Shown here in pieces: positions 1 through 64,000 of a DNA stretch of 64,000 nucleotides. The stretch is from Phycisphaerae bacterium RAS1. GTDB lineage: Bacteria; Planctomycetota; Phycisphaerae; UBA1845; Fen-1342. The notes beneath the pieces are model-generated. The model made no database searches and was not told the DNA's origin. It saw only the letters and a list, made by a program, of their open reading frames with translations. How positions within the stretch are numbered: the first letter of the stretch is position 1; each line of letters opens with the position of its first letter. The position numbers and the translations under genes are program-made. The stretch spans positions 736,942 through 800,941 of the forward strand of contig SMLU01000002.1 of NCBI GenBank assembly GCA_007859745.1, given 5' to 3'.

Positions 1-238
1 GTTCCTTGGGGATGATGGCGCGGTCGGTGAGCAGCGCCTCGGCCCGCCGTCGCGCCGTCTGCGAGCCGTCCACCGCCAGCGACGCCAGCCTCTCGGCAAA
101 GCCGCGGACTTCCTTGGCCTTGGGGAGCGTCGTGCGGATTTCGCCGTGCTCGATCAGGCTCTGAACGAGATTACGCCGCAGGGCCAAACGGTGTGCCCCG
201 GTGCGGTGGAGTTTTCTGCCAGCTACGCGGTGACGCAT
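1..238 (-). CDS. rplQ: 50S ribosomal protein L17 (partial, cut by window edge)
   Basis: The first 79 codons of L17 are present, from the ATG at 238 to the window edge. The translation begins MRHRVAGRKLHRTGAHRLAL and contains SLIEHGEIRTTLPKAKEVR, both typical of the L17 N-terminus. L17 lies near the exit tunnel of the large subunit. It is the last gene of the alpha operon here, downstream of rpoA on the same strand, separated from it by a family-A inverted repeat. The C-terminal part lies outside the window. Confidence 0.95.
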   Translation of the reverse strand, partial: MRHRVAGRKLHRTGAHRLALRRNLVQSLIEHGEIRTTLPKAKEVRGFAERLASLAVDGSQTARRRAEALLTDRAIIPKE

Positions 239-273
239 AATTCAACCTTCCAAGCGGGCAACGTGCGTCTTAT

Positions 274-341
274 CCGAGCCGCGACCGTACGGGAGCGGAA
301 GCTCGGCCGCCGAGAACCGCTCCCTTACGGTCGCGGCTCGG
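274..341. repeat. Family A inverted repeat (rpoA-rplQ spacer)
   Basis: Two arms, CCGAGCCGCGACCGTACGGG-AGCGG (274-298) and its near-perfect reverse complement (317-341), flank an 18-nt loop. The same sequence recurs at about 48,374-48,610 and 52,366-52,431, with a half copy near 18,150-18,173. In RNA it would form a long stem between the rpoA and rplQ reading frames. Confidence 0.85.
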
Positions 342-381
342 ATCGGATCGGAAAGGCAGCGCCCATCGTCATTAGGCCACA

Positions 382-1398
382 CTAGTTCGCCGACGCCTCG
401 ACGCCGACCTTGGCCAGCGCGCTCAGGTCCATTCCCAGGCCCAGCCCCCAGTCCGACAGCTTCCGCTTGACCTCCATCAGCGAGGTCTTGCCGAAGCTGC
501 GAAGCTGGAGCAGGTCGTCCTGCGTGCGGCGAACCAGCTCGCCGACCGTGCCGATCTTGGCCGCTTCAAGGCAGTTGTTCGCCCGCACCGACAGCTCCAG
601 ATCGGCGATCGGCCGATCCAGCTTGGCGCGCATCTCGTCGTCCATCGCGGCCGCCGCGACTTCCAAGCGGCCCGACGAAGCCGCCGACGCGGCGCCCATC
701 TCGTGGTAATTGACGAACGGGTTCAGGTGCTTGCGGAGAATCTTGGCCGCTTCGACCAGCGCGTCCTCGGGCATGACGGTGCCCTTGGTCCAGACCTCCA
801 GCACCAGCCGGTCGTAATTGGTTTTCTGGCCGACGCGGGTGTCCTCGGTGCGATAGCGGACGCGCGTCACCGGAGAGTACAGCGCATCGACCGAGATCAC
901 GCCGATTTCCTGCTCTTCGGGCATCTCCGCCGCCGGCACGTAGCCGCGGCCGCGCTGCGCGGTGAGCTCGCACGAGAACGGGACGTCGTCGGTCAGCGTC
1001 GCGATGTGCTGTTCCGGGTTGTAGACCGCGATGCCGGTCTCGATCTCGAAATCGCCGGCCGTGATCACGCCCTTGCTGCGGCGCTCGATGCGCATCTTTC
1101 GCGGCGTGTCGGCGTCGACGTTTACGACGATCGACTTGATGTTCAGAATGATGTCGGTCACGTCTTCCAGCACGCCCGGCAGCGAGCAGAACTCATGATC
1201 CGCGCCGGCGAGGCGGGCGCTGACGATCGCCGAGCCTTCCAGGCTGGACAGCAGGATGCGCCGCAGGCTGTTGCCCACGGTCGTACCGAAGCCGCGCTCG
1301 AACGGCTCGATGTGGAACAGCCCGTACTTGTCGGTGCTGGCTGATTCGTCGCGGATGACCTGCGTGGGGAGTTCGAGGCCGCGCCATTGAATCCGCAT
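382..1398 (-). CDS. rpoA: DNA-directed RNA polymerase subunit alpha
   Basis: RpoA dimerises to nucleate core RNA polymerase and contacts upstream promoter DNA and activators. The 338-residue protein has the N-terminal assembly domain with the conserved VGNSLRRILLSS motif (about residues 40-52) and a C-terminal helix-hairpin domain with IADLELSVRANNCLEAAKIG (about 262-282). The frame is open 31 codons further upstream (a serine-rich stretch), but the ATG at 1398 gives the normal start MRIQWRGLELP and has GGGAGG about 10 nt upstream, so it is preferred. It follows rpsD in the operon. Confidence 0.97.
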   Translation of the reverse strand: MRIQWRGLELPTQVIRDESASTDKYGLFHIEPFERGFGTTVGNSLRRILLSSLEGSAIVSARLAGADHEFCSLPGVLEDVTDIILNIKSIVVNVDADTPRKMRIERRSKGVITAGDFEIETGIAVYNPEQHIATLTDDVPFSCELTAQRGRGYVPAAEMPEEQEIGVISVDALYSPVTRVRYRTEDTRVGQKTNYDRLVLEVWTKGTVMPEDALVEAAKILRKHLNPFVNYHEMGAASAASSGRLEVAAAAMDDEMRAKLDRPIADLELSVRANNCLEAAKIGTVGELVRRTQDDLLQLRSFGKTSLMEVKRKLSDWGLGLGMDLSALAKVGVEASAN

Positions 1399-1453
1399 GT
1401 CTATGAAGCCTCCCGAAATCGGGGCCGCTGATCTGAACCTGACCACCACAGCA

Positions 1454-2086
1454 TCATCGCGAGGCGAACTCGACGATGAGCTGCTCTTCAACCGGAATCA
1501 CCACGTCTTCACGCGCCGGAAGCGCCACGACCACCGCCGACGGCTTCTTGGCGTCCACCTGCAGCCAGGACTGCGGCTGCCGCGGACCTTCCTCGCCGAT
1601 CTGCCGGCGGATGTACTCGAGCGACTTCTCGCGGTTGCGCACGCCGATCGCGTCGCCAACCTTCACCAGGAAGCCGGCCCGGTCCACCTTTTTGCCGTTG
1701 ACGAGAATGTGACCGTGGCAGATCGCCAGGCGGGCGGCCTTGCGCGATTGCGCCAGCCCCGCCTTGAACACGGCGTTGTCCAGCCGCCGCTCCAGAAGCT
1801 GAAGCAGGGCCTGCCCCGTGTTGTCCTTCGAGCGCTCCGCCAGCGCGAAAACGCGGCGGAACTGCTTCTCCATCACACCGTAGTAGCGCTTGACCTTCTG
1901 TTTCTCGCGCAGGCGCTTGCCGTATTCGGACGTCTTGCCGCGGCGCCACATGTGCATGCCGGGCGGGTTGTTCTTGAACTCGCGCTCGATCGGGCACTTG
2001 GCCGTCTCGCAGCGCACCGCCTTGAGCATCAGCTTGATGCTCTCACGACGGCAGAAGCGGCAGACCGGGGGCGTCAATCGGGCCAT
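1454..2086 (-). CDS. rpsD: 30S ribosomal protein S4 (zinc-binding C+ form)
   Basis: S4 is a primary 16S rRNA binder that starts 30S body assembly. The 210-residue protein keeps the N-terminal four-cysteine motif (C9, C12, C26, C31: VCRFCRR and CETAKC), so it is the zinc-binding C+ paralogue type. The S4 RNA-binding domain follows (RRLDNAVFKAG, HGHILVNGKKV). It starts three bases downstream of the rpsK stop. S4 is often the feedback repressor of this operon elsewhere; no operator was identified here. Confidence 0.97.
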   Translation of the reverse strand: MARLTPPVCRFCRRESIKLMLKAVRCETAKCPIEREFKNNPPGMHMWRRGKTSEYGKRLREKQKVKRYYGVMEKQFRRVFALAERSKDNTGQALLQLLERRLDNAVFKAGLAQSRKAARLAICHGHILVNGKKVDRAGFLVKVGDAIGVRNREKSLEYIRRQIGEEGPRQPQSWLQVDAKKPSAVVVALPAREDVVIPVEEQLIVEFASR

Positions 2087-2088
2087 GG

Positions 2089-2493
2089 CTACACTCTCCG
2101 CTTCTTGCGCGGCCGGCAGCCGTTGTGCGGCAGCGGCGTGACGTCTTCAATGGACTGGATGCGAAGGCCAGCGGCCTGCAGGGCGGTGATGGCCGATTCG
2201 CGGCCGGCGCCGGGCCCTTTCACGCGCACCTCGACCTCCAGCAATCCGTGCTTCTTGGCTTCGTTCGCACAGTAGGCCGCCGCACGCGACGCCGCGAAGG
2301 GCGTACTCTTGCGGGCCCCGGTGAACTTCTTTTCGCCGCCGCCCAACGGGACCGATCCGGACGACGCCCAGGCGAGCGTGTCGCCGTTGGTGTCGGTGAT
2401 CGTAATATGGGTATTGTTGAACGTCGCCCGGATGTGGACGACGCCCTTGGCGACGTTTCGTTTCGTCTTTCGCTTGCCTGTTGCCTTGGCCAA
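2089..2493 (-). CDS. rpsK: 30S ribosomal protein S11
   Basis: S11 lies in the platform of the small subunit near the E site. The 134-residue protein contains [20 protein letters not shown], the glycine-rich [11 protein letters not shown] segment and the C-terminal [18 protein letters not shown], which together are diagnostic. It lies between rpsM and rpsD, the standard alpha-operon order. Confidence 0.98.
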
Positions 2494-2532
2494 AACCGAT
2501 GCTCCCTGCCGGCGGGCCGGCGGTTGCGGAGG

Positions 2533-2916
2533 TTACCGCATTTCCTTGACGCTTTTCTTTCCGGCGACCGTCTTCTTCGGGCCCTTGCGGGTGCGCGCGT
2601 TCGTGCGGGTGCGCTGGCCGCGGACCGGCAGGCCCTTCATATGCCGAATGCCGCGGTAACAGCGGATGTCGCGCAGCCGCTGGATGTTCTGCGCCACCTG
2701 CCGCCGAAGCTGTCCCTCGACGACGTATTCATTCTCGATGATTCCGGCGATGCGGCTGACCTCGTCTTCCGAGAGCTTGCCGGCCCGCACGGCCGGATCG
2801 ATCTTGGCCTTGGCCAGGATGTCCAGCGCGTTGGAGGGCCCGACGCCGTAGATGTAGCGCAAGGCGACATCGATGCGTTTCGGACTCGGAATATCGACAC
2901 CGGCGATACGCGGCAT
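2533..2916 (-). CDS. rpsM: 30S ribosomal protein S13
   Basis: S13 forms bridge B1 between the subunits and touches the P-site tRNA. The 127-residue protein begins [19 protein letters not shown], has the helix-two-turn-helix core ([17 protein letters not shown]) and the basic tail [19 protein letters not shown]. The start ATG has GAGACGAGGC upstream. It lies just downstream of rpmJ. Confidence 0.98.
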
Positions 2917-2930
2917 GCCTCGTCTCCTGC

Positions 2931-3044
2931 CTAGCCCTGGCGCTGCTTATGGCGCGGGTTGGAACAAATGACGCGCACCGTGCCGCGCCGCCTGACGATC
3001 TTGCAGTTTTCGCAGATGCGTTTCACGCTGCTTCGAACCTTCAT
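2931..3044 (-). CDS. rpmJ: 50S ribosomal protein L36
   Basis: This 37-codon gene reads [20 protein letters not shown] and then [17 protein letters not shown]. The zinc ligands C11, C14, C27 and H32 are present, so this is the zinc-binding L36 form. GGAGGT lies 5 nt before the ATG. The gene sits between map and rpsM; infA, which often precedes rpmJ, is not found in the 196-base spacer to map. Confidence 0.97.
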
Positions 3045-3086
3045 CTGGCACCTCCATCGCGGCGGACCAGCCGACGCGCCGTCTTT

Positions 3087-3216
3087 CCGAACCCGTCGCG
3101 CCAAGCGACGGGTTGACGCACCCGAAGCCCACGCCGGTCCCGAACGTCAACCCGCTGCTCGGCGCGACGGGTTCGGACAGACACGCCGTCGGACACGGAG
3201 GTCCGACGCTACCGGC
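3087..3216. repeat. Family B inverted repeat followed by a family D half element (map-rpmJ spacer)
   Basis: Arms CCGAACCCGTCGCGCCAAGC (from 3087) and the matching GCGCGACGGGTTCGGA (to 3177) are inverted around about 30 nt. Immediately after comes GCCGTCGGACACGGAGGTCC (3186 on), the sequence that forms family D elsewhere in the window. The spacer carries nothing else recognisable. Confidence 0.8.
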
Positions 3217-3240
3217 GACCGGCCGTCCATCAGGACGGAG

Positions 3241-4035
3241 CTATCGCCCGTCCGTCAGAACATCCACTCCATCGTCCGTGACCGCCACCGTGTGCTCATA
3301 ATGAGCCGCCCACGAGCGGTCCTTCGTGATCACGGTCCACTTGCTGCTGTCGCGGTACTCCACGTCCGGACGGCCGACCGTCACCATCGGCTCGACCGCC
3401 AGCGTCATTCCGCGCAGCAGTTCAAAATCTCCGCCGCGCTGCTCGCGGTCATAATAATTCGGCACCTTCGGCTCTTCGTGCATCTCGCGACCGATGCCGT
3501 GGCCGACGAACTCGCGCACCACGCCGAAGCCCGCGTCTTCAACGACGCGCTGCATCATCTTCGCGATGCGGCTCCAGCGCTGATGCGGCTTGATCTCGCG
3601 CAACGCGATGTCCAGAGCGTCCTGCGTCACGTTCAAGAGCCGCTGCACCTTCGGGCTGACCGCCCCGACCGCATAGGTCCGGGCCGAGTCGCCGCAGTAA
3701 CCGCGAAGCTGCACGCCGCAGTCAATGCTGATGATGTCGCCCTCGCGAAAGGGCCGCGCATCCGGAATCCCGTGCACAATCTCCTCGTTCCGGCTGGCGC
3801 AGATGCTGGCCGGAAACGGGAAACGGGCCTGCGGGTTGCGCACGCCCAGAAAGAGCGCCTTGGCGCCCGCGTCCTGAATCATCTGCTCGACGCGCGTGTT
3901 CAGCTCGGCCGTCGTCGCGCCGGGCTTCACCAGCGTCCCGACCGCGTCCAGCACCTGCTTCACCAGCCGCCCGGCGGCGCGCATCAGCTCAATCTCTCGC
4001 GGCGACTTGATGACGATCTTGTTCGACGCGAGCAT
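3241..4035 (-). CDS. map: Methionine aminopeptidase type I
   Basis: Map removes the initiator methionine from nascent proteins using a dinuclear metal site. The 264-residue protein has the pita-bread motifs: IVHGIPDARP (conserved His), ISIDCGVQLRGYCGDSART (two Asp ligands), FVGHGIGREMHEEP (His ligand) and LAVEPMVTVG (Glu ligand). The ATG at 4035 overlaps the adk stop as TGATG, which fixes the start; the frame is open upstream only as a shadow of adk. The adk-map pairing is the usual spc-operon order. Confidence 0.96.
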   Translation of the reverse strand: MLASNKIVIKSPREIELMRAAGRLVKQVLDAVGTLVKPGATTAELNTRVEQMIQDAGAKALFLGVRNPQARFPFPASICASRNEEIVHGIPDARPFREGDIISIDCGVQLRGYCGDSARTYAVGAVSPKVQRLLNVTQDALDIALREIKPHQRWSRIAKMMQRVVEDAGFGVVREFVGHGIGREMHEEPKVPNYYDREQRGGDFELLRGMTLAVEPMVTVGRPDVEYRDSSKWTVITKDRSWAAHYEHTVAVTDDGVDVLTDGR

Positions 4036-4706
4036 CAGCTTCCTCTGGTCAGCGCGCCGAGAATCGCCGTCACCGCCGCCTCCACCTGCTCCGCCGGCGG
4101 CGCCGCGTCCACCACGTGCAACATGCCGCGGGCGCTGAAATAGCCAATCAGCGGCGCCGTCTGCGACCGATACGTCGCCAGTCGCGTGGCGATCACCTCT
4201 TCGCGGTCGTCGGCGCGCTGCGACACCTCTCCGCCGCAACGGTCGCACACGCCCTCCCGCCGCGGTCGCAAGAGCCGCGTATTATACGTCGCCTGGCACT
4301 TGCTGCAAACGCGCCGGCTGGAGATCCGCCGGATGATCTCCGCGTCCTCCAGCCGGAAGTCCAGCACGCCGTCCAGGTCGAGTTGCTGCTGGTGCAAGCC
4401 ACGCATCAGGGCTTCGGCCTGCGGGACCGTCCGCGGGAAGCCGTCCAGCACCCATCCCGGGGCGGTCGACGAGGCCCGCGCCAACGCCGCCAGCATGATG
4501 CCGATCACGACCTCGTCCGGCACGAGCAGCCCGGATGACACGTACTGCTCGGCCTTGTGGCCGATGGGCGTGCCGAGCTTGATCTCGCTGCGGAGCACGT
4601 CGCCGCTGGAGAGCGCCGCGAGGCCCTCGCGAGCGGCCAGGCGCTGCGCCTGCGTGCCCTTCCCCGTCCCCGGCGCACCCATGAAGATGAGCCGGTAGCC
4701 GGGCAT
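4035..4706 (-). CDS. adk: Adenylate kinase (zinc LID type)
   Basis: Adenylate kinase interconverts AMP and ATP with two ADP in the cytosol. The 223-residue protein has the P-loop GAPGTGKGTQ (residues 10-19), the AMP-binding SSGDVLR and the DGFPRT motif. The long LID contains two cysteine pairs (CSKC and CDRC), so a structural zinc is likely. It starts one base from the secY stop and overlaps map. Confidence 0.97.
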   Translation of the reverse strand: MPGYRLIFMGAPGTGKGTQAQRLAAREGLAALSSGDVLRSEIKLGTPIGHKAEQYVSSGLLVPDEVVIGIMLAALARASSTAPGWVLDGFPRTVPQAEALMRGLHQQQLDLDGVLDFRLEDAEIIRRISSRRVCSKCQATYNTRLLRPRREGVCDRCGGEVSQRADDREEVIATRLATYRSQTAPLIGYFSARGMLHVVDAAPPAEQVEAAVTAILGALTRGS

Positions 4707-4707
4707 G

Positions 4708-6078
4708 CTAGTACTGCCGACCCTTGATGCGCGGGCCCGAGCCGCCGGTGTCGCCGCCCAGGAAACCCTGGTAGTTGCGCATCACGAGATTCGCTTCAAG
4801 TCGCTGAATCAGATCGAGCGCCACGCTCACCACGATCAGCAGGCCGGTTCCGCCCAGGAACGCCGATACGCGGTAGGGAATCGCCATGTAGACTGCGACG
4901 ACGGACGGAATCACCGCGATGATCGCCAGGAAGCCGGCGCCGACGTAGGTGATGCGGTTCATCACCGCCTCCAGATAATCCGCCGTCCGCTTGCCGGGGC
5001 GCAGACCGGGAATGAAGCTGCCCGAATCGCGCAACTGGTTGGCCAACTCCTTCGGCTGGAACTGCACCGACGTCCAGAAGTAGGAGAAGAAGTACACCAT
5101 CGCGATGTAGGTCATCTCGTACAGGAATTCGCCGGGGTGGAACGAGTTGTCCAGAAAGCTCCAGAAGCGCCCCGGCCACAGGCCGGTGCGGTTCAGCCCG
5201 CCGAAAATCACGCTGGGAAACAGCAGGAACGAGCTGGCGAAGATGATCGGCATCACGCCGCCGTGATTGACGCGCAGCGGCAGGTAGTGCCGGGCGCCGC
5301 CCACCACGCGGCGGCCGCGAAGCTGCTTGGCCTGCTGGATCGGAATCCGCCGCTGGGCCTGCGTTATGAGAATCGCTCCCGCAACCACGGCCACGAATGA
5401 GATCACCATGAAGATGACCTTTTCGGCGTCCATCGCTCCGCCGCGCGTGGTCAGGCCGACGTAGACTTCGATAAAGACGGTCGGCAGGCGCGAGACGATG
5501 CCCGCCATGATGATGAGACTGATGCCGTTGCCGATGCCGTATTCGTCGATCTGCTCGCCGATCCACATCAAGAGCAGCGTGCCGGTCATCAAGGCAAACA
5601 CGCCAATGGTCCAGAATGCAAAGGTGCCGGCGAACTCCGGATGAACCAGCCCGCCGCCGTTCAGGTATCGAATCCAGAAGACCGCCTGGATGAACGTGAG
5701 CGCCACGGTCGAGTAACGAGTGTACTCCATGATCTTGCGCCGGCCGCTCTCGCCTTCTTTTTGGAGCTTTTCGAGGGCGGGCACAACCGTGACGAGCAAC
5801 TGAAAGATGATCGAGGCGGTGATATAGGGCATGATGCCCAGGCCGAACATGGTGCTCTGGCCCAGGTCTCCGCCGGTGAACATGGCGAAGAGATCTGCCA
5901 TCTGCTGCGTGGCGCCGCCGCCCCCACCGCTCTTGAAGTGACGCGACAGCCGGTCCTGGTCGATGCCGGGGAGCGGGACGTAAAAGCCGATGCGGTAGAC
6001 TGAGAGCATCAGCAGCGTGAAAAGAACTTTCCTCCGCAGCTCAGGAATGCGGAAGACATTCACGAACGCTTTCAGCAT
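4708..6078 (-). CDS. secY: Preprotein translocase subunit SecY
   Basis: SecY forms the central channel of the SecYEG translocon in the inner membrane. The 456-residue protein shows about ten hydrophobic segments and conserved family stretches such as GIMPYITASIIFQLL, EYGIGNGISLIIMAGI and VNHGGVMPIIFASSFL. The N-terminus MLKAFVNVFRIPELRRKVLF is typical. The plug-region loop after TM1 has an unusual Gly-rich stretch (KSGGGGGATQQ). It is followed directly by adk; a family C repeat separates it from rplO. Confidence 0.97.
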   Translation of the reverse strand: MLKAFVNVFRIPELRRKVLFTLLMLSVYRIGFYVPLPGIDQDRLSRHFKSGGGGGATQQMADLFAMFTGGDLGQSTMFGLGIMPYITASIIFQLLVTVVPALEKLQKEGESGRRKIMEYTRYSTVALTFIQAVFWIRYLNGGGLVHPEFAGTFAFWTIGVFALMTGTLLLMWIGEQIDEYGIGNGISLIIMAGIVSRLPTVFIEVYVGLTTRGGAMDAEKVIFMVISFVAVVAGAILITQAQRRIPIQQAKQLRGRRVVGGARHYLPLRVNHGGVMPIIFASSFLLFPSVIFGGLNRTGLWPGRFWSFLDNSFHPGEFLYEMTYIAMVYFFSYFWTSVQFQPKELANQLRDSGSFIPGLRPGKRTADYLEAVMNRITYVGAGFLAIIAVIPSVVAVYMAIPYRVSAFLGGTGLLIVVSVALDLIQRLEANLVMRNYQGFLGGDTGGSGPRIKGRQY

Positions 6079-6110
6079 ATTCGTCTACCTTCAAACCGGC
6101 CGCATCCGAC

Positions 6111-6235
6111 GGGGAGCATCGGCGTCCCGCCGGTGCGTATCCCAGCCCGACCCGCCGAATCGATGTCGCCGTGCAGCTCGCGGGGCGAACGGGCGAGTGC
6201 GTTGGGACGCACCGGCGAGACGCCGATGCTCCCCG
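6111..6235. repeat. Family C inverted repeat (rplO-secY spacer)
   Basis: GGGGAGCATCGGCGTCCCGC (6111 on) is mirrored by GCGAGACGCCGATGCTCCCC ending at 6234. The same arms occur at 13,010-13,089 and 31,186-31,237. It occupies most of the 167-base spacer between two operon genes. Confidence 0.85.
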
Positions 6236-6245
6236 GAGACGGTTT

Positions 6246-6761
6246 TCAGGCCGGCTTCTTCGCCGGACCGGCGTTCTTGGCGGTGTTTCGCTTGGCCTTC
6301 CAGCTCTCCGCCGGATCGGCTTGCTCGATAATCTTCACTGAGCCGCCGGCCTTCTCAATCGCCGCCTTCGCCGCGGCGCTGAACGCATGCGCCTCGACCG
6401 AGAGTTTCTTTTTCAACTCGCCGCCGCCCAGCACCTTGACCAGCTCATCTTTCTTGAGATGCAGCGCCGTCCGCAGGTTGGCCAGCGAGACCGAGCCGGA
6501 GCAATTCGCATCCAGCCAACCGATGTTCACCGGCGCGTACTCGCGCCGGAAATTCACGTTCGAAAAGCCGCGCTTCGCCAGACGCCGGAACATCGGCATC
6601 TGGCCGCCTTCGTAGATCGGGTTGCGGCTGTAGCCGCTGCGGGACTGGGCGCCCTTGTTTCCGCGGCCGGCTTGGCGGCCCATGCCGCTGCTTTCGCCGC
6701 GGCCGACGCGCTTTCGCCGCGGGTGGCGCCCGGCGGCCTTGGTAACGTCATGCGTCATCAT
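6246..6761 (-). CDS. rplO: 50S ribosomal protein L15
   Basis: L15 is a late-assembly protein of the large subunit. The 171-residue protein has the basic glycine-rich N-terminus RKRVGRGESSGMGRQAGRG and the L15 core (YEGGQMPMFRRLAKRGF). The C-terminus extends about 25 residues beyond the usual end with an Ala/Lys-rich tail (RNTAKNAGPAKKPA). Two ATGs lie in tandem at 6761 and 6758; GGAG lies nine bases before the first. It begins 19 bases after rpsE, leaving no room for rpmD, which normally lies between them. Confidence 0.96.
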   Translation of the reverse strand: MMTHDVTKAAGRHPRRKRVGRGESSGMGRQAGRGNKGAQSRSGYSRNPIYEGGQMPMFRRLAKRGFSNVNFRREYAPVNIGWLDANCSGSVSLANLRTALHLKKDELVKVLGGGELKKKLSVEAHAFSAAAKAAIEKAGGSVKIIEQADPAESWKAKRNTAKNAGPAKKPA

Positions 6762-6780
6762 GCGGAAAATCTCCGTCGGC

Positions 6781-7350
6781 TCAGGCGCCGGCCGGGGCAG
6801 CGGCCTCGGCGGACTCGGCCGTCTTCATCCCGGGAATCTCGATCGTCACGCCACGCAGACGCTCTACCTGCCGCCGCGTGCGAAGCCGCAGCAGGCCGTC
6901 CATCGTCGCCTTCACCAGGTTCTTGGGGCTGGTTGAGCCGTAGCACTTGGTCAGCACGTCTTTCACGCCGGCCAGCTCCAGCACCGCCCGCGGGGCGGCG
7001 CCGGCGATGACACCCGTGCCGGGGGCGGCCGGAATGATCATCACGCGGCTGGAGCCAAAGCGGCCGATGATGCGGTGCGGGACGGTCGTGCCGCGCAGAC
7101 GGACGCGGACCATCTTGCGGCGGGCCTGCTTGACGCCCTTCTCAACCGCCGGCGGGACTTCGTTGGCCTTGCCATAACCGTAACCGACGCGGCCGCGGCG
7201 GTCGCCGACCACCACCAGCGCGCCGAACGAAAAGCGCCGGCCGCCCTTGACGACGGTGGCGCAGCGATAGAGCTTGACGAGCTGGTCGTCTACCGAGCGC
7301 TCGTCGCCGCTATCACGCTGGGGCCGATTGTCTGCCGGTTTTGTCGCCAT
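6781..7350 (-). CDS. rpsE: 30S ribosomal protein S5
   Basis: S5 helps enforce decoding accuracy. The 189-residue protein has the S5 double-stranded RNA-binding domain (VVKGGRRFSFGALVVVGDRR, GYGYGKANEVPPAVEKG) and the C-terminal domain (PGTGVIAGAAPRAVLELAGV, KCYGSTSPKN). A short charged N-terminal extension (residues 1-25) precedes the core. It lies between rplR and rplO. Confidence 0.97.
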   Translation of the reverse strand: MATKPADNRPQRDSGDERSVDDQLVKLYRCATVVKGGRRFSFGALVVVGDRRGRVGYGYGKANEVPPAVEKGVKQARRKMVRVRLRGTTVPHRIIGRFGSSRVMIIPAAPGTGVIAGAAPRAVLELAGVKDVLTKCYGSTSPKNLVKATMDGLLRLRTRRQVERLRGVTIEIPGMKTAESAEAAAPAGA

Positions 7351-7366
7351 ATGCCTTTCTCTTCGC

Positions 7367-7732
7367 CTAGAGCTTCAGCCCCGCCTCGCGAGCCGCGTCG
7401 GCGAGGGCCTTGATCCGACCGTGATAGCGCTGCCCGCGGCGGTCAAACGCCACCGTCGCGATGCCCAGCCCCTTGGCCTTCTCGGCGATCGACTTGCCGA
7501 CTGCGGCGGCAGCCTTGACGTTTCCGCCGTAGCCGAGCGCCTTGATCTCCTTCTGCATGGTCGAGACCGCGCAAAGCGTCTTGCCGGCGACGTCGTCGAT
7601 GAGCTGGGCGTTGATGTTCTGGTGCGAGCGCGAGACCGCCAGGCGCGGACACTCGGCCGTACCGGAAACCTTCTTGCGCACGCGGATGATCCGCCGCGCT
7701 CGCCTTTTGTTTTTCAGTTCCTGAAGTCTCAT
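7367..7732 (-). CDS. rplR: 50S ribosomal protein L18
   Basis: L18 binds 5S rRNA in the central protuberance. The 121-residue protein shows RARRIIRVRKKVSGTAECPR, LAVSRSHQNINAQLIDD and the C-terminal VAFDRRGQRYHGRIKALADA motif. It is followed 16 bases later by rpsE and separated from rplF by a degenerate family I element. Confidence 0.97.
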   Translation of the reverse strand: MRLQELKNKRRARRIIRVRKKVSGTAECPRLAVSRSHQNINAQLIDDVAGKTLCAVSTMQKEIKALGYGGNVKAAAAVGKSIAEKAKGLGIATVAFDRRGQRYHGRIKALADAAREAGLKL

Positions 7733-7782
7733 ACCGCGACCCTCATTGACGGCAAACGCCCGGCGCCGAAAGCGGCAGGGAA

Positions 7783-7905
7783 AAAGGGACCAAGGGATAG
7801 AGGGCGCGCAGGAATTCGCGTCCCTCCGCGCCCATTATCCCCGTGTCCTTTTATCCCTTCGCTTCGCATTCTCAGTGCCTCTGTGCCTCTGTGGTTCAAT
7901 TCAGT
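7783..7905. repeat. Degenerate family I element (rplF-rplR spacer)
   Basis: The 188-base spacer contains a diverged inverted pair: AAAAAGGGACCAAGGGATAG (7783 on) against ATCCCTT (7854-7860), then GTGCCTCTGTGCCTCTGTGG-TTCAATT, the conserved right end of family I also seen at 11,640 and 47,280. The rest of the spacer shows nothing recognisable. Confidence 0.6.
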
Positions 7906-7920
7906 CATCCGAAGAAGAGC

Positions 7921-8514
7921 CTACGCTCCGCCGCCCGCGAACACCTTGCCCGCCTTGCGGCGAACCTGCTCGCCGGCGTAGCGAATGCCCTTGCCCTTGT
8001 ATGGCTCGGGCTTGCGGATCTTGCGAACCTCAGCGGCGAACTGGCCGACCATCTGCTTGTCGGCGCCGCTGACGGTCAGCTTGGCCGGCTCATTCTCGCC
8101 GCGCGCCGCCTGGGCTTCGACCGTCACGGTCAGCCCGTCCGGAATCGGAACCTGAAACTGGGCCGGCTTGCCGACGCCGCGGCCCATGAAGCCGACATTC
8201 AGAAGCAGCTTCTTGCCGTCGAGCTTGCAGGTGTAGCCGGTGCCGTAGATTTCGAGTTTGCGGGTGTAGCCTTCGGACACGCCCGTGACCATGTTGGCCA
8301 GAAGCGCCCGCGACAGGCCGTGCATCGCCCGGCTGCGCGTTTCGTCGTCGGCGCGCGAGACCACCACCTCCGCCCCGTTCACCGCGGCCGACACGCCCAG
8401 CGGCAGAACCAGCGCCAGATTGCCCTTGGGGCCGGACATCTTCACCGAGCGGCCGGAGACGTCCACCTTGACGCCTTTGGCGATCGGAACGGGTTTTTTG
8501 CCTAATCGCGACAT
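7921..8514 (-). CDS. rplF: 50S ribosomal protein L6
   Basis: L6 lies near the GTPase-associated centre. The 197-residue protein begins MSRLGKKPVPIAKGVKVDV and has two L6 repeats, ending with the signature KIRKPEPYKGKGIRYAGEQV. Its length is slightly above average because of a Gly/Ala tail. It begins four bases after the rpsH stop. Confidence 0.97.
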   Translation of the reverse strand: MSRLGKKPVPIAKGVKVDVSGRSVKMSGPKGNLALVLPLGVSAAVNGAEVVVSRADDETRSRAMHGLSRALLANMVTGVSEGYTRKLEIYGTGYTCKLDGKKLLLNVGFMGRGVGKPAQFQVPIPDGLTVTVEAQAARGENEPAKLTVSGADKQMVGQFAAEVRKIRKPEPYKGKGIRYAGEQVRRKAGKVFAGGGA

Positions 8515-8518
8515 TCAA

Positions 8519-8917
8519 TCACCACACCGTGCAAAGAACTTCGCCGCCGACCAGGTTCTTGCGGCACTGACGATCGCTCAACACGCCGCGGCTGGTCGAA
8601 ACGACCGCGATGCCCAGGCCGTCCATGACGCGCGGCAGCTCGCCGACGGCGCGGTACACGCGGCAGCCGGGTTTGCTGACGCGCTGCAGGTCCTGGAGCA
8701 CCTGCTCGCCGCGCTCGCCGTATTTCAGATCGACCGTGATTTCGCCCTGGTTGGCGTCGTCGACCGAGGCGAAGTCAAGAATATAGCCTTCTTCCTTCAA
8801 CACCCGCGCCACGCCCAGGCACACCTTGCTCCGCTTGATGCGGACGCGCGGCTTGCCGGTGCGCACGCCGTTGCGGATGCGGGTCAGCATGTCGGCGATG
8901 GGATCGCTCGTAGCCAC
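8519..8917 (-). CDS. rpsH: 30S ribosomal protein S8
   Basis: S8 is a primary binder of 16S rRNA helix 21. The 132-residue protein starts at a GTG (8917) giving VATSDPIADMLTRIRNGVRT, with AGGAGCG just upstream that overlaps the rpsN stop. The C-terminal domain has GIAVVSTSRGVLSDRQCRK. The frame is open far upstream only in the shadow of rpsN and rplE, so the GTG is the credible start. Confidence 0.95.
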   Translation of the reverse strand: MATSDPIADMLTRIRNGVRTGKPRVRIKRSKVCLGVARVLKEEGYILDFASVDDANQGEITVDLKYGERGEQVLQDLQRVSKPGCRVYRAVGELPRVMDGLGIAVVSTSRGVLSDRQCRKNLVGGEVLCTVW

Positions 8918-8928
8918 TTGGTGCGCTC

Positions 8929-9114
8929 CTACCAGCTCGCCTTGCGCACACCGGGAATGCGGCCTTCGAGGGCCAGCTTCCGGAAGCACAGGCGGCAGAT
9001 CTTGAACTTGCGATAAACGGCGCGCGCCCGGCCGCACAGCTCGCAGCGCGTGTACGCGCGAACCTTGAAGCGGGGCTTGCTCTTCTGCTTGATCTTCAGA
9101 CCCAGTCTGGCCAT
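8929..9114 (-). CDS. rpsN: 30S ribosomal protein S14 type Z
   Basis: This 61-residue zinc-binding short S14 has CELC and CRLC pairs (in [20 protein letters not shown] and [16 protein letters not shown]). The ATG at 9114 gives the standard 61-residue length; a GTG two codons earlier (9120) is also possible. It lies between rplE and rpsH as usual. Confidence 0.95.
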
Positions 9115-9120
9115 CGCCAC

Positions 9121-9681
9121 TTAGCTCCTGAAGGGCATGCCGAACATCGTCAGCAGCGTGCGCGCCTCGGAATCGCTCCGCGCGTTGGTGCAGATGGTGA
9201 TGTTCAGGCCCTGCTGGAAGTTGATCTTGTCGGCGTTGATCTCCGGGAACACGCCGCATTCGGAGAGGCCCATGCCGTAGTTTCCGCGGCCGTCGAAGCT
9301 GGAGGGGTTGAGCCCGCGGAAGTCGCGCACGCGCGGGATCGCCAGCGTGATCAGCCGGTCGAGAAACTCGTACATGCGCTTGCCGCGCAGCGTCACCATC
9401 AGGCCGACGTCGTAGCCCTGCCGCAGCTTGAAGTTTGAGACGCTCTTCTTGGCCTTGCAGACCAGCGGCTTCTGGCCGGTGACCGTCGCCAGGTGCTGCT
9501 CGGCTTCCTGGAAGCGCTTGGTGTCGCGGGCCTTGCTGCTGGACTCGGCCACGGCCTTTCCCAGGCCCATCGACACGACGACCTTTATCAGCCGCGGCAG
9601 CGACATCACGTTTTCACGGCCCAGCTCCGTGCGGAGCGAGGGGATCATTTCTTTCCGGTATCGTTCCAACAAGCGCGCCAT
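9121..9681 (-). CDS. rplE: 50S ribosomal protein L5
   Basis: L5 binds 5S rRNA and the P-site tRNA. The 186-residue protein contains GQKPLVCKAKKSVSNFKLRQ, the VTLRGKRMYEFLDRLI motif and the C-terminal FQQGLNITICTNARSDSEAR. Its start overlaps the rplX stop as TGATG, so the two are translationally coupled. Confidence 0.97.
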   Translation of the reverse strand: MARLLERYRKEMIPSLRTELGRENVMSLPRLIKVVVSMGLGKAVAESSSKARDTKRFQEAEQHLATVTGQKPLVCKAKKSVSNFKLRQGYDVGLMVTLRGKRMYEFLDRLITLAIPRVRDFRGLNPSSFDGRGNYGMGLSECGVFPEINADKINFQQGLNITICTNARSDSEARTLLTMFGMPFRS

Positions 9682-10052
9682 CAGCGCACCTCAGCCGGCT
9701 TGGCGGCCGCCTTCGCGCGCGTCACCTCGCTGAGCACCGTGCCGGCCACGCTGACGCGCTGCTTGCCGACCACTCTTCCGTTGTCCATGCTGATCGTGAA
9801 ACGCACCCGCGTCCCGCGGCCCGTCTTGGGATCGACCGGCATCACGTTCGACAGGTGAATCGGCGCCTCACGCTGAATCCGGCCGCCCTGGGGGTATTTG
9901 CGGCTGCGGCGGACGTGGCGGTAGACCATGTTCACGCCCTCGACCACCACGCGCTCTCTGTCGCCGATGACGCGCAGCACCTTGCCCCGCGCGCCCTTGT
10001 GGTCGCCGGAGATTACGACGACCACGTCGTCCTTGCGTATGCGGGCCGCCAT
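9681..10052 (-). CDS. rplX: 50S ribosomal protein L24
   Basis: L24 is an assembly initiator of the large subunit. The 123-residue protein has the KOW motif (VVVISGDHKGARGKVLRVIG) and the typical GGRIQREAPIHLSNVMPVDP. The ATG at 10052, preceded by GAGGAGG, is chosen over one three codons earlier inside that ribosome-binding site. The tail (RAKAAAKPAEVR) is slightly extended. Confidence 0.96.
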   Translation of the reverse strand: MAARIRKDDVVVVISGDHKGARGKVLRVIGDRERVVVEGVNMVYRHVRRSRKYPQGGRIQREAPIHLSNVMPVDPKTGRGTRVRFTISMDNGRVVGKQRVSVAGTVLSEVTRAKAAAKPAEVR

Positions 10053-10054
10053 GG

Positions 10055-10444
10055 CTACCAAACCTCCTCAGCCAGCGAGATGATTTTCGTAAAGTTCTTC
10101 TCGCGCAGCTCGCGGGCCACCGGTCCGAACACGCGCGTTCCCTTCGGATTGTTCTCGTCGTCGATGATCACCGCCGCGTTCGTGTCGAAGCGGACGTAGC
10201 TGCCATCCTTGCGGCGGGTGGGATACTTGGTGCGCACGACGACGCAGCGGACCTTGTCGCCTTTCTTAATATCCGAGCTGGGCAGCGACTGCTTGACGGA
10301 GGCGATGAACACGTCGCCCACCCCGCCCTTGCGCAGACGCCTCTTGCCCACCGCGGAGGCGCCGCCCTTGAGCATCTGTACGCACATCACCTGCTTGGCG
10401 CCGGTGTTGTCCGCCACGTCGAGCCAGGTGTATTGCGTAATCAC
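10055..10444 (-). CDS. rplN: 50S ribosomal protein L14
   Basis: L14 helps form intersubunit bridges. The 129-residue protein contains [35 protein letters not shown] and the C-terminal [21 protein letters not shown]. It starts at GTG, overlapping the rpsQ stop as GTGA, which implies coupled translation. The segment [16 protein letters not shown] is a normal family feature. Confidence 0.97.
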
Positions 10445-10770
10445 GCGTCACCTCCGACGGGCTTAAGCTGCACCTGTTCGGGGGCGCGCTGCAGCACCTT
10501 CACCAGCCGCCAGCGCTTGGTCTTGCTGATCGGGCGGCACTCGACGATCTCCACCGTGTCGCCCAGGCGGGCGTCGTTGGCCTCGTCGTGCACCTGCAGG
10601 TGCGTGCCGCGGCGCATGTACTTGCCGTACTTGGCGTGCTTCACGCTGAATGCAATCGTCACGCGCACCGTCTTGGCGCGGCCGGCGGCGCTGACGACGC
10701 CGACGCGCGTCGGGCGCTCGTTCCGCTCCTGGCGGTCGGGGGTCACTGTGGCTTGTCCGGGCACTGTCAT
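10441..10770 (-). CDS. rpsQ: 30S ribosomal protein S17
   Basis: S17 is a primary 16S rRNA binder. The 109-residue protein has the OB-fold core [20 protein letters not shown] and [20 protein letters not shown]. An N-terminal extension of about 18 residues ([20 protein letters not shown]) precedes the usual start. It lies between rpmC and rplN. Confidence 0.96.
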
Positions 10771-10781
10771 CGACTAGTTTC

Positions 10782-11021
10782 CTATCGCTTCGCCGCCACG
10801 GCGGTCATGTGCGCCTGGCGCTGCTCGATGTTCTTTTCGTTCCGCTCGCGCAGCGCCGTCATGATCCGCGCGATGTCCTTCTTGGTCTTGCCGAGCTGGG
10901 TCGGATCCTCGAGCTTCTCGGTCACCGCCTGGGCCCGCAGGTCAAACAGGTGCCGCCGCAGCCGCTCCAGCTCGCCGTGCAGCTCGTCGACACGCATCGA
11001 CCGTACCACGTCCATCTTCAT
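10782..11021 (-). CDS. rpmC: 50S ribosomal protein L29
   Basis: L29 lies at the nascent-chain exit. The 79-residue helical protein has the family pattern (MRVDELHGELERLRRHLFDL, RAQAVTEKLEDPTQLGKTKK, IARIMTALRERN) and a C-terminal extension (EKNIEQRQAHMTAVAAKR). The ATG at 11021 is chosen because AAGGTG lies just upstream; the frame is open six codons earlier. Confidence 0.93.
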   Translation of the reverse strand: MKMDVVRSMRVDELHGELERLRRHLFDLRAQAVTEKLEDPTQLGKTKKDIARIMTALRERNEKNIEQRQAHMTAVAAKR

Positions 11022-11036
11022 CTTCACACCTTGCCG

Positions 11037-11072
11037 CACAGGCTCGTAACCTGTGGTATGGGCTTCCAGCCC
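11037..11072. repeat. Two small adjacent hairpins (rplP-rpmC spacer)
   Basis: CACAGG-loop-CCTGTG (11037-11055) is followed by GGGCTTCCAGCCC (11060-11072). They fill much of the 63-base spacer between rplP and rpmC. They resemble another dispersed element, but no second copy was found in this window. Confidence 0.4.
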
Positions 11073-11084
11073 GTCGCGATTTCC

Positions 11085-11507
11085 TTACAAGCTGTGCCGC
11101 CGCACGACGAAACGCGTCTTCACCGGCATCTTGTGAGCCACGCGCAGCAGCGCCGCCTTGGCCGCCTCTTCCGCCACGCCGCCGATTTCGTACATCACCG
11201 TGCCGGGCTTGACGATGGCCGTCCAATAGGCCACTTCGCCTTTGCCCGTACCCATGCGCACCTCGAGCGGCTTGGCCGAAACCGGCTTGTGCGGAAACAG
11301 CCGCACGAAGACGCGGCCTTCACGCTGCAGATGGTGCGACAGCGCCACGCGCCCGGCCTCGATGTGCCGCGCGTTCACGCGGCCCTTCTCGAGCGCCTGC
11401 AACCCGTATTCGCCGTACGCGACCGTGTTTCCGCGCGTCGCGTTTCCGGTAATGCGGCCCTTGTGGGCCTTCCGGAACTTCACGCGCTTCGGCATATTCG
11501 CGGCCAT
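11085..11507 (-). CDS. rplP: 50S ribosomal protein L16
   Basis: L16 contributes to the tRNA accommodation region. The 140-residue protein contains KRVKFRKAHKGRITGNATRG, the conserved GKGEVAYWTAIVKPGTVMYE and GVAEEAAKAALLRVAHKMPV. An extra short N-terminus (MAANMP) precedes the normal MPKRVKF start, so the ATG four codons in is an alternative. It is separated from rpsC by a family I element. Confidence 0.97.
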   Translation of the reverse strand: MAANMPKRVKFRKAHKGRITGNATRGNTVAYGEYGLQALEKGRVNARHIEAGRVALSHHLQREGRVFVRLFPHKPVSAKPLEVRMGTGKGEVAYWTAIVKPGTVMYEIGGVAEEAAKAALLRVAHKMPVKTRFVVRRHSL

Positions 11508-11518
11508 CTACCTGCTCC

Positions 11519-11657
11519 TGCAAAACCACGGCAACCACGGAGACACGGAGTCACGGAGAAAACGGGGATGAGGGCGCTCCACCGCGCCCGTCGTTCCACC
11601 GAATCTCTTGTTATTCCTTCGCATTTCTCCGTGTCTCCGTGACTCCGTGGTTCAATT
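11519..11657. repeat. Family I inverted repeat (rpsC-rplP spacer)
   Basis: Arm AACCACGGAGACACGGAGTC (11531 on) is inverted against TTTCTCCGTGTCTCCGTGAC followed by TCCGTGGTTCAATT (11624-11657). Other copies lie at 7,783-7,905 (degenerate) and 47,139-47,297. It overlaps the end of rpsC. Confidence 0.85.
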
Positions 11658-12352
11658 CAGCGCCGCATGCGCCGGCGGAAACGGCTTTCCTGCGGCCGGG
11701 CCTCCAGCGGCTGCTCGCCGTACATGCCCTTGTAGACCCAGACCTTGATCCCGATCACGCCGTAGGGCGTCACGCAGTGCGTGATCGCATAGTCCACGTC
11801 CGCCTGAAGCGTCTGAAGCGGGATCGAACCCAGCATCTGTTTTTCGGTGCGGGCGATTTCGGCCCCGCCCAGCCGCCCGGCGCACATCACCTTCACGCCG
11901 CGGGCGCCCGCCTGCATCGCCGCTTCGCACTTCATCTTCATGACGCGGCGGAAACTGCCGCGCTTCTTGAGCTGCTCGCCGATCGACATGCCCACCAACC
12001 GCGCATCCAGATCGGGATTCTTGATTTCAACGATGTTCACGGCGACGCGCCGGTCGATCAGGTCTTCAAGCTGCTCCTTGAGCTTGTCTACTTCGGCCCC
12101 CTTCGCGCCGATCACCATGCCCGGACGGGCCGTGTGCAGGATCACCTTCACTTCGTCGCGCGTCCGTTCGATCTCGACCTTGGAGACGCCCGCGTACGGC
12201 GGCTGCATGTTCAGGTTCTTGTCGATGAACTTGCGGATCCGTTCGTCTTCGACCAGGAATTCGCCGAAAGCCGCCTTGGGGGCGTACCAGCGCGATTTCC
12301 AGCCTTCGGTGATGCCGACGCGAAACCCGACCGGATTACACTTTTGACCCAC
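11657..12352 (-). CDS. rpsC: 30S ribosomal protein S3
   Basis: S3 lines the mRNA entry channel. The 231-residue protein begins MGQKCNPVGFRVGITEGWKS, has the KH domain (TARPGMVIGAKGAEVDKLKE) and the C-terminal domain (GARGVKVMCAGRLGGAEIAR). It ends with an arginine-rich tail (FRRRMRR). It starts three bases after rplV. Confidence 0.97.
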   Translation of the reverse strand: MGQKCNPVGFRVGITEGWKSRWYAPKAAFGEFLVEDERIRKFIDKNLNMQPPYAGVSKVEIERTRDEVKVILHTARPGMVIGAKGAEVDKLKEQLEDLIDRRVAVNIVEIKNPDLDARLVGMSIGEQLKKRGSFRRVMKMKCEAAMQAGARGVKVMCAGRLGGAEIARTEKQMLGSIPLQTLQADVDYAITHCVTPYGVIGIKVWVYKGMYGEQPLEARPQESRFRRRMRR

Positions 12353-12354
12353 GG

Positions 12355-12687
12355 CTAGTTCCTCTCCGCGACGCCGATGACGATGTGGCTGGTGCGCTTC
12401 ATGATCGGGTGGGCCCGGCCGCGGTCTTTCGGGTTGAAGCGCTTGATGATCGGGCCGCCGTCCACGCGCGCCTCAGCCACGATCAGCCGGTTCATGTTGG
12501 CTTCCTGCAGGTTGGCGTTTTCCATCGCCGACTGCAGAACCTTGCGGACCATGTACGCGGCCCGCTTGGGCGTGAACCGCAGAATCTCAACCGCCTCATC
12601 GCAGCGGCGCCCGCGAATCAGGTCCGTCACCAGCCGCGCCTTGCGCGGGGCGATGCGGGCGAATCGGTGTTTGGCGCTCCAGGGCAT
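12355..12687 (-). CDS. rplV: 50S ribosomal protein L22
   Basis: L22 extends a loop into the exit tunnel. The 110-residue protein has ARIAPRKARLVTDLIRGRRC, KRAAYMVRKVLQSAMENANL and the conserved C-terminal FNPKDRGRAHPIMKRTSHIV. It is tightly spaced between rpsS and rpsC. Confidence 0.97.
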   Translation of the reverse strand: MPWSAKHRFARIAPRKARLVTDLIRGRRCDEAVEILRFTPKRAAYMVRKVLQSAMENANLQEANMNRLIVAEARVDGGPIIKRFNPKDRGRAHPIMKRTSHIVIGVAERN

Positions 12688-12703
12688 CGACTATTGCTCC
12701 ACG

Positions 12704-12994
12704 TTACTTGGCCGCGGCCGGCTCAACCTTGACCGCCCGGGCGGTGTGCGCCCGGAACGTCCGCGTCGGGGCGAACTCGCCCAGCTTGTGTCCGACCATG
12801 TCCTCGGTGATGTACACCTTGATGAACGTCCGGCCGTTGTGCACCTCGAAGTTCGTCCCGACGAACTCGGGCACGACGGTGCAGGCTCGGTTCCACACCT
12901 TGATGGGGTTGCGCGAGCCGCTCTCGCGGGCGCGCAGCACCTTCTGGTACAGCACCTCGTCAACGTACGGACCTTTTTTCACGCTTCGCGACAT
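12704..12994 (-). CDS. rpsS: 30S ribosomal protein S19
   Basis: S19 lies in the head of the small subunit with S13. The 96-residue protein reads [20 protein letters not shown] and contains [20 protein letters not shown]. The ATG at 12994 gives the family start; a TTG two codons earlier is not needed. A family C repeat separates it from rplB. Confidence 0.96.
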
Positions 12995-13009
12995 AGTCAA
13001 CTCTCACCC

Positions 13010-13089
13010 GGGGAGCATCGGCGTCTCGCCGGTGCGCTCCCTCCAATATTCGTACCGCGCGACGCGCACCGGCGAGACGCCGATGCTCC
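13010..13089. repeat. Family C inverted repeat (rplB-rpsS spacer)
   Basis: GGGGAGCATCGGCGTCTCGC (13010 on) pairs with GCGAGACGCCGATGCTCC ending at 13089, around a loop that contains CGCGCGACGC. It fills almost all of the 103-base spacer. Confidence 0.85.
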
Positions 13090-13097
13090 ACGTGCGA

Positions 13098-13970
13098 TTA
13101 CCACTTACGCTTCAGCTTCACCTCGCCGTAGTTCTTGCTCACGCGGCGGCGCAGAATGCGGCGGTTGGACAGCTTGCGCGGATTGCGCGAGCGGCCGCCC
13201 TTGGCGAGCTGGCCCCAGGGCGAACAAGGGTGCCGCCCGCCGTTGCTGCGGCCTTCGCCGCCGCCCAGCGGGTGGGCCACCGGGTTCATCGCCTTGCCGC
13301 GGACGTGCGGACGCCGGCCCATGTGCCGCGTGCGGCCGGCCTTGCCGATGCGCACGTTCTGATGGTCGATGTTGCCGAGCTGGCCGATGGTCGCGCGGCA
13401 CTCGACCCGCACCTGTCGCATTTCGCCGGACGGAAGCTGAATCGTGGCCCAGCGGTCGTCGCGGGCCATCAGCCGCGCGAAGCCGCCCGCCGATCGCACC
13501 AGTTTGCCGCCCTGGCCGGCGGTCATCTCGATGTTGTGGACTTCGATGCCGACGGGAATGGCGGAGAGCGGCAGGCAGTTGCCCACCTTCGGCTCGGCCT
13601 TCGGACCGTTCTCCACCTTGTCGCCGGCCTTCAGCCCCGCGGGGGCGAGGATGTACGCTTTTTCGCCTTCTTTGTACTGGATGAGCGCGATGTGGCAGGA
13701 GCGGTTGGGATCGTACTGAATCTCAAGCACGTCGGCGGGGATGCCGTCCGTCTTGCGCTTGAAGTCGATCACGCGGTACATCTGCTTGTTTCCGCCGCCG
13801 CGCCACCAGGACGTGATCTTGCCGTGGTGATTGCGCCCGCCGGTCTTCTTCTTCGGCTCGATCAGCCCCTTTTCGGGCCGATTCTCGTGCCGATGCGTGA
13901 TCTCGGCGTAGTCGTTGACGCTCGAGAAACGCCGGCCGGCGGATGTTTTGTTATAGATGCGGATGCCCAT
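13098..13970 (-). CDS. rplB: 50S ribosomal protein L2
   Basis: L2 lies near the peptidyl-transferase centre and is needed for subunit joining. The 290-residue protein contains HHGKITSWWRGGGNKQMYRV and the catalytic-region signature MNPVAHPLGGGEGRSNGGRH. It is slightly longer than usual. It resumes the S10 order after two non-ribosomal genes that separate it from rplW. Confidence 0.97.
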   Translation of the reverse strand: MGIRIYNKTSAGRRFSSVNDYAEITHRHENRPEKGLIEPKKKTGGRNHHGKITSWWRGGGNKQMYRVIDFKRKTDGIPADVLEIQYDPNRSCHIALIQYKEGEKAYILAPAGLKAGDKVENGPKAEPKVGNCLPLSAIPVGIEVHNIEMTAGQGGKLVRSAGGFARLMARDDRWATIQLPSGEMRQVRVECRATIGQLGNIDHQNVRIGKAGRTRHMGRRPHVRGKAMNPVAHPLGGGEGRSNGGRHPCSPWGQLAKGGRSRNPRKLSNRRILRRRVSKNYGEVKLKRKW

Positions 13971-14021
13971 GGCAGCACTCTACCTGCGTTGGTGACGAAT
14001 CTCAATACGCCCGTAGCACGC

Positions 14022-15080
14022 CTACAGTCCTTGGCCCTGCCGCAGAATCCCAAGGCTCACGGCTGTCTCCGCCAAGTCTGTGCGAAACCTGCCGCGGAGA
14101 TTCTCCATCGGCGTGTTCTTCACATAGGACTCTAATGCACTCTTCAACTCATCCTTGCCAATCCCGAGTTCGATCGCTCGTCTGAGAATCCAGTAATGGT
14201 CCAACCAGACCGGCCCCCGCCCGGCAGTAATCCACTCGAGAATCGACTTCTGATCCCGCTGAACCAGGATGCGCCAGCGGAAATGCTCGATTGAGCGATT
14301 GAGCGACGGACGCTCCGTGGAACATGCGCTCCACCGATCCAGCACCTCCAACGTCTCCACATCTCCTACGTGAGACAGCACGGCTGCTGCCATGTAATGA
14401 AACTCGCCGCTCTCAATGCCATTGTTCAGCGCGTCCCTGAGCCGCACAAGCGCACTCTCATTCATCAACAAAATGTAAGACGTCGGGTATTCTTCGGATG
14501 TTCGGGCCATCACCAGAATATCGACCACCGCATCCCGCCGTTGTGCTATCGGGGCACCACTCGCTGCAATCAGTTCGGCCGCCGCCGCACGTGTTTCGGG
14601 AGACGCAGCGTCGCAAGCAACGATGGCCTTTAGCGCAGAGAGCGATGCCTGATCAGCAAGCAGCGAACCGCCTCCGGGCGTTTTTCCGATCCCGCGTACG
14701 ACTCGCCCGAGCAAGACCGCGAAGTCGTTTCGCTCAACGGCACGCGCGCCCGTCGATGGGCACGACGCCCGCGCCCAGCCAAGTAGCTCGCGCCCCAACT
14801 CAAAATCCGCCTTCGCGAGAATCGCATCCAGAGCAGTGGTTCTCACAGCGAGCGGCCGTCCCGCATTACCAACCAGAGCCAGCAGTCGCCGAGTCTGCTG
14901 CCGATCACCGACGTCGAACGAGTCCCGTAAGCTCGCTCCCGTGCTGGCCAATTCCGCCCGGTCGGCCACCTTTTCAATCACCTCAAGTTGCCGCATTGCG
15001 GTTTCAAATACATCATCAGCCAAGAGCGCTGCTGCGCAAACCGGCAATGCCACCAGGAATAACCATCCTTGTCGGACCAT
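14022..15080 (-). CDS. Exported helical-repeat protein of unknown function, inside the S10 cluster
   Basis: I do not recognise this 352-residue protein. From the ATG at 15080 (TAGGAG seven bases upstream) it begins MVRQGWLFLVALPVCAAALL, a convincing signal peptide. The rest is alpha-helical by composition, with short repeated helix pairs resembling HEAT or similar repeats (for example SPETRAAAAELIAASGAPIA). No catalytic motif is visible. It lies on the same strand between rplW/dockerin and rplB, 51 bases before rplB, so it should be co-transcribed with ribosomal genes. Base composition is visibly less GC-rich than the flanking ribosomal genes, suggesting later insertion. Confidence 0.7.
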   Translation of the reverse strand: MVRQGWLFLVALPVCAAALLADDVFETAMRQLEVIEKVADRAELASTGASLRDSFDVGDRQQTRRLLALVGNAGRPLAVRTTALDAILAKADFELGRELLGWARASCPSTGARAVERNDFAVLLGRVVRGIGKTPGGGSLLADQASLSALKAIVACDAASPETRAAAAELIAASGAPIAQRRDAVVDILVMARTSEEYPTSYILLMNESALVRLRDALNNGIESGEFHYMAAAVLSHVGDVETLEVLDRWSACSTERPSLNRSIEHFRWRILVQRDQKSILEWITAGRGPVWLDHYWILRRAIELGIGKDELKSALESYVKNTPMENLRGRFRTDLAETAVSLGILRQGQGL

Positions 15081-15192
15081 GAGATCGGCTCCTAGGGATT
15101 GTTCCAGTTTCCGCTTGATATTCGATTCCAAATCTCGTACTTTTCGGAACCCTCCAGCTCAAACTCGCGTTGATTGATGCTGCCGCTTACCA

Positions 15193-15684
15193 TCAGCAGT
15201 ACCCCAACATCGACGAAGCCACCGTAGATCGAGCAGGTGATCCGGTGAGGTTGTCATTGTCGGAGTCTATGTCGAGGTCCACGGGCGATTCTGAGCGTTC
15301 CACCTCAACGTTCTCGGGCCGCGCCGACCCCGCTGCGGCGTTAACCGAACGGATTAATACATCGCAGAACCCACGGGCGTCAGCGCCGGTAACGACTCCG
15401 TCGAGGTTCAAATCACCCACGGCCAGCAAGTCCCGCATGGGTCTCCGGTATAGGCGCTGCCAATCCTCCGCATTTCGCGCCGCGATCACAAACGGTTCGA
15501 TATCCGACCAATCCACCCGACCATCTACGTTCAAATCACCGGATAGCTCGGGAATTAGGTGAATTGCGGAATCAGCGCCAGCCGCCGCTGCAATCGCTAC
15601 GAACGCCAAAATGAAGGCCGACATAAGGCACGCCAGCGCGCCCATGCGTCGGGTCCAAGCTCTAGTTTGTCCGGTTGCGCTCAT
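15193..15684 (-). CDS. Short secreted protein with two dockerin-like calcium-binding repeats, inside the S10 cluster
   Basis: The 163-residue product has a twin-charged N-terminus and a hydrophobic stretch (ALACLMSAFILAFVAIAAAA, about residues 16-35), then two dockerin type I-like loops: GDLNVDGRVDWSDIEPFVIA and GDLNLDGVVTGADARGFC. A further acidic motif LDIDSDNDN follows before the frame closes. GAGGTGAT precedes the start. It lies 33 bases after rplW. The sequence after the stop stays open in another frame up to a TAG at 15,090, so the gene may have lost its tail by frameshift. Confidence 0.65.
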   Translation of the reverse strand: MSATGQTRAWTRRMGALACLMSAFILAFVAIAAAAGADSAIHLIPELSGDLNVDGRVDWSDIEPFVIAARNAEDWQRLYRRPMRDLLAVGDLNLDGVVTGADARGFCDVLIRSVNAAAGSARPENVEVERSESPVDLDIDSDNDNLTGSPARSTVASSMLGYC

Positions 15685-15717
15685 TTTTCACCGATCACCT
15701 CTACCTGGTCGCAATTC

Positions 15718-16014
15718 CTAAAACAAGTCAATGTGCGAGTCGTGATGCAGCTCCACGACCGCCTTTTTGGCCCGCGCCGAAGCGCCGTAGCGGAACTTGA
15801 AGCGGCGCACCTTGCCGGGCCGGTTCATCGTCCGCACGTCGACGACCTTCACGTTGTAGATCTTCTCGACCGCGTCGCGGATCTGCGCCTTGGTCGCCTC
15901 GTGATGCACCTCGAACGCGTAAGACCCGCCGCGCGTCGTGCCTTCGCCCTGCTTGGCCTGGTGAGACGATTTTTCGGTCACCAGCGGCCGGATGATCGTG
16001 TGGTAGATGTCCAT
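15718..16014 (-). CDS. rplW: 50S ribosomal protein L23
   Basis: L23 is the docking site for trigger factor and SRP at the tunnel exit. The 98-residue protein has IIRPLVTEKSSHQAK, the conserved YAFEVHHEATKAQIRDAVEK and KVVDVRTMNRPGKVRRF. Its start overlaps the rplD stop as TGATG. Confidence 0.96.
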   Translation of the reverse strand: MDIYHTIIRPLVTEKSSHQAKQGEGTTRGGSYAFEVHHEATKAQIRDAVEKIYNVKVVDVRTMNRPGKVRRFKFRYGASARAKKAVVELHHDSHIDLF

Positions 16015-16664
16015 CAGTCGCCTGCCTTGTCCGCGGCCTTGGCCGACAGCGTCTCGCGGAACGCGGCGAACGCGTCGCGCGTGAAAATCAGCTTGCGCCG
16101 CAGCAGAATCTGCTGCGCGTTCAGCTCGGCCACGTCCATCACGTCGATCTTCGGGATGTTCCGCCCGCTGCGGTGCAGCATCGCGTCCGCGCCGCGCGTC
16201 GCAAAAACGCAGCCGCGATCGGCGTGCACCTTGTGCAGCATCGCGGCGAAACGCCTGGTCTTGGGGGCGTCGAAAATCAGCCCGTCAACAATGCACGCGT
16301 CGGAGCTTTGAATCTTCGCCAGGACCGCCTGGTCGCGGGCCAGACGCCGCATCTGCTTGGGCATCGCCTGGCGATACTCGCGCGGCTTCTTGGCGAAGGC
16401 GCGGCCGCCGCCCTTCATGACCGGTGTGCGGACAGCGCCGCGGCGGGCCCGGCCGGTGCCCTTCTGCTTGTAGAGTTTGCGGGTCGAGCCTTCGACGTCG
16501 CTCTTGCGCTTGTTGACGGCGTTGCCCTGCCGCTGATTGGCGTGGTACATGACCAGCGCCTGCTTCAGCAGCGACGCGCGCACCTTCCCGCCCAGCAGTG
16601 CCGCGTCGATCGCCTCGCTGCCAATCTGCTCGCCGGTTTCGCTCAGTACGGGTACGTTCAACAT
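16014..16664 (-). CDS. rplD: 50S ribosomal protein L4
   Basis: L4 is a tunnel-lining assembly protein. The 216-residue protein contains the basic loop RKLYKQKGTGRARRGAVRTP (the extended tunnel loop) and the globular domain with RMRRLARDQAVLAKIQSS-like sequence. It begins MLNVPVLSETGEQIGSEAID. L4 represses this operon in some bacteria; no site was identified here. Confidence 0.96.
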   Translation of the reverse strand: MLNVPVLSETGEQIGSEAIDAALLGGKVRASLLKQALVMYHANQRQGNAVNKRKSDVEGSTRKLYKQKGTGRARRGAVRTPVMKGGGRAFAKKPREYRQAMPKQMRRLARDQAVLAKIQSSDACIVDGLIFDAPKTRRFAAMLHKVHADRGCVFATRGADAMLHRSGRNIPKIDVMDVAELNAQQILLRRKLIFTRDAFAAFRETLSAKAADKAGD

Positions 16665-16675
16665 CGCTTATCCCG

Positions 16676-16820
16676 TGTAGCCCGGCCGCCCACGGCCGGG
16701 CATCAGCTTATCGCGAGTGCCCGGCCGCCCACGGCCGGACCCTTTCAGCTCGTCGCCATTCGTCCCGGCCGGGGCGGCCGGGCTACATTCATTCGTCCCG
16801 GCCGAGGGCGGCCGGGCTAC
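16676..16820. repeat. Family K repeat cluster (rplC-rplD spacer)
   Basis: Four copies of a short unit fill the spacer: GTAGCCCGGCCGCCCACGGC (16677 on) and CCCGGCCGCCCACGGCCGGA (16720 on) in one orientation, then GTCCCGGCCGGGGCGGCCGG (16763 on) and GTCCCGGCCGAGGGCGGCCG (16796 on), both followed by GGCTACAT, in the other. Pairing would create a large stem between two essential genes. Confidence 0.8.
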
Positions 16821-16821
16821 A

Positions 16822-17478
16822 TCAAGATCGCGTCTTGCTCTTTCGGACCATCACGTAGCCGCCGCTCGGCCCCGGAATCGAGCCGTGGATCAGCATCACG
16901 TTGTTTTCAGGGTCAACCCCCACCAGGGCGTGGCAGCGAACCGTCTCGCGAACATGGCCCATGTGGCCGGCCATGCGTTTGCCCTTCTTGACCGCGCCGG
17001 AGTGGCCGCGGTTCTGGCAGTGCGAGGCGATCGAGCCGGGCGAACGGTGCTTGCGCTCCGTGCCGTGAGAGCTCGACTGGCCGCCGAAGCCGTGCCGCTT
17101 CATGGCGCCCTGGAAGCCCTTGCCCTTGGTGGTGCCGACAACATCTACATACTTAACGTTGGCGTCCTTGAAGATGCCGACCGTGACCACGTCGCCCAGC
17201 GCCTTCTCGGACGGAGCGGCCAGCCGCACCTCGCGGATGTACCGCTTCGGCGTCGTCCTGGCCGCCTTGGCCCGGCCGATGTTGGCCAGCGTGGTGCGGT
17301 GCGGCTTCACGTCTTCGAAGCCGAGCTGGACGGCGTTGTATCCGTCACCGCCGTCGGCCTGTTTGACCTGAAGAACAGTGCATGGCCCGGCCTGCACGAT
17401 CGTGACCGGAACGCGCTGTCCGGCCTCGTCGAAGACCTGCGTCATGCCGATTTTCTTGCCCAGAATCGCCGGGATCAT
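16822..17478 (-). CDS. rplC: 50S ribosomal protein L3
   Basis: L3 helps start 50S assembly and reaches toward the peptidyl-transferase centre. The 218-residue protein starts [20 protein letters not shown] and contains [20 protein letters not shown] and [20 protein letters not shown]. It lies between rpsJ and rplD. Confidence 0.97.
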
Positions 17479-17503
17479 TCCTCGGCACTCCTCACTCAGC
17501 GAT

Positions 17504-17591
17504 CAGAACCCGTCGCGCCAAGCGACGGGATGAACAACAAAGCCACGTCGGCGTCAGCACGACATCCCGCCGCTTGGCGCAGCGGGTTCGG
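17504..17591. repeat. Family B inverted repeat (rpsJ-rplC spacer)
   Basis: GAACCCGTCGCGCCAAGCGA (17505 on) pairs with CCGCCGCTTGGCGCAGCGGG ending TTCGGA at 17591. The remaining 141 bases of the spacer up to rpsJ hold only a small hairpin (GTCACCGGAAGTGAC near 17,625) and nothing gene-like. Confidence 0.8.
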
Positions 17592-17732
17592 ATGGACGCT
17601 CGCCGCCGCGCGACGACGAAAGGCCGTCACCGGAAGTGACAGCCTCTCTGCCCCGCGCATCAGCGCCGGGTTTCGCGACGATTTCCTGATACGACAAGAC
17701 TCGCGCAGCCGCCGCAATCCCGCAGCGGAGGG

Positions 17733-18041
17733 CTACGCCTTGATCTTGACGAACACGCCTGCGGGGACCACCAGCCGGTTAAGAGCCTCAACCGTCCGCG
17801 CCGTCGGCTCGAAAATGTCGATCACGCGCTTGTGCGTGCGCATCTCGAACTGCTCCCGCGACTTCTTATCAATGTGCGGCGAACGCAGGACCGTGAATCG
17901 TTCGATCCGCGTCGGAAGCGGAATCGGGCCGCAGACGCGGGCGCTGGTGCGCTTGGCCTGGTCCACAATCTCCGCCGCCGACGAATCGAGCGAGCGGTGA
18001 TCGTACGCCTCCATCCGAATCCGAATTCGTTCGCCGGCCAT
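17733..18041 (-). CDS. rpsJ: 30S ribosomal protein S10
   Basis: S10 lies in the small-subunit head and is also the NusE antitermination factor. The 102-residue protein contains [20 protein letters not shown], the [20 protein letters not shown] motif and [20 protein letters not shown]. The ATG at 18041 (AGGAAT upstream) gives the normal length; the longer open frame starts in sequence that lies in the untranslated leader. It is the first gene of the operon. Confidence 0.97.
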
Positions 18042-18113
18042 AATTCCTGAACCTGCTTCTGATGCTGCCCACGAACCTCGCACCGCCTCGGCGCAGCACA
18101 ACCGAGACCCGCA

Positions 18114-18141
18114 AGAATACTCGAACCAAAAAACCCGTCAA
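18114..18141 (-). promoter_or_regulatory. Sigma-70-like promoter of the S10 operon
   Basis: On the minus strand TTGACG (18141-18136) is followed after 16 bases by TATTCT (18119-18114). Transcription would begin near 18,107, leaving a leader of about 66 nt before rpsJ. Position, orientation and both hexamers fit; this is a motif match only. Confidence 0.6.
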
Positions 18142-18251
18142 GTCCACCCCGTCGAACTTTCCGAGCCGCGACCGTGTGCCTGAAAAAACCGCTGAGTGAA
18201 CCGCTGGATGTGGCCGGCGTTGCTGGCACACGCCGCCGGCCGGCCGGTTTT

Positions 18252-18348
18252 CCGAACCCGCCGCGCCAAGCGGCGGGCTGACGTCCCGAGCCATGGGGCG
18301 CCGCTCGTCTACGATCGTCAACCCGCCGCTTGGCGCGGCGGGTTCGGA
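18252..18348. repeat. Family B inverted repeat between the S10 operon and the acetyl-CoA hydrolase gene
   Basis: Arms CCGAACCCGCCGCGCCAAGC (18252 on) and GCTTGGCGCGGCGGGTTCGG (to 18347) are perfectly inverted. The whole 569-base divergent spacer (18,042-18,610) holds the S10 promoter, this element and a possible plus-strand promoter (TTGCAT at 18,508, TAATTC at 18,533, spacer 19, weak). No other gene is seen there. Confidence 0.85.
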
Positions 18349-18610
18349 CAGAAATGCGCGCCGAGCCTGCCACGCCGGGTGCGCCGACCCGCCGTGCCGC
18401 CAACTGTGGATTTTTCCCCAATCCGGGTCGCGGCAGCAGATTTCCGGATATCAAACGACCGCGCGGGAGGCCGGAATTGTGCCCGAAACCGCATACGGCC
18501 AGCATTCTTGCATCTGGCAAGCCACTTGCATGTAATTCTGGCGGCGCTTCGGCCGCCCTGCCACGGGTGGCGGGACGGACCCTCGAGGCGTACCGATGGA
18601 GTAATCAATC

Positions 18611-20506
18611 ATGGCACCCGACTGGCGAACCCGCTGCCAAGGAAAGCTCACCACTCTCAAGCGAGCCATCTCGGAAATCAAACGCGGCGAACACCTGTAC
18701 CTCTCAGACGGCTCCGCCACGCCGCACGGGCTGATTCAGGGGTTGATGGCCGACGACGTGCAGCTCGGGGACAACGAAATCGTGCATATGCTCACGCTCG
18801 GCCCCGCGCCCTACGTGCAGCCGCAATATGCCAGCCGCTTTCGGCACAATGCGCTGTTCATCGGCGCCAACGTGCGCGAGGCGGTCACCGAGGGCCGGGC
18901 CGATTACACGCCGGTGTTTCTGTCCGAAATCCCCGGTCTGATCCGGTCGGGCCGCATTCGCGTCGACGTCGCGCTCGTTTCGCTGGCGCCGCCCGACGCC
19001 GAGGGTTATTGCAGCTTCGGCACGCACGTGGACTGCGCCATCGCGGCCACGTCCGTCGCCCGTCTGGTCATCGGGCAGATCAACCCGCGCATGCCGCGCA
19101 CCTTCGGCCCGGGCCGCATTCATGTCGACCGCGTTCATCACCTGGTCGAATTCGAGCATCCGCTGCCGGAGTTGCCCACGCCGAAAATCCGCCCCGAAAC
19201 GGAAACCATCGCCCGCCACGTGGCCGAGCTGATCCCGGACGGCGCGACGCTCCAGATGGGCATCGGCGGCATTCCAGACCAGGTGCTGCGCTTCCTGCGC
19301 GACCGCAAGGACCTCGGCATCCACACCGAGATGTTCAGCGACGGCGTGGTGGACCTGGTCGAGCGCGGCGTGGTGACCTGCAATCGGAAGAACTTCAACC
19401 CCGGCAAGATCGTCGCCGGGTTTGTGCTGGGATCGCAGAAGACCTACGACTGGATGCACGAGAACAAGCTGGTTGAGATGCACCCCGTCGATTACACGAA
19501 CGACCCGTTCAACATCGCGCAGAACGACAACATGCACGCCATCAACACCTGCCTGCAGGTCGATCTGACCGGGCAGGTCTGCTCCGACTCGATCGGCACC
19601 AGCTTCTACAGCGGCATCGGCGGACAAGTGGACTTCATCCGCGGCGCCGCCCGCAGCAAGGGCGGCAAGGCGATCATCGCCCTGCCTTCCACCGCCCTCG
19701 ACGGCGTCGTCTCGCGCATTGTCCCGCGGCTGGACGAAGGCGCCGGCGTGGTCACCACGCGCGGCGACGTGCACTGGATCGTCACGGAATACGGAGCGGT
19801 GAACCTGCACGGCATGAACGTCCGTGAGCGAGCCATGGCCCTGATCACGATCGCCCATCCGAAATTCCGCCCGTGGCTGCTGGCCGAAGCCAAGCGCAAC
19901 AAGTTCATTTACAGCGACCAGCTCGAACCGCCGATCTACGCCCCGGTCTATCCGAAGGCGCTCGAAGCGCGGACGCACACCAAGGACGGGCTGGAGCTGT
20001 TCCTGCGGCCGGTGCGTCCCACCGATGAGCGGCAGATGCATGACCTGTTCTACACGCTCAGCTCCGAGACCGTGCACCAGCGCTTCTTCGCGGCCAAGAA
20101 GTACATGTGGCACGACAATCTGCAGCGCTTCTGCACGATCGATTACGACCGCGACATGACGCTGGTCGCGACGATCCGCAAAGGCGCCACCGAGATCATC
20201 ATCGCCTGGGCCAGCTACAACCTCGACGCCCGCACCGAGTTCGCCGAGGCCGCCTTCGTCGTCGCCGACGTGTACCAGAACCGCGGCATCGGCACGATTC
20301 TCATGCGGCGCCTGACCGCGATCGCCGAAGCGCGTCAGATCCGCGGCTTCACCGCCACGGTGCTGGTGAGCAACCCGCGCATGCTGCGCGTCTTCGAGAA
20401 GTGCGGCTATCCGATTCAGCGCGAGCGCGAGGGAGACATCTACCTGCTTTCCATTCCGTTCGAGGAGAGCACGCGCGAGCTGTGGGAGGCGAACGCCACG
20501 CGTTGA
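18611..20506 (+). CDS. Acetyl-CoA hydrolase/transferase fused to a C-terminal GNAT acetyltransferase domain
   Basis: Residues about 10-440 form the two halves of an acetyl-CoA hydrolase/CoA-transferase (4-hydroxybutyrate CoA-transferase-like), with ATLQMGIGGIPDQVLRFL, HTEMFSDGVVDLVERG and the active-site region IVTEYGAVNLHGMN containing the likely catalytic glutamate. Residues about 460-610 are a GNAT domain (LFLRPVRPTDERQMHDLF, acetyl-CoA loop VYQNRGIGTILMRR). Both modules handle acyl-CoA, so the enzyme may link acetate/CoA exchange with protein or metabolite acetylation; that is inference. This fusion architecture is known from other bacteria. GGAG lies nine bases before the ATG. Confidence 0.88.
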   Translation: MAPDWRTRCQGKLTTLKRAISEIKRGEHLYLSDGSATPHGLIQGLMADDVQLGDNEIVHMLTLGPAPYVQPQYASRFRHNALFIGANVREAVTEGRADYTPVFLSEIPGLIRSGRIRVDVALVSLAPPDAEGYCSFGTHVDCAIAATSVARLVIGQINPRMPRTFGPGRIHVDRVHHLVEFEHPLPELPTPKIRPETETIARHVAELIPDGATLQMGIGGIPDQVLRFLRDRKDLGIHTEMFSDGVVDLVERGVVTCNRKNFNPGKIVAGFVLGSQKTYDWMHENKLVEMHPVDYTNDPFNIAQNDNMHAINTCLQVDLTGQVCSDSIGTSFYSGIGGQVDFIRGAARSKGGKAIIALPSTALDGVVSRIVPRLDEGAGVVTTRGDVHWIVTEYGAVNLHGMNVRERAMALITIAHPKFRPWLLAEAKRNKFIYSDQLEPPIYAPVYPKALEARTHTKDGLELFLRPVRPTDERQMHDLFYTLSSETVHQRFFAAKKYMWHDNLQRFCTIDYDRDMTLVATIRKGATEIIIAWASYNLDARTEFAEAAFVVADVYQNRGIGTILMRRLTAIAEARQIRGFTATVLVSNPRMLRVFEKCGYPIQREREGDIYLLSIPFEESTRELWEANATR

Positions 20507-20709
20507 CAATCCGCACGGATCGCCCGCGCTCAGAGAGCGAAACGAGGACAAAGCTGCCCGCCGGGCCCCGCGGCCAGCGCGCGCCCCTCCGCGCCGCGCG
20601 GCCCGCGCGTTCCGGCGCCGCACAGTATTGACAAGTTTTTCTTGCCGTCGGCTGTTGCGCGCAGTACGCTTCCCGCCAGGTTCGAGCCATTTCGTTGAGG
20701 AGTGACGCA

Positions 20710-21438
20710 ATGATCCGCACGTCATCCCGGTTAGGGACGGGGCTCGCCATCCTGCTGTTCGCGGCAGGCACGGCGCCGGCGGGATCGCACCTCTGGCAGA
20801 TCAACGAGGTGTTTTCAAACGCCGACGGAACCATCCAGTACGTCGAAATGCGGGAGACGATGGGGGCCGACTTCGAGATCTACATGCTCGGGCTGCAGAT
20901 CACCAGCAATTCCAGCACGTTCACGTTCGACCGCTACCTCGACCCGCCCACCGGACATCGCCACCTTCTGATCGCAACGGCCGCATTCGCCGCGCTGCCG
21001 GGCGCGCCCGTCCCCGACTTCCTCCTGCCGGACAACTTCCTGTCAACCGGCGGCGATACGCTGGTGTACTACGTCTATGACGCCTGGACCTTTGGCCCGC
21101 TGCCGACTGACGGCGTCAACTCCCTGCGGCGCGATGGACTGATCGGCCCGAACTCGCCCACCAACTACTCCGGCGCGACCGGATCGATCAACGCCCCCGC
21201 CTGTTCAGGGCCCTGTGGTGATTCAAACTGCGACGGCCAGGTGAACGTGCTCGACATCAACGCGTTCGTAACCGCCGTGAGCGACCGGGCCGCCTGGGAG
21301 GCCAAGCACGATTGCAGTTTCTGCTGCGCCAACGACGTGAACGCCGACGGCGCGGTGAACGTCCTCGACATCAACGGGTTCGTGAACGCCGTTGGCTCCG
21401 GCGGCTGCAGCGGTGGGAACCCCCCCTGCCTGCCGTAA
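20710..21438 (+). CDS. Secreted protein with C-terminal dockerin-like repeats
   Basis: The 242-residue product has a signal peptide (SRLGTGLAILLFAAGTAPAG). Its middle part begins HLWQINEVFSNADGTIQYVE, a pattern seen in exported proteins of planctomycete-like bacteria; no enzyme motif is visible. The C-terminus has two calcium-loop repeats, DSNCDGQVNVLDINAFVTAV and DVNADGAVNVLDINGFVNAV, joined by a cysteine-bearing linker. GAGGAG before the ATG at 20710 fixes the start. A good -35-like TTGACA lies at 20,628 without a clear -10. It ends six bases from the convergent downstream gene. Confidence 0.8.
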   Translation: MIRTSSRLGTGLAILLFAAGTAPAGSHLWQINEVFSNADGTIQYVEMRETMGADFEIYMLGLQITSNSSTFTFDRYLDPPTGHRHLLIATAAFAALPGAPVPDFLLPDNFLSTGGDTLVYYVYDAWTFGPLPTDGVNSLRRDGLIGPNSPTNYSGATGSINAPACSGPCGDSNCDGQVNVLDINAFVTAVSDRAAWEAKHDCSFCCANDVNADGAVNVLDINGFVNAVGSGGCSGGNPPCLP

Positions 21439-21444
21439 CCGCCG

Positions 21445-22089
21445 CTACCGCGGCTTGATTTCGACGCGTTGACCGTCCCGATAGGCCACGCGGCACTTCG
21501 GGCAACTGCTGTTCAGCGCCAGCGCCGCCGCGCATGTCGGGCAACGCTCCGACAGCTTCAGCCCCGTCAGCAAAAGCTCGAAGGCGCGCGCCGTCCGATC
21601 GAACACGGCCCGGTCGCGCAGCTCCACGTTCCCGACCATTCCGCAGCCGCAGGACTCGCACCAGCCGCTCCGCTGCGCGTGGCGCCGGCACGCCCTGCAC
21701 GCGATCTGCTCCGGCGCGCGAACGACGCCGCGCGCCAGCCCGTGCGCAAGCGGCGAGAAATACAACCGGGCGCCGACAAACCCGCGGCGGCACGCGTCGC
21801 AGAACCCGTCGGTCTTCAGCGCGGCGCGGCAACCGTCACACGCCAACGACGTCGTGTCGATCGTGTGCCCGTGCGGATCGAGCGCATCGTAAACCTCGCG
21901 CGCGCTGATCCGCACTCCGGCCAGGTACCCGACGCCGCACTTGAAGCACCAATGATGCTCCAGCCTCGCCTGGTCGCAGCTACACGCGCTGGGCGCCGAC
22001 GCCGACGCCGGTCCGTCGTGCGGTCGGGCCGGCTGTGCTGCAACCAGCAACAGGACAACCGCGATAGAAGCCGGACGCGGATGGAGCAT
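21445..22089 (-). CDS. Secreted protein with four zinc-ribbon-like cysteine repeats
   Basis: From the ATG at 22089 the 214-residue product begins MLHPRPASIAVVLLLVAAQP, a signal peptide. Four modules follow with paired cysteines: C36/C38-C48/C51, C84/C87-C97/C100, C131/C134-C144/C147 and C183/C186-C196/C199, each pair about 9-12 residues apart, like rubredoxin-type or ribbon zinc sites. Modules have similar texts (for example SLACDGCRAALKTDGFCDAC). I do not recognise a named family. Metal storage or binding outside the cytoplasm is a guess. The frame is open for 163 more codons upstream but without signal sequence or typical residues. Confidence 0.6.
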   Translation of the reverse strand: MLHPRPASIAVVLLLVAAQPARPHDGPASASAPSACSCDQARLEHHWCFKCGVGYLAGVRISAREVYDALDPHGHTIDTTSLACDGCRAALKTDGFCDACRRGFVGARLYFSPLAHGLARGVVRAPEQIACRACRRHAQRSGWCESCGCGMVGNVELRDRAVFDRTARAFELLLTGLKLSERCPTCAAALALNSSCPKCRVAYRDGQRVEIKPR

Positions 22090-22400
22090 GATTTCGAGAT
22101 TCTCTCGCGCCCGCCGCGAAATGTCGAACGCCGACGCGGGCCTCGCCGGGAAGTCGGGCGCCGCGGGCGGCTTGCCGGCCGGTCGCTGCGGCCGGGAGCA
22201 CGAAGTACCGCGGTGGTTCTGCGTGACGCCCCGCCGCCAACGTCGCTCAGAGAATGGACGTTCGGGGGCCGCGCGAGTCGCGGCGTCCGCACGACTCACC
22301 TGCGAGGCGTTCGCACCCACCGTGCGACAGCCAGCGTCTCGCGGGGCCACGCCCTCCTCTCCTGCGACGCGGGGTCGGGATGAAGCCACCCGGCCCCGCG
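22090..22400. other. GC-rich spacer without recognisable content
   Basis: These 311 bases lie between the zinc-ribbon gene and the end of the Rrf2 regulator. Open frames run through on both strands, but their products are Arg/Ala-rich and look like non-coding GC-rich translation. I see no repeat element, terminator or promoter that I would defend. Confidence 0.4.
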
Positions 22401-22880
22401 TTACTTTTTGCGCCGGGCCTTCCGGCCGCCGGAGCCGAGCGCGACCAGTTTCTGATCGGCGCACAGCGGCACCGCGGTCGCGCCCGAGCCGCCCGGAAGA
22501 AGCGCGGAAATGGTGCAATCCCGAAAGACCGTCTCGATCATCGCGATCGCCTGGTCCAGCCGCCGGTGGAGCGGGCACAACTGCCCGCTGTGCGCCTGAA
22601 GCTGCAACGGGCAGGATGCGATCCGCTCGATCGGGTCCACGGCCTGAATCACTTCCAGAACGGTCAGCTTGGCCGGCGGCTTGGACAATCGGAATCCGCC
22701 GCCCAGCCCGCGTTGTGAATCGACCACGCCTGCCTCGGCCAGGGACTGCATCACTTTGGAGAGGTATCCGGCCGGAACCTGGGTGGGGCCGGCGATCTCA
22801 CGAGCGGTTTGCGCAGCATCCGGGCGCATCGCCATCCAGACAATCGCACGCAAAGCGTACTCAACGGTGCGGGAAAACAT
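22401..22880 (-). CDS. Rrf2-family transcriptional regulator
   Basis: Rrf2 proteins are winged-helix dimers, often with an Fe-S cluster (IscR, NsrR). The 159-residue protein starts MFSRTVEYALRAIVWMAMRP, has the recognition helix region VPAGYLSKVMQSLAEAGVV and the wing SQRGLGGGFRLSKPP. In the cluster loop there are C90, C102 and H105 (SCPLQL...LCPLH); the middle IscR/NsrR cysteine is absent and H97 is nearby. A basic tail (SGGRKARRKK) ends the protein. The start at 22880 is preferred over one 12 codons upstream because it gives the family N-terminus. Its target is not apparent. Confidence 0.88.
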   Translation of the reverse strand: MFSRTVEYALRAIVWMAMRPDAAQTAREIAGPTQVPAGYLSKVMQSLAEAGVVDSQRGLGGGFRLSKPPAKLTVLEVIQAVDPIERIASCPLQLQAHSGQLCPLHRRLDQAIAMIETVFRDCTISALLPGGSGATAVPLCADQKLVALGSGGRKARRKK

Positions 22881-22973
22881 CTGAACTCCCCAGTCAAAAA
22901 GTTCATTCGGACTCAAATGTCGATTCTCGCACCCCCGCGACGGATGTCAACCGGATGAGGACGATCGAGTCCG

Positions 22974-23068
22974 AACCCGCCGCGCCAAGCGGCGGGGTGA
23001 CATCCCCGGTGCGAATGGCGCCGCTCGCCTACGATCGTCAACCCGCCGCTTGGCGCGGCGGGTTCGGA
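22974..23068. repeat. Family B inverted repeat
   Basis: CCGAACCCGCCGCGCCAAGC (22974 on) pairs with GCTTGGCGCGGCGGGTTCGG (to 23067). The loop shares the text CTACGATCGTCAACCCGCCG with the copy at 18,252-18,348, so these two are a closer subfamily. It lies upstream of the Rrf2 gene and downstream of the LacI-type gene. Confidence 0.85.
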
Positions 23069-23077
23069 AAGGCGGCC

Positions 23078-24103
23078 CTACGAGCTCTGCACCCGCCCCG
23101 CGCCCCCGCAGGACTCCCGCACCACCAGGTCCGGCTGCAGCACCACGCGCGTCGGCGGGCGCTTCGGATCGGCGATCCGTTGACAGAGCAGCTCGATCGC
23201 CGTCGCCCCCATGCGCGACATCGGCACGCGCACGGTCGTGAGCGCCGGGCGCGTCATCCGCGCGATGCGCGTGTCGTCAAATCCGGCCACCGCCAGATCG
23301 TCGGGCACGCGGATTCCCGCGGCGGCGGCGGCCGCCACGATGCCCGCCGCCATCTCGTCGTTGGCCGCAAACACGAAATGCCCTGCGCCCGACCAGTCGC
23401 GCACGCGCTCACGCGCCAGCCGATACGCGGTTTCATACGAATAGTCCAGGTGGAAGATGTGCTCGTCGAGCACGGACAGGCCCGCGGCGACGAGCACCTG
23501 CCGATAGGCGGCCAGGCGCGCGATGGTGTCCACGTTGGTGCGCAGACCGCCGACGAAGTACACCCGTTTGGCGCCGCACTCGTCCACCAGGTGGTGCATC
23601 AGCGCCACGGCCCCCTGCTTCTGATCAATCAGCACGCTGTCATGCGGCAGCCCCTCGAAATCGCCGTCCAGGACGACGAACGGCTGCTGGAAATCCGCCA
23701 GGGCGCTGTGCACCCGGTCGTTCACTTCCGACACCATCACCGCCACCCCGTCCAGCAGCGCCCGCTGGCGAATCGCCGACAGCAGCGCGTGGCTGTCGTG
23801 CCCGTCGCGCGTCGAGGAGACGACCAGGTTGTAACCCAGCTCGGCCGCCTGCACATTCGCCCCGCGGATAATCTCCGAATAGAACTCGCCGTGCAGATCG
23901 GGCAGCACCAGACCGATCATCTCGCTGCGGCCCAGCATCAGGCCGCGGGCGAAGGCGTTCGGCTGGTAGCCCAGCTCCCGAATGGCCTGCTCGACACGCG
24001 TGCGGGTGCGCTCGTTGACGATCGTCCGGCGGTTGATGACGCGCGAGACGGTGCTGATCGACACCTTGGCTTGCTTGGCGACATCTGCAATTGAGATTGG
24101 CAC
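23078..24103 (-). CDS. LacI-family transcriptional regulator
   Basis: The 341-residue protein starts at GTG (24103) giving PISIADVAKQAKVSISTVSR, the LacI helix-turn-helix plus hinge helix (RELGYQPNAFARGL). The periplasmic-binding-like effector domain follows (EMIGLVLPDLHGEFYSEIIR, VAGFDDTRIARMTRPALTTV). Such regulators bind sugars. It is divergent from the GH144-like gene at 24,311, whose promoter carries a perfect palindrome, so it probably controls that gene. A family H hairpin lies between them. Translation could also begin upstream, but those codons lie inside the repeat. Confidence 0.92.
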   Translation of the reverse strand: MPISIADVAKQAKVSISTVSRVINRRTIVNERTRTRVEQAIRELGYQPNAFARGLMLGRSEMIGLVLPDLHGEFYSEIIRGANVQAAELGYNLVVSSTRDGHDSHALLSAIRQRALLDGVAVMVSEVNDRVHSALADFQQPFVVLDGDFEGLPHDSVLIDQKQGAVALMHHLVDECGAKRVYFVGGLRTNVDTIARLAAYRQVLVAAGLSVLDEHIFHLDYSYETAYRLARERVRDWSGAGHFVFAANDEMAAGIVAAAAAAGIRVPDDLAVAGFDDTRIARMTRPALTTVRVPMSRMGATAIELLCQRIADPKRPPTRVVLQPDLVVRESCGGAGRVQSS

Positions 24104-24180
24104 TATTCCAGACCCTGAGAAAAGGCCATCACGCACCGGTTCCCCGGGCGCCGGGGAACCGCCTTGGGGTGGACCAGGCT

Positions 24181-24252
24181 TTGGGGGACCGGCCTCTGGC
24201 CGGTCTACCACCTCCGCGGCGAGATGCAGACCGGCCAGAGGCCGGTCCCCCA
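24181..24252. repeat. Family H inverted repeat
   Basis: TTGGGGGACCGGCCTCTGGC (24181 on) is inverted against GCCAGAGGCCGGTCCCCCAA (24233-24252). A second small hairpin, GGTTCCCCGGGCGCCGGGGAAC, precedes it at about 24,138. Related sequence occurs at 45,659-45,688 and 59,028-59,100. Confidence 0.85.
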
Positions 24253-24273
24253 AGCTGACCCGTTACCCGTTTT

Positions 24274-24302
24274 TTGACAGCACTTTGCGCCGACGATATC
24301 GT
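24274..24302 (+). promoter_or_regulatory. Promoter with operator-like palindrome for the GH144-like gene
   Basis: TTGACA (24274-24279), a 17-base spacer and TATCGT (24297-24302) form a strong promoter match. CGACGATATCGTCG (24291-24304) is a perfect 14-base palindrome covering the -10 box, where a repressor would block polymerase. Predicted transcription starts at about 24,309, two bases before the ATG, implying a nearly leaderless mRNA. The divergent LacI-type regulator is the obvious candidate ligand-responsive repressor. Confidence 0.6.
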
Positions 24303-24310
24303 CGCCTGAC

Positions 24311-25729
24311 ATGAAGTGTCAACGTCTCATCCCGCTTGTCGTCTTCATCACCGCGGGCGGCGCGTGCCACGCGCAGACCACCATGCCCTCCGCCATCGTC
24401 GCGTCCGATGAATCGCGCCAAGCCGCGGCGTATCGTTTCAGCGCCGACGACGAGAAGCTGCTGGACCAGATTCAGCGCGGTTGCTTCAACTACTTCTGGA
24501 AGGAAGTCGGCTCGCCCGCGCTTCTGGTGAAGGACCGGCTCAAGGCGCCCGTTTCCAGCATCGCCGCGGTCGGCTTCCAACTCTCATCGCTGGCGATCGG
24601 CGTGGAGCGCGGCTGGTGCAGCCGCGACGAAGCGCAGCAACGCGCCCAGACGATTCTCCGATCGCTTCTTGAGCGCGACGACAACAAGTATCTGGGCATG
24701 TACGCCCACTTCCCGGATCACAACACGGCCGGGGTTAACCAGGCCGGATTCGACCCCGAGATCAGCACGGTAGACACCGCCCTGCTCGTCGCCGGCGTCA
24801 TCACCGCATCCGAATACTTCGGCGGCGCCGTCCGCGAGCTGGGCGACCGGATGGTCGCCGACATCAACTGGAGAGCCTTCGCTCTGCCGCCTGACGGCCT
24901 CATCTCGATGGCCTGGAAACCCACCGACGGAAAAAAACCGGCCGCCGGCGGCCGAATGCTCGACCACAAGTGGTGGATCAACAGCGACGAGGAGCGGCTG
25001 GTCTACCTGTTTGCGGTCGGCGCCCCGCGAGCCGAATTCGCGCTCGAGCCGGCGGTCTACTACAAGCTGAAGCGTGAGGTGCGGCGGTACGGCGGCCTTC
25101 CGCCATTCGTCGTCTCGTGGCCCGGGCCGCTGTTTACCTATTTTTTCAGCCACTGCTGGATCGACTACCAGGCGCTGGGCCCGGACGACCCGGCGCGCTT
25201 CGGCAGCAATGCACCCGCGGTCGACTGGTTCGAGAATTCGCGCCGTGCCGTGCTGACGCACAAGCGCCGCTGCAACGAAAACGCCGACTGCCTGCGCCAG
25301 CTCGGCGAGAACGGCTGGGGGCTGAGCGCCTGTGTCGGCCGCGACGGCTATATCGTGCCCCAGTTGCAGCCGAATCTCTCGAACGAAGACAATTTCCACG
25401 ACTGCACGATCACCCCCTACGCCGCCGGATCGGCGATCATGTTCACCCGCGAAGAGAGCATGGCGGCGCTGCGTGCGTTCTACGAGCTGAAGAGCGCCGA
25501 CGGTCGGCGATTAGTCTGGAGCGATCCGGAAAGCGGCGGTTACGGACTGGCCGATTCGTTCTCGATCAAGCAGGGTTACGTCTGCGACGACTACGTGGGG
25601 ATCGACGAAGGGCCGCTGCTCCTGGCGATCGAAAACGCCCGCACAAAGCTGATCTGGAAGACATTCATGAAGAGCCCGCACGTGCGGCGCGGCCTGAAGC
25701 GGCTTGGGCTGGACAAGACGCCGGGCTGA
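24311..25729 (+). CDS. Secreted glucoamylase-like (GH144-type) glycoside hydrolase
   Basis: The 472-residue protein has a signal peptide (RLIPLVVFITAGGACHAQ) and then the family start LLDQIQRGCFNYFWKEVGSP. Family motifs include SSIAAVGFQLSSLAIGVERG, STVDTALLVAGVITASEYFG, GPLFTYFFSHCWIDY and YGLADSFS near the end. This family comprises endo-beta-1,2-glucanases (GH144) and 'glucoamylase-like' proteins, forming an alpha/alpha barrel. The substrate is therefore probably a beta-glucan, but I cannot assign it. It starts almost at the predicted transcription start and has no Shine-Dalgarno sequence. Confidence 0.85.
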   Translation: MKCQRLIPLVVFITAGGACHAQTTMPSAIVASDESRQAAAYRFSADDEKLLDQIQRGCFNYFWKEVGSPALLVKDRLKAPVSSIAAVGFQLSSLAIGVERGWCSRDEAQQRAQTILRSLLERDDNKYLGMYAHFPDHNTAGVNQAGFDPEISTVDTALLVAGVITASEYFGGAVRELGDRMVADINWRAFALPPDGLISMAWKPTDGKKPAAGGRMLDHKWWINSDEERLVYLFAVGAPRAEFALEPAVYYKLKREVRRYGGLPPFVVSWPGPLFTYFFSHCWIDYQALGPDDPARFGSNAPAVDWFENSRRAVLTHKRRCNENADCLRQLGENGWGLSACVGRDGYIVPQLQPNLSNEDNFHDCTITPYAAGSAIMFTREESMAALRAFYELKSADGRRLVWSDPESGGYGLADSFSIKQGYVCDDYVGIDEGPLLLAIENARTKLIWKTFMKSPHVRRGLKRLGLDKTPG

Positions 25730-25757
25730 TCGGCGCGCAATTCCGCGCGTTCCGTCG

Positions 25758-25815
25758 GAACGCGAAGCGCCAGCGAGCGCCCGTCGCGGTGGGCGCTCGC
25801 TTGCGCTTCGCGTTC
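25758..25815. terminator. Family J hairpin at a convergent junction
   Basis: GAACGCGAAGCGCCAGCGAG and its near-perfect inverse CTCGCTTGCGCTTCGCGTTC flank an eight-base loop (25758-25815). It lies between the stops of the GH144-like gene and the RND pump gene, which face each other. A second copy lies at 60,177-60,247, also between convergent genes. It could terminate transcription in both directions; there is no U-tract. Confidence 0.5.
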
Positions 25816-25859
25816 GGAATCTGGCGCCCGCTCGCATGCGCTGATTTTGTCCGTCTGAC

Positions 25860-28800
25860 CTACGGCTCGCGCGTCACCGCCACGGCCGCCAGCGAGGCGC
25901 CCGCCGGCGCGGTCTTCCGCTCGCGCAGGTTCATCACCACACCCAGCACGGCCGGCACCAGCACCAGCGTGCCGAGCGTGGAGACGAACATTCCGCCCAG
26001 AATCACGGACGCCAGCCCGCGATACAGCTCGCTCCCGGCGCCGGGCATCAGCGCCAGCGGCAGCAGGCCCACGATGCTCGTCAGGCTGGTCATGAACACC
26101 GGCCGCACGCGCACCCGCACGGCTTCGCGGATGGCGTCGTCGGGCGCCAGGCCGTGCTCGCGGTAGTACACCAGCGACTGCTCGACCAGCAGAATCGCGT
26201 TCTTCACAACCAGCCCCACCAGCATCACGAAACCCAGGAAGGTCAGCACGTCGAGCTGCTGCACCGGCTGATGCGTGGTCATCAGCGTTCCGATGTGGCA
26301 GATGTACAGCCCGAGGAAACCGCCGAACACGGCCAGCGGCACGCTGAACATGATCACGAAGGGGTACACCCAGCTCTCGTACAGCGCGCACATCAGCAGG
26401 TAGACGATGATCACCGACAGGAAGAACTTGCCGCTGGCGACGTTCTGAAGCGTCTGCAGGCTCAACCCCTTCCACTCGCCCACCAGCGAATTGCGGGCGG
26501 CGACCAGCTTGTCCGCGTTTCCGGTCAGCGCCACGGTGATGCTCGGATCGATCTGGTTCGTGTCGCGCAGCTTCTGCTCGATCTCGCGAATCTGGCGGAT
26601 GGCCGCCTCCAGCGCCATTTCGCCGGGCTGGACCGTCAGCGACACGGAGCGCTGCCGCTCGATGTGGTTGATCTGCTCCAGCGCGGTCGTGTCGATCAGC
26701 TTCGCCGCCGCCTGCAAGGGCACCACCTGGCCCGACGGCGTGTAGAGCGGAACCTGGGCCACTTCCTGCATCGGCCGGTCCTTCTGGCCGGCCACGTAGA
26801 GCGAGATATCGACGGTGTCGCCGCCGGAAATCCGGTAGTCGCCGATGTAGGCGCCATCCACGCAGGCCTCGACGATGAACCCGAGTCCCTCGACCGAAAG
26901 GCCGAGGTCGGCGGCCCGCTCGCGGTCCGGCACGATCCGCACCTCCGGCCGGCCCAGGTTGAAATTCGCCGGATCAGGCCGCGGGTAGCCGAAGCGCTGC
27001 ATGCACTGCATCATCATCATGGACGCGGCCGAGACCACCTTGTCCAGATCGTCACCGCGAATCTGAATCTCCGCGTTGTTGCCGCCGCCGAAGCTGAAGA
27101 TGTCCGCTTGCTGGAAAAACGCGAACGTCCCCGGAATCGCCTGCCCCGCCGTGGACAGCAGCCGCACCAGCGGCGCGACGCGCGCCGCATCGCGGCTGGT
27201 GGCGCCCATGAAGCAACCGCCACGCCACGACACGAAGAAGAAGTTCTGAATGAGCGGCGGCGGCGTAAGCCACTCACGCCGCGCCCGGCTTCTCTCGAGC
27301 ACTCCGGACGCGGGGTTGGCCACCTCGGGAATCTGCCCGGCCGCAATCATGCCCTTGATCTGCTCCACCCAGCGCTTGTCCAGTTCCGCGTGCTCGGGCG
27401 AGCCTTCCTTTGCGCTCCAGTAGGGAGACACGACCTTCTCAATCGCTGCGCCCATGCGACGAAACTCGTCGATGCTGTAACCCGGCGGCGTCAGCAAAAA
27501 TCCGAACACCAGGTTCCGGTTGCCGGCCGGCAGGTAAGTCGTGTCGGGAATCAGGAACTTCGCCGCCGTCAGCGACCCGGCGGTCATTCCGACGATCAAC
27601 AGGGCGCGCGCGACCGGCGCCCGGTTGATCCAGGCCACCGCCGCCGCCAGCAAATCCGCAATCCACAGAACCGGATCGAGCCGGCTGCGCCGCGCGCCCG
27701 GCGATCGGCGAGCGCCGCCTCCCTCCTCCGCCGCGAATCCCGCCACCGATTGATCATGCTTCAGCAGCCGCGCCGCCAGCGGCGGAATCACGGTGACGGC
27801 GACGATCATGGATAATCCGACCGCCGCGACTTCCGCGATGCTGATATCGCGGAAGAGCTGCCCGGCTTCTTCCTGCACAAATATCACCGGCAGGAACACG
27901 GCCATGGTCGTCAGCGTGCTGGCCAGCACCGCGCCCCACACCTCGCTGGTCCCCTCCAGCACCGCCTGGCGGATCGACTTGCCCATCTGTTTATGGCGGA
28001 AGACGTTTTCGAGCACGACATAGGCGCTGTCCACGACGTCGCCGACGGCGAACGCGATGCCCGCCAGCGAGATCACGTTCAGCGTGCGGCCCAGCAGCAC
28101 AATCACGAGGAACGTGCCGATGATGGACACCGGAATCGTCAGCGCCAGCACCGCCGTCGCCCGCCAGCTCCGCAGAAAAGCCAGCAGCAGCCCCAGCACC
28201 AGGGCCGAGCCGTAGACCACGTTCGACTGCACCATCTCGATCGACTGGCCGATGTACAGCGTCTCGTCGTAGACCTGCATCAGCTCCAGCCGCATCTTGC
28301 GGGCCTCGAGCACCTCTTCATTCACGCGGCGGATCGCCGTGCGCAGCTCGTCCATGACCTGCATCACGTTCGCCCCCACCTCGCGCCGCACGGGGAACGC
28401 CAGTACGTATTGCCCCAGGCTGCGCACCAGTCCTTCCGGATCCTTGAACGCCAGCTCCACCTCGGCCACGTCGCGCACGTACACCGGCCCGCCCGGCGTG
28501 TACGCGATCACCGTGTCCAGAATTTCGCCGGCCGATTCGTACTGCCCGATCGTGCGCACGGCGTAGTCGAGCTTGCCCTGCGAGCGCGTGCCGGCCGAGA
28601 TGTTCTCGTTCTGTCGCCGCAGCGCCAGGCGAAGCTGGTCGAACGTCAGCCCGCGGGCGGCCAGCTTGCCGGCGTCGACGCGCACCTGCATTTCGCGCTC
28701 AAATCCGCCGTAGATATCCGTCCCGGCGACGCCGCGAACGCGGTCGAGGTAGGGCTGGATGTAGTCCTCGGCGAAGTCGCGCAGCTTGCGGATTTCCTCG

Positions 28801-29246
28801 CTGTCCTCGCCGGCGTAGAGAATCAGCCAGGCGATGACGGTGCCCATTTCGGCGTCGCCCACCGTGACCTTGGATTCCTGGACTTCGAGCGGGTAGCCGG
28901 TCACCTGCCGCAGCTTGTCGTTCACGTCGCGCAGGGCTTCGTTCTTGTCGACGTTGGGATAGAACTCGAGCGAGATGCTCGCGGCCGTGTCGCGCGAGCT
29001 GCTGGTCATCTGCCGCAGCCCCTTCACGCTGCGCAGCACCTCTTCCTGGCGGTCGATGATCTCGTTTTCGATCTCCTGCGGATTGGCCCCCGGCCAGACG
29101 GTTTCGATGTTGATCACCGGTACGTCGACGGTGGGCGTGAGTTGCACGGGAATGGCGTTGAACGCCAGCAGCCCGAACAGCACCAGCAGCAGCACGCCGA
29201 CGGACACGCCGACGGGCCGATCGACACACATACGAATCAGGTTCAA
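25860..29246 (-). CDS. RND-family (HAE1/AcrB-like) efflux transporter
   Basis: The protein of about 1,128 residues has the RND layout: a first transmembrane segment (VGVSVGVLLLVLFGLLAFNA), two large periplasmic loops and two bundles of transmembrane helices. TM4 has AFAVGDVVDSAYVVLENV with the proton-relay aspartate, and TM10 has FVMLVGLVVKNAILLVEQ with the partner lysine. No adaptor or outer-membrane gene lies next to it. The frame continues upstream through a repeat array, which is not credible protein. A TTG at 29246 with GGAG seven bases upstream gives MNLIRMCVDRPVG; the ATG at 29231 is the alternative. Substrate unknown. Confidence 0.9.
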   Translation of the reverse strand: MNLIRMCVDRPVGVSVGVLLLVLFGLLAFNAIPVQLTPTVDVPVINIETVWPGANPQEIENEIIDRQEEVLRSVKGLRQMTSSSRDTAASISLEFYPNVDKNEALRDVNDKLRQVTGYPLEVQESKVTVGDAEMGTVIAWLILYAGEDSEEIRKLRDFAEDYIQPYLDRVRGVAGTDIYGGFEREMQVRVDAGKLAARGLTFDQLRLALRRQNENISAGTRSQGKLDYAVRTIGQYESAGEILDTVIAYTPGGPVYVRDVAEVELAFKDPEGLVRSLGQYVLAFPVRREVGANVMQVMDELRTAIRRVNEEVLEARKMRLELMQVYDETLYIGQSIEMVQSNVVYGSALVLGLLLAFLRSWRATAVLALTIPVSIIGTFLVIVLLGRTLNVISLAGIAFAVGDVVDSAYVVLENVFRHKQMGKSIRQAVLEGTSEVWGAVLASTLTTMAVFLPVIFVQEEAGQLFRDISIAEVAAVGLSMIVAVTVIPPLAARLLKHDQSVAGFAAEEGGGARRSPGARRSRLDPVLWIADLLAAAVAWINRAPVARALLIVGMTAGSLTAAKFLIPDTTYLPAGNRNLVFGFLLTPPGYSIDEFRRMGAAIEKVVSPYWSAKEGSPEHAELDKRWVEQIKGMIAAGQIPEVANPASGVLERSRARREWLTPPPLIQNFFFVSWRGGCFMGATSRDAARVAPLVRLLSTAGQAIPGTFAFFQQADIFSFGGGNNAEIQIRGDDLDKVVSAASMMMMQCMQRFGYPRPDPANFNLGRPEVRIVPDRERAADLGLSVEGLGFIVEACVDGAYIGDYRISGGDTVDISLYVAGQKDRPMQEVAQVPLYTPSGQVVPLQAAAKLIDTTALEQINHIERQRSVSLTVQPGEMALEAAIRQIREIEQKLRDTNQIDPSITVALTGNADKLVAARNSLVGEWKGLSLQTLQNVASGKFFLSVIIVYLLMCALYESWVYPFVIMFSVPLAVFGGFLGLYICHIGTLMTTHQPVQQLDVLTFLGFVMLVGLVVKNAILLVEQSLVYYREHGLAPDDAIREAVRVRVRPVFMTSLTSIVGLLPLALMPGAGSELYRGLASVILGGMFVSTLGTLVLVPAVLGVVMNLRERKTAPAGASLAAVAVTREP

Positions 29247-29369
29247 CGCCAGGCTCCGGTTGTTCGCCCAGACCGCAATTCTAGGCGCTTTCGGCGTTTT
29301 GGGGCACCGCCGGCTCGTGATCCGGTAGTCGGCCGGCGCATCCACCGTTCTGCTACGGCGCACGTCTTT

Positions 29370-29596
29370 CCGAACCCGCCGCGCCAAGCGGCGGGACGAC
29401 GTTGCTTCCGTCCGAACCCGCCGCGCCAAGCGGCGGGACGACGTTGCTTCCGTCCGAACCCGCCGCGCCAAGCGGCGGGACGACGTTGCTTCCGTCCGAA
29501 CCCGCCGCGCCAAGCGGCGGGGTGAACTCCCACCGCGAGGAACGTAGATCGCCGCCGGACGTCAACCCGCCGCTTGGCGCGGCGGGTTCTGAAAGG
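29370..29596. repeat. Tandem array of family B repeat, four units, plus inverted partner
   Basis: A 42-base unit, CCGAACCCGCCGCGCCAAGC followed by GGCGGGACGACGTTGCTTCC and GT, begins at 29370, 29412 and 29454; a fourth, partial unit begins at 29496. An inverted partner (AACCCGCCGCTTGGCGCGGC) ends at 29590. Because 42 is a multiple of three, reading frames pass through the array. It fills much of the 473-base spacer between the RND gene and mgtE, which otherwise holds only the mgtE promoter region. Confidence 0.9.
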
Positions 29597-29719
29597 CGCC
29601 GCCGATCGAGACCTCTCGCCGGTTGCCTCCGCCGCGGGAAAACCCCGCCAACCTCGCCCGCGACGCTTGCAAGCTGCCCCTGCCATGCGGCTATAGTGCG
29701 CCGTTTCTGTCGGTGAATC

Positions 29720-31042
29720 GTGCAACAGAACTCAGAACAACTCGCGCCCGACGAACTGCTGAGCGCCTGGCCGCTGCTGGACGACGAAGACCGCGTCGGC
29801 GGCTTCCGCATGCTCGGCCAGCAGGACGCCGAAGATCTGTTCCTGCACCTGGACACCGGGGCCGCGGCCGACCTGATTCTCGCTCTGCCCGGCAGCGAGC
29901 GGCGGCTGTGGATTCGACTGCTCCCGCCCGACGACGCCGCCGACCTGATTCAGGCTGTGCCCGCCGAGCAGCGCGAGGCCCTGCTGACGCTTCTGGACGA
30001 CGCGACGCGCGGCGAGGTCAACGCGCTCCTGGCGTATGCCGAGGACGAGGCCGGCGGGTTGATGAACCCGCGCTACGCCCGGCTGCGCCCGGAAATGAGC
30101 GTGGACGAGGCGATCCGCTATCTGCGGCGGCAATCGCGGACATCGGCGGAGACGGTCTACTACGCCTACGTCGTGGACCACGCGCAGCACCTCCTGGGCG
30201 TCGTTTCGTTCCGCCAGCTCGTCACCGCTCCGCCCGAAAAGACCGTGGGCGACATCATGGCGCGCGAGCTGGTGAAGATTCCGGAGGAAATGGACCAGGA
30301 AGCCGTCTCGCACATTTTCGCTGACCACGGCTACCTCGCGCTTCCGGTCGTGGACAGCGAAGGGCGCATGAAGGGCATCGTCACGGCTGACGACATCGTC
30401 GACGTCGTGAAGGAAGAGGCGACCGAGGACATTCAGAAGATCGGCGGCACGGCGGCCCTCGACGCGCCTTACCTCGAAGTCGGCCGCCGCGAGATGTTCC
30501 AGAAGCGCGTCGGCTGGCTGGCGGTGCTGTTTGTCGGGCAGATGCTGACCGCGTCGGTGATCGGCTACTTTCAGACGCAGCTCGAGGTGGCGACGGTGCT
30601 GACGCTGTTCATTCCGCTGATCATCAGCAGCGGGGGCAACTCCGGCTCGCAGGCATCGACGCTGGTGATCCGGGCCATGGCGCTGGGGGAGGTGCGGCTG
30701 CGCGACTGGTGGCGGATTATGCAGCGCGAGCTGGTCGTCGGAGCGCTGCTGGGGGCGTTCCTGGGGCTGATGGGGCTGGCGCGGGTCTTCGTCTGGAAGC
30801 ACTTGTTCGGCGTCTACGGCGAGCACTTCTTCCGGCTGGGGCTGACGGTGTGCGGGAGCGTCATCGGCGTCGTGTTGTGGGGGACGCTCTCCGGGTCGAT
30901 GCTGCCGCTCCTGTTGCGGCGTCTGGGGTTCGACCCGGCCAGCGCTTCGACGCCGTTCGTGGCGACGCTCTGCGATGTAATCGGGCTGGTGATCTACTTC
31001 GGCATCGCCCATGCGATCCTGTCGGGGACGATGCTTCCGTAG
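29720..31042 (+). CDS. mgtE: Magnesium transporter MgtE
   Basis: MgtE is a gated Mg2+ channel in the inner membrane. The 440-residue protein has the acidic N domain of helical repeats (residues about 1-115), two CBS domains (MNPRYARLRPEMSVDEAIRY to about residue 245) and five transmembrane helices with the pore signature PLIISSGGNSGSQASTLVIR. It starts at GTG. A -10-like TATAGT lies at 29,692 with TTGCAA 19 bases upstream. No Mg2+ riboswitch fold was recognised in the short leader. Confidence 0.95.
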   Translation: MQQNSEQLAPDELLSAWPLLDDEDRVGGFRMLGQQDAEDLFLHLDTGAAADLILALPGSERRLWIRLLPPDDAADLIQAVPAEQREALLTLLDDATRGEVNALLAYAEDEAGGLMNPRYARLRPEMSVDEAIRYLRRQSRTSAETVYYAYVVDHAQHLLGVVSFRQLVTAPPEKTVGDIMARELVKIPEEMDQEAVSHIFADHGYLALPVVDSEGRMKGIVTADDIVDVVKEEATEDIQKIGGTAALDAPYLEVGRREMFQKRVGWLAVLFVGQMLTASVIGYFQTQLEVATVLTLFIPLIISSGGNSGSQASTLVIRAMALGEVRLRDWWRIMQRELVVGALLGAFLGLMGLARVFVWKHLFGVYGEHFFRLGLTVCGSVIGVVLWGTLSGSMLPLLLRRLGFDPASASTPFVATLCDVIGLVIYFGIAHAILSGTMLP

Positions 31043-31084
31043 AGCTCCTATCAGGACCCTGCACGGCAGTGCGGGGCGTGCTCG

Positions 31085-31111
31085 CCCGCCACTTCCGTGG
31101 CGGGTTCTGTT
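31085..31111 (+). terminator. Rho-independent-like terminator after mgtE
   Basis: CCCGCCAC (31085-31092), loop TTCC, GTGGCGGG (31097-31104) is followed by TTCTGTT. The stem is perfect and lies 43 bases after the mgtE stop. Confidence 0.6.
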
Positions 31112-31185
31112 AGGCACTCTTGGTCTTGCGCCACACGATGCAAGCGTCCGGCTCGATTGCGCCGTCACGCTTTGGTTTTTTGTGC

Positions 31186-31237
31186 GGGGAGCATCGGCGT
31201 CTCGGCGGTGCGCACCGGCGAGACGCCGATGCTCCCC
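31186..31237. repeat. Family C inverted repeat
   Basis: GGGGAGCATCGGCGTCTCGG (31186 on) pairs with GCGAGACGCCGATGCTCCCC (31218-31237). It lies in the 288-base spacer between mgtE and the YHS-like gene. A -10-like TATGCT occurs at about 31,291 without a clear -35. Confidence 0.85.
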
Positions 31238-31330
31238 GAAAACCAGGTTCGTGATGCACCGGACCCCGTAAAGACCCGACCGGTGAACGGTGTATGCTAA
31301 GGTGCTCGCTGATTGTGTCGCGGCTGCCGA

Positions 31331-32734
31331 ATGACGAACAAACGGAGGTCGAGCGTGGTCCGATCTGTTCACACCGTGCTTGCTGCATTCCTGATCGTGC
31401 TCCCCGTGATGGCGGGGGAGCCGCCGACGCTGAAGGCGGACGCAGTCGATCTGGTCGCGGGCAAGGAATCCCCGGGAAAGGCGGAGTTGTTCGTCGACCA
31501 CGCCGGCTACCGCTACCTCTTCGCGACGGAAGCGAACAAGTCGGCGTTTCAGAAATCGCCCGAGAAGTTCGAGATCGCCGACGGCGGGGCGTGCGGACGG
31601 ATGGGGCCGCTGTCGGGCCGCGGCTCGCCGGAGCGCTACGCGGTGCACGAAGGCCGCATCTACCTCTTTGCGTCGCCCCAGTGTCGAGACGGGTTCCTGA
31701 AGAATCCGCTGCGCTGCATCGAGAGCGACGACCCGAAGCCGGAGCCGGTCTCACCGGCGGCAGCCAAGCGCGGCAAAGAACTGATCGAGCTGGCGCTGCG
31801 CGGGCTGGGCGGGGCGGAGAAGGTGGACGCCGTCAAGAGCTACGAGGAGCAGATCGACGCGGACCGCAAGTCCGGCGAGAAGACCTACAAGTTCTCGGAC
31901 CGGCGGCTGGTCGCGTTTCCCGCACGCTACCTGGAGCGCGAGGCGTGGGACGATTCCTGGTTCGGCAGCGTTCTGTCGGACGCCGGCGGCGCGTTCACCT
32001 CCGCCGGCGAAGAGCCGCGGGCGATGGTCGCGTCGCAGCGCGCGGCGCTGGCGCGCACATTTGCCCGCGTCCCGCTGGTCATGCTCAAGAGCCGCGGCAA
32101 GGCGGGATTCGAGGCGTTTGCGGCGGGCGAGGGAAAGGTCGGCGACGCGGCGGTCGAGTATCTTGTGACCTACTTCGACGGGGCGAAAATCAAGTGGGGG
32201 ATCGACGCGAAGAGCGGCCGGATTCTGAGCGCGGCGTTCCGCGGCCGCGGGCTGCGGTCGTCGGTTGGCGAAGTGGAGGTTGTGTTCGACGACTTCCGCG
32301 AAGTCGGCGGACTGACGCTTCCGCACGCCCGGCGGGCGAGTTTTGATGGAGAGCGGGCGGAAAGCATGGATGCGGCGGTGACGAAGATCGTCGTGAATGG
32401 GCCGGTGGATGAAGAGGCGTTTCGCATGCCGCGCCAAACGCCGGTCGGGTCGGCCCTTCGACCCGGAGCACTCTTGGGGGTGGAACGGGCATCTTGCCCG
32501 TTCGTGGGGCCGCAGGGACGGGCGAGACGCCCGTCCCACCCGAAGGGCCGACGCTACGAATCCGCGACTTGGCGTCGTTACAAATTCCCCCGCCGCGCCT
32601 GTTCGCGCTCGAGCGACACGAACAGCGCCTTGAAATTCCCCTGCCCGAATCCCCGGCAGCCGTGCCGTTCGATCACCTCGAAGAACAGCGTCGGCCGATC
32701 CTGCACCGGCTGGGTGAAAATCTGGAGCAGGTAG
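31331..32734 (+). CDS. Exported protein with YHS-like N-terminal region; reading frame runs through a repeat
   Basis: From the ATG at 31331 the product has a signal peptide (VVRSVHTVLAAFLIVLPVMA), then two halves resembling YHS domains: FVDHAGYRYLFATEANKSAF and YAVHEGRIYLFASPQCRDGF. YHS domains often bind metal. The central part (residues about 140-370) is unassigned. After about codon 373 the frame enters a family E repeat and then the opposite strand of hppD, giving a Pro/Arg/Ser-rich tail that looks non-native, so the original stop was probably lost. The annotated end at 32734 therefore overlaps hppD by 157 bases. Confidence 0.55.
   Translation: MTNKRRSSVVRSVHTVLAAFLIVLPVMAGEPPTLKADAVDLVAGKESPGKAELFVDHAGYRYLFATEANKSAFQKSPEKFEIADGGACGRMGPLSGRGSPERYAVHEGRIYLFASPQCRDGFLKNPLRCIESDDPKPEPVSPAAAKRGKELIELALRGLGGAEKVDAVKSYEEQIDADRKSGEKTYKFSDRRLVAFPARYLEREAWDDSWFGSVLSDAGGAFTSAGEEPRAMVASQRAALARTFARVPLVMLKSRGKAGFEAFAAGEGKVGDAAVEYLVTYFDGAKIKWGIDAKSGRILSAAFRGRGLRSSVGEVEVVFDDFREVGGLTLPHARRASFDGERAESMDAAVTKIVVNGPVDEEAFRMPRQTPVGSALRPGALLGVERASCPFVGPQGRARRPSHPKGRRYESATWRRYKFPRRACSRSSDTNSALKFPCPNPRQPCRSITSKNSVGRSCTGWVKIWSR
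32477..32541. repeat. Family E inverted repeat at a convergent junction
   Basis: GGGGGTGGAACGGGCATCTT (32477 on) is inverted against GGGCGAGACGCCCGTCCCAC (32520-32539). Related copies are at 56,820-56,875 and 60,661-60,716. It separates the YHS-like gene from the end of hppD. Confidence 0.8.
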
Positions 32735-33672
32735 CCGTCTTCATCCTTATCCACCAGGATCCCCAGCTCCTGCAGCTCCTTGTAATCCTCATCGATCTTG
32801 CCGACACGCTGCTGCAGCTCCTCATAGTACGTGTCGGGCACGCGCAGAAAATCGATGTCGCGCTCGCGCAACCGCCGCACCGTCTCGCAGATGTCCTTGG
32901 TGTTCATCGCGATGTGCTGCACGCCGGGGCCGTAGTAGAACTCCAGGTACTCGTCGATCTGCGATTTCTTCTTGCCCTCGGCCGGCTCGTTGATGGGAAA
33001 CTTGCACTTGCCGCCGTCGTTTTCCATCACCTTCGACATGAGCGCGCTGTACTCGGTGCTGATGTCCTTGTCGGTGAAGTGCTTAATCTGCGTGAAGCCC
33101 AGCACCTGCTCATACCAGCGGGCCCAGTAGTTCATGTCGCCCAGGTAGACGTTTGTCACCATGTGGTCGATGGCGGCCAGGCCCACTCCCTCGCGCTCAT
33201 GCACACCCGTGATCGCCCGATAGCCGGGCGCGAACGGCCCGCGGTAGTGCCGCCGCTCGACAAACTTGAAGACGGTGTCGCCGGCGTAACGCAGGATCCC
33301 CGTCTTGAGAACGCCGCTTTCATCCTCGAACGCCGACGCCGGCTGAATCACCGTCGCCCCGCGCGCCTTGGCCTCACGAGTCGCCGCCTCGGCGTCGGGC
33401 ACTTCCAGCGCAATCACTTTCACCCCATCGCCATGCAGCGCGCAGTGCCGCGTGATCTCATGGTCCGGCGTGAACGCGCTGCTGAAAACGAATCGGATAT
33501 TGCCCTGCTGCATGACGTAGCTGGCCCGGTCGCGGACGCCCGTTTCCAGGCCCATCTTGGCGAGGGGCTTGAAGCCGAACGTCTTGTCATAGAAGTGCGC
33601 CGCCTGCTTGGCGTTTCCGACGTAAAACTCGACGTGGTCGTAGCCGCGAATGGGCATGAAGTCGGCGGTCAT
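32578..33672 (-). CDS. hppD: 4-hydroxyphenylpyruvate dioxygenase
   Basis: HPPD converts 4-hydroxyphenylpyruvate to homogentisate in tyrosine degradation using non-haem iron. The 364-residue protein has two vicinal-oxygen-chelate modules. The iron ligands are in AAIDHMVTNVY (His), GVQHIAMNTKDI (His) and TLFFEVIERHG (Glu); the C-terminal GFGQGNFKALFVSLEREQ is a signature. No homogentisate dioxygenase is next to it. A -10-like TATAAT is on the minus strand at 33,780-33,785, without a good -35. Confidence 0.95.
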   Translation of the reverse strand: MTADFMPIRGYDHVEFYVGNAKQAAHFYDKTFGFKPLAKMGLETGVRDRASYVMQQGNIRFVFSSAFTPDHEITRHCALHGDGVKVIALEVPDAEAATREAKARGATVIQPASAFEDESGVLKTGILRYAGDTVFKFVERRHYRGPFAPGYRAITGVHEREGVGLAAIDHMVTNVYLGDMNYWARWYEQVLGFTQIKHFTDKDISTEYSALMSKVMENDGGKCKFPINEPAEGKKKSQIDEYLEFYYGPGVQHIAMNTKDICETVRRLRERDIDFLRVPDTYYEELQQRVGKIDEDYKELQELGILVDKDEDGYLLQIFTQPVQDRPTLFFEVIERHGCRGFGQGNFKALFVSLEREQARRGNL

Positions 33673-34015
33673 GGCGTGCTGAAGCCTGTTCTTCCTCGGT
33701 TTGAAGCCGGCGCCGCAGCGGGACGATCGTGCGGCCGGCGCGCGAGGCTCGGAGGAGGCGAGTGACCCGCAGGCGCGCCATTATATCGTGAGACGGAGCG
33801 GGCGCGGGTTCTGACCGGCTGGCCCGCTGGTTGTCGTCTTCTGTCGTGGGCGGCGCGGGCCGCTTGCCTTCGAGCCGCTCGCGGCGGATACTCCGAAGAG
33901 AGCGCCCGAACCGAACCTAGAGAGCCTTACCGAATCCTATGAAATTGACTCGTGGGCTGTCGCCGCAGGCGCCCGGATGCGTCTGCGGGGCGTGCGTACG
34001 CGGCGGATTCCTTAT
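33673..34015. other. Divergent spacer upstream of the amidohydrolase cluster
   Basis: This 343-base region separates hppD from the first amidohydrolase-like gene and should hold the promoter of the eight-gene cluster. I see TTGACT at about 33,945 but no convincing -10 at the right distance, and the hppD-side TATAAT at 33,780. There is no inverted-repeat element here, in contrast to most spacers in the window. Confidence 0.4.
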
Positions 34016-35539
34016 ATGAATGACAGTCGATTCCTCCGGACTCCAGCGACGCCTCGCGCCGCACGCGACGCGCGGCGCCGGGTTGCGCTGGCCTGTATCG
34101 TCGCGTGCTGGCCAGCCACCTGCTTTGCTCAGCTTCGTCCGACGATCATCCAGAACGCGACCATCCTCGTCGGCGACGGCACGGTGATCGAAAAGGGGTC
34201 GGTGTCTATCAAGGGCGACGAAGTCTTCCAGGTGGGCGAAGTCGAAGCCGGGATGCTCGCGAAGAAGATCAACGCCGAGGGCCGCTTCGTTACGCCCGGT
34301 TTGATCGACGTCTGGAGCACGCTCGGACAGGCATTCGACGCGCCGCCCGGGCAGGCCACGGGCCGCGCGGCCGACGGCTTCAATCGCTATGACACCGACG
34401 TGATCGCCACGGCGCTTTCGGGCGGCGTGACGACGATCTACCTGCCGGCGCGCACCGCCCGCGAATTTGGCGGCGTGGGCGCCGTCGTGCGCCTGATCCC
34501 AGGCGGCGACGAGCTGGTGATGAACAACCAGTCCGCGGTCTGCGCGGCGCTGGGCGTGCGGGATGAGCCGCCGCTGACGCGGGTCCGAGCCGGTCGCGAC
34601 TTTCGCAAGGCGCTCAGTGACGCCAAGGACTACCGCGAAGCCAAAGACACCTATCAGGAAGAGCTGAAGGAATACGAGAAGAAGCTCAAGGAGCAGGCGG
34701 ACAAGGAGAAATCAGCGAGCAAACCGGCCGCCGGGCCGGGCAAAGGCCCTGCGTCCAAGCCTGCTGATTCAAAACCGGAAACGACCAGCAAGCCGACAAA
34801 AAAGAAGAAAAAGTCCCCGACACCCGGCGGCGCCGGACCAGGCGCTGGACCGGGCGGTCCGCCGGGCGAGAAGAAGGACAGTGCCGGCGAGAGCAAGGAT
34901 AAGAAAGACGAGGTCAAAAAGCCGGCTGAACCACCGCGCGACCCCGCCAAGGAAACGCTGATCAAGGTCCTGGATGGCGACCTGCCGCTGCGGGTCGAAG
35001 TGCACCGCCCGGAGGACATACTCTCGGTCCTCGCGATCGCGAAGGAATTCAACGTCCGCCTGATCCTGGAGGGGGCCACGGGGGCGCACCACGTGGCGGA
35101 CCAGATCGCCAAGGCCGAGGTTCCGGTCGTGCTCGGCCCGCCGCCGCCGTCGATGCTCTATTCCAGCGGTTCAAGCCGGTTCGCGTCGCCGGACGCGCTG
35201 AGCGTACTGCTAAAATCAAAGGTGAAGTGCTATCTGGGCAGCGGCCCGTCGGCCGATGAGGCCGCACCGACGCTGTCCTTGCGGGCGGCGCGGGCGGTCG
35301 CGGACGGCCTGGACGCGAATCTGGCGCTGAAGCTTCTGACCGCGGATGCGGCGGAGTTTCTCAAGCTCAGCCGCAAGCTCGGGCGCGTGGCGCCGGGGCT
35401 TTCGGCTGACCTCGTTGTCTGGAGCGCCCATCCGCTCAGCCCGACGGCGCGCGTCGAGCGCGTCTTCATCGCCGGCAGCGAAGTCTATCGCGACGGAAAG
35501 CTGAAGCTCGCGGCCGCGGACGATGAGGAGGAGGACTAG
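34016..35539 (+). CDS. Amidohydrolase-superfamily pseudoenzyme, cluster member 1 (Lys-rich insertion)
   Basis: The 507-residue exported protein has a signal sequence (VALACIVACWPATCFAQL) and the N-terminal composite domain, ending FVTPGLIDVWSTLGQAF. The family's PGLIDxHxH is altered to W100 and T102, so both beta-1 metal histidines are lost. The beta-5 motif is LRVEVHRPEDI (normally HAHRADDI), and the beta-6 and beta-8 ligands are replaced (ILEGATGAH, LGSGPS). A Lys/Pro/Gly-rich insertion of about 100 residues (about residues 205-310) lies in the middle. The C-terminal LGRVAPGLSADLVVWSAHPL framing motif is intact. First gene of the cluster; it overlaps the next as TAGTG. Confidence 0.8.
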   Translation: MNDSRFLRTPATPRAARDARRRVALACIVACWPATCFAQLRPTIIQNATILVGDGTVIEKGSVSIKGDEVFQVGEVEAGMLAKKINAEGRFVTPGLIDVWSTLGQAFDAPPGQATGRAADGFNRYDTDVIATALSGGVTTIYLPARTAREFGGVGAVVRLIPGGDELVMNNQSAVCAALGVRDEPPLTRVRAGRDFRKALSDAKDYREAKDTYQEELKEYEKKLKEQADKEKSASKPAAGPGKGPASKPADSKPETTSKPTKKKKKSPTPGGAGPGAGPGGPPGEKKDSAGESKDKKDEVKKPAEPPRDPAKETLIKVLDGDLPLRVEVHRPEDILSVLAIAKEFNVRLILEGATGAHHVADQIAKAEVPVVLGPPPPSMLYSSGSSRFASPDALSVLLKSKVKCYLGSGPSADEAAPTLSLRAARAVADGLDANLALKLLTADAAEFLKLSRKLGRVAPGLSADLVVWSAHPLSPTARVERVFIAGSEVYRDGKLKLAAADDEEED

Positions 35540-36753
35540 TGTCGCACCTCGCAAGTTCGGCTGCTCGGCCGAAGCGCCTCGGCGCCCGAATCGCGCGCGG
35601 CGGGCGGAGCTGTGCACTTCCCGCAATGCTGCTGGCGGCGCTTGTTCTCGGTGGGTCGGGCGAGACCGCCGCCGCTGACAAAGCGATCGTCGTTCGTGCC
35701 GCGCGACTGGTCACACCCGACGGCGAGCTTCAGGACGGCGGCCTGGTCGTCATTCGCGACGGTAAAATCGCGCAGGTGGGTGAGACGGCGCCGGCCGACG
35801 CCGTCATTCATGAGTACGACGACGCCGCGATCTGCCCCGGGCTGATCGACGTCGCTGCCGCGCTGGGGGCTTTCGGAAATCTCAGCGAAAACCAGTCCGC
35901 GCTGCAGCCGGCCGCGGCGGCGCGCGACGCTCTCGACCGCTTCGCACCCCAGCTTGACGCGGCGCTGCGCAGCGGCGTAACCGCCTTCGCCTTGTCGCCC
36001 GACGATCAGAACCTGGTCGGCGGACGGATCGCAATCTGCCGCAGCGGCGGCGCCGGCGTCGGAGGTCTGATTGCGCCGGACGGGCCGATGAAGCTCTCGC
36101 TGTCGCCGGACGTGTTCAAGTCCGACCGTGAGCCGACGTCGCGCACCGGGGCCCTGCTCATGCTCCGCAGCGCGATCGAATCGGCCCGCAGCGGGAAGGC
36201 GGCGGCGGGCGATGCACTGGCGCAACTGGCCGCCGGCAAGATTCCGGCGATTGTCAGCGCTCCCAGCGGCGCCGACGCACTGGCGGCGTCGGAGATGGTC
36301 GAGGACTACGGCCTGAAGCTGACCATCATGCACACACGCGACGCGCTGGACGTCGCCGGCGAGGTCGCGCGTCGCAAGGTCGGCGTTATCGTCGGCCCGC
36401 TGACATGGAACAGCTCGCGGCGCGAGACGGCGGCCGCCGCGGCATACGAGAAAGCCGGGGTCCCCGTGGCGATCGCCGGCGGGGCGCCTCTCTTTTCGGC
36501 CGACAGCGTGCGGCTCGGCGCCGCCCTGGCGGCGCGCGGCGGACTGTCGGCGGCGGCGGCCCGGCGGGCGATCACAAGCAACGCGGCGGCGGTCCTGGGC
36601 ATGAGCGAGCGGCTCGGCGCGGTCAAGCCGGGCCTGGAAGCGGATATCGTCCTTTTCTCGGGCGATCCGATCGACCTTCGATCACGGGTATTGGCGGTTT
36701 ACGTCGGCGGGCGACGGGTGTACCTGGCGCCGGCCGATGCGGATGAGCAGTAG
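35539..36753 (+). CDS. Amidohydrolase-superfamily pseudoenzyme, cluster member 2
   Basis: The 404-residue product starts at GTG overlapping the previous stop. A signal-like segment (ALPAMLLAALVLGGSGETAA) precedes the composite domain. At the HxH position it reads PGLIDVAAALG (A106, A108). The beta-5 motif is PAIVSAPSGADAL with no histidine, beta-6 keeps a His in LTIMHTRDAL, and beta-8 is IAGGAPL without Asp. The C-terminal LGAVKPGLEADIVLFSGDPI is typical of the fold. The TAG stop is the first triplet of a family D repeat. Confidence 0.8.
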   Translation: MSHLASSAARPKRLGARIARGGRSCALPAMLLAALVLGGSGETAAADKAIVVRAARLVTPDGELQDGGLVVIRDGKIAQVGETAPADAVIHEYDDAAICPGLIDVAAALGAFGNLSENQSALQPAAAARDALDRFAPQLDAALRSGVTAFALSPDDQNLVGGRIAICRSGGAGVGGLIAPDGPMKLSLSPDVFKSDREPTSRTGALLMLRSAIESARSGKAAAGDALAQLAAGKIPAIVSAPSGADALAASEMVEDYGLKLTIMHTRDALDVAGEVARRKVGVIVGPLTWNSSRRETAAAAAYEKAGVPVAIAGGAPLFSADSVRLGAALAARGGLSAAAARRAITSNAAAVLGMSERLGAVKPGLEADIVLFSGDPIDLRSRVLAVYVGGRRVYLAPADADEQ

Positions 36754-36783
36754 CGCCGGACCTCCGTGGTCCGACGGCACGCA
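36751..36783. repeat. Family D half element providing a stop codon
   Basis: TAGCGCCGGACCTCCGTGGT followed by CCGACGGC begins with the stop codon of cluster member 2. It forms a short hairpin (CGGACCTCCGTGGTCCG). The next gene begins 15 bases later with AGGAG before its ATG. Confidence 0.65.
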
Positions 36784-36797
36784 CGCAGGAGATTGTC

Positions 36798-38351
36798 ATG
36801 AAAACCGCACGCACCATCGCACTGAGCCTGGCGCTCGTGGCATTCGTCGCGGCCGCCGCAGCCGAGGATGCCGCGATTCGCGCCGGCCGCGTCTGGACCG
36901 GCAAGGGTCCGGCTCTTGAGAACGCGCTGATCGTGATTCGCGACGGCAAGGTCGTGTCCGTTGCCGCCGGCGCGAACGCGCCCGACGGGGTCAAGACGCT
37001 GAAATACGAGGAGATGGTCGTGACGCCCGGCCTCGTGGACGCGGCCTGCGTCATCGATCCGGAAATCCCGCAGGTCGCATCGCTGCGCGACTTCGGCATG
37101 TGCCTGCGTTGCGCCGCCGCGCACCGTCTGCACCTCACGGCCGATCCGGCCCTGGGCGCGTCGGTCGACGGCTGCCCGCGCTGCGCCGCGGCGCATGCCG
37201 GCCATGCCGCCAGGAAGTCAATGCAGCCGACCTCGGCGCAGTTCTGGGCAAAGCTCGCCGCGGCCTCGGAGGCGACGGAGCATGACCATGCGGCCGGCGA
37301 CGCTTGCGGTCCGGGCTGCTCGGGTCCGCGTACGCTGGAGGACTTCGCCGAACTCGTCTCCTCCGGGCCATCCGCCAACCTGACCTGGGCCGAGCAATCA
37401 TCCGAAGTGACGCCGCATTGCAGCGTGCTCGACGCGGTCAATTTCTCGTCGCGTGATTTTCGCGTGCTGCTGAGCAGCGGCGTGACCACCATCTACGTCA
37501 GCCCGGACACGGCCGCCGTCATCGGGGCGCGCGGGGCCGTGGTGAAGACGGGTGGGCCCCTCGCCGGGCGTGTTGTCCGCAAACAGGACAGCGTCCTGGC
37601 GGCGATGGGCGCCGATCCGGTCCGCCGCGGCCGCTTCAACAATCTTCCGCCGGGCCGTGGCGGCGACGTCTCGTTCATGACGCGGCGGCCGACGACGCGC
37701 ATGGGCGTGGACTTCGTGTTCCGCAAGGCGTTTTACGACGCAATGCGCGTCGCGGAGGGAATGGAGCTGCACGGCGCGGACGCGCCCCCGGCGCCCGCGG
37801 TCCCGGTGTTGCAGGAGATTCTCGCCGGCAAGACGCCCCTGCGCGTGCAGGCGCGCCTGCAACACGACATTCTCAACGCGCTGCGGCTGGCGCGCGAGTT
37901 CAAGCTGAGCATGACGCTTCAGGAAGCGGTCGAGGCCTACAAATGCCTCGACCAGATCAAGGCCGCCGGATTTCCGCTGATCTACGGCCCGATCTTCGAT
38001 CGGCCCAGCGGCTGGCGGGCGTTCACGGGCGAGGCGACCGAGCCGCGGCTGACGACGCCCGCGGCCCTGCGCGACGCTGGCATCCGCTTCTGCCTGACGG
38101 CGAGCGAAGGCCGCGACGAGTCCGGATTGGTCCGGCAGGCGATGGTTGCGGCGCGCTACGGCCTGTCGGAAGACGACGCGCTGGCCGCGGTGACGCGCGT
38201 CCCGGCTGAGCTGATGGGACTTGCCGAGCGCGTCGGCACGCTCGCGGCCGGCGCCGATGCGGACCTCGTGGTCTGGACCGGCGATCCGCTCGACGCGACC
38301 AGCCGCGTGAAGATGGTGATGATCGAGGGCAAGGTGGTGTATGAAGAGTAG
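36798..38351 (+). CDS. Amidohydrolase-superfamily pseudoenzyme, cluster member 3, with Cys/His-rich insertion
   Basis: The 517-residue product has a signal peptide (TIALSLALVAFVAAAAAE). Where the family has PGLIDxHxH it reads PGLVDAACVID (A83, V85). Directly after this comes a Cys/His-rich stretch: C102-x2-C105-x3-H109, C126-x2-C129-x3-H133, H162, H164, C170 and C174 (text MCLRCAAAH, GCPRCAAAH, EHDHAAGDACGPGC). It could bind one or two metals. The beta-5 text is LRVQARLQHDILNA, beta-6 is LQEAVEAY and beta-8 is LTASEGRDES, so the normal site is absent. AGGAG precedes the start; the end overlaps member 4. Confidence 0.8.
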   Translation: MKTARTIALSLALVAFVAAAAAEDAAIRAGRVWTGKGPALENALIVIRDGKVVSVAAGANAPDGVKTLKYEEMVVTPGLVDAACVIDPEIPQVASLRDFGMCLRCAAAHRLHLTADPALGASVDGCPRCAAAHAGHAARKSMQPTSAQFWAKLAAASEATEHDHAAGDACGPGCSGPRTLEDFAELVSSGPSANLTWAEQSSEVTPHCSVLDAVNFSSRDFRVLLSSGVTTIYVSPDTAAVIGARGAVVKTGGPLAGRVVRKQDSVLAAMGADPVRRGRFNNLPPGRGGDVSFMTRRPTTRMGVDFVFRKAFYDAMRVAEGMELHGADAPPAPAVPVLQEILAGKTPLRVQARLQHDILNALRLAREFKLSMTLQEAVEAYKCLDQIKAAGFPLIYGPIFDRPSGWRAFTGEATEPRLTTPAALRDAGIRFCLTASEGRDESGLVRQAMVAARYGLSEDDALAAVTRVPAELMGLAERVGTLAAGADADLVVWTGDPLDATSRVKMVMIEGKVVYEE

Positions 38352-39828
38352 CGAGTGGCGAGTAGCGAGTAGCGAGTTGAATGCGGAACGGCGAATGACA
38401 AATCGCGAAGGTCGAATGCCGAATGTTGAATGTCGAATGCCAAACGGGGCGCGCTTGCGCTGTGCACGCCGATCGCTTCTGGCCGCCCTTTCGATATTCG
38501 CCATTCGACATTCGACATTCGCGCTTGCCGCTCCCCCGCCGGACAAGATCGCTCTCACCAACGTCCGCATCATCCCGGTTGTCGGCGCGCCGATCGGCAA
38601 GGGCACGCTGCTGATCGAAAACGGCAAGATCGCCGCGGTCGGTGAGAAGGTGGAAACGCCCTTCGACGCGCGCGTCTTCGACCTGGCCGGCAAAGTGCTG
38701 TTTCCCGGCTCTTTCATCGCCGACACGTGGCGCGGACTGGACGGCGCCAACGAGTCGCGTCCCGTGACGCCGCAGCTCGATGCGTATGACGCCATCGACC
38801 CGTCGCAGCTTTTCTTCGAGGACTGTCTGCGGCTGGGAACGACCGCGGTGCACGTCATGCCGGGCAACAACACGGTCATCGGCGGGCTGGGGCGCGTTGT
38901 GCGGCCGATCGGACTCGTGCCCGACGAGATGATGCTGGCCGACGCGGCCTTCGCGAAGATCGCGGTTACGCCGAAGTTCGGCCATGACCGCATGCTCCAG
39001 CTCTCGATGCTCCGCGAGGCCTTCGCCGAGCTGGACGACTTCCTCAACAAGCTGGCCGAGCGCAAGTACGAGGAGAAGCTGGCCGAGGAAGAGAAAAAGA
39101 TCGACGTGCTGCCGGCCGAGGCGCGCAAACGCGGCAAGGACCTGATCACGCCCGGGGACATCGACGACCAGCATCGCAACCTCTTGCGGCTGCGCGGCGG
39201 GCAGGTGCGGGTGGACGGCGCCGATGGACCCACGCTCTTCAAGCCGCTGGGCGCGGTGATGTACTGCGGTGCGGCGATGGACGTGGCCCCGGCGCTGCAG
39301 CTCGCGAAGGACAACGGATTCCTCGAGCGCACGGTGCTTTCGCTGGGGGCCGAGTGTTTCAAGGCGGTCAAGGAGTTGAAGAAGGCGGCCCGGCCAGTGG
39401 TGCTGCCGGCGGAACTGATCTATCGCGAGGTCGATCCATTTACGGGCGAAATCCGCGAGACCTTCATGGCGCGAAAGCTGTTTGACGCCGGGCTGCTGAT
39501 CGCCCTGGCGCCGGGGCCGGAAGACTCGCTTTCCGAGCGCGTGCTGACCTACCAGGCGGCCCGCTGCGTGCGTTTCGGCGTGCCGCGAGACGAGGCGCTG
39601 AAGGCGATTACGCTGAATCCGGCGAAGATGCTGGGGCTGGGCGACCGGCTCGGCTCGCTGGAAGCGGGAAAAGACGCCACGCTGGTGGTTTACAGCGGCG
39701 ACCCTCTCGATTTCAACAGCGTGGTCGAGAAAGTGTTTATTGACGGCATTCTCGCCTATCAACGTGAGAAGGACGTGCGCCTGCAGCGGCTGCTCTCCAC
39801 GGGTCAGGATGCGAAAGATGATCGATAG
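38341..39828 (+). CDS. Amidohydrolase-superfamily pseudoenzyme, cluster member 4, repeat-derived N-terminus
   Basis: The 495-residue product begins inside a family F repeat, overlapping the previous stop by 11 bases. Residues 1-62 are repeat-encoded and include the only signal-peptide-like segment (RRSLLAALSIFAIRHSTFA). Alternative ATGs at codons 19, 26 and 33 also lie in the repeat. At the HxH position it reads LFPGSFIADTWRG (D128, W130). Beta-5 is GAVMYCGAAMDVAP, beta-6 VLSLGAECF and beta-8 LIALAPGPEDS, so no standard metal site remains. A charged helical stretch (about residues 225-260) and LGSLEAGKDATLVVYSGDPL are family-like. Confidence 0.75.
   Translation: MKSSEWRVASSELNAERRMTNREGRMPNVECRMPNGARLRCARRSLLAALSIFAIRHSTFALAAPPPDKIALTNVRIIPVVGAPIGKGTLLIENGKIAAVGEKVETPFDARVFDLAGKVLFPGSFIADTWRGLDGANESRPVTPQLDAYDAIDPSQLFFEDCLRLGTTAVHVMPGNNTVIGGLGRVVRPIGLVPDEMMLADAAFAKIAVTPKFGHDRMLQLSMLREAFAELDDFLNKLAERKYEEKLAEEEKKIDVLPAEARKRGKDLITPGDIDDQHRNLLRLRGGQVRVDGADGPTLFKPLGAVMYCGAAMDVAPALQLAKDNGFLERTVLSLGAECFKAVKELKKAARPVVLPAELIYREVDPFTGEIRETFMARKLFDAGLLIALAPGPEDSLSERVLTYQAARCVRFGVPRDEALKAITLNPAKMLGLGDRLGSLEAGKDATLVVYSGDPLDFNSVVEKVFIDGILAYQREKDVRLQRLLSTGQDAKDDR
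38345..38525. repeat. Family F element (AGCGAGT / AATGTCGAATG type)
   Basis: GAGTAGCGAGTGGCGAGTAG (38346 on) is followed by AATGTTGAATGTCGAATG near 38,420 and, inverted, CATTCGACATTCGACATTCG (38504-38523). Copies lie at 42,736-42,890, 44,105-44,142 and 48,318-48,362. This copy encodes the N-terminus of cluster member 4. Confidence 0.85.
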
Positions 39829-42739
39829 AACTAGCGCCTCAGCCGCGCGGGACTGTAGCGTCGGACCTCCGCGTCCGACGGCGCGTTTCGTCGCCCGTTT
39901 CGCCGCCGGGCGCGGAGGTCCGACGCTACGGCTCCGGGCGTGCGCGCTTCTGATCGCCTTCAGCGCGTCGTCGCTGGCCGACGCACCGGCGTCCTTCGCG
40001 CTCAAGGCCCGCGCGATCTACCCCGCGACGGCGGATGGGGCCGCACCGTTCATGCCCGGCGTCGTCATTGTCCGCGATGGCAAGATCGTTGCCGTCGGCG
40101 CCAAAAACGCGATCGAAATTCCGCCCGACCTGCCGGTCGTAAATTTACGCGACGCGAGCATCTGCCCCGGCTTCGTCTCGGCGGGCAGTTCCATCGCCGG
40201 CCGGCATCAGGGGGACTACGCGGTGGGCGGCGACTACCGCGCCATCGACGCCTACGACTCATACGCCCGCTACCAGCGCACGCTGGCGCGCGGCACGACG
40301 ACGGCTCATCTTGACCCCGGCGGCCACATGCTCGTGTCCGGACGCGGCGCGATCGTCAAGCTCGCCGGCGACGCGGCGCTGCGCGTCCTTTCGTCCGAGG
40401 CGGACCTCGCGATCAACCTGGGCGTCTTCGACCCGCCCGCGGTCCAGGAGCCGCCGTTCTACGCCTCGTCCGACGTGGCGATCCAGCCGGCAAAGCCGCA
40501 GCGGCCCGACTCGCGCCTGGGCCAGTTCCTGGAGCTCGACGAGCGCATCGCCGCGATCGGCAAGCCGCGACCGGCCGTCAAGCCGCGGCGCGTGGAGGAC
40601 CGGCCGGCGTGCGACGTGCACGGCCTAGGCTTCGAAGAGGCCTGGCAGGCGAAATTGCCGCTGCGCGTGCAGGTGCGGCTGGCCGCGGACATCGACGGCG
40701 CGATCCAGTTCGTCGCCAGACACAAACGGTCGGCCTACCTCGTCGGCGTCGCCGACGGCGGAAAACTCACCGACGACCTGCTTCGATCCGGCTTGCCGGT
40801 GGTCCTGCGCCTGGAAAGCGAATTTCGCCAGCCGGAGGCCAACCTTGGCGGCGATCCGGAGGCGTTCGAGCCGTCGCTGCGCGTCGCCGGCCAGCTCGCG
40901 CGGGCCCAGGGAAAGAGCGGCGCGGCTCTGAAAGTGGCTCTCTCTGGCCGCGAAGGCGACCTGGCGGAAGACCTGCGGATGGCAGCCGCCCTCGCGCGCC
41001 GCGGCGGCATGCCTGCGGACCAGGCGCTGGCGGCGATCACGCGCGTTCCGGCTGAGATCCTGGGCATCGACGGCCGCGTCGGCAGCCTGGCGCCGGGCAA
41101 GGACGCCGATCTGGTCGTTCTCAGCGATGACCCGACGCAACTGGCGGCGAGCGTCCTGCGCGTCTACGTGGACGGCGTGGCGGCGTTTTCCGCGCCGGAG
41201 ACCAAAGCGGTCGTGATCCGCGCCGGGCGCATCTGGGTGGGCGACGGCTCGGTGGTGCGCGACGGATCGATCCTCGTCGAAGACGGCAAGATCAAGGCCG
41301 TCGGGCAGCGCGTCGCCCAGCCTCCTTTCTCACAGGTTATCGACGCCGGCGCCGACGCGTTCGTCACGCCCGGCTTCATCGACGCCCACGGCCATCTCGG
41401 TCTGGAGGGCGACAAGTCGGCCGCGTCGGCCGATCTACCCATTCACCTGGCGATCGGCGTCGCGGGGCTGGACTTTCTGCGCGTGGCGCGCACCGGCGTG
41501 ACGACCGTGATGCTGGCGGCCTACAAGGTCGCGGCGGACGGCGGACGCATCGCCGCGATCAAGACCTTCGGCGCCAACCGCGACGACATGGTGACCCGCG
41601 ACGTCGCCGGTCTGAAGCTCTCCATCAAGGGCAAAGATCCGCTGACCGCGATCAAGCCGCTCCGCGACACGCTCGAAGCCGCCAAAAAATACGACGAACA
41701 ATGGAAAAAGTACTACGCCGATCTCGACAAGTGGGAGAAGGACAGAGCCGCCGGCGTGAAGCGCGCCGACAGCGTCAAGACCGAGGATCAGATCGAGACG
41801 GGCAAGGTCGATCCGATCACCGGCGTATGGGATTTCAAGCTCAGCGGCGGCCCGCTGCCCGAGGAAGTCACCGGCAGCATGACGCTGCGCCTGACGGGCA
41901 ATCAGATCGAAGGCCGCATGACCGCACCGGGCGCCGATGAGGAGGCCGTGCTCAGAGGCACGCTCGAGGGCGACGCGGTGCGGCTCGAAATCGAAGTGCC
42001 CGAGGAGTTTCCGTTCGGCAATCCGACCATCGAAGCAAAGCTCGACCGTGCCGATCACATGGCGGGCAAGGTCAACATCGGCAACCAGTTCTCGCTCGAC
42101 TTCGACGCGACGCGCACCAGCAAGGAGGCGGTCGAGTTCAAGGTGACGCGTAAGAAAAAGAAGACCAAGGACGGCCGCCCCGAGCCGCCGAAAATCAACG
42201 ACTCGCTGGAGCCCTGGCGCTCGCTGCTGGCGGGCAAGATCCCCGCCGTAATTGAGGCCGAGACGGCGGCCCAGATTGAAGCGGCGCTCAAGCTGTTCGT
42301 GGATGAGTACAAGACGAATGTGGTGCTGCTCGGAGCCGAGGACGCCGCGGACATCATCGACCAGGTCAAGGCCCGCAAGGATGCGGTCTCGATCATCGTT
42401 CCGCCGCAGATCGCCCGGCTTCGCGACCGCGTGCCCTACAGCCCGGCGGCGGACCTGGCCGGGCGCGGTGTTCGCGTGGGGCTGCAGAGCGACGCGGAGG
42501 ATGGCGCCCGCAACCTGCCGCTGATGGGGCTTTTCGCCGCTCAGGACGGCCTGGGCGGCGACGGGGCGCTGCGCGCCCTGACGATCGACGCGGCCAGGAT
42601 GTACCGCATCGACGATCGGCTGGGCTCGATCGAGGCCGGCAAAGACGCCGACCTGCTGATCTTCTCGGGACACCCGTTTGACGCCGGCAGCCGGCTGGAG
42701 CGCGTGATCGTCGCGGGGCGCGAGGTGAGAGATGAGTAG
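39818..42739 (+). CDS. Double amidohydrolase-superfamily protein, cluster member 5
   Basis: This 973-residue protein carries two tandem amidohydrolase modules. Residues about 14-54 come from a family D repeat, and the signal-like LRACALLIAFSASSLADA follows its right arm. Module 1 reads PGFVSAGSSIAG at the HxH position (G123, S125) and lacks the other ligands. Module 2 reads PGFIDAHGHLG (H524, H526) and has a beta-8 Asp-like LQSDAED, but the beta-5 and beta-6 histidines are missing (PAVIEAETAAQIE, VLLGAEDAA). A beta-rich insert (TGVWDFKLSG, GSMTLRLTGNQIEGRM) interrupts module 2. Its start overlaps the stop of member 4 by 11 bases; upstream ATGs at 39740 and 39809 are less likely. Confidence 0.78.
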   Translation: MIDRTSASAARDCSVGPPRPTARFVARFAAGRGGPTLRLRACALLIAFSASSLADAPASFALKARAIYPATADGAAPFMPGVVIVRDGKIVAVGAKNAIEIPPDLPVVNLRDASICPGFVSAGSSIAGRHQGDYAVGGDYRAIDAYDSYARYQRTLARGTTTAHLDPGGHMLVSGRGAIVKLAGDAALRVLSSEADLAINLGVFDPPAVQEPPFYASSDVAIQPAKPQRPDSRLGQFLELDERIAAIGKPRPAVKPRRVEDRPACDVHGLGFEEAWQAKLPLRVQVRLAADIDGAIQFVARHKRSAYLVGVADGGKLTDDLLRSGLPVVLRLESEFRQPEANLGGDPEAFEPSLRVAGQLARAQGKSGAALKVALSGREGDLAEDLRMAAALARRGGMPADQALAAITRVPAEILGIDGRVGSLAPGKDADLVVLSDDPTQLAASVLRVYVDGVAAFSAPETKAVVIRAGRIWVGDGSVVRDGSILVEDGKIKAVGQRVAQPPFSQVIDAGADAFVTPGFIDAHGHLGLEGDKSAASADLPIHLAIGVAGLDFLRVARTGVTTVMLAAYKVAADGGRIAAIKTFGANRDDMVTRDVAGLKLSIKGKDPLTAIKPLRDTLEAAKKYDEQWKKYYADLDKWEKDRAAGVKRADSVKTEDQIETGKVDPITGVWDFKLSGGPLPEEVTGSMTLRLTGNQIEGRMTAPGADEEAVLRGTLEGDAVRLEIEVPEEFPFGNPTIEAKLDRADHMAGKVNIGNQFSLDFDATRTSKEAVEFKVTRKKKKTKDGRPEPPKINDSLEPWRSLLAGKIPAVIEAETAAQIEAALKLFVDEYKTNVVLLGAEDAADIIDQVKARKDAVSIIVPPQIARLRDRVPYSPAADLAGRGVRVGLQSDAEDGARNLPLMGLFAAQDGLGGDGALRALTIDAARMYRIDDRLGSIEAGKDADLLIFSGHPFDAGSRLERVIVAGREVRDE
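39853..39932. repeat. Family D inverted repeat inside a coding region
   Basis: GTAGCGTCGGACCTCCGCGT (39857 on) pairs with GCGGAGGTCCGACGCTACGG (39911-39930). It lies within the N-terminal codons of cluster member 5 and encodes SVGPPRPTARF and RGGPTLRL. Confidence 0.85.
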
Positions 42740-44105
42740 CGAGTGTCGAGTGGCGAATAGCGAGTTGAAGGCCGAGGACCGAATGTCGAATGTCGAATAT
42801 CGAATGTCAAATGGGGCGTGCTCGCGCCACCGGCGGCGATTGCTTGCGGCGGTCCTTTCGATATTCGCCATTCGCCATTCGACATTCGCCGCGCTGGCGG
42901 ACGACACGCCGGCCGCCGCCGGCGCCGCCGCCGCGCCCAAGCTTGCGTTCCGCGTGGCGAAAGTGCTGAGCCTGAATGACCAGGATGACGTCATCAACGA
43001 CGCCGTCGTGCTGGTTTCCGGCGGCAAGATCGAAGCGGTCGGGCCGGCGTCGCAGGTGAAGATCCCGGACGGCTACACCGTTCGCGCGTTCTCCGAAAAC
43101 TGGATCGTGCCGGGGCTGGTCGATTGTCACGACCACATCGCCGGCAGCCTGAGCGACCTGAACGACATGGTCTACCAGACCAACCCGGGCTTGAACACGC
43201 GCGCCACGGTCGAGCCGAACAACGAACTCATCAAGCAGGCCCGCACCGGCGGCGTCACGACCGTGCTGCTCATCCCCGGCTCAGGCACGAACATGAGCGG
43301 CTTCGGCACCATCTGCAAGACCGCCGGCGACACGCCGGACGACGTGGTGGTTCGCTCTCCCGGTTCACTGAAGATCGCGCAGGCCGGCAACCCGGAGTGG
43401 TACTTCGGCGGAAACAACCGCAGCTTCATGAACTGGAACACGCGCCAGACGCTGCTCAAGGCGCTCGACTATCACCGCGCCTGGGAGGCGTTCGAGAAGG
43501 GCCAGACGAAGAAAAAACCCGCCTACGACCCCGTCTGGGATGACTTCCGCGGGCTGTTCCGACGCGATTTCCCGGTGTCGGTCCACACGCAGATTTACCA
43601 GGTCGTGATGACGACCGTCACCATGCTCTCGATGAAGCTCAAGCTCTGGACCGTGATGGACCATAGCGAGTTCGACGGCTGGAAAACGGCCCCCCTGGTG
43701 CTCGCCAGCGACGCCTGGACCATACAGGGGCCGCGCGCGTTCCACTTCGACACAGCCGCCCGCCGCATGTGCGGCAACGCCAATGGCTGGTGGAAGAACG
43801 GCGTGACCAAGCTCGGCCTGAATACCGACGCCCCGGTCATTCCGCAGCAGGAGTTGTCCTACCAGGCGACGATGGGTTGCTGGTACGGCTGGACCACCTA
43901 TCCCGCGATCAAGAGCGTGACCAAGGTGCCGTCCCAGGCGTTGGGATTGTCCGACCGCGTCGGCAGCATCGAGGCCGGAAAGGACGCCGACTTCGGCGTC
44001 TGGACCGGAGATCCGCTCGACCCGCGATCGGCCTGCCTGTTGCTGATCGTCAACGGCAAAGTGGCGTATGACGGGACGAAGGGCGAGCGGCCGAGACCGT
44101 TTTGA
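42732..44105 (+). CDS. Amidohydrolase-superfamily enzyme with full metal-ligand set, cluster member 6
   Basis: This 457-residue exported protein is the only member with a complete-looking site: PGLVDCHDHIAG (H133, H135), FPVSVHTQIYQ (H285), VMDHSEFDGW (H311) and LGLNTDAPVIP (D366). K196 in TICKTAGD could bridge the metals. The fold belongs with imidazolonepropionase/dipeptidase-like hydrolases of cyclic or peptide amide bonds; the substrate cannot be inferred. Residues 1-54 are encoded by a family F repeat and include the signal-like RRLLAAVLSIFAIRHSTFAA. The ATG overlaps the stop of member 5 (ATGAGTAG). Confidence 0.85.
   Translation: MSSECRVANSELKAEDRMSNVEYRMSNGACSRHRRRLLAAVLSIFAIRHSTFAALADDTPAAAGAAAAPKLAFRVAKVLSLNDQDDVINDAVVLVSGGKIEAVGPASQVKIPDGYTVRAFSENWIVPGLVDCHDHIAGSLSDLNDMVYQTNPGLNTRATVEPNNELIKQARTGGVTTVLLIPGSGTNMSGFGTICKTAGDTPDDVVVRSPGSLKIAQAGNPEWYFGGNNRSFMNWNTRQTLLKALDYHRAWEAFEKGQTKKKPAYDPVWDDFRGLFRRDFPVSVHTQIYQVVMTTVTMLSMKLKLWTVMDHSEFDGWKTAPLVLASDAWTIQGPRAFHFDTAARRMCGNANGWWKNGVTKLGLNTDAPVIPQQELSYQATMGCWYGWTTYPAIKSVTKVPSQALGLSDRVGSIEAGKDADFGVWTGDPLDPRSACLLLIVNGKVAYDGTKGERPRPF
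42736..42890. repeat. Family F element
   Basis: GAGTAGCGAGTGTCGAGTGG (42735 on), then AATGTCGAATGTCGAATATC (42783 on) and the inverted ATATTCGCCATTCGCCATTC. It supplies the TAG stop of member 5 and the N-terminal codons of member 6. Confidence 0.85.
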
Positions 44106-44142
44106 ATAGCGAGTAGAGAGTAGCGAGTAACGAGTAGCGAGT
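44105..44142. repeat. Family F fragment
   Basis: GAATAGCGAGTAGAGAGTAG and CGAGTAACGAGTAGCGAGTG follow the TGA stop of cluster member 6. No inverted partner is seen here. Confidence 0.7.
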
Positions 44143-44250
44143 GAAAGACGCGAGCGGACCAATACCTACGGGTGCCATGCCGACGGCCTTTGCGTCGGCA
44201 TGTCCGCACGTCGAACCGCGCCGTTCGATGGCGTGACGAATCGACGAATA

Positions 44251-44281
44251 CGTCGTCGGACGCGGAGGTCCGACGCTACGG
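44251..44281. repeat. Family D half element
   Basis: CGTCGTCGGACGCGGAGGTC followed by CGACGCTACG lies in the 204-base spacer before cluster member 7. Sequence around 44,170-44,220 (TGCCGACGGCCTTTGCGTCGGCA) forms a separate hairpin. Confidence 0.65.
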
Positions 44282-44309
44282 CCGAAACCGACGCCGTGAA
44301 GGACTCAGA

Positions 44310-45605
44310 ATGAGACGACGGATATTCGGAATTCTCGCGCTGATGCTCGCGGGCGCGCCTCTCGCGGCTCGCGCCGCTGATGTCGCCAATGGCGGCGACG
44401 AGGCCGAAGAGCGCTTCACGGTCATCAAGGCCGGCAAGATCATCACCGTCAGCGGCAAGGACATCGACGACGGCCTGATCGTCATCGTCAACGGCAAGAT
44501 TCGAAACGTCGGCAAGAGCCTCGAATACCCCGGCAACGCCAAAGTGATCGACGCCGGCAACCGCGTCGTCATGCCCGGCCTCATCAACCCCCATTCGCGC
44601 TTCCGCCTGCCGCCCGTGCCGCGCGACGGCGTGCACGCCGACAAGGCCGTCGCCGATGAGTATTTCCCGCACGAGCCGGACTACGAAGTGCTGCTGGACG
44701 CCGGCTACACGTCAATCGCTCTGACCCCGCTCGGGCCGCAGATGCCCGGCCGGGCGCTGGTGACGCGCACCGGCGGACCGGACAAGGAGAGGGTGCTCAG
44801 CTCGCCCGCCTACGTAAAGGTCGCACCCGACAAGAAGGCCTTTCTGGACGCGCTCGACAAGGCCCAGAAGGAAATCGAAAAAGTCGACAAGGCCCGCAAG
44901 GAATTCGAAGACAAGCAGAAGCAGGCCAAGCCGCCGGCCTCGCAGCCGGCCGCCGCACCGGGCAGCGCCCCTGCCTCGCAGCCAGCCAGCGCCCCCGCTT
45001 CACAGCCGGCGTTCACCCCCCCACCGATCGAGCCGGCCTATCAGCCGCTGGTCGACCTGATCCAGAAAAAGGAAGGCGTGCAGGCGCTGATCGAGCTGCG
45101 CGGCGCCTCGGACTACCTGCACTTCGCCGACGTGCTGGAGCGGTTCGACGTCGCCCACGCCTTCGTCTGCCGCAATCTCGGCCGCTCCGATCTTTTCAAC
45201 GTCGCTGACAAACTCGGAGAGAAAAAAGCCCGCATCGTCCTGTGCCCGACGGTGAACGTGGTTCCGTTCTCGGCCGAGCGCGTGAACGTCGTGCGCGAGC
45301 TCAACCTCGCCGGCTGCGAGGTGTCGCTGGCGCCGATGACCGACGCCGACGCCGAAGCGTCGCGCGTCCTGCGCCGCGCGGCGGAACTGGTGCGCGATGG
45401 CTGGAAGCGCGAGGACGCCCTCAAGGCGCTCACGCTCAATCCGGCCCGGCTGCTGGGCCTCGACAAGCGCCTGGGCACGATCGAGAAGGACAAGGACGCC
45501 GACCTGATCTTCCTGGATCAGGACCCGCTGCGGACGACGGCTCGCGTCCGCGAAGTGATGATCGCCGGCGAAATCGTGCGGCGCGTGAAGGAAGAAACCC
45601 GATGA
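44310..45605 (+). CDS. Amidohydrolase-superfamily pseudoenzyme, cluster member 7
   Basis: The 431-residue product has a clean signal peptide (RRRIFGILALMLAGAPLAAR); GAAGGAC precedes the ATG at 44310. At the HxH site it reads MPGLINPHSRFRLPP, keeping H95 but with R97 in place of the second His. A helical charged region leads to an Ala/Pro/Ser/Gln linker (SQPAAAPGSAPASQPAS). Beta-5 is VQALIELRGASDYL, beta-6 VCRNLGRSDL and beta-8 SLAPMTDADAE, so the site is incomplete. LGTIEKDKDADLIFLDQDPL is the C-terminal family motif. It overlaps the next gene as ATGA. Confidence 0.8.
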   Translation: MRRRIFGILALMLAGAPLAARAADVANGGDEAEERFTVIKAGKIITVSGKDIDDGLIVIVNGKIRNVGKSLEYPGNAKVIDAGNRVVMPGLINPHSRFRLPPVPRDGVHADKAVADEYFPHEPDYEVLLDAGYTSIALTPLGPQMPGRALVTRTGGPDKERVLSSPAYVKVAPDKKAFLDALDKAQKEIEKVDKARKEFEDKQKQAKPPASQPAAAPGSAPASQPASAPASQPAFTPPPIEPAYQPLVDLIQKKEGVQALIELRGASDYLHFADVLERFDVAHAFVCRNLGRSDLFNVADKLGEKKARIVLCPTVNVVPFSAERVNVVRELNLAGCEVSLAPMTDADAEASRVLRRAAELVRDGWKREDALKALTLNPARLLGLDKRLGTIEKDKDADLIFLDQDPLRTTARVREVMIAGEIVRRVKEETR

Positions 45606-47191
45606 ATCTCGGATTTCGGAAGACGAATCGCGGGCTCGACGGGGCGACGGCTCCGCGCTGGGGGACCGGTCTCCGACCGGTCTCACTTCTGGAAGCTGCT
45701 TTGATTCTCACACTCGGCGTCCGCCTCGCGCTGGCCCAGGACCCGATCGCCGCGGAGTCCCAGCCGGCCTCGCAGCCTGCGACGCAACCCGAGTCCCAGC
45801 CGGCCGACGCGCCCGATTCCCAGCCCGCGTCCGCCGCCGCCTCGCGCACCGCCAGCAAACACGCCGGAACCTCCACCGCCAGCAGCTCGACCCAGGCGGC
45901 GGACGAAGAAAAGGACCGCTACCTCGCCGTCATCAACGGCGTGGTCTACACCGTCACCGGCCCGACGCTGCCGGGCGCGACGGTCCTGAGCAAGAACGGC
46001 CGCATCGTCGCGATCGGCGCCGGCGTGCACCTGCCCGACGAATGCGACGTGATCGACGCCGCCGGCATGAACGTCTACCCCGGTTTCGTCGCCGCCGGCG
46101 CGGGCGGGATTCATGGCGGCAGGCCGATCGAGCACTCCACCGACGTGTACGGCCTGAACATGACGATCGCTCTCGCCGGCGGAATCACCAGCGCCATTTC
46201 CGGCAACGACGTGGCCAAGCTCACGCTCGGCAGCACACAGGACATGCTCGTTCGCCGCGATGCGTTCTTCAGCCTGCGTTACGGCTCGCGCCGCCCGCTC
46301 GAGCGGGCCGAGGTGCGCGCGGACCTGGAAAAGGTGCGCGGCTACCTGCGCGATCTGAAGCGCTACGAAATCGACAAGTCCAACGATCCGGACGCCGAAG
46401 CGCCCGACAAGGATTTCCTGAAAGGCAAGTACGAGGACTACCGCAAGCTGCTGGCCGGCGAGACGACCGCCGTCGTCCAGGCCGACCGCGCCAACGACAT
46501 TCTCACGGCGGTCGAGCTCGCGGACGACTTCGGCTTCCGCCTCGTCGTTCGCGGAGCAATGGAGGCCTGGACCGTCGCCGGGCGCCTGGCCCGCGCAAAC
46601 GTCGGCGTCGTGATCACGCCGCGGACGATCACCGATCCGGATGAGCGCTTTAACCGCCCCACCGGCTCAACCGTCGAGAGCGTCCGCATCCTGCGCGATC
46701 ACGGCGTGACGGTCGCGGTCACGTCGCCGGTGCAGAGCATTACGACCTTCGGCCTCGGCGGGCGCGACCTGCTGCACCTGAACATGGAGGCGGCTTTCGC
46801 GGTCCGCGGCGGGCTGAGCAACGAGGAGGCGCTGCGAACGATCACGATCGACGCGGCAAAAGTGCTCGGCGTGGACGACCGCGTCGGCTCTCTGGAAGTG
46901 GGCAAGGACGCGGACCTGATCGTCACGGCCGGCCCAGCGCTGCACTACACCACGCAGGTGCACTACGCGGTCGTCAACGGCCGGCGGGCGTATGAGAAAT
47001 CGAAGGAGACGCTCTTCGCCCACATTCGCCCGAAGGGCGAGGCCAGCGAGACAACGTTTGACGACCAGTGGCCGCGCCGGCTGGAGTGGCCGGAGCAGGT
47101 CGTCGAACCAGCGTCGCAACCCGCGGCGGCGAAAGACAAGAAAAACCACGGAGATACGGAGACACGGAGAAGACGGGATAGAGCGAAATAG
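45602..47191 (+). CDS. Amidohydrolase-superfamily pseudoenzyme, cluster member 8
   Basis: The 529-residue product starts at the ATG overlapping the previous stop. A family H fragment encodes WGTGLRPVS immediately before the signal core LLEAALILTLGVRLALA. A Ser/Gln/Pro/Ala linker follows (ESQPASQPATQPESQPAD). The HxH site reads YPGFVAAGAGGIHGG with no metal histidines in register; the beta-5 text VVQADRANDILTA is clearly derived from the canonical HAHRADDI with the histidines lost; beta-6 is VVRGAMEAW and beta-8 VTSPVQSI. The last codons (KKNHGDTETRRRRD) are encoded by a family I repeat, so both ends contain repeat sequence. Confidence 0.78.
   Translation: MNLGFRKTNRGLDGATAPRWGTGLRPVSLLEAALILTLGVRLALAQDPIAAESQPASQPATQPESQPADAPDSQPASAAASRTASKHAGTSTASSSTQAADEEKDRYLAVINGVVYTVTGPTLPGATVLSKNGRIVAIGAGVHLPDECDVIDAAGMNVYPGFVAAGAGGIHGGRPIEHSTDVYGLNMTIALAGGITSAISGNDVAKLTLGSTQDMLVRRDAFFSLRYGSRRPLERAEVRADLEKVRGYLRDLKRYEIDKSNDPDAEAPDKDFLKGKYEDYRKLLAGETTAVVQADRANDILTAVELADDFGFRLVVRGAMEAWTVAGRLARANVGVVITPRTITDPDERFNRPTGSTVESVRILRDHGVTVAVTSPVQSITTFGLGGRDLLHLNMEAAFAVRGGLSNEEALRTITIDAAKVLGVDDRVGSLEVGKDADLIVTAGPALHYTTQVHYAVVNGRRAYEKSKETLFAHIRPKGEASETTFDDQWPRRLEWPEQVVEPASQPAAAKDKKNHGDTETRRRRDRAK
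45659..45688. repeat. Family H fragment inside a coding region
   Basis: TGGGGGACCGGTCTCCGACC followed by GGTCTC forms a hairpin like those at 24,181 and 59,028. It lies within codons 20-29 of cluster member 8. Confidence 0.7.
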
Positions 47192-47297
47192 CGGTGGGAG
47201 ATTTCCGAAAACGGTCCCAGAAAACCCGCGCGCCCTTATTTCCTCTATCCCCCTAGCCCCGCCTTTCTCCGTGACTCCGTGACTCCGTGGTTCAATT
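47139..47297. repeat. Family I inverted repeat
   Basis: AAAACCACGGAGATACGGAG (47141 on) and its inverse TTTCTCCGTGACTCCGTGAC followed by TCCGTGGTTCAATT (47264-47297). The left arm is the 3' end of cluster member 8, and the right arm lies just before the MoxR gene. Confidence 0.85.
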
Positions 47298-47316
47298 GAC
47301 TGGAGCAAACTCGCAG

Positions 47317-48315
47317 ATGTCCGTCACGCACGTTGAAGTTCAGCAGGTCGGCGCCCTGGTTCGGCGGCACTATGAGCATTTCGACCGCGTTCTGAGCGAG
47401 CTGCGGCGCGTCATCATCGGGCAGGAAAACCTGCTGCGTAAAATGCTGGTGGGACTGCTGGCCGACGGGCACATGCTTCTCGAAGGCGTCCCCGGCCTGG
47501 CCAAGACGACCGCCGTCACCACGCTCGCCCGCTGCATGGCCCTTTCGTTCAAGCGCCTGCAATTCACACCTGACCTGCTCCCGGCTGACATCCTCGGGAC
47601 AATGGTCTACCAGGCCCGCGACGGCTCCTTCGAGCTGCGAAAAGGCCCGATCTTCGCCAACATCATCCTCGCCGACGAGATCAACCGCGCCCCCGCCAAG
47701 GTGCAAAGCGCCCTGCTGGAGGTCATGCAGGAGCGAAACGTCACCATCGGCGGCGAGACGCACGCGGTCCCGCAGCCGTTCCTGGTGCTCGCCACGCAGA
47801 ACCCAATCGAGCAGGAAGGCACCTACCCGCTGCCCGAGGCGCAGGTCGACCGCTTCATGCTCAAGCTGCTGGTCGATTACCCGTCGCAGCAGGAAGAGCG
47901 CCAGATTCTCGACCGCATGGCCACCACGCGCGGTATGCCGACCGTCTCGGGCGTGCTCGACCCGCAGCAGATCGTCGAAGCCCGCGCCGTCGTCGATGAG
48001 ATTTTCATGGACGACAAGATCAAGGATTACATCGTCTCACTCGTCCACGCCACCCGCCGCCCGGAGCAGTTCAACCTCAAGATCGGCGACTGGATCGAGT
48101 ACGGCGCGTCGCCGCGCGCGACCATCTTCCTCACCCTCGGCGCCCGGGCGATGGCGTTTCTGGCCGGCCGCGGGTACGTCACGCCGCAGGACGTGAAGGA
48201 CATCGCCCCCGACATCCTGCGCCACCGCGTCATCATCAGCTACGAGGCGGAGGCGGAAGAGAAGACCAGCGACGACGTCGTGCGGCACGTGCTGGATCAC
48301 GTCGAGGTGCCGTAG
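47317..48315 (+). CDS. MoxR-family AAA+ ATPase
   Basis: MoxR ATPases act as chaperones that help insert metals or assemble secreted and membrane complexes, usually with a von Willebrand factor A protein. The 332-residue protein has Walker A ([14 protein letters not shown]), Walker B ([20 protein letters not shown]), sensor 1 ([20 protein letters not shown]) and the family's C-terminal lid. The usual VWA partner is not in this window. It is 126 bases after the last amidohydrolase gene on the same strand, so it could be expressed with that cluster. The ATG at 47317 has GGAG upstream. Confidence 0.93.
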
Positions 48316-48317
48316 CG

Positions 48318-48362
48318 GGGAGTGCAGAATAGCGAATAGCGAGTAGCGAATAGCGAGTTGAA
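48318..48362. repeat. Family F fragment after the MoxR gene
   Basis: GAGTGCAGAATAGCGAATAG and CGAGTAGCGAATAGCGAGTT follow the TAG stop of the MoxR gene almost directly. Confidence 0.7.
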
Positions 48363-48373
48363 TCGGCACACCT

Positions 48374-48610
48374 CCGAGCCGCGACCGTCTGTATTTCCGA
48401 GCCGCGACCGTCTGTATTTCCGAGCCGCGACCGTCTGTATTTCCGAGCCGCGACCGTGAGGGAGCGGTTCCTCATCCGCCGCACCCATTCGGAACGCACC
48501 CGTTCGGGAGCAACCAGGAACCAACCGCTCTCTCGCCGTCGCGGCCACACTAACCGCTCCCTCACGGTCGCGGCTCGGAAAGCCGACCAGTCGCGGCTCG
48601 GAAATACAGA
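48374..48610. repeat. Family A cluster with a 23-base tandem repeat
   Basis: The 23-base unit CCGAGCCGCGACCGTCTGTA-TTT starts at 48374, 48397 and 48420, and a fourth copy of its first 15 bases at 48443 continues into GAGGGAGCGG. The inverted arm CCGCTCCCTCACGGTCGCGG with CTCGG ends at about 48,579, and further partial copies follow to about 48,610. Apart from this the 399-base spacer (48,316-48,714) holds nothing recognisable. Confidence 0.85.
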
Positions 48611-48714
48611 CGCCCGCGGCCCGGCGCACCCAATTCTGAATTGCTCCGCAAGAATCGGATTGTCCGGCGTCTGATCGCCTGCGAAGATTGGCTTCAATGA
48701 GACAGGAGCTGATC

Positions 48715-49800
48715 ATGAATAACGCCGCCAAGAGCAGCCTCGAAGCTCACCGCTGGAACGCCGTCCGTACGCGCAGCCTGCCGGCTGCGGATCCGTTCGT
48801 CTTCGCTGTCCGCACGACGGGCGTGTATTGCCGGCCGACGTGTCGCTCGCGCCTGCCGCGACGGGAAAACGTGCGATTCTTCCCGACGCCGCTGGAAGCC
48901 GAGCGAGCCGGCTATCGCCCCTGCAAGCGCTGCACGCCGCAGCTTGCGGATGCCTCGGCGCCGCACCGCGACGCCATCCTGCGGGCGTGCCGAGAGCTGG
49001 ACGCCGCCGCGGCGCCGCCGGCGCTGAGGGAGCTGGCCGCGTCGGCCGGGCTGAGTCCGTTTCATTTCCAGCGCGTCTTCAAGAAGCTGGTCGGCGTATC
49101 CCCGAAACAGTACGGCGCTGCGCGGCGGGCAGAGCGACTTCGCGCGTCGCTGCGACGGTCGGTGCGGCAGGGACAATCCGTCACCGGCGCGATCTGCGCC
49201 GCCGATATCGCGTGTGGCAGCGGCGCGCAGCGGATCGCGGCTGAATCGCTCGGCATGTCGCCGGGCGCGTTTCGCGCGGGCGGCGCGGGCGCGACGATCG
49301 GATATGCGATCGTCTCGACCGATCTCGGGCCGCTGCTGGTCGCGGCGACCGGCAAGGGCGTCTGCTCGATCGAATTCGGCGACAGCGCGTCCGCGCTCCG
49401 CGCTTTGATCCGGGAGCAATATCCGAGCGCGACGCTTCACGAGGGCGGACGGCGCATCGCCGCGCTCGCGCGGCGGGCGGCGCGGCTGGTCGCGTCGCCG
49501 ACGACGGACGCGGCTGCACACCTGACGCTGCCGCTCGATATTCAAGGGACGGCGTTCCAGCGTCGCGTGTGGCGGGCGCTGCAGCACGTGCCGACAGGGA
49601 AGACGACGACGTACGCGGCGCTAGCGAAAGCGGTCGGCGCGCCGCGGTCCGTTCGCGCGGTCGCACAGGCGTGCGCGGCGAATCCGGTCGCCGTGGCGGT
49701 GCCATGCCATCGGGCGATCGGGGCGGACGGCGCGCTGCGCGGATATCGCTGGGGCGTGGAGCGCAAGGCGCGGCTATTGAGACGTGAGCGCTCCATGTAG
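48715..49800 (+). CDS. ada: Bifunctional Ada: methylphosphotriester-DNA methyltransferase, regulator and O6-methylguanine-DNA methyltransferase
   Basis: Ada repairs alkylated DNA and, once self-methylated, activates the adaptive response. The 361-residue protein has the N-terminal zinc site C39, C43, C70, C73 (GVYCRPTCRSR and YRPCKRC), an AraC-type helix-turn-helix (SAGLSPFHFQRVFKKLVGVS) and the C-terminal MGMT domain with the acceptor cysteine C331 in AVAVPCHRAIG. ACAGGAG before the ATG at 48715 fixes the start; two in-frame ATGs lie upstream. No other alkylation-repair gene is adjacent. Confidence 0.95.
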   Translation: MNNAAKSSLEAHRWNAVRTRSLPAADPFVFAVRTTGVYCRPTCRSRLPRRENVRFFPTPLEAERAGYRPCKRCTPQLADASAPHRDAILRACRELDAAAAPPALRELAASAGLSPFHFQRVFKKLVGVSPKQYGAARRAERLRASLRRSVRQGQSVTGAICAADIACGSGAQRIAAESLGMSPGAFRAGGAGATIGYAIVSTDLGPLLVAATGKGVCSIEFGDSASALRALIREQYPSATLHEGGRRIAALARRAARLVASPTTDAAAHLTLPLDIQGTAFQRRVWRALQHVPTGKTTTYAALAKAVGAPRSVRAVAQACAANPVAVAVPCHRAIGADGALRGYRWGVERKARLLRRERSM

Positions 49801-49806
49801 CTCCTT

Positions 49807-49901
49807 GTAGGGTGGGTTGAGCGCAGCGAAACCCACCGGCACCTTTGGAAACCGCTCGAACCGCCGACGTGGTGGGTTTCGCTGCGCTCAACCCACCCTA
49901 C
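49807..49901. repeat. REPIN: inverted pair of REP sequences (family G)
   Basis: GTAGGGTGGGTTGAGCGCAG-CGAAACCCACC (49807-49837) and its reverse complement (49871-49901) flank a 33-base spacer. Each REP is itself a hairpin. The second REP supplies the stop codon of the adjacent transposase gene. A single REP lies on the other side of that gene. Confidence 0.9.
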
Positions 49902-50473
49902 TCTCCTGCCTGGACATCCGCGACGCGAAACGGCGGGCGCGGCGCGCCGTTCCGTGGGCACGCGCATGCCCAATCCTCGTCATACAAACGCGCGGCGACC
50001 CAGTGCGAGAAGCTCGACCAGCGCCAGGCGTGCGGACAGAGCGCGAGTCCGTGTTTGACCGGGTTGAAGTGGATGTATTCCACGTGGCGCTGATAGTCCG
50101 CGTCGTCGCGGATGCGGTGCTCCCAGTAACGCCGTTGCCAGACGCCGCGCTCGCCATTCCGAAGGCGCGAATCGCTACGGAGCGCTTCAGCGCCGCCGGC
50201 GCGGAGGAACCGTCGAGTAAACTCGGACTTGATCAGGCGCCAACGATCAGAAAAGTCGCCGTCTTCCGGCGGGAGCGTCCAGATCATATGAAGGTGATCC
50301 GGCAGCATCACAGCGGCGATGATCTCGAACGGATGCGCGGCGCGGACACGCGCCATCGACGCACGAAGCAGGTCGACCGTGGCGTCCGTGTTGAGGATGG
50401 GCCGACGATCGGCCGTGACGAGCGTGAAGAAATAGGTTGCGCCGACTTCGCGCCAACGGCGATAGTCCGGCAT
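49898..50473 (-). CDS. REP-associated tyrosine transposase (RAYT)
   Basis: RAYTs are single-copy, IS200/IS605-like Y1 nucleases that act on REP hairpins. The 191-residue protein from the ATG at 50473 has the HUH motif H60-L-H62 (AVMLPDHLHMIWTLP) and the tyrosine region HVEYIHFNPVKHGL (Y133 the likely nucleophile). REP palindromes flank it on both sides, and its stop TAG lies inside the left REP. The frame is open 13 codons upstream, but those codons fall in the right REP, so the later ATG is preferred. Confidence 0.9.
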   Translation of the reverse strand: MPDYRRWREVGATYFFTLVTADRRPILNTDATVDLLRASMARVRAAHPFEIIAAVMLPDHLHMIWTLPPEDGDFSDRWRLIKSEFTRRFLRAGGAEALRSDSRLRNGERGVWQRRYWEHRIRDDADYQRHVEYIHFNPVKHGLALCPHAWRWSSFSHWVAARLYDEDWACACPRNGAPRPPFRVADVQAGE

Positions 50474-50491
50474 GATGCGCCTCGCTCGGGC

Positions 50492-50522
50492 GGTGGGTTT
50501 CGCTGCGCTCAACCCACCCTAC
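50492..50522. repeat. Single REP sequence (family G)
   Basis: GGTGGGTTTCGCTGCGCTCA-ACCCACCCTAC (50492-50522) is the same sequence as the right arm of the REPIN at 49,871-49,901. It overlaps the TAG stop of the GspE-like gene and precedes the RAYT gene. Confidence 0.9.
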
Positions 50523-52270
50523 CCTAATTCCTCGGCCAGCGTCTCGCGGACGACTTCTTCGATGGTCGTCACGCCGTCGTAGATCGCCATCAGCCCCGAC
50601 TCGCGCAGCGTGCGCATGCCGCGTTTGCGGGCTTCCTGGCGCAGCACGGCCGTCGAGGCGTGCTTCATGATCAGCTCGCGGATTTCATCGTCGGCGATCA
50701 TCATCTCAAAAATCGCCAGCCGCCCGCGGTAGCCGGTGTTGTTGCAGTATTCGCAGCCCTGGCCGTAGAAGAACGTCCGCCCCTTCACGTCCTCGGGCGT
50801 CAGCGCCAGCTCCATCAGTTGCTGCTCGGTCGGCGTGTACTCTTCCTTGCAATTGGTGCACACCTTCCGCACCAGCCGCTGGGCCACGACCGCTTCGAGC
50901 GTCGCCGTCACCAGGAACGGCTCCAGCCCCAGGTCAAGCAGGCGGGCGATCGAGCTGGGCGCGTCGTTGGTGTGCAGCGTGCTGAAAACCAGGTGCCCCG
51001 TCAGCGACGACTGGATCGAAATCTGGGCCGTCTCCAGGTCGCGAATCTCGCCCACCAGGATGATGTCCGGGTCCTGCCGCAGAAACGAGCGCAGGCAGCG
51101 GGCGAAGGTCAGGCCGATGTCCGCCCGAATCTGGCACTGCACCAAGCCGTCGATGTCGTACTCGACCGGGTCTTCGCTGGTCAGGATCTTGACGTCCGCG
51201 GTGTTCAGCTCGCGCAGGGCTGAGTAGAGCGTGGTCGTCTTTCCCGAGCCGGTCGGGCCGGTGACGATGATGATGCCGTGCGGCTTGTTGATGAGTTGGC
51301 GCACGACCGACAGCTCGTCCTCGCGCAGCCCGATCTGTTCCAGGTCGAGGTTGACCTGCGTGCGGTCCAGCACGCGCAGCACCACGCTTTCGCCGAACAT
51401 CGTCGGCAGGACGCTGACGCGCAGATCAACCGGGCGGCTCTCTACCAGCAGCTCGATGCGCCCGTCCTGAGGCAGGCGGCGCTCGGCAATGTCCAGATTG
51501 GCCATGACCTTGATGCGCGAAGAGATCGCCATCGCCACGTACTTGGGCGGCGGCACCATTTCGAAAAGCACGCCGTCGATGCGATAACGCATCTTGAATT
51601 CATCTTCGAACGGCTCGAAGTGAACGTCCGACGCCTTCTCGCGAATCGCCTGAAGCAGCACGAGGTTCACGAGTTTCTTGACCGGGTTGCTCTCGGCCAT
51701 CTGCCGCAGCTCGTCCAGGTCGATGCTCTCGCCGCGGCCTTCAAAACGCGTCAGGTCCTCGTCGTCGCGCATGTCGGCGACGAGCTTGCCGATCGAATCG
51801 CCCTCTTCCTCCGGGTAATAGCGGTTGAGGGCCTCGGTCATTTCGTCCGGCGTGGTGATGCGGGCGACGACGTTGAAGCCCATCAGCGTTTTCAGGTCAT
51901 CGGTCGCCTGGAAGTTATCCGGGCTGGCCAGCGCCACGCCGAGCGTGTTGGTCTCGCGGTCATATTCGGTCGGGATGATGCGGTAGGCGTGCGCCATCTG
52001 GGCGGGGATCAGGTCGATCACGGCCTTGTCAATGTCGATATTTCCAAGCGAGATCGACTCCATGCCGACCTGCGCCGCCAGCGCGCGGTTGACGTCCTCC
52101 TCCTTGACGTAGCCCATCTCGATCAGGAGTTGCCCCAGCGGCCCGCGCTGCTTTTTCTGAAGCTCGAGCGCTTCAGACACCTGCGCGCGGGTCACCTTCC
52201 CCATCTTGATCAGGATGCGCCCCAGCGGACGCCCCTTGAGCTGCGAGATTGGTACCGGCTCCGAACTCAT
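50519..52270 (-). CDS. GspE/PilB-family secretion or pilus assembly ATPase
   Basis: The 583-residue protein powers type II secretion or type IV pilus extension at the inner-membrane base. It has an N-terminal MshEN domain (LGRILIKMGKVTRAQVSEAL, LGQLLIEMGYVKEEDVNRAL), which binds c-di-GMP in some relatives, then the ATPase with Walker A GPTGSGKTTTLYS (338-350), the Asp box DPDIILVGEIRDLETA, the His box TGHLVFSTLHTND and a tetracysteine zinc site (VCTNC, GCEYC). GGGAG precedes the ATG at 52270. No other pilus gene is next to it; a PilZ gene lies 8 kb away. Confidence 0.92.
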   Translation of the reverse strand: MSSEPVPISQLKGRPLGRILIKMGKVTRAQVSEALELQKKQRGPLGQLLIEMGYVKEEDVNRALAAQVGMESISLGNIDIDKAVIDLIPAQMAHAYRIIPTEYDRETNTLGVALASPDNFQATDDLKTLMGFNVVARITTPDEMTEALNRYYPEEEGDSIGKLVADMRDDEDLTRFEGRGESIDLDELRQMAESNPVKKLVNLVLLQAIREKASDVHFEPFEDEFKMRYRIDGVLFEMVPPPKYVAMAISSRIKVMANLDIAERRLPQDGRIELLVESRPVDLRVSVLPTMFGESVVLRVLDRTQVNLDLEQIGLREDELSVVRQLINKPHGIIIVTGPTGSGKTTTLYSALRELNTADVKILTSEDPVEYDIDGLVQCQIRADIGLTFARCLRSFLRQDPDIILVGEIRDLETAQISIQSSLTGHLVFSTLHTNDAPSSIARLLDLGLEPFLVTATLEAVVAQRLVRKVCTNCKEEYTPTEQQLMELALTPEDVKGRTFFYGQGCEYCNNTGYRGRLAIFEMMIADDEIRELIMKHASTAVLRQEARKRGMRTLRESGLMAIYDGVTTIEEVVRETLAEELG

Positions 52271-52365
52271 CCGTTGCTCCCTGCCGGCGGGCGTTCGCCG
52301 GAAAACCTGATTTTTACCCGCACCGGCCCGATATTGGTATCCCACCGACCCGGGGGGTGGACTTT

Positions 52366-52431
52366 CCGAGCCGCGACTGTGAGGGAGCGGACGCTTGAGA
52401 ACCGCTTGCTTACGCGCGCGGCTCGGATCGA
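52366..52431. repeat. Family A inverted repeat
   Basis: TCCGAGCCGCGACTGTGAGG (52366 on) with GAGCGG, inverted against a diverged arm ACCGCTTGCTTACGCGCGCG-GCTCGG. It lies in the 369-base divergent spacer between the GspE-like gene and the multicopper oxidase gene. Confidence 0.7.
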
Positions 52432-52461
52432 ACCTGTTTCTCAATCGAGGGGCGGCCGCGA

Positions 52462-52467
52462 TATAAT
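52462..52467 (+). promoter_or_regulatory. Possible -10 box for the multicopper oxidase gene
   Basis: A perfect TATAAT lies at 52462-52467, which would start transcription near 52,474, 166 bases before the ATG. No good -35 is seen at 16-18 bases upstream, so this is tentative. Confidence 0.35.
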
Positions 52468-52639
52468 ACTGCGATGCTCTGAGGCGGACCTAGCCGCGCG
52501 GACGGACCGACCCCGATGGGTCCGCGTTCGTCGCCGCGGCCGCCCGGTTTGCGCTGCCGGGTTTCAGCCGATTCGGACCCCGCGATTGACGGGCTGGATG
52601 CCTGCGGCGCGCGGCCATGAACCGGCCGTAGGAGATACC

Positions 52640-55357
52640 ATGTCATTCAGGAATCCTGCCGGCCTCGCGGCGGCGGCCGTGCTGTCGGCGGCGTGTTTTG
52701 CCATCCCCGCGGCTGCCGACGTGCTCGTCCTGCAGCCGGTGAAAGACAACACGATGCTCGACTCCGCGCCGGATTGGAGCAACGGCGCCGGGATCCACAC
52801 ATTCGCCGGCCGCACCAACATCGGCGGCGTGCACCGCGGATTGACGCAGTTTGACATTTCCGGAATCAGACCCGGTTCGACCATCACCGCCGTCTCGCTC
52901 CAGCTTTACATGTCCAAAACCCGCGCCGGCGGGGCGAACGTCACGCTGCACCGCCTCACGGCTTCGTGGGGCGAGGCGACGTCCAACGCCGAGGGCGAAG
53001 AAGGCGCGCTGGCGCCCGCCGCGACGAACGACGCCACGTGGAATCACCGCTTCTATCCCGCCACCGCCTGGACAAGCCCCGGCGGCGATTTTATTGCGAC
53101 CGCCAGCGCCACCACGAATGTCGGGGGCACGAACGGCTACTACACGTGGTCTTCCGCCGGCCTCGTGGCGGATGTCCAGGGCTGGTTGAACAACCCGGGC
53201 ACGAATTTCGGTTGGATCATCCGCGGAAACGAAGGGTCGAACGGCTCGTCCAAACGGTTTGACACGCGCGAGGCCGGCGCCGGCTTTCGCCCCATCCTGA
53301 CCGTGACCTTCACCCCCCCGCCCGGAGCGTGCTGCATCGCGGGAAACACGTGCGTCTCGGTGAGCGAGGCGAATTGTGCCACGCAGGGCGGCACCTACCA
53401 GGGCGACGGATCGCTTTGCACGCCCAACCCGTGCGTGCAGCCCATGGGCGCCTGCTGCTTCCCCAACGGCTCGTGCAGCATTCGCACCAGCGGCAACTGC
53501 GCGCCCTTCGGCGGCACGTACCAGGGCGACGGAGCGAGCTGCACGCCCAACCCCTGCCCGCCGCCCACCGGCGCGTGTTGCTTCCCCAATAGCAGTTGCA
53601 GCGTGCTGACGCAGCCGGGCTGCACCACGCAGGGCGGGACCTATCGCGGCAATTTCGTGGCGTGCACGGTCGGGCTATGCCCCATGCTGCTTGAGCCGTT
53701 CGTCGATCCGCTGCCGCTGCCGGCCGTGGCACAGCCCGCCAGCGGGCAGGCGGGCGGCGCCGCCCACTACAACATCGCCATCACCGAGTTTTCGCAGCAA
53801 TTGCACCGCGATCTTCCGGCGACGCGCCTGTGGGGTTACGGCGGCACGTATCCGGGGCCGACCATCGAGGCGCGGCGCGATCTGCCGGTGACGGTGACGT
53901 GGGTCAATGATCTGCGTGACGCCCAGGGCAATCTGCGCACCACGCACTATCTGCCGGTCGATCCGTGCATGCACGGACCGGACATGACCGGTTCTATGCC
54001 GATGACGGTCACGCACCTGCACGGGGCGCGGGTTCGCCCGGACAGCGACGGGTATCCGGAGGCCAGCTTCGCGCCCGGCGAATCGTCGACGCTCTACACC
54101 TATCCCAACATCCAGCAGGCGGCGACGCTCTGGTATCACGATCATGCCCTGGGGCTTACGCGGCTGAACGTCTTCATGGGACTGGCCGGGTTCTACCTGC
54201 TGCGCGACGCGGAAGAAGACGCGCTGAATATCCCCCGCGGCGAATATGAAATCCCGCTGGCGATCCAGGACCGCACCTTCAACACCGACGGCTCGCTGCG
54301 CTACCTGGCGCAGTGGAACGACCATTTCTTCGGCGAGCTGATGCTGGTGAACGGAAAGGTCTGGCCCTACCTGAATGTGAAGCGCGGCAAGTACCGCTTC
54401 CGCCTGCTGGACGGCTCCAACTCGCGCGTCCTGACCCTCTCGCTCTCGAACGGAGCGACGTTCTGGCAGATCGGGACGGACAACGGTCTGGTGGCCGCTC
54501 CGCTGGCCCTGACCAGCATCACCCTGGCGCCCGGCGAACGGGCCGACATCGTCATCGACTTCGCCCCGCTCGCGCCGGGGACGCAGGTTATCCTGCAGAA
54601 CTCGGCCCCGGCCCCCTACCCGGGCACGCCCGGCGTGGGCGTCATTCCAAACGTGATGAAATTCATCGTCGGCGCGCAGGCCGGCGACACCGATCCGCTG
54701 CCCGCCTCGCTCGTGCCGTTCTCGCCGATCTCGGACGTGGCGGCTTCGAAGCGGCGAACGCTGAACCTGCGAAGTGGATTTGACCCCAATTGCGGCCACG
54801 ACATGTGGACCATCAACGACCTGCTCTGGGACGACATCACCGAGTATCCGCGGCACGGCACCACGGAAGTATGGTCCTGGGTCAACCGCTCCGGTGTGGT
54901 CCACCCGATGCACATGCATCTGGAGCCGCAGCAGCTTCTGGATCGGCAGGATTTCGTGATCGTGGACGGCCAGGTCGTGCCCTCCGGGCCGCGCGTGCCG
55001 CCGGCGCCCTACGAAGTGGGCTGGAAGGACACGTTCCAGGCCCTGCCCAACCAGATCACGCGCGTGATCATGTACTTCAACACGTACACCGGGAAATACC
55101 CCTATCACTGCCACGTGCTCGAGCACGAGGACCACGAGATGATGCGGCAGTTCGTCGTGGTTCTGGAGGGCGATCTGGACTGCGACGAAGCAGTCACGGT
55201 TCTCGATATCAACCCGTTCATTCTGGCGCTGAGCAATCCGGCTCAGTACGTGATCCAGTACCCGGACTGCGAGATCAACGCGGCGGACGCGAACCGGGAC
55301 GGGCAGATCAACGTGCTGGACATCAACCGGTTCGTGCAGATTCTCTCGGAGCAGTAG
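52640..55357 (+). CDS. Secreted multicopper oxidase with DNRLRE-like, GACC-repeat and dockerin modules
   Basis: The 905-residue protein begins with a signal peptide (LAAAAVLSAACFAIPAAA). Residues about 27-226 form a DNRLRE-type beta-sandwich (DNTMLDSAPDWSNGAG). Residues 228-348 are three Cys-rich repeats of about 40 residues (each starting GACC and containing GGTYxG and CTPNPC). Residues about 350-850 are a CotA-like multicopper oxidase with all copper motifs: THLHGAR (459-461), WYHDHALG (500-502), HPMHMHLEPQ and YHCHVLEHEDHEMMRQF. The C-terminus has two dockerin loops (LDCDEAVTVLDINPFILA, DANRDGQINVLDINRFVQ). TAGGAG precedes the ATG. The substrate could be phenolics or metal ions. Confidence 0.9.
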   Translation: MSFRNPAGLAAAAVLSAACFAIPAAADVLVLQPVKDNTMLDSAPDWSNGAGIHTFAGRTNIGGVHRGLTQFDISGIRPGSTITAVSLQLYMSKTRAGGANVTLHRLTASWGEATSNAEGEEGALAPAATNDATWNHRFYPATAWTSPGGDFIATASATTNVGGTNGYYTWSSAGLVADVQGWLNNPGTNFGWIIRGNEGSNGSSKRFDTREAGAGFRPILTVTFTPPPGACCIAGNTCVSVSEANCATQGGTYQGDGSLCTPNPCVQPMGACCFPNGSCSIRTSGNCAPFGGTYQGDGASCTPNPCPPPTGACCFPNSSCSVLTQPGCTTQGGTYRGNFVACTVGLCPMLLEPFVDPLPLPAVAQPASGQAGGAAHYNIAITEFSQQLHRDLPATRLWGYGGTYPGPTIEARRDLPVTVTWVNDLRDAQGNLRTTHYLPVDPCMHGPDMTGSMPMTVTHLHGARVRPDSDGYPEASFAPGESSTLYTYPNIQQAATLWYHDHALGLTRLNVFMGLAGFYLLRDAEEDALNIPRGEYEIPLAIQDRTFNTDGSLRYLAQWNDHFFGELMLVNGKVWPYLNVKRGKYRFRLLDGSNSRVLTLSLSNGATFWQIGTDNGLVAAPLALTSITLAPGERADIVIDFAPLAPGTQVILQNSAPAPYPGTPGVGVIPNVMKFIVGAQAGDTDPLPASLVPFSPISDVAASKRRTLNLRSGFDPNCGHDMWTINDLLWDDITEYPRHGTTEVWSWVNRSGVVHPMHMHLEPQQLLDRQDFVIVDGQVVPSGPRVPPAPYEVGWKDTFQALPNQITRVIMYFNTYTGKYPYHCHVLEHEDHEMMRQFVVVLEGDLDCDEAVTVLDINPFILALSNPAQYVIQYPDCEINAADANRDGQINVLDINRFVQILSEQ

Positions 55358-55466
55358 CGTCGGACCTCCGCGTCCGACGGCGCGCGGCGCGGCGGGAAAC
55401 TCGGTCGGACAGGGAGGTCCAACGACCGCGGGAAACGCCGTCGGACGCGGAGGTCCGACGCTACGG
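55354..55466. repeat. Family D inverted repeat at a convergent junction
   Basis: GTAGCGTCGGACCTCCGCGT (55354 on) includes the TAG stop of the oxidase gene; the inverted arm GTCGGACGCGGAGGTCCGAC with GCTAC ends at 55465. It lies between two convergent genes. Confidence 0.85.
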
Positions 55467-55474
55467 GGCCTCGC

Positions 55475-56746
55475 TCACTCGCGGTCCGGCTGCGTCGCCG
55501 GCGGGCGCCAGGAGAGCGCTGCGTCGAGCACCACGTCGCCTCCGGCAAAGAAATCCGCCGACGCCATCTCGACGCGCACGTCGGGCATCAAAGACTCCAC
55601 GTCTTCGTCCGTCCGCTTGAAGAACTTGGTCGAGTACTGGACGACCAGCTTCGAGCTGGGCAGCGTGAACGTCTTCACCTCGCCATAGGCGTTCGGCTTC
55701 TGACCCGTGGGGTAGCCCATGAGGATCGCCCCGTCGATGCGGCGAAGCGCTTCAGCGTTCAGCTCGGCGGAAGAAAACGTGTTGCGCCCGATCAGGATCA
55801 CGAGGCCGCCGGGCCGGGCGATGGTTTCACGGCTCTGCAGCCCGACCAGCATCGGCGCCAGCAGCGCCGAATTTCCTCCGCCGTTGCGGCGCAAATCGAA
55901 GACCACGCGTTCGACGTTGTTTTCGTCAATGGCGGTCAGCGTTTCCTTCGACCAGTCCGGGATCGATTTGAACGCGGCGCTCGTGCATTGGTCGTACCAG
56001 ACGTAGATCGCTTTTGAATCGGGAATCAGGTGGAAGCCATACGTATCCCGCTGCCGACGCCGCGACGGCGACTGCTTCGTCACGTCATCCGCCGGTGCGA
56101 TCTTCCACTCCGCAGCCGATACCGACGCAGACGGCGTCAGCGTGATACTCAGTTCCTTTCCGTCGGCCGTGCGAAACGCGAACGCGGCGGCGTCCATGTC
56201 ATCGATCACGCCGCCGGCCTTAAGGTACTCCGGAACCGCCAGGTGCCGTGCGGCGACGCGTTCGAATGACGCGCGGTTCTCGACGGCGGCGAACGGCACG
56301 ACCGCCTTGGCCGCATCGTCGACGCTCTTGTCGCCCACGCGCAGCAGGCGCGCCTTCAGCAGGCCGGCGTGCGGCTCAGTCGTCGCCGCGACAAAGACGC
56401 CGTCGCTCAGCCATGCCAGCACGAGTGGATACTGCCGTGTGAGCGGCCGGGCGGGCGAGCCGACACCCGTATGCGCATCGCCGATCATGGCGACCAGCCG
56501 CTGAATCTCGACCGGGATCTGCCACGCGGGCAGGTCGGGCAGCCGGTCGCGCAGCTTGCCGGCGGCGGCTTCGAACTCCTCCCGTTTGATCTTGAAGAAA
56601 GGATTGAGGTGCTTGGTGGCGAGCCCCTCGACCAGCGCGGTGAGGTCGTCAGACCAGTTAACGTCCTCCGCCGCTGCCTGTGCGGACAGCGCCGGAATGA
56701 GGACGGCGGCGGCCAGGAGTTGAACCAGCGCTCTGCGAAAGATCAT
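55475..56746 (-). CDS. Secreted S41-like (C-terminal processing) protease
   Basis: The 423-residue protein has a signal peptide (ALVQLLAAAVLIPALSAQA). The C-terminal half has the S41/tail-specific protease core: VVFDLRRNGGGNSALLAPML and LIGRNTFSSAELNAEALRR, where a serine in NTFSSAE is the likely nucleophile. A lysine partner is not clear, and no PDZ domain is obvious. The first ATG (56761) overlaps the GAGGAG that serves the ATG at 56746, so the latter is chosen. No partner is apparent nearby. Confidence 0.82.
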   Translation of the reverse strand: MIFRRALVQLLAAAVLIPALSAQAAAEDVNWSDDLTALVEGLATKHLNPFFKIKREEFEAAAGKLRDRLPDLPAWQIPVEIQRLVAMIGDAHTGVGSPARPLTRQYPLVLAWLSDGVFVAATTEPHAGLLKARLLRVGDKSVDDAAKAVVPFAAVENRASFERVAARHLAVPEYLKAGGVIDDMDAAAFAFRTADGKELSITLTPSASVSAAEWKIAPADDVTKQSPSRRRQRDTYGFHLIPDSKAIYVWYDQCTSAAFKSIPDWSKETLTAIDENNVERVVFDLRRNGGGNSALLAPMLVGLQSRETIARPGGLVILIGRNTFSSAELNAEALRRIDGAILMGYPTGQKPNAYGEVKTFTLPSSKLVVQYSTKFFKRTDEDVESLMPDVRVEMASADFFAGGDVVLDAALSWRPPATQPDRE

Positions 56747-56819
56747 GGCGAAGCTCCTCATCGAGATGACAGGCGAATCCTGAATTCACTGCGGCAGTCA
56801 CGCTGTTTGTATCTTAATC

Positions 56820-56875
56820 GGGTGGGACGGGCGTCTCGCCCGTCCCGCGCGACGGGCGAGACGCCCGTCCCACCC
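56820..56875. repeat. Family E inverted repeat
   Basis: GGGTGGGACGGGCGTCTCGC (56820 on) pairs with GCGAGACGCCCGTCCCACCC (56856-56875). A further partial copy (CGTCCCACCCAACTCC) follows. It lies in the 428-base spacer between the S41-like gene and the phosphoesterase gene. Confidence 0.85.
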
Positions 56876-56979
56876 AATTCCTCGTCCCACCCAACTCCTC
56901 GGTCGAAAATTGTCAAACTGAATCGGCGCACGGGGCAACGCGGATGGACCCAGAAATCCCGGCAAGCCCGCTGGCTTGT

Positions 56980-57098
56980 CCGAACCCGCCGCGCCAAGCG
57001 GCGGGGTGAGGTCCGGGCGCGTTCGGGGCGGCGCGCCGTAAATTGACGACGAGCGCCGAACGCACGTCACCCCGCCGCTTGGCGGCGGCGGGTTCGGA
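56980..57098. repeat. Family B inverted repeat, long variant
   Basis: CCGAACCCGCCGCGCCAAGC (56980 on) pairs with CCGCCGCTTGGCGGCGGCGG-GTTCGG (to 57097). Its left flank (CCCGCTGGCTTGTCCGAACC) and loop (GGTCCGGGCGCGTTC) match the copy at the right window edge, so the repeated unit is larger than the arms. Confidence 0.85.
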
Positions 57099-57174
57099 AA
57101 GAAAGCCGCCCACCCGGAAGATTGGGCGCACGCGGCAGCGGCGGGGAGCGATGGGATTTCGGCGGCCACCGCCC

Positions 57175-58983
57175 CTACTGCGCACGTTGTTCGAACCGGA
57201 TCGGCGTCGAGTACGGTCGCCAGCCGGCGTCGCTTCGCAGGTAGACCTGAAGCGTGCGGCGGCCGGGCGTCGTGCGCAGGGTGGAGAGGTCCAGTTGCAG
57301 CGAGGCGATTTGGCCGGGCGCCAGCGTCAACTTGAACGCCGTCGCGAAGCCCGTGCGGGCGTCAGGCACCAGGTACGCCAGCGGATCGCCGTCCAGTCGC
57401 ACCAGCGGCGCGATCTGGGCCGGTTCGTCCCCGCGGTTTTCCAGGTGGACCAGCGCCACGGCGGTCGTGGACCAGAACGCGGCGCCGTCGGCGGTGCGTT
57501 CCGGCGTCAGCTCAATCACCGGCGGCACATCGAAACGCACCTCAATCGCCGGCGGCGGCGGCGGCGACGTTGACACGCTGGCATGCAGCGACGACTTGTC
57601 CGGCAGGTCGAAGACGGCCCGGCATTCCCACATCGAGCCGAGATCGGCCAGCCGCTCAATTCGAACCAGGCTTGATGCGGGAGGCTGCGGGCCAGTCTTC
57701 TTGAGCCGCAGCGTGACGGCCAGCTTCTCCAGCGCGAACGGGTGCCGATTCGCGACGGTAAACGAGAGGCTCGGCTCGCTGCCGTCGTTGCGGCCGTCGA
57801 CCGCAACCAGCATCCGGCCGACGGCCATCGACGGCGGCAGCGCCGGACCGCCACTGTCGCCGGGAATCTGCACGCTGTCCCGCTCCAGGTCGACGACGCG
57901 GAAGTGCGGAACGCCTTCGGCCCCGTCGCGCGGCGCCGGGCCGGCCCGCTGCGTGCGGATGTAGAGCAGCGGCGCGGCCTCGGTGACCAGGTTACGAAAC
58001 TCGCGCCCGTCCCAATCGCGGTGGCCGCCGGCGAAATAGAGACCGAGCCGGGCTGACTTCACGAGATCGGCGAGTGTTCCATCCTGCTGCCAGCGCCGCA
58101 GCAGATTCGGCGATGAGTCGTGCCCGACGACAAAGGTCAGGCCGCGGGGCGGCGGAATCGCGGCGCTCTCGATCCAGTGCAGTTGCCGGCGGTCGTCGCT
58201 GACCGGCGCCGCCGGCAGATCATGCAGCACGATCCCGCGATGCGGTCCGACATCGATCCGGCCGATTGGCTCCGCCGCGGCGAAGCGGGCGTAAAGCTCC
58301 GGCTCGTCGTGGTCGCCGCAGGCCAGCAGCGTCGGCGCGTCGAAACGCGCCAGGAAGTCCATCACCTGCTGCCAGCCTGTCTCGCGCTGCGGCCAGGTCG
58401 CGTCAAGGTAGTCTCCTGTCGCGACGATCAGCGTCGGATTCACAAGATTGACTTCTTCGACCAGCCGTGGTTCCAGCTCCGGCCCGCACAGGTCGCCGGC
58501 ATTCAGATCTGAAAGATGAACCAGGCGCACCTCATGGCCCGGTGCGCCGACTGCGACGCAGTGGCGCGCGACCGCTTCGGCTCGGTCGATCCGAACGACC
58601 AGGTCATACGTTCGCTCGGGAACGTCGGGCGGAAGCGTCGCGTTAATCACGCCGGCGGCCAGATCGGCTGCGGCGGAGTCGGGCAGCGCCAGCGGGTAGG
58701 CGCGCGACGGCTCGTCGCGTCGCAGCTCGACGGCCACTTCTCCCGGCTGCTGAATACTGAGCCGAATCGGCAGCGTTGCTCCGGGGGCGACGAACAGCGG
58801 CCGGCCCTGCGATGGGGCGAGGATTCGTGCGGGAGAAACGGCGTCAGTCTGCGGGGTCGCCGGGGCGGGAGCCGGAGCGGGAGTCTCGGACGCGCCGGCT
58901 GCGGCGGCCGCAGCGGCCGCGGCGGCACCACACAGCACCGAGAGCATCGCAATGATCGAGCGGGTCGGCAATCGGTCTTCCAT
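57175..58983 (-). CDS. Secreted metallophosphoesterase-like protein with degenerate metal motifs
   Basis: The 602-residue product starts at 58983 with a signal-like Ala-rich segment (AMLSVLCGAAAAAAAAAAGA). An N-terminal beta domain leads to a calcineurin-like fold: VRLVHLSDLNAGD, LIVATGDYLDATW, TLLACGDHDEPE, FVVGHDSSPN and YFAGGHRDWDG. Compared with the family (DxH, GDxxD, GNHD, GHxH) the first motif has Asn for His, the third has Asp for Asn and the last has Asp for His, so metal binding may be weak or altered. A C-terminal beta-rich half (about 360-600) is unassigned. Upstream codons are repeat-derived. Confidence 0.7.
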   Translation of the reverse strand: MEDRLPTRSIIAMLSVLCGAAAAAAAAAAGASETPAPAPAPATPQTDAVSPARILAPSQGRPLFVAPGATLPIRLSIQQPGEVAVELRRDEPSRAYPLALPDSAAADLAAGVINATLPPDVPERTYDLVVRIDRAEAVARHCVAVGAPGHEVRLVHLSDLNAGDLCGPELEPRLVEEVNLVNPTLIVATGDYLDATWPQRETGWQQVMDFLARFDAPTLLACGDHDEPELYARFAAAEPIGRIDVGPHRGIVLHDLPAAPVSDDRRQLHWIESAAIPPPRGLTFVVGHDSSPNLLRRWQQDGTLADLVKSARLGLYFAGGHRDWDGREFRNLVTEAAPLLYIRTQRAGPAPRDGAEGVPHFRVVDLERDSVQIPGDSGGPALPPSMAVGRMLVAVDGRNDGSEPSLSFTVANRHPFALEKLAVTLRLKKTGPQPPASSLVRIERLADLGSMWECRAVFDLPDKSSLHASVSTSPPPPPAIEVRFDVPPVIELTPERTADGAAFWSTTAVALVHLENRGDEPAQIAPLVRLDGDPLAYLVPDARTGFATAFKLTLAPGQIASLQLDLSTLRTTPGRRTLQVYLRSDAGWRPYSTPIRFEQRAQ

Positions 58984-59027
58984 GACCGGACTCTGGTTCA
59001 GCGTGTCGGCGTAGGCAGCGGTCGGTC

Positions 59028-59100
59028 TGGGGGACCGGCCTCCGGCCGGTCTGTCGTACTTGCCGCGGGGCGCGAAGACCGGCCAGAGGCCGCTCCCCCA
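59028..59100. repeat. Family H inverted repeat
   Basis: CTGGGGGACCGGCCTCCGGC (59028 on) pairs with GACCGGCCAGAGGCCGCTCC-CCCA (to 59100). It lies in the divergent spacer between the phosphoesterase gene and the uracil-DNA glycosylase gene. Confidence 0.8.
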
Positions 59101-59166
59101 ATGTGACCCCAAGCCCGGCGAAGTGGGCGGCTTGCCCGGCGCGCGGCGCACTCCTATTGTGTCATC

Positions 59167-60129
59167 GTGAATAACGACGACTTCGCTTCAACCGGCCCCG
59201 CAATTCGCGCCTGGCTTCAAAATGAGCGTCGGCTGGGCGTGACCCATGTGAACGCTATCCTTCCCGCCGGCAACCCGGCGGCGCAGCCCGCCTCGGCCCA
59301 GCGAGCACCCGTCCCCGGCCCGGCTCCCCGCGCAACGCCTGCGCGTTCGGCGGTTTCCAGCGGCGATGGCGCCGTTGCGGCGACACCCGGCCGACGTGCA
59401 CCGCAGCCGGGCGGAATGCTCCCCGCGTTTGAATCCGTCGGCACGGCGCCCGGCGCCGCGCGACTGACGGTGATCCGCGATGATCCATCGTTGCCGCCGG
59501 TCGGCACACGCGAACTGAGCGAAAAGGATGCAGCCGAGGCTCTGGCGGAGCTGGATCGAAGCCATGTCCGCGGCTGCCGCAAGTGCGTGCTGCACGAGCG
59601 CCGCACGCAGACGGTCTTCGGCGTCGGGCGCGCCCGGCCGGACATCGTCTTCGTCGGCGAGGGCCCCGGCCAGGACGAGGACGAGCAGGGGTTCCCGTTC
59701 GTGGGCAAGGCCGGGCAGCTTCTGACGCGCATGATCGCGGCCATGACGCTGACGCGCGAGCAGGTGTACATCTGCAACATCGTCAAGTGCCGCCCGCCGG
59801 GCAATCGCACGCCGGTCGAGGAGGAGATGGCCGCTTGCTCGCCCTACCTGCTGCGTCAGCTCGCGATTCTGCGGCCGAAGGTGATTGTGGCGCTGGGCCG
59901 TCCGGCGTCGCAGTCGCTGCTGGCGACGACCATTCCCATTTCCAAGCTCCGCGGGCGCTTGCAGGATTTTCCGCCGCCGGAGCTGGCCGGGCTGGGCCTG
60001 CCGGCGGCGAAGATCATGCCGACGTTTCACCCGGCCTATCTGCTGCGTGTTCCGGGTGAAAAGGCCAAGGCGTGGGAGGATTTGCAGGAAGTGATGCGGT
60101 TTCTCGGGCTAAAACCGTCGTCGTTATAG
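59167..60129 (+). CDS. Uracil-DNA glycosylase, type 4/5 (iron-sulfur)
   Basis: This family excises uracil from DNA and holds a 4Fe-4S cluster. The 320-residue protein starts at GTG and has a low-complexity Ala/Pro-rich N-terminus (about 100 residues), then RGCRKCVLHERRTQTVFG, the active-site motif GEGPGQDEDEQGFPFVGKAG, CNIVKCRPPGNRTP with the later cysteine of AACSPYLLRQL, and the C-terminal HPAYLLRVPG. The four cysteines (CxxC, then two) match the cluster ligands. The long N-terminal region is unusual but seen in some relatives fused near DNA-polymerase-like proteins. Confidence 0.9.
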   Translation: MNNDDFASTGPAIRAWLQNERRLGVTHVNAILPAGNPAAQPASAQRAPVPGPAPRATPARSAVSSGDGAVAATPGRRAPQPGGMLPAFESVGTAPGAARLTVIRDDPSLPPVGTRELSEKDAAEALAELDRSHVRGCRKCVLHERRTQTVFGVGRARPDIVFVGEGPGQDEDEQGFPFVGKAGQLLTRMIAAMTLTREQVYICNIVKCRPPGNRTPVEEEMAACSPYLLRQLAILRPKVIVALGRPASQSLLATTIPISKLRGRLQDFPPPELAGLGLPAAKIMPTFHPAYLLRVPGEKAKAWEDLQEVMRFLGLKPSSL

Positions 60130-60176
60130 CGTGACGATCAGTGCCGCGAGTGCAGGAGAGCGCTGGCCGTCAGCCC

Positions 60177-60247
60177 GCGAAGCGCAAGCGAGCGCGGCTG
60201 CCGGCAGACCTGAACTCGCGCGGCAGCCGCGCTCGCTTGCGCTTCGC
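60177..60247. terminator. Family J long hairpin at a convergent junction
   Basis: Arms of 27 bases, GCGAAGCGCAAGCGAGCGCG (60177 on) with GCTGCCG, and the exact inverse (60221-60247), flank a 17-base loop. It lies between the convergent uracil-DNA glycosylase and PilZ genes and shares its stem core with the hairpin at 25,758-25,815, so it may terminate transcription from both sides. Confidence 0.55.
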
Positions 60248-60292
60248 GTTCCGACGGGCGACGCAGCATCGCGCGCGGTCATTTGGATTTCG

Positions 60293-60634
60293 TCAGAGCG
60301 CGAACCCCGCCAACCCGATCTCGAATTCGTCACCCAGAATGCGGCGCAGGTGCGCCACCCGACCCGCAAATACCAGCGGCGGCTCATTGAAACGCGCGAT
60401 CTGCACCTCGACCCGTGCGCCGACGCCCGGCGCGGCCGCGGCCTGAATCGCCAGCCCCGAAGATGAGACATTCACAGTCGTCCCGACGAACTCGCGGCGC
60501 CCGTCCGCATCGGCGATCCGCAGCAAACAGGGAACGCGCATCGCCCGGCGGCTTTCGCATCGGCGTTGCGAGCGGGGCGGACTCACCGCGGCGTGTGCGG
60601 CGTGCGTCGATTGAAATGCGGCCGGTGCGAGCAT
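60293..60634 (-). CDS. PilZ-domain protein
   Basis: PilZ domains bind cyclic di-GMP. The 113-residue protein from the ATG at 60634 has the RxxxR motif (SRRAMRVPC) and NVSSSGLAI, matching [D/N]xSxxG, so the c-di-GMP site looks intact. It is a single-domain protein of the kind that modulates motility, pilus or polysaccharide systems. The frame is open upstream only through a family E repeat. Confidence 0.85.
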   Translation of the reverse strand: MLAPAAFQSTHAAHAAVSPPRSQRRCESRRAMRVPCLLRIADADGRREFVGTTVNVSSSGLAIQAAAAPGVGARVEVQIARFNEPPLVFAGRVAHLRRILGDEFEIGLAGFAL

Positions 60635-60660
60635 CGGTGGTCCATCCGTGCGGGAATTTG

Positions 60661-60716
60661 GGGTGGGACGGGCGTCTCGCCCGTCGCACGGGACGGGCGC
60701 GACGCCCGTCCCACCC
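60661..60716. repeat. Family E inverted repeat
   Basis: GGGTGGGACGGGCGTCTCGC (60661 on) pairs with GGGCGCGACGCCCGTCCCAC (60696 on). It lies upstream of the PilZ gene. The 344-base spacer to the transposase (60,635-60,978) also contains the left end of the insertion sequence at 60,841 and nothing else gene-like. Confidence 0.85.
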
Positions 60717-60840
60717 ATGATGCACCGTTTTTCATTGGCTACACGAGCGTGCTTCTTCTATCGACCGATTCGGATACGCGCTGAAGCTGCGCACCACGTG
60801 AACCGCGCCGACTTCGGCGCCGGGACGCCCGAATACCGCC

Positions 60841-62443
60841 TAGCCCGCATATTTCATCAGTTGTCGCTTGGGCTGCCGGTTGCTGTGCGTTCGGGTTGGC
60901 GTGGGTTGTTTGTGTGGTTTGAGCGGTTTTGGCGCGCAGCGCCCCCTTACCCCCGGTCGCGATTCGGGCTGTTGGGGGCTACGCCGGGGCGGGTCGCCGG
61001 GGCGGGCCGGTGCGTAGGCGGGCGAGGATGCGGGCGAATAGTTCGTGCAGGGGATAGGCGCTCGACAGGTGCAGCACGACTCGCCGAACGCTGGTGACGA
61101 TCCGCGCGGCGACCTTGAAGAGCCTGAGCCGGATGGTGTCGGTCTGGGCCTGCGCCAGTTCGGTGTCGAGCAGCGCGGTGCGGCGCAGGTGCTCGACCAG
61201 CACGTAGGCGGCGCTCGACAGCAGCAGCCGGAATTGATTGGCGATGAACGCGTGGCAGCTGGTTCGGTCGGCGAACAGCATGAGCTGCTGCTCCTTGATG
61301 CGATTCTCCATCTCGCCGCGCTGCGTGTAGAGGTCGTCGTAGATCTGCTGCGGACGGCGATCGATGAGGTTGGTGACCACGAAGCGGACGTTCGGGCCTT
61401 GCGGCAGATGTTCGGCCTTCACGATCACGCGCCGCGCGCGATCCCAGGTCTGCGCGGCGTACTCGAATTCGTGGAAGTTGCGCACCTTCTGATTCGCGGC
61501 CTCGAATTGTGCCTGGGCCGCCGCCATCCACGGTGCGACCTGTTTTTCGAGCGTTTTGTTGCGCGCCAGGCCCAGCACGTACTGCACGTCGTGCCGGTCG
61601 CACCAGCGCATCAGCCGCCAGCGGCAGAAGCCCGAATCGCCGCGCACGATGATCCGCACCGCCGGCCAGACCTGCCGCAGCCGCGTCACCAGCAGCTTGA
61701 GAATCGCGGCGCTGTGCAGAGCCGCATCGATGTTGCTGGGCCGCAGATAGCTGACCAGCAGCCGATCGCCGCAGAACACGTACAGCGGCAAAAAGCAGTA
61801 GCAGTCGTAAAAGCCGTGAAAGAAGCGGCCGTCCTGTTTGCCATGCAGCGGGTCGTGCGTGGCGTCGAAGTCCAGCACCAGTTCCGCCGGGGGCGCGTCA
61901 TACGACGCGATGAACTGCCCGACCAGCGCCGCCGCCAGACGCCCCAGCGCTTTGCGATCGACGCGATTCTCCAGCCGGCACAGCGTCGGCGCGCTGGCCA
62001 GCGGCGCCGCGGCGTCAGGCGTCTGCTCGGCCAGAACCGCAAACAGCGGATCGCTGCGCAGCGTGGCGTGATCGTTCAGATCTTCGTAGCCCAGCGCGAT
62101 GCCGAAAATCCGCTGCGCCAACATCGTCCGCTGCGCATGCACAATCTTCGCCGGATCACGCGGATCAGTCAGACACCCGGCCAGCGCCTCGACCAGGCCC
62201 ACACGCCGATCCACTTCCCGCAGCAGCAACCCGCCCGCATCCGTCGTGAGCCGCCCACCCGCAAAATCGCCCACAATCTTCTGCCGCCCCAGACTGGAAA
62301 ACAGCAACCCCTGGCCGTTACACTCTGTCACACGTGGCCTCCTTGCCTGAACACTGGCGAACCTCTAGCAAGTCCCCAGTTTACAAGGCTTCGAGGCCAT
62401 GTCTATTTCAACGCAGCAACGAACTGATGAAATATCCGGGCTA
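60841..62443 (-). mobile_element. IS1380-family insertion sequence
   Basis: Terminal inverted repeats TAGCCCGCATATTTCATCAG (60841 on, continuing TT) and TAGCCCGGATATTTCATCAG read on the opposite strand from 62443 differ at one of 22 positions. They enclose one transposase gene. The 1.6 kb length fits IS1380. Both ends are flanked by GCC, but no convincing longer target duplication is seen. Confidence 0.88.
60979..62331 (-). CDS. IS1380-family DDE transposase
   Basis: The 450-residue protein begins with the family N-terminus (FAGGRLTTDAGGLLLREVDR). DDE residues are visible in LVLDFDATHDPLHGKQDG, RIIVRGDSGFCRWRLMRWC and QRGEMENRIKEQQLMLFADR. The conserved FFHGFYDCYCFLPLYVFCGD is typical. The frame is intact, so the element may be active. 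It lies wholly inside the terminal inverted repeats. Confidence 0.95.
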   Translation of the reverse strand: MTECNGQGLLFSSLGRQKIVGDFAGGRLTTDAGGLLLREVDRRVGLVEALAGCLTDPRDPAKIVHAQRTMLAQRIFGIALGYEDLNDHATLRSDPLFAVLAEQTPDAAAPLASAPTLCRLENRVDRKALGRLAAALVGQFIASYDAPPAELVLDFDATHDPLHGKQDGRFFHGFYDCYCFLPLYVFCGDRLLVSYLRPSNIDAALHSAAILKLLVTRLRQVWPAVRIIVRGDSGFCRWRLMRWCDRHDVQYVLGLARNKTLEKQVAPWMAAAQAQFEAANQKVRNFHEFEYAAQTWDRARRVIVKAEHLPQGPNVRFVVTNLIDRRPQQIYDDLYTQRGEMENRIKEQQLMLFADRTSCHAFIANQFRLLLSSAAYVLVEHLRRTALLDTELAQAQTDTIRLRLFKVAARIVTSVRRVVLHLSSAYPLHELFARILARLRTGPPRRPAPA

Positions 62444-62562
62444 GCCACAAGGAAAAACAACGTGACCCCCGCGTGACGCTCCGCCGCCGTTCTCACCCTC
62501 ATGGCAGGACCGGGACGCGAAGCCCGGCGATGCGAAGTGAGACGAGAACGCAGGAGCGAGCC

Positions 62563-62796
62563 ATGACCTGGAAACTGAACAACCTGACCCTGAAGGCGGC
62601 GATGAGTGGAATGATGCTGATCGGACTGATCGTGAGCGGCCTGGGTACCGTGGGCTGCGACGAGATCAACCCGGCCCGGCTGGCTGAAATCTACGCCCTG
62701 AACGCCCCCAGCGCCGTGCAGGACGCCGTCGCCACCGACGATGACAAGATGGACTTCCGCAGCGGAGTCATCCGTGGCTCGCCCCCGCGCCGCTAA
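62563..62796 (+). CDS. Small putative lipoprotein of unknown function
   Basis: The 77-residue product begins MTWKLNNLTLKAAMSGMMLI and has a hydrophobic stretch ending GLGTVGCDE, where the cysteine could be a lipidation site although the lipobox is imperfect (Thr at -3). The tail is acidic then basic, with no motif I recognise. CAGGAG precedes the ATG at 62563. It lies between the insertion sequence and metF. Confidence 0.5.
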   Translation: MTWKLNNLTLKAAMSGMMLIGLIVSGLGTVGCDEINPARLAEIYALNAPSAVQDAVATDDDKMDFRSGVIRGSPPRR

Positions 62797-62843
62797 AGCG
62801 CGGACCGGTCGCCGGCGCGGCGCCCACAACATCCATGATTCAC

Positions 62844-62875
62844 CGCTCGACGGCCGCGCAAGCGGCCGCCGAGCG
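62844..62875. terminator. Strong hairpin between convergent genes
   Basis: CGCTCGACGGCCGC, loop GCAA, GCGGCCGCCGAGCG gives a 13-pair stem with one A-C mismatch. It lies between the lipoprotein gene and metF, which converge. There is no U-tract in either direction. Confidence 0.45.
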
Positions 62876-62895
62876 AGTGCTCCGCGCCGGCGTCG

Positions 62896-63798
62896 TCAGA
62901 CAAACGTCCCGGCCGGCGTCCGCGCGGGCGGGTAGACCGCTCGAATCGCCGTCAGAATCGTCCGTGTCGCGGTCGACTTGTTGAGCGTGTAGAAGTGAAT
63001 CCCCGGCGCTCCGCGCTGCAGCAGCTCGAGGCACTGAGCGGTCGCGTGCGCCACGCCCAGCGACAACACCGAGTTCGGGTCGTCCTGAAGCCGGCGCAGC
63101 TCGGCCAGAAGTTCTTCCGGAATGCTCGCGCCGCACATCTGCGTAAAGCGCTCGACCTGCTTGACGTTCGTGATGGGCATGATGCCGGGAATGATCGGCA
63201 CCCCGATGCCCGCCGCCCGGCAGCGCGACACGAAGTCAAAGTAGAAGCGGTTGTCGAAGAAAAGCTGCGAAATCAGAAACTCGCACCCGGCGTCCACCTT
63301 CTTTCGCAGGTGCTCCAGGTCGTCCTCCAGGCTGGCCGCCTCGACGTGTTTCTCCGGGTAGCACGCGCCGCCCAGGCAAAACCCGAAGCGCTGCTTGGCG
63401 AAACCCGCCAACTCGCTGGCAAAGCGAAAGCCGTCCGGATGCGGTGTGAACGCGGCGTCGCCGCGCGGCGGGTCGCCGCGCAGCGCCAGCACATTGTCCA
63501 CCCGCGCGGCGGCCAGGCGTTCCAGCACGGCCCGGATTTCGTCTTGGCCCGCGCCGACGCAGGTGAGGTGCGCCATGGCCTCAATCTGGTAGTCCTGGCG
63601 AATGCGCGTCACCAGCTCGATCGTCCGCTCGCGCGTGCTCCCGCCGGCGCCGTACGTGACGGATATGTAGGTCGGGCGCAGCTCGCGCAAAGCGGCGATC
63701 GTGTCGCGCAGCGCGACCAGCCCGTTGTCGTCCTTGGGAGGGAAGAACTCGAATGAAATGGTCGGCCGGCCGCATGCCAGCAGTTCGCGGATGCGCAT
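62896..63798 (-). CDS. metF: 5,10-methylenetetrahydrofolate reductase
   Basis: MetF reduces methylene-THF to methyl-THF for methionine synthesis using FAD. The 300-residue TIM-barrel protein has ISFEFFPPKDD (catalytic Glu17), YISVTYGAGGSTRERT, MAHLTCVGAG, NVLALRGDPP and FLISQLFFDNRFYFDF. GAGGGAG before the ATG at 63798 fixes the start. No SAM riboswitch was recognised in the short upstream sequence. Confidence 0.96.
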   Translation of the reverse strand: MRIRELLACGRPTISFEFFPPKDDNGLVALRDTIAALRELRPTYISVTYGAGGSTRERTIELVTRIRQDYQIEAMAHLTCVGAGQDEIRAVLERLAAARVDNVLALRGDPPRGDAAFTPHPDGFRFASELAGFAKQRFGFCLGGACYPEKHVEAASLEDDLEHLRKKVDAGCEFLISQLFFDNRFYFDFVSRCRAAGIGVPIIPGIMPITNVKQVERFTQMCGASIPEELLAELRRLQDDPNSVLSLGVAHATAQCLELLQRGAPGIHFYTLNKSTATRTILTAIRAVYPPARTPAGTFV

Positions 63799-63923
63799 GA
63801 AGACTCCCTCGGCGGTTGACCGAGCCGAGGATTGTAGCGGAAGGTTCCAGGGCGCAGGGGCTGCTGGCTTCGCCTCTCGCACGACGGGGTGTGCCCAGAA
63901 ATGCGGTCAAGTCCGCTGGCTTG

Positions 63924-64000
63924 TCCGAACCCGCCGCGCCAAGCGGCGGGGTGACGTCCGGGCGCGTTCACGGCGGCGCTTCGCAGATTGGCGCCATGCG
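63924..64000. repeat. Family B element, cut by the window edge
   Basis: CCGAACCCGCCGCGCCAAGC (63924 on) is followed by GTGACGTCCGGGCGCGTTC. The inverted partner would lie outside the window. The flank CCGCTGGCTTGTCCGAACCC matches the copy at 56,980. Confidence 0.75.

Follow-up and report, generated by a model that had tools for sequence, protein, structure and literature searches.

The two amidohydrolase-family genes termed gene 1 and gene 2 in Table 1 most likely carry, at the 5′ ends of their coding sequences, in-frame insertions of a palindromic repeat built from heptad units, and both encode enzymes that are presumably secreted. They are located in a 64,000-nucleotide stretch of the genome of Phycisphaerae bacterium RAS1 (the window), within a run of amidohydrolase-family genes (PF01979/PF07969), several of which are joined by stop/start overlap, and both ORFs are present and encode intact amidohydrolase-family proteins. 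In each gene a cassette of ~155-176 bp, composed of an array of GAGTAGC units (type b) followed by a hairpin of the form (CGAATGT)n-loop-(CGACATT)n (type a), is read in frame through the N-terminus, with hairpin folds of z -4.2 in the gene 1 cassette and -3.8 in the gene 2 cassette. The original prediction was upheld in that part of the coding sequence of two presumed export signals comes from a dispersed repeat family, while several of the details attached to it were not upheld.

Table 1. Features of the two amidohydrolase genes and related repeats (window coordinates)
Feature	Coordinates	Strand	Description
Gene 1	38341..39828	+	Amidohydrolase-family, 495 aa, heptad cassette at N-terminus
Gene 1 start	38341..38351	+	ATG 38341 overlapping TAG 38349-38351 of upstream gene 36798-38351
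Gene 1 type-b array	38346..38379	+	(GAGTAGC)4 GAGTTGA, codes SSEWRVASSEL
Gene 1 type-a left arm	38423..38441	+	Hairpin arm, CGAATGT heptads and variants; heptad-like from 38392
Gene 1 loop	38442..38489	+	Basic stretch and first half of hydrophobic core, NGARLRCARRSLLAAL
Gene 1 type-a right arm	38490..38521	+	Codes SIFAIRHSTF (second half of core and c-region)
Gene 2	42732..44105	+	Amidohydrolase-family, 457 aa, second cassette copy at N-terminus
Gene 2 start	42732..42739	+	ATG 42732 overlapping TAG 42737-42739 of upstream gene 39818-42739
Gene 2 type-b array	42734..42771	+	Heptad array of second cassette
Gene 2 type-a left arm	42780..42813	+	Hairpin arm
Gene 2 loop	42814..42859	+	Codes GACSRHRRRLLAAVL
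Gene 2 type-a right arm	42860..42890	+	Codes SIFAIRHSTF
Type-b array alone	44104..44142	+	GAGTAGC units past gene 2 stop, non-coding, without GACATTC arm
Type-b array alone	48327..48356	+	GAATAGC units past stop of MoxR-type ATPase gene, non-coding
Other dispersed palindrome	39844..39940	+	GCGGAGGTCCGACGCTACGG, 40-nt arms, in frame between start 39818 and hydrophobic stretch ACALLIAFSASSLA of the cluster's third gene

The repeat motif GATATTCGCCATTCG, which has seven matches at two or fewer mismatches in the 64-kb window against 0.24 expected, occurs exactly at 38493 and 42860 and, as had been noted from the letters, is read in frame as SIFAIRHSTF in both ORFs. It could be argued that the repeat is extragenic, that translation begins downstream and that the ORF extension is spurious, since many other elements in this genome directly precede a start codon and downstream starts have been suggested for many N-terminal REPs (PMC3733652). 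This is highly improbable, because the stretch from the right arm to the conserved domain contains no ATG, GTG or TTG, in agreement with the earlier observation that no later start precedes the domain, and because a later start would cost conserved residues as well as the signal peptide present in orthologues. Past the right arm, the next ATG, GTG or TTG is found at codon 104 in gene 1 and at codon 75 in gene 2, in both cases within the domain. Thus, SIFAIRHSTFA must be translated if the conserved N-terminal residues of the domain are made.

Export of both enzymes by a Sec-type route is presumed from the protein sequences. The predicted n-region ends in RLRCARRS in gene 1 and SRHRRR in gene 2, and is followed by the predicted cores LLAALSIFAI and LLAAVLSIFAI and the predicted c-regions RHSTFALA and RHSTFAALA, respectively. 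As judged by hydropathy and charge alone, a basic n-region, a hydrophobic core and small residues at positions -3 and -1 are in place, and ALA precedes the presumed mature part in both proteins. The mean hydropathy of the core over ten residues (2.78 and 2.82, with positive charge upstream) lies inside the 1.9-3.0 spanned by the orthologues, whereas the uninterrupted core spans 11 residues compared with mostly 14-19 in the orthologues. The Arg-His pair between the core and the presumed cleavage site is unusual for a signal peptide, and so is the length of the n-region, about 35-45 residues if the ancestral ATG is used. That ATG retains a Shine-Dalgarno-like sequence. As the element contains additional ATGs, of which two (codon 26 of gene 1 and codon 18 of gene 2) are accompanied by a Shine-Dalgarno-like sequence, it may or may not provide the start used today. 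The hydrophobic cores had been described as translations of the repeat, which is correct for SIFAI, contributed by the repeat arm, but not for LLAAL/LLAAVL, which belong to the hairpin loop (coding RRSLLAAL in gene 1 and RRRLLAAVL in gene 2).

Orthologues that are 51-70% identical over the enzyme part were identified in 13 related genomes, and these related proteins have ordinary signal peptides without the element. The overlap of ATG and stop codon is also found without it, for gene 1 in G003 (TATGAAGAATAG), G004 (ATGAGGGTTGA) and G017 (ATGAACGATAG), the junction in G003 holding a different heptad array, and for gene 2 in G019 (GATGAATAG), G010 (GATGAGGAATAG), G013 (GATGAACCGTAA) and G012 (ATGAACGCTAG). 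Within the window, genes overlap in a similar manner at a third junction (39818), where there is no heptad array. Because the overlap exists in repeat-free relatives and at the 39818 junction, stop and start predate the repeat; in both genes the cassette follows immediately on the overlap. The comparison with orthologues lacking the repeat, which the original prediction had itself proposed as a check, thus speaks against an origin of the start codon, and of the stop codon of the preceding gene, from the element. As to the export signal, the element does form a coding part of the presumed signals, but the repeat-free orthologues have signal peptides of their own. It is therefore highly improbable that the element created an export signal in an enzyme previously without one, supplying start, stop and signal together. 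Half of the core is indeed formed by the repeat arm, and start codons with a Shine-Dalgarno-like sequence lie inside the element; however, repeat-free orthologues possess both the start/stop overlap and a signal peptide, and the c-region of gene 2 is orthologue-like (ALADDTP, compared with ALADQAP in G017).

Aligned with each other, the two cassettes agree at 81% over a 98-bp stretch that includes the loop (E 8.9e-20), so that the earlier statement that both genes contain the same repeat holds but understates the likeness. No match to the cassettes spanning the loop was found elsewhere in the 5.5 Mb genome. Given a match that includes the loop and is found nowhere else, one cassette was probably copied to the other gene. 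The enzyme parts flanking the cassettes are far less similar to each other than the cassettes are, and copying between the two junctions by local recombination would be the simplest reading. One could envisage that the cassette first landed or expanded within the signal-peptide region of one gene, and that it was tolerated there, as the n-regions and cores of signal peptides take nearly any basic-then-hydrophobic sequence. Local recombination involving the similar start/stop sequences and the heptads may then have placed a copy of it at the paralogous junction, 4.4 kb away. The insertion was probably neutral or slightly useful and not an adaptation. Because a unit length of 7 shares no factor with 3, all frames of such an array encode one and the same cyclic seven-residue peptide, and since the type-a unit contains no stop in any of its six frames (HSTFDIR/RMSNVEC), the sole requirement is a total length divisible by three; the type-b right arms, reading LLATRYS, are likewise open. 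Going by the units themselves, the open reading of the heptads is a consequence of their sequence, for which no selection for coding would be needed.

Across the 5.5 Mb genome, 137 matches to a type-a 19-mer and 208 to a type-b 18-mer were counted, overlapping ones included. A total of 100 elements were delimited in 567 kb of sequence, which was chosen around repeat matches and does not represent a genome-wide census. All complete pairs have one polarity, with GAATG or GAGTAG on the left and CATTC or CTACTC on the right; the loops measure 15-91 nt and differ between copies, and single-strand folds give strong hairpins (z -3.8 to -11). Elements outside genes commonly lie a few bases past a stop codon, mostly between genes on the same strand. 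Non-coding copies of the cassette repeat had also been reported at 44105 and 48318, but these lack the GACATTC arm and carry the sister heptad GAGTAGC/GAATAGC alone. Nor does the description of the element as mobile find support, as the loops vary, a target duplication is not recognised and arrays are not found near Y1_Tnp genes: inspection of 42 hairpins by eye for the features of a MITE revealed inverted arms but neither constant ends nor target duplications, and no heptad array lies within 1.5 kb of any of the 20 Y1_Tnp transposase genes in the genome. A scan of public genomes for type-b hairpins, in a collection that near relatives may lie outside, returned a single short stretch of REP-like sequence, in Kocuria coralli (L246:3570-3672), an intergenic palindrome resembling the type-b arm (CCGAGTAGCGAGTTGAGCC) that is probably an unrelated REP.

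Of the approximately 100 sampled elements, 13 lie within conserved enzymes whose reading frame they preserve, flanked on either side by good coding signal. Nine enzymes are concerned (identified by NCBIfam), namely UvrA (four inserts), CarB (two), MetH, HutU, MqnE, PutA, a selenium-dependent-type xanthine dehydrogenase, a fused 2-oxoacid:ferredoxin oxidoreductase (OFOR) and a HemN-like radical SAM protein; one further case (L132:1538) was discarded as chance. The inserts of MetH, UvrA and HutU appear as an extra loop or linker in alignments with PDB structures, that of the HemN-like protein lies directly ahead of the radical SAM domain, and those of CarB are absent in the closest relatives. 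Since the CarB proteins of relatives have other inserts at these spots, they look like permissive sites. The same CarB (L103:1401-5204, minus strand) contains, in addition to its two heptad hairpins, a third insert made of another dispersed repeat (SRDREG type). In the UvrA-like protein with four heptad inserts (L101:12-4721), a second UvrA C-terminal part is fused in front, and one of the inserts is situated within the fusion linker. The urocanase (L137:7242-9176) has, besides its heptad insert, extra stretches at about residues 161-191 and 309-343 that are absent in solved urocanases. The repeat may also be part of the N-terminal export signal of three other proteins, a NosL-like lipoprotein (L136:2535-3095, family assigned by eye), a PQQ-propeller-like protein (L121) and a phosphodiesterase/sulfatase-like protein (L115).

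The distribution of the family bears on two other explanations. Instead of having been inserted, the arrays could have originated on site, with slippage extending a GARTAGC seed at a stop codon, as the first bases of the array in G000 (both genes) and in G003, GAGTAG/GAATAG, are precisely the Glu-stop of the gene before. We consider this unlikely, because slippage does not produce inverted arms and would leave the same heptads within unrelated genes unexplained. It could also be that the hairpin matters chiefly for the structure it gives to RNA or DNA, for instance in translation coupling, in transcript stability or as a recombination site, and that coding is a by-product, which would be compatible with insertion. 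The strength of the hairpins, the location of the extragenic elements mostly directly past stop codons and known proposals of this kind for REPs would fit such a role, but the copies inside core genes, with their varied positions and loops, argue against a single regulatory function, which makes it rather unlikely that structure is the main role.

In-frame repeats are an already known phenomenon, and what is new here is heptad-built palindromes as coding insertions. Intragenic GTAG/CGTC REPs occur in frame in conserved genes, including the doubly hit uvrA of Opitutus terrae, can provide flanking genes with a TAG stop, and are of doubtful coding status when N-terminal (Di Nocera et al. 2013, PMC3733652). 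The elements described here resemble these REPs, which are known in the PVC group, in forming in-frame palindromes (in uvrA as well), in their position near gene ends and at N-termini and in the TAG stops, but their arms consist of tandem 7-bp units and their loops vary, whereas REPs are 20-40 bp long with an unpaired tag. GTAG is found here only inside the paired type-b unit, and the heptad elements do not adjoin a RAYT gene. A RU-2 repeat is part of the signal peptide of Yersinia YPO1552, the signal peptides of the orthologues being unrelated (Delihas 2007, PMC2759123); however, RU-2 is an enterobacterial element of 168 bp, whereas the present case concerns two paralogues with a copied heptad cassette. 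Rickettsia palindromic elements are likewise coding palindromes located in frame, some of them N-terminally, in many unrelated proteins, as are the 13 inserts in nine enzymes found here, but they are longer, have no described heptad structure and belong to a different phylum. Tandem 7-bp units dispersed in the genome, as observed in this study, are also characteristic of the STRRs of cyanobacteria, which occur in hairpins of RNA genes too. In Beggiatoaceae, TAACTGA heptanucleotide repeats are found near start codons (PMC4679880). Both kinds share with our family dispersed 7-bp units that adjoin start codons, but they are mostly direct and outside genes, in contrast to the inverted pairs and in-frame coding copies seen here.

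Repeats of other kinds are also found at orthologous starts in relatives. When these were scanned for arrays of period 5-10, with 200 shuffles each, 5 of the 19 starts exceeded all 200 shuffles (both genes of G003, G011, G018 and gene 1 of G010), the arrays being heptads of other sequence in G003 and octads in G011, G018 and G010. In about 165 kb of the relatives' clusters there are eight strong period-7/8 arrays, five of which are at these starts. The octad of G010 belongs to a dispersed family with 55 matches and, in the gene-1 orthologue, encodes the core AWLRGFVVTWLCGFV; among its other copies, none was convincing as a signal peptide. It is possible, and is proposed here tentatively, that unrelated short tandem-repeat families have repeatedly and independently supplied parts of signal peptides in this bacterial family, at junctions where genes overlap, examples being the heptad hairpins described above, the octad core of G010 and the heptad or octad n-regions of G003, G011 and G018.

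Further repeats are present in the window. The GCGGAGGTCCGACGCTACGG palindrome family is also found near 44262, 55352-55466, 3195 and 36748. Exact tandem arrays are located at 48373-48457 (23-bp unit, 3.7 copies) and 29369-29521 (42-bp unit, 3.6 copies), and a REP-associated tyrosine transposase (49898-50512, minus strand; NF047646, E 5.5e-57) is flanked by a different repeat, of GAGCGCAGCGAAACC type.

The evolution of signal peptides is fast, and it is seldom possible to trace where one came from. In the present case a repeat is recognisable as the source of part of a presumed signal peptide, and this apparently holds twice among the orthologues, with different repeats. If short tandem repeats are indeed recruited repeatedly, they would constitute a regular raw material for the replacement of signal peptides. 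The two genes offer a testable example of repeats turned into working protein sequence, in which the ancestral start and stop are separable from the inserted part, repeat-free orthologues exist and at least nine core enzymes of the same genome contain the same family in frame. The case illustrates how junk-like repeats may become part of working proteins.
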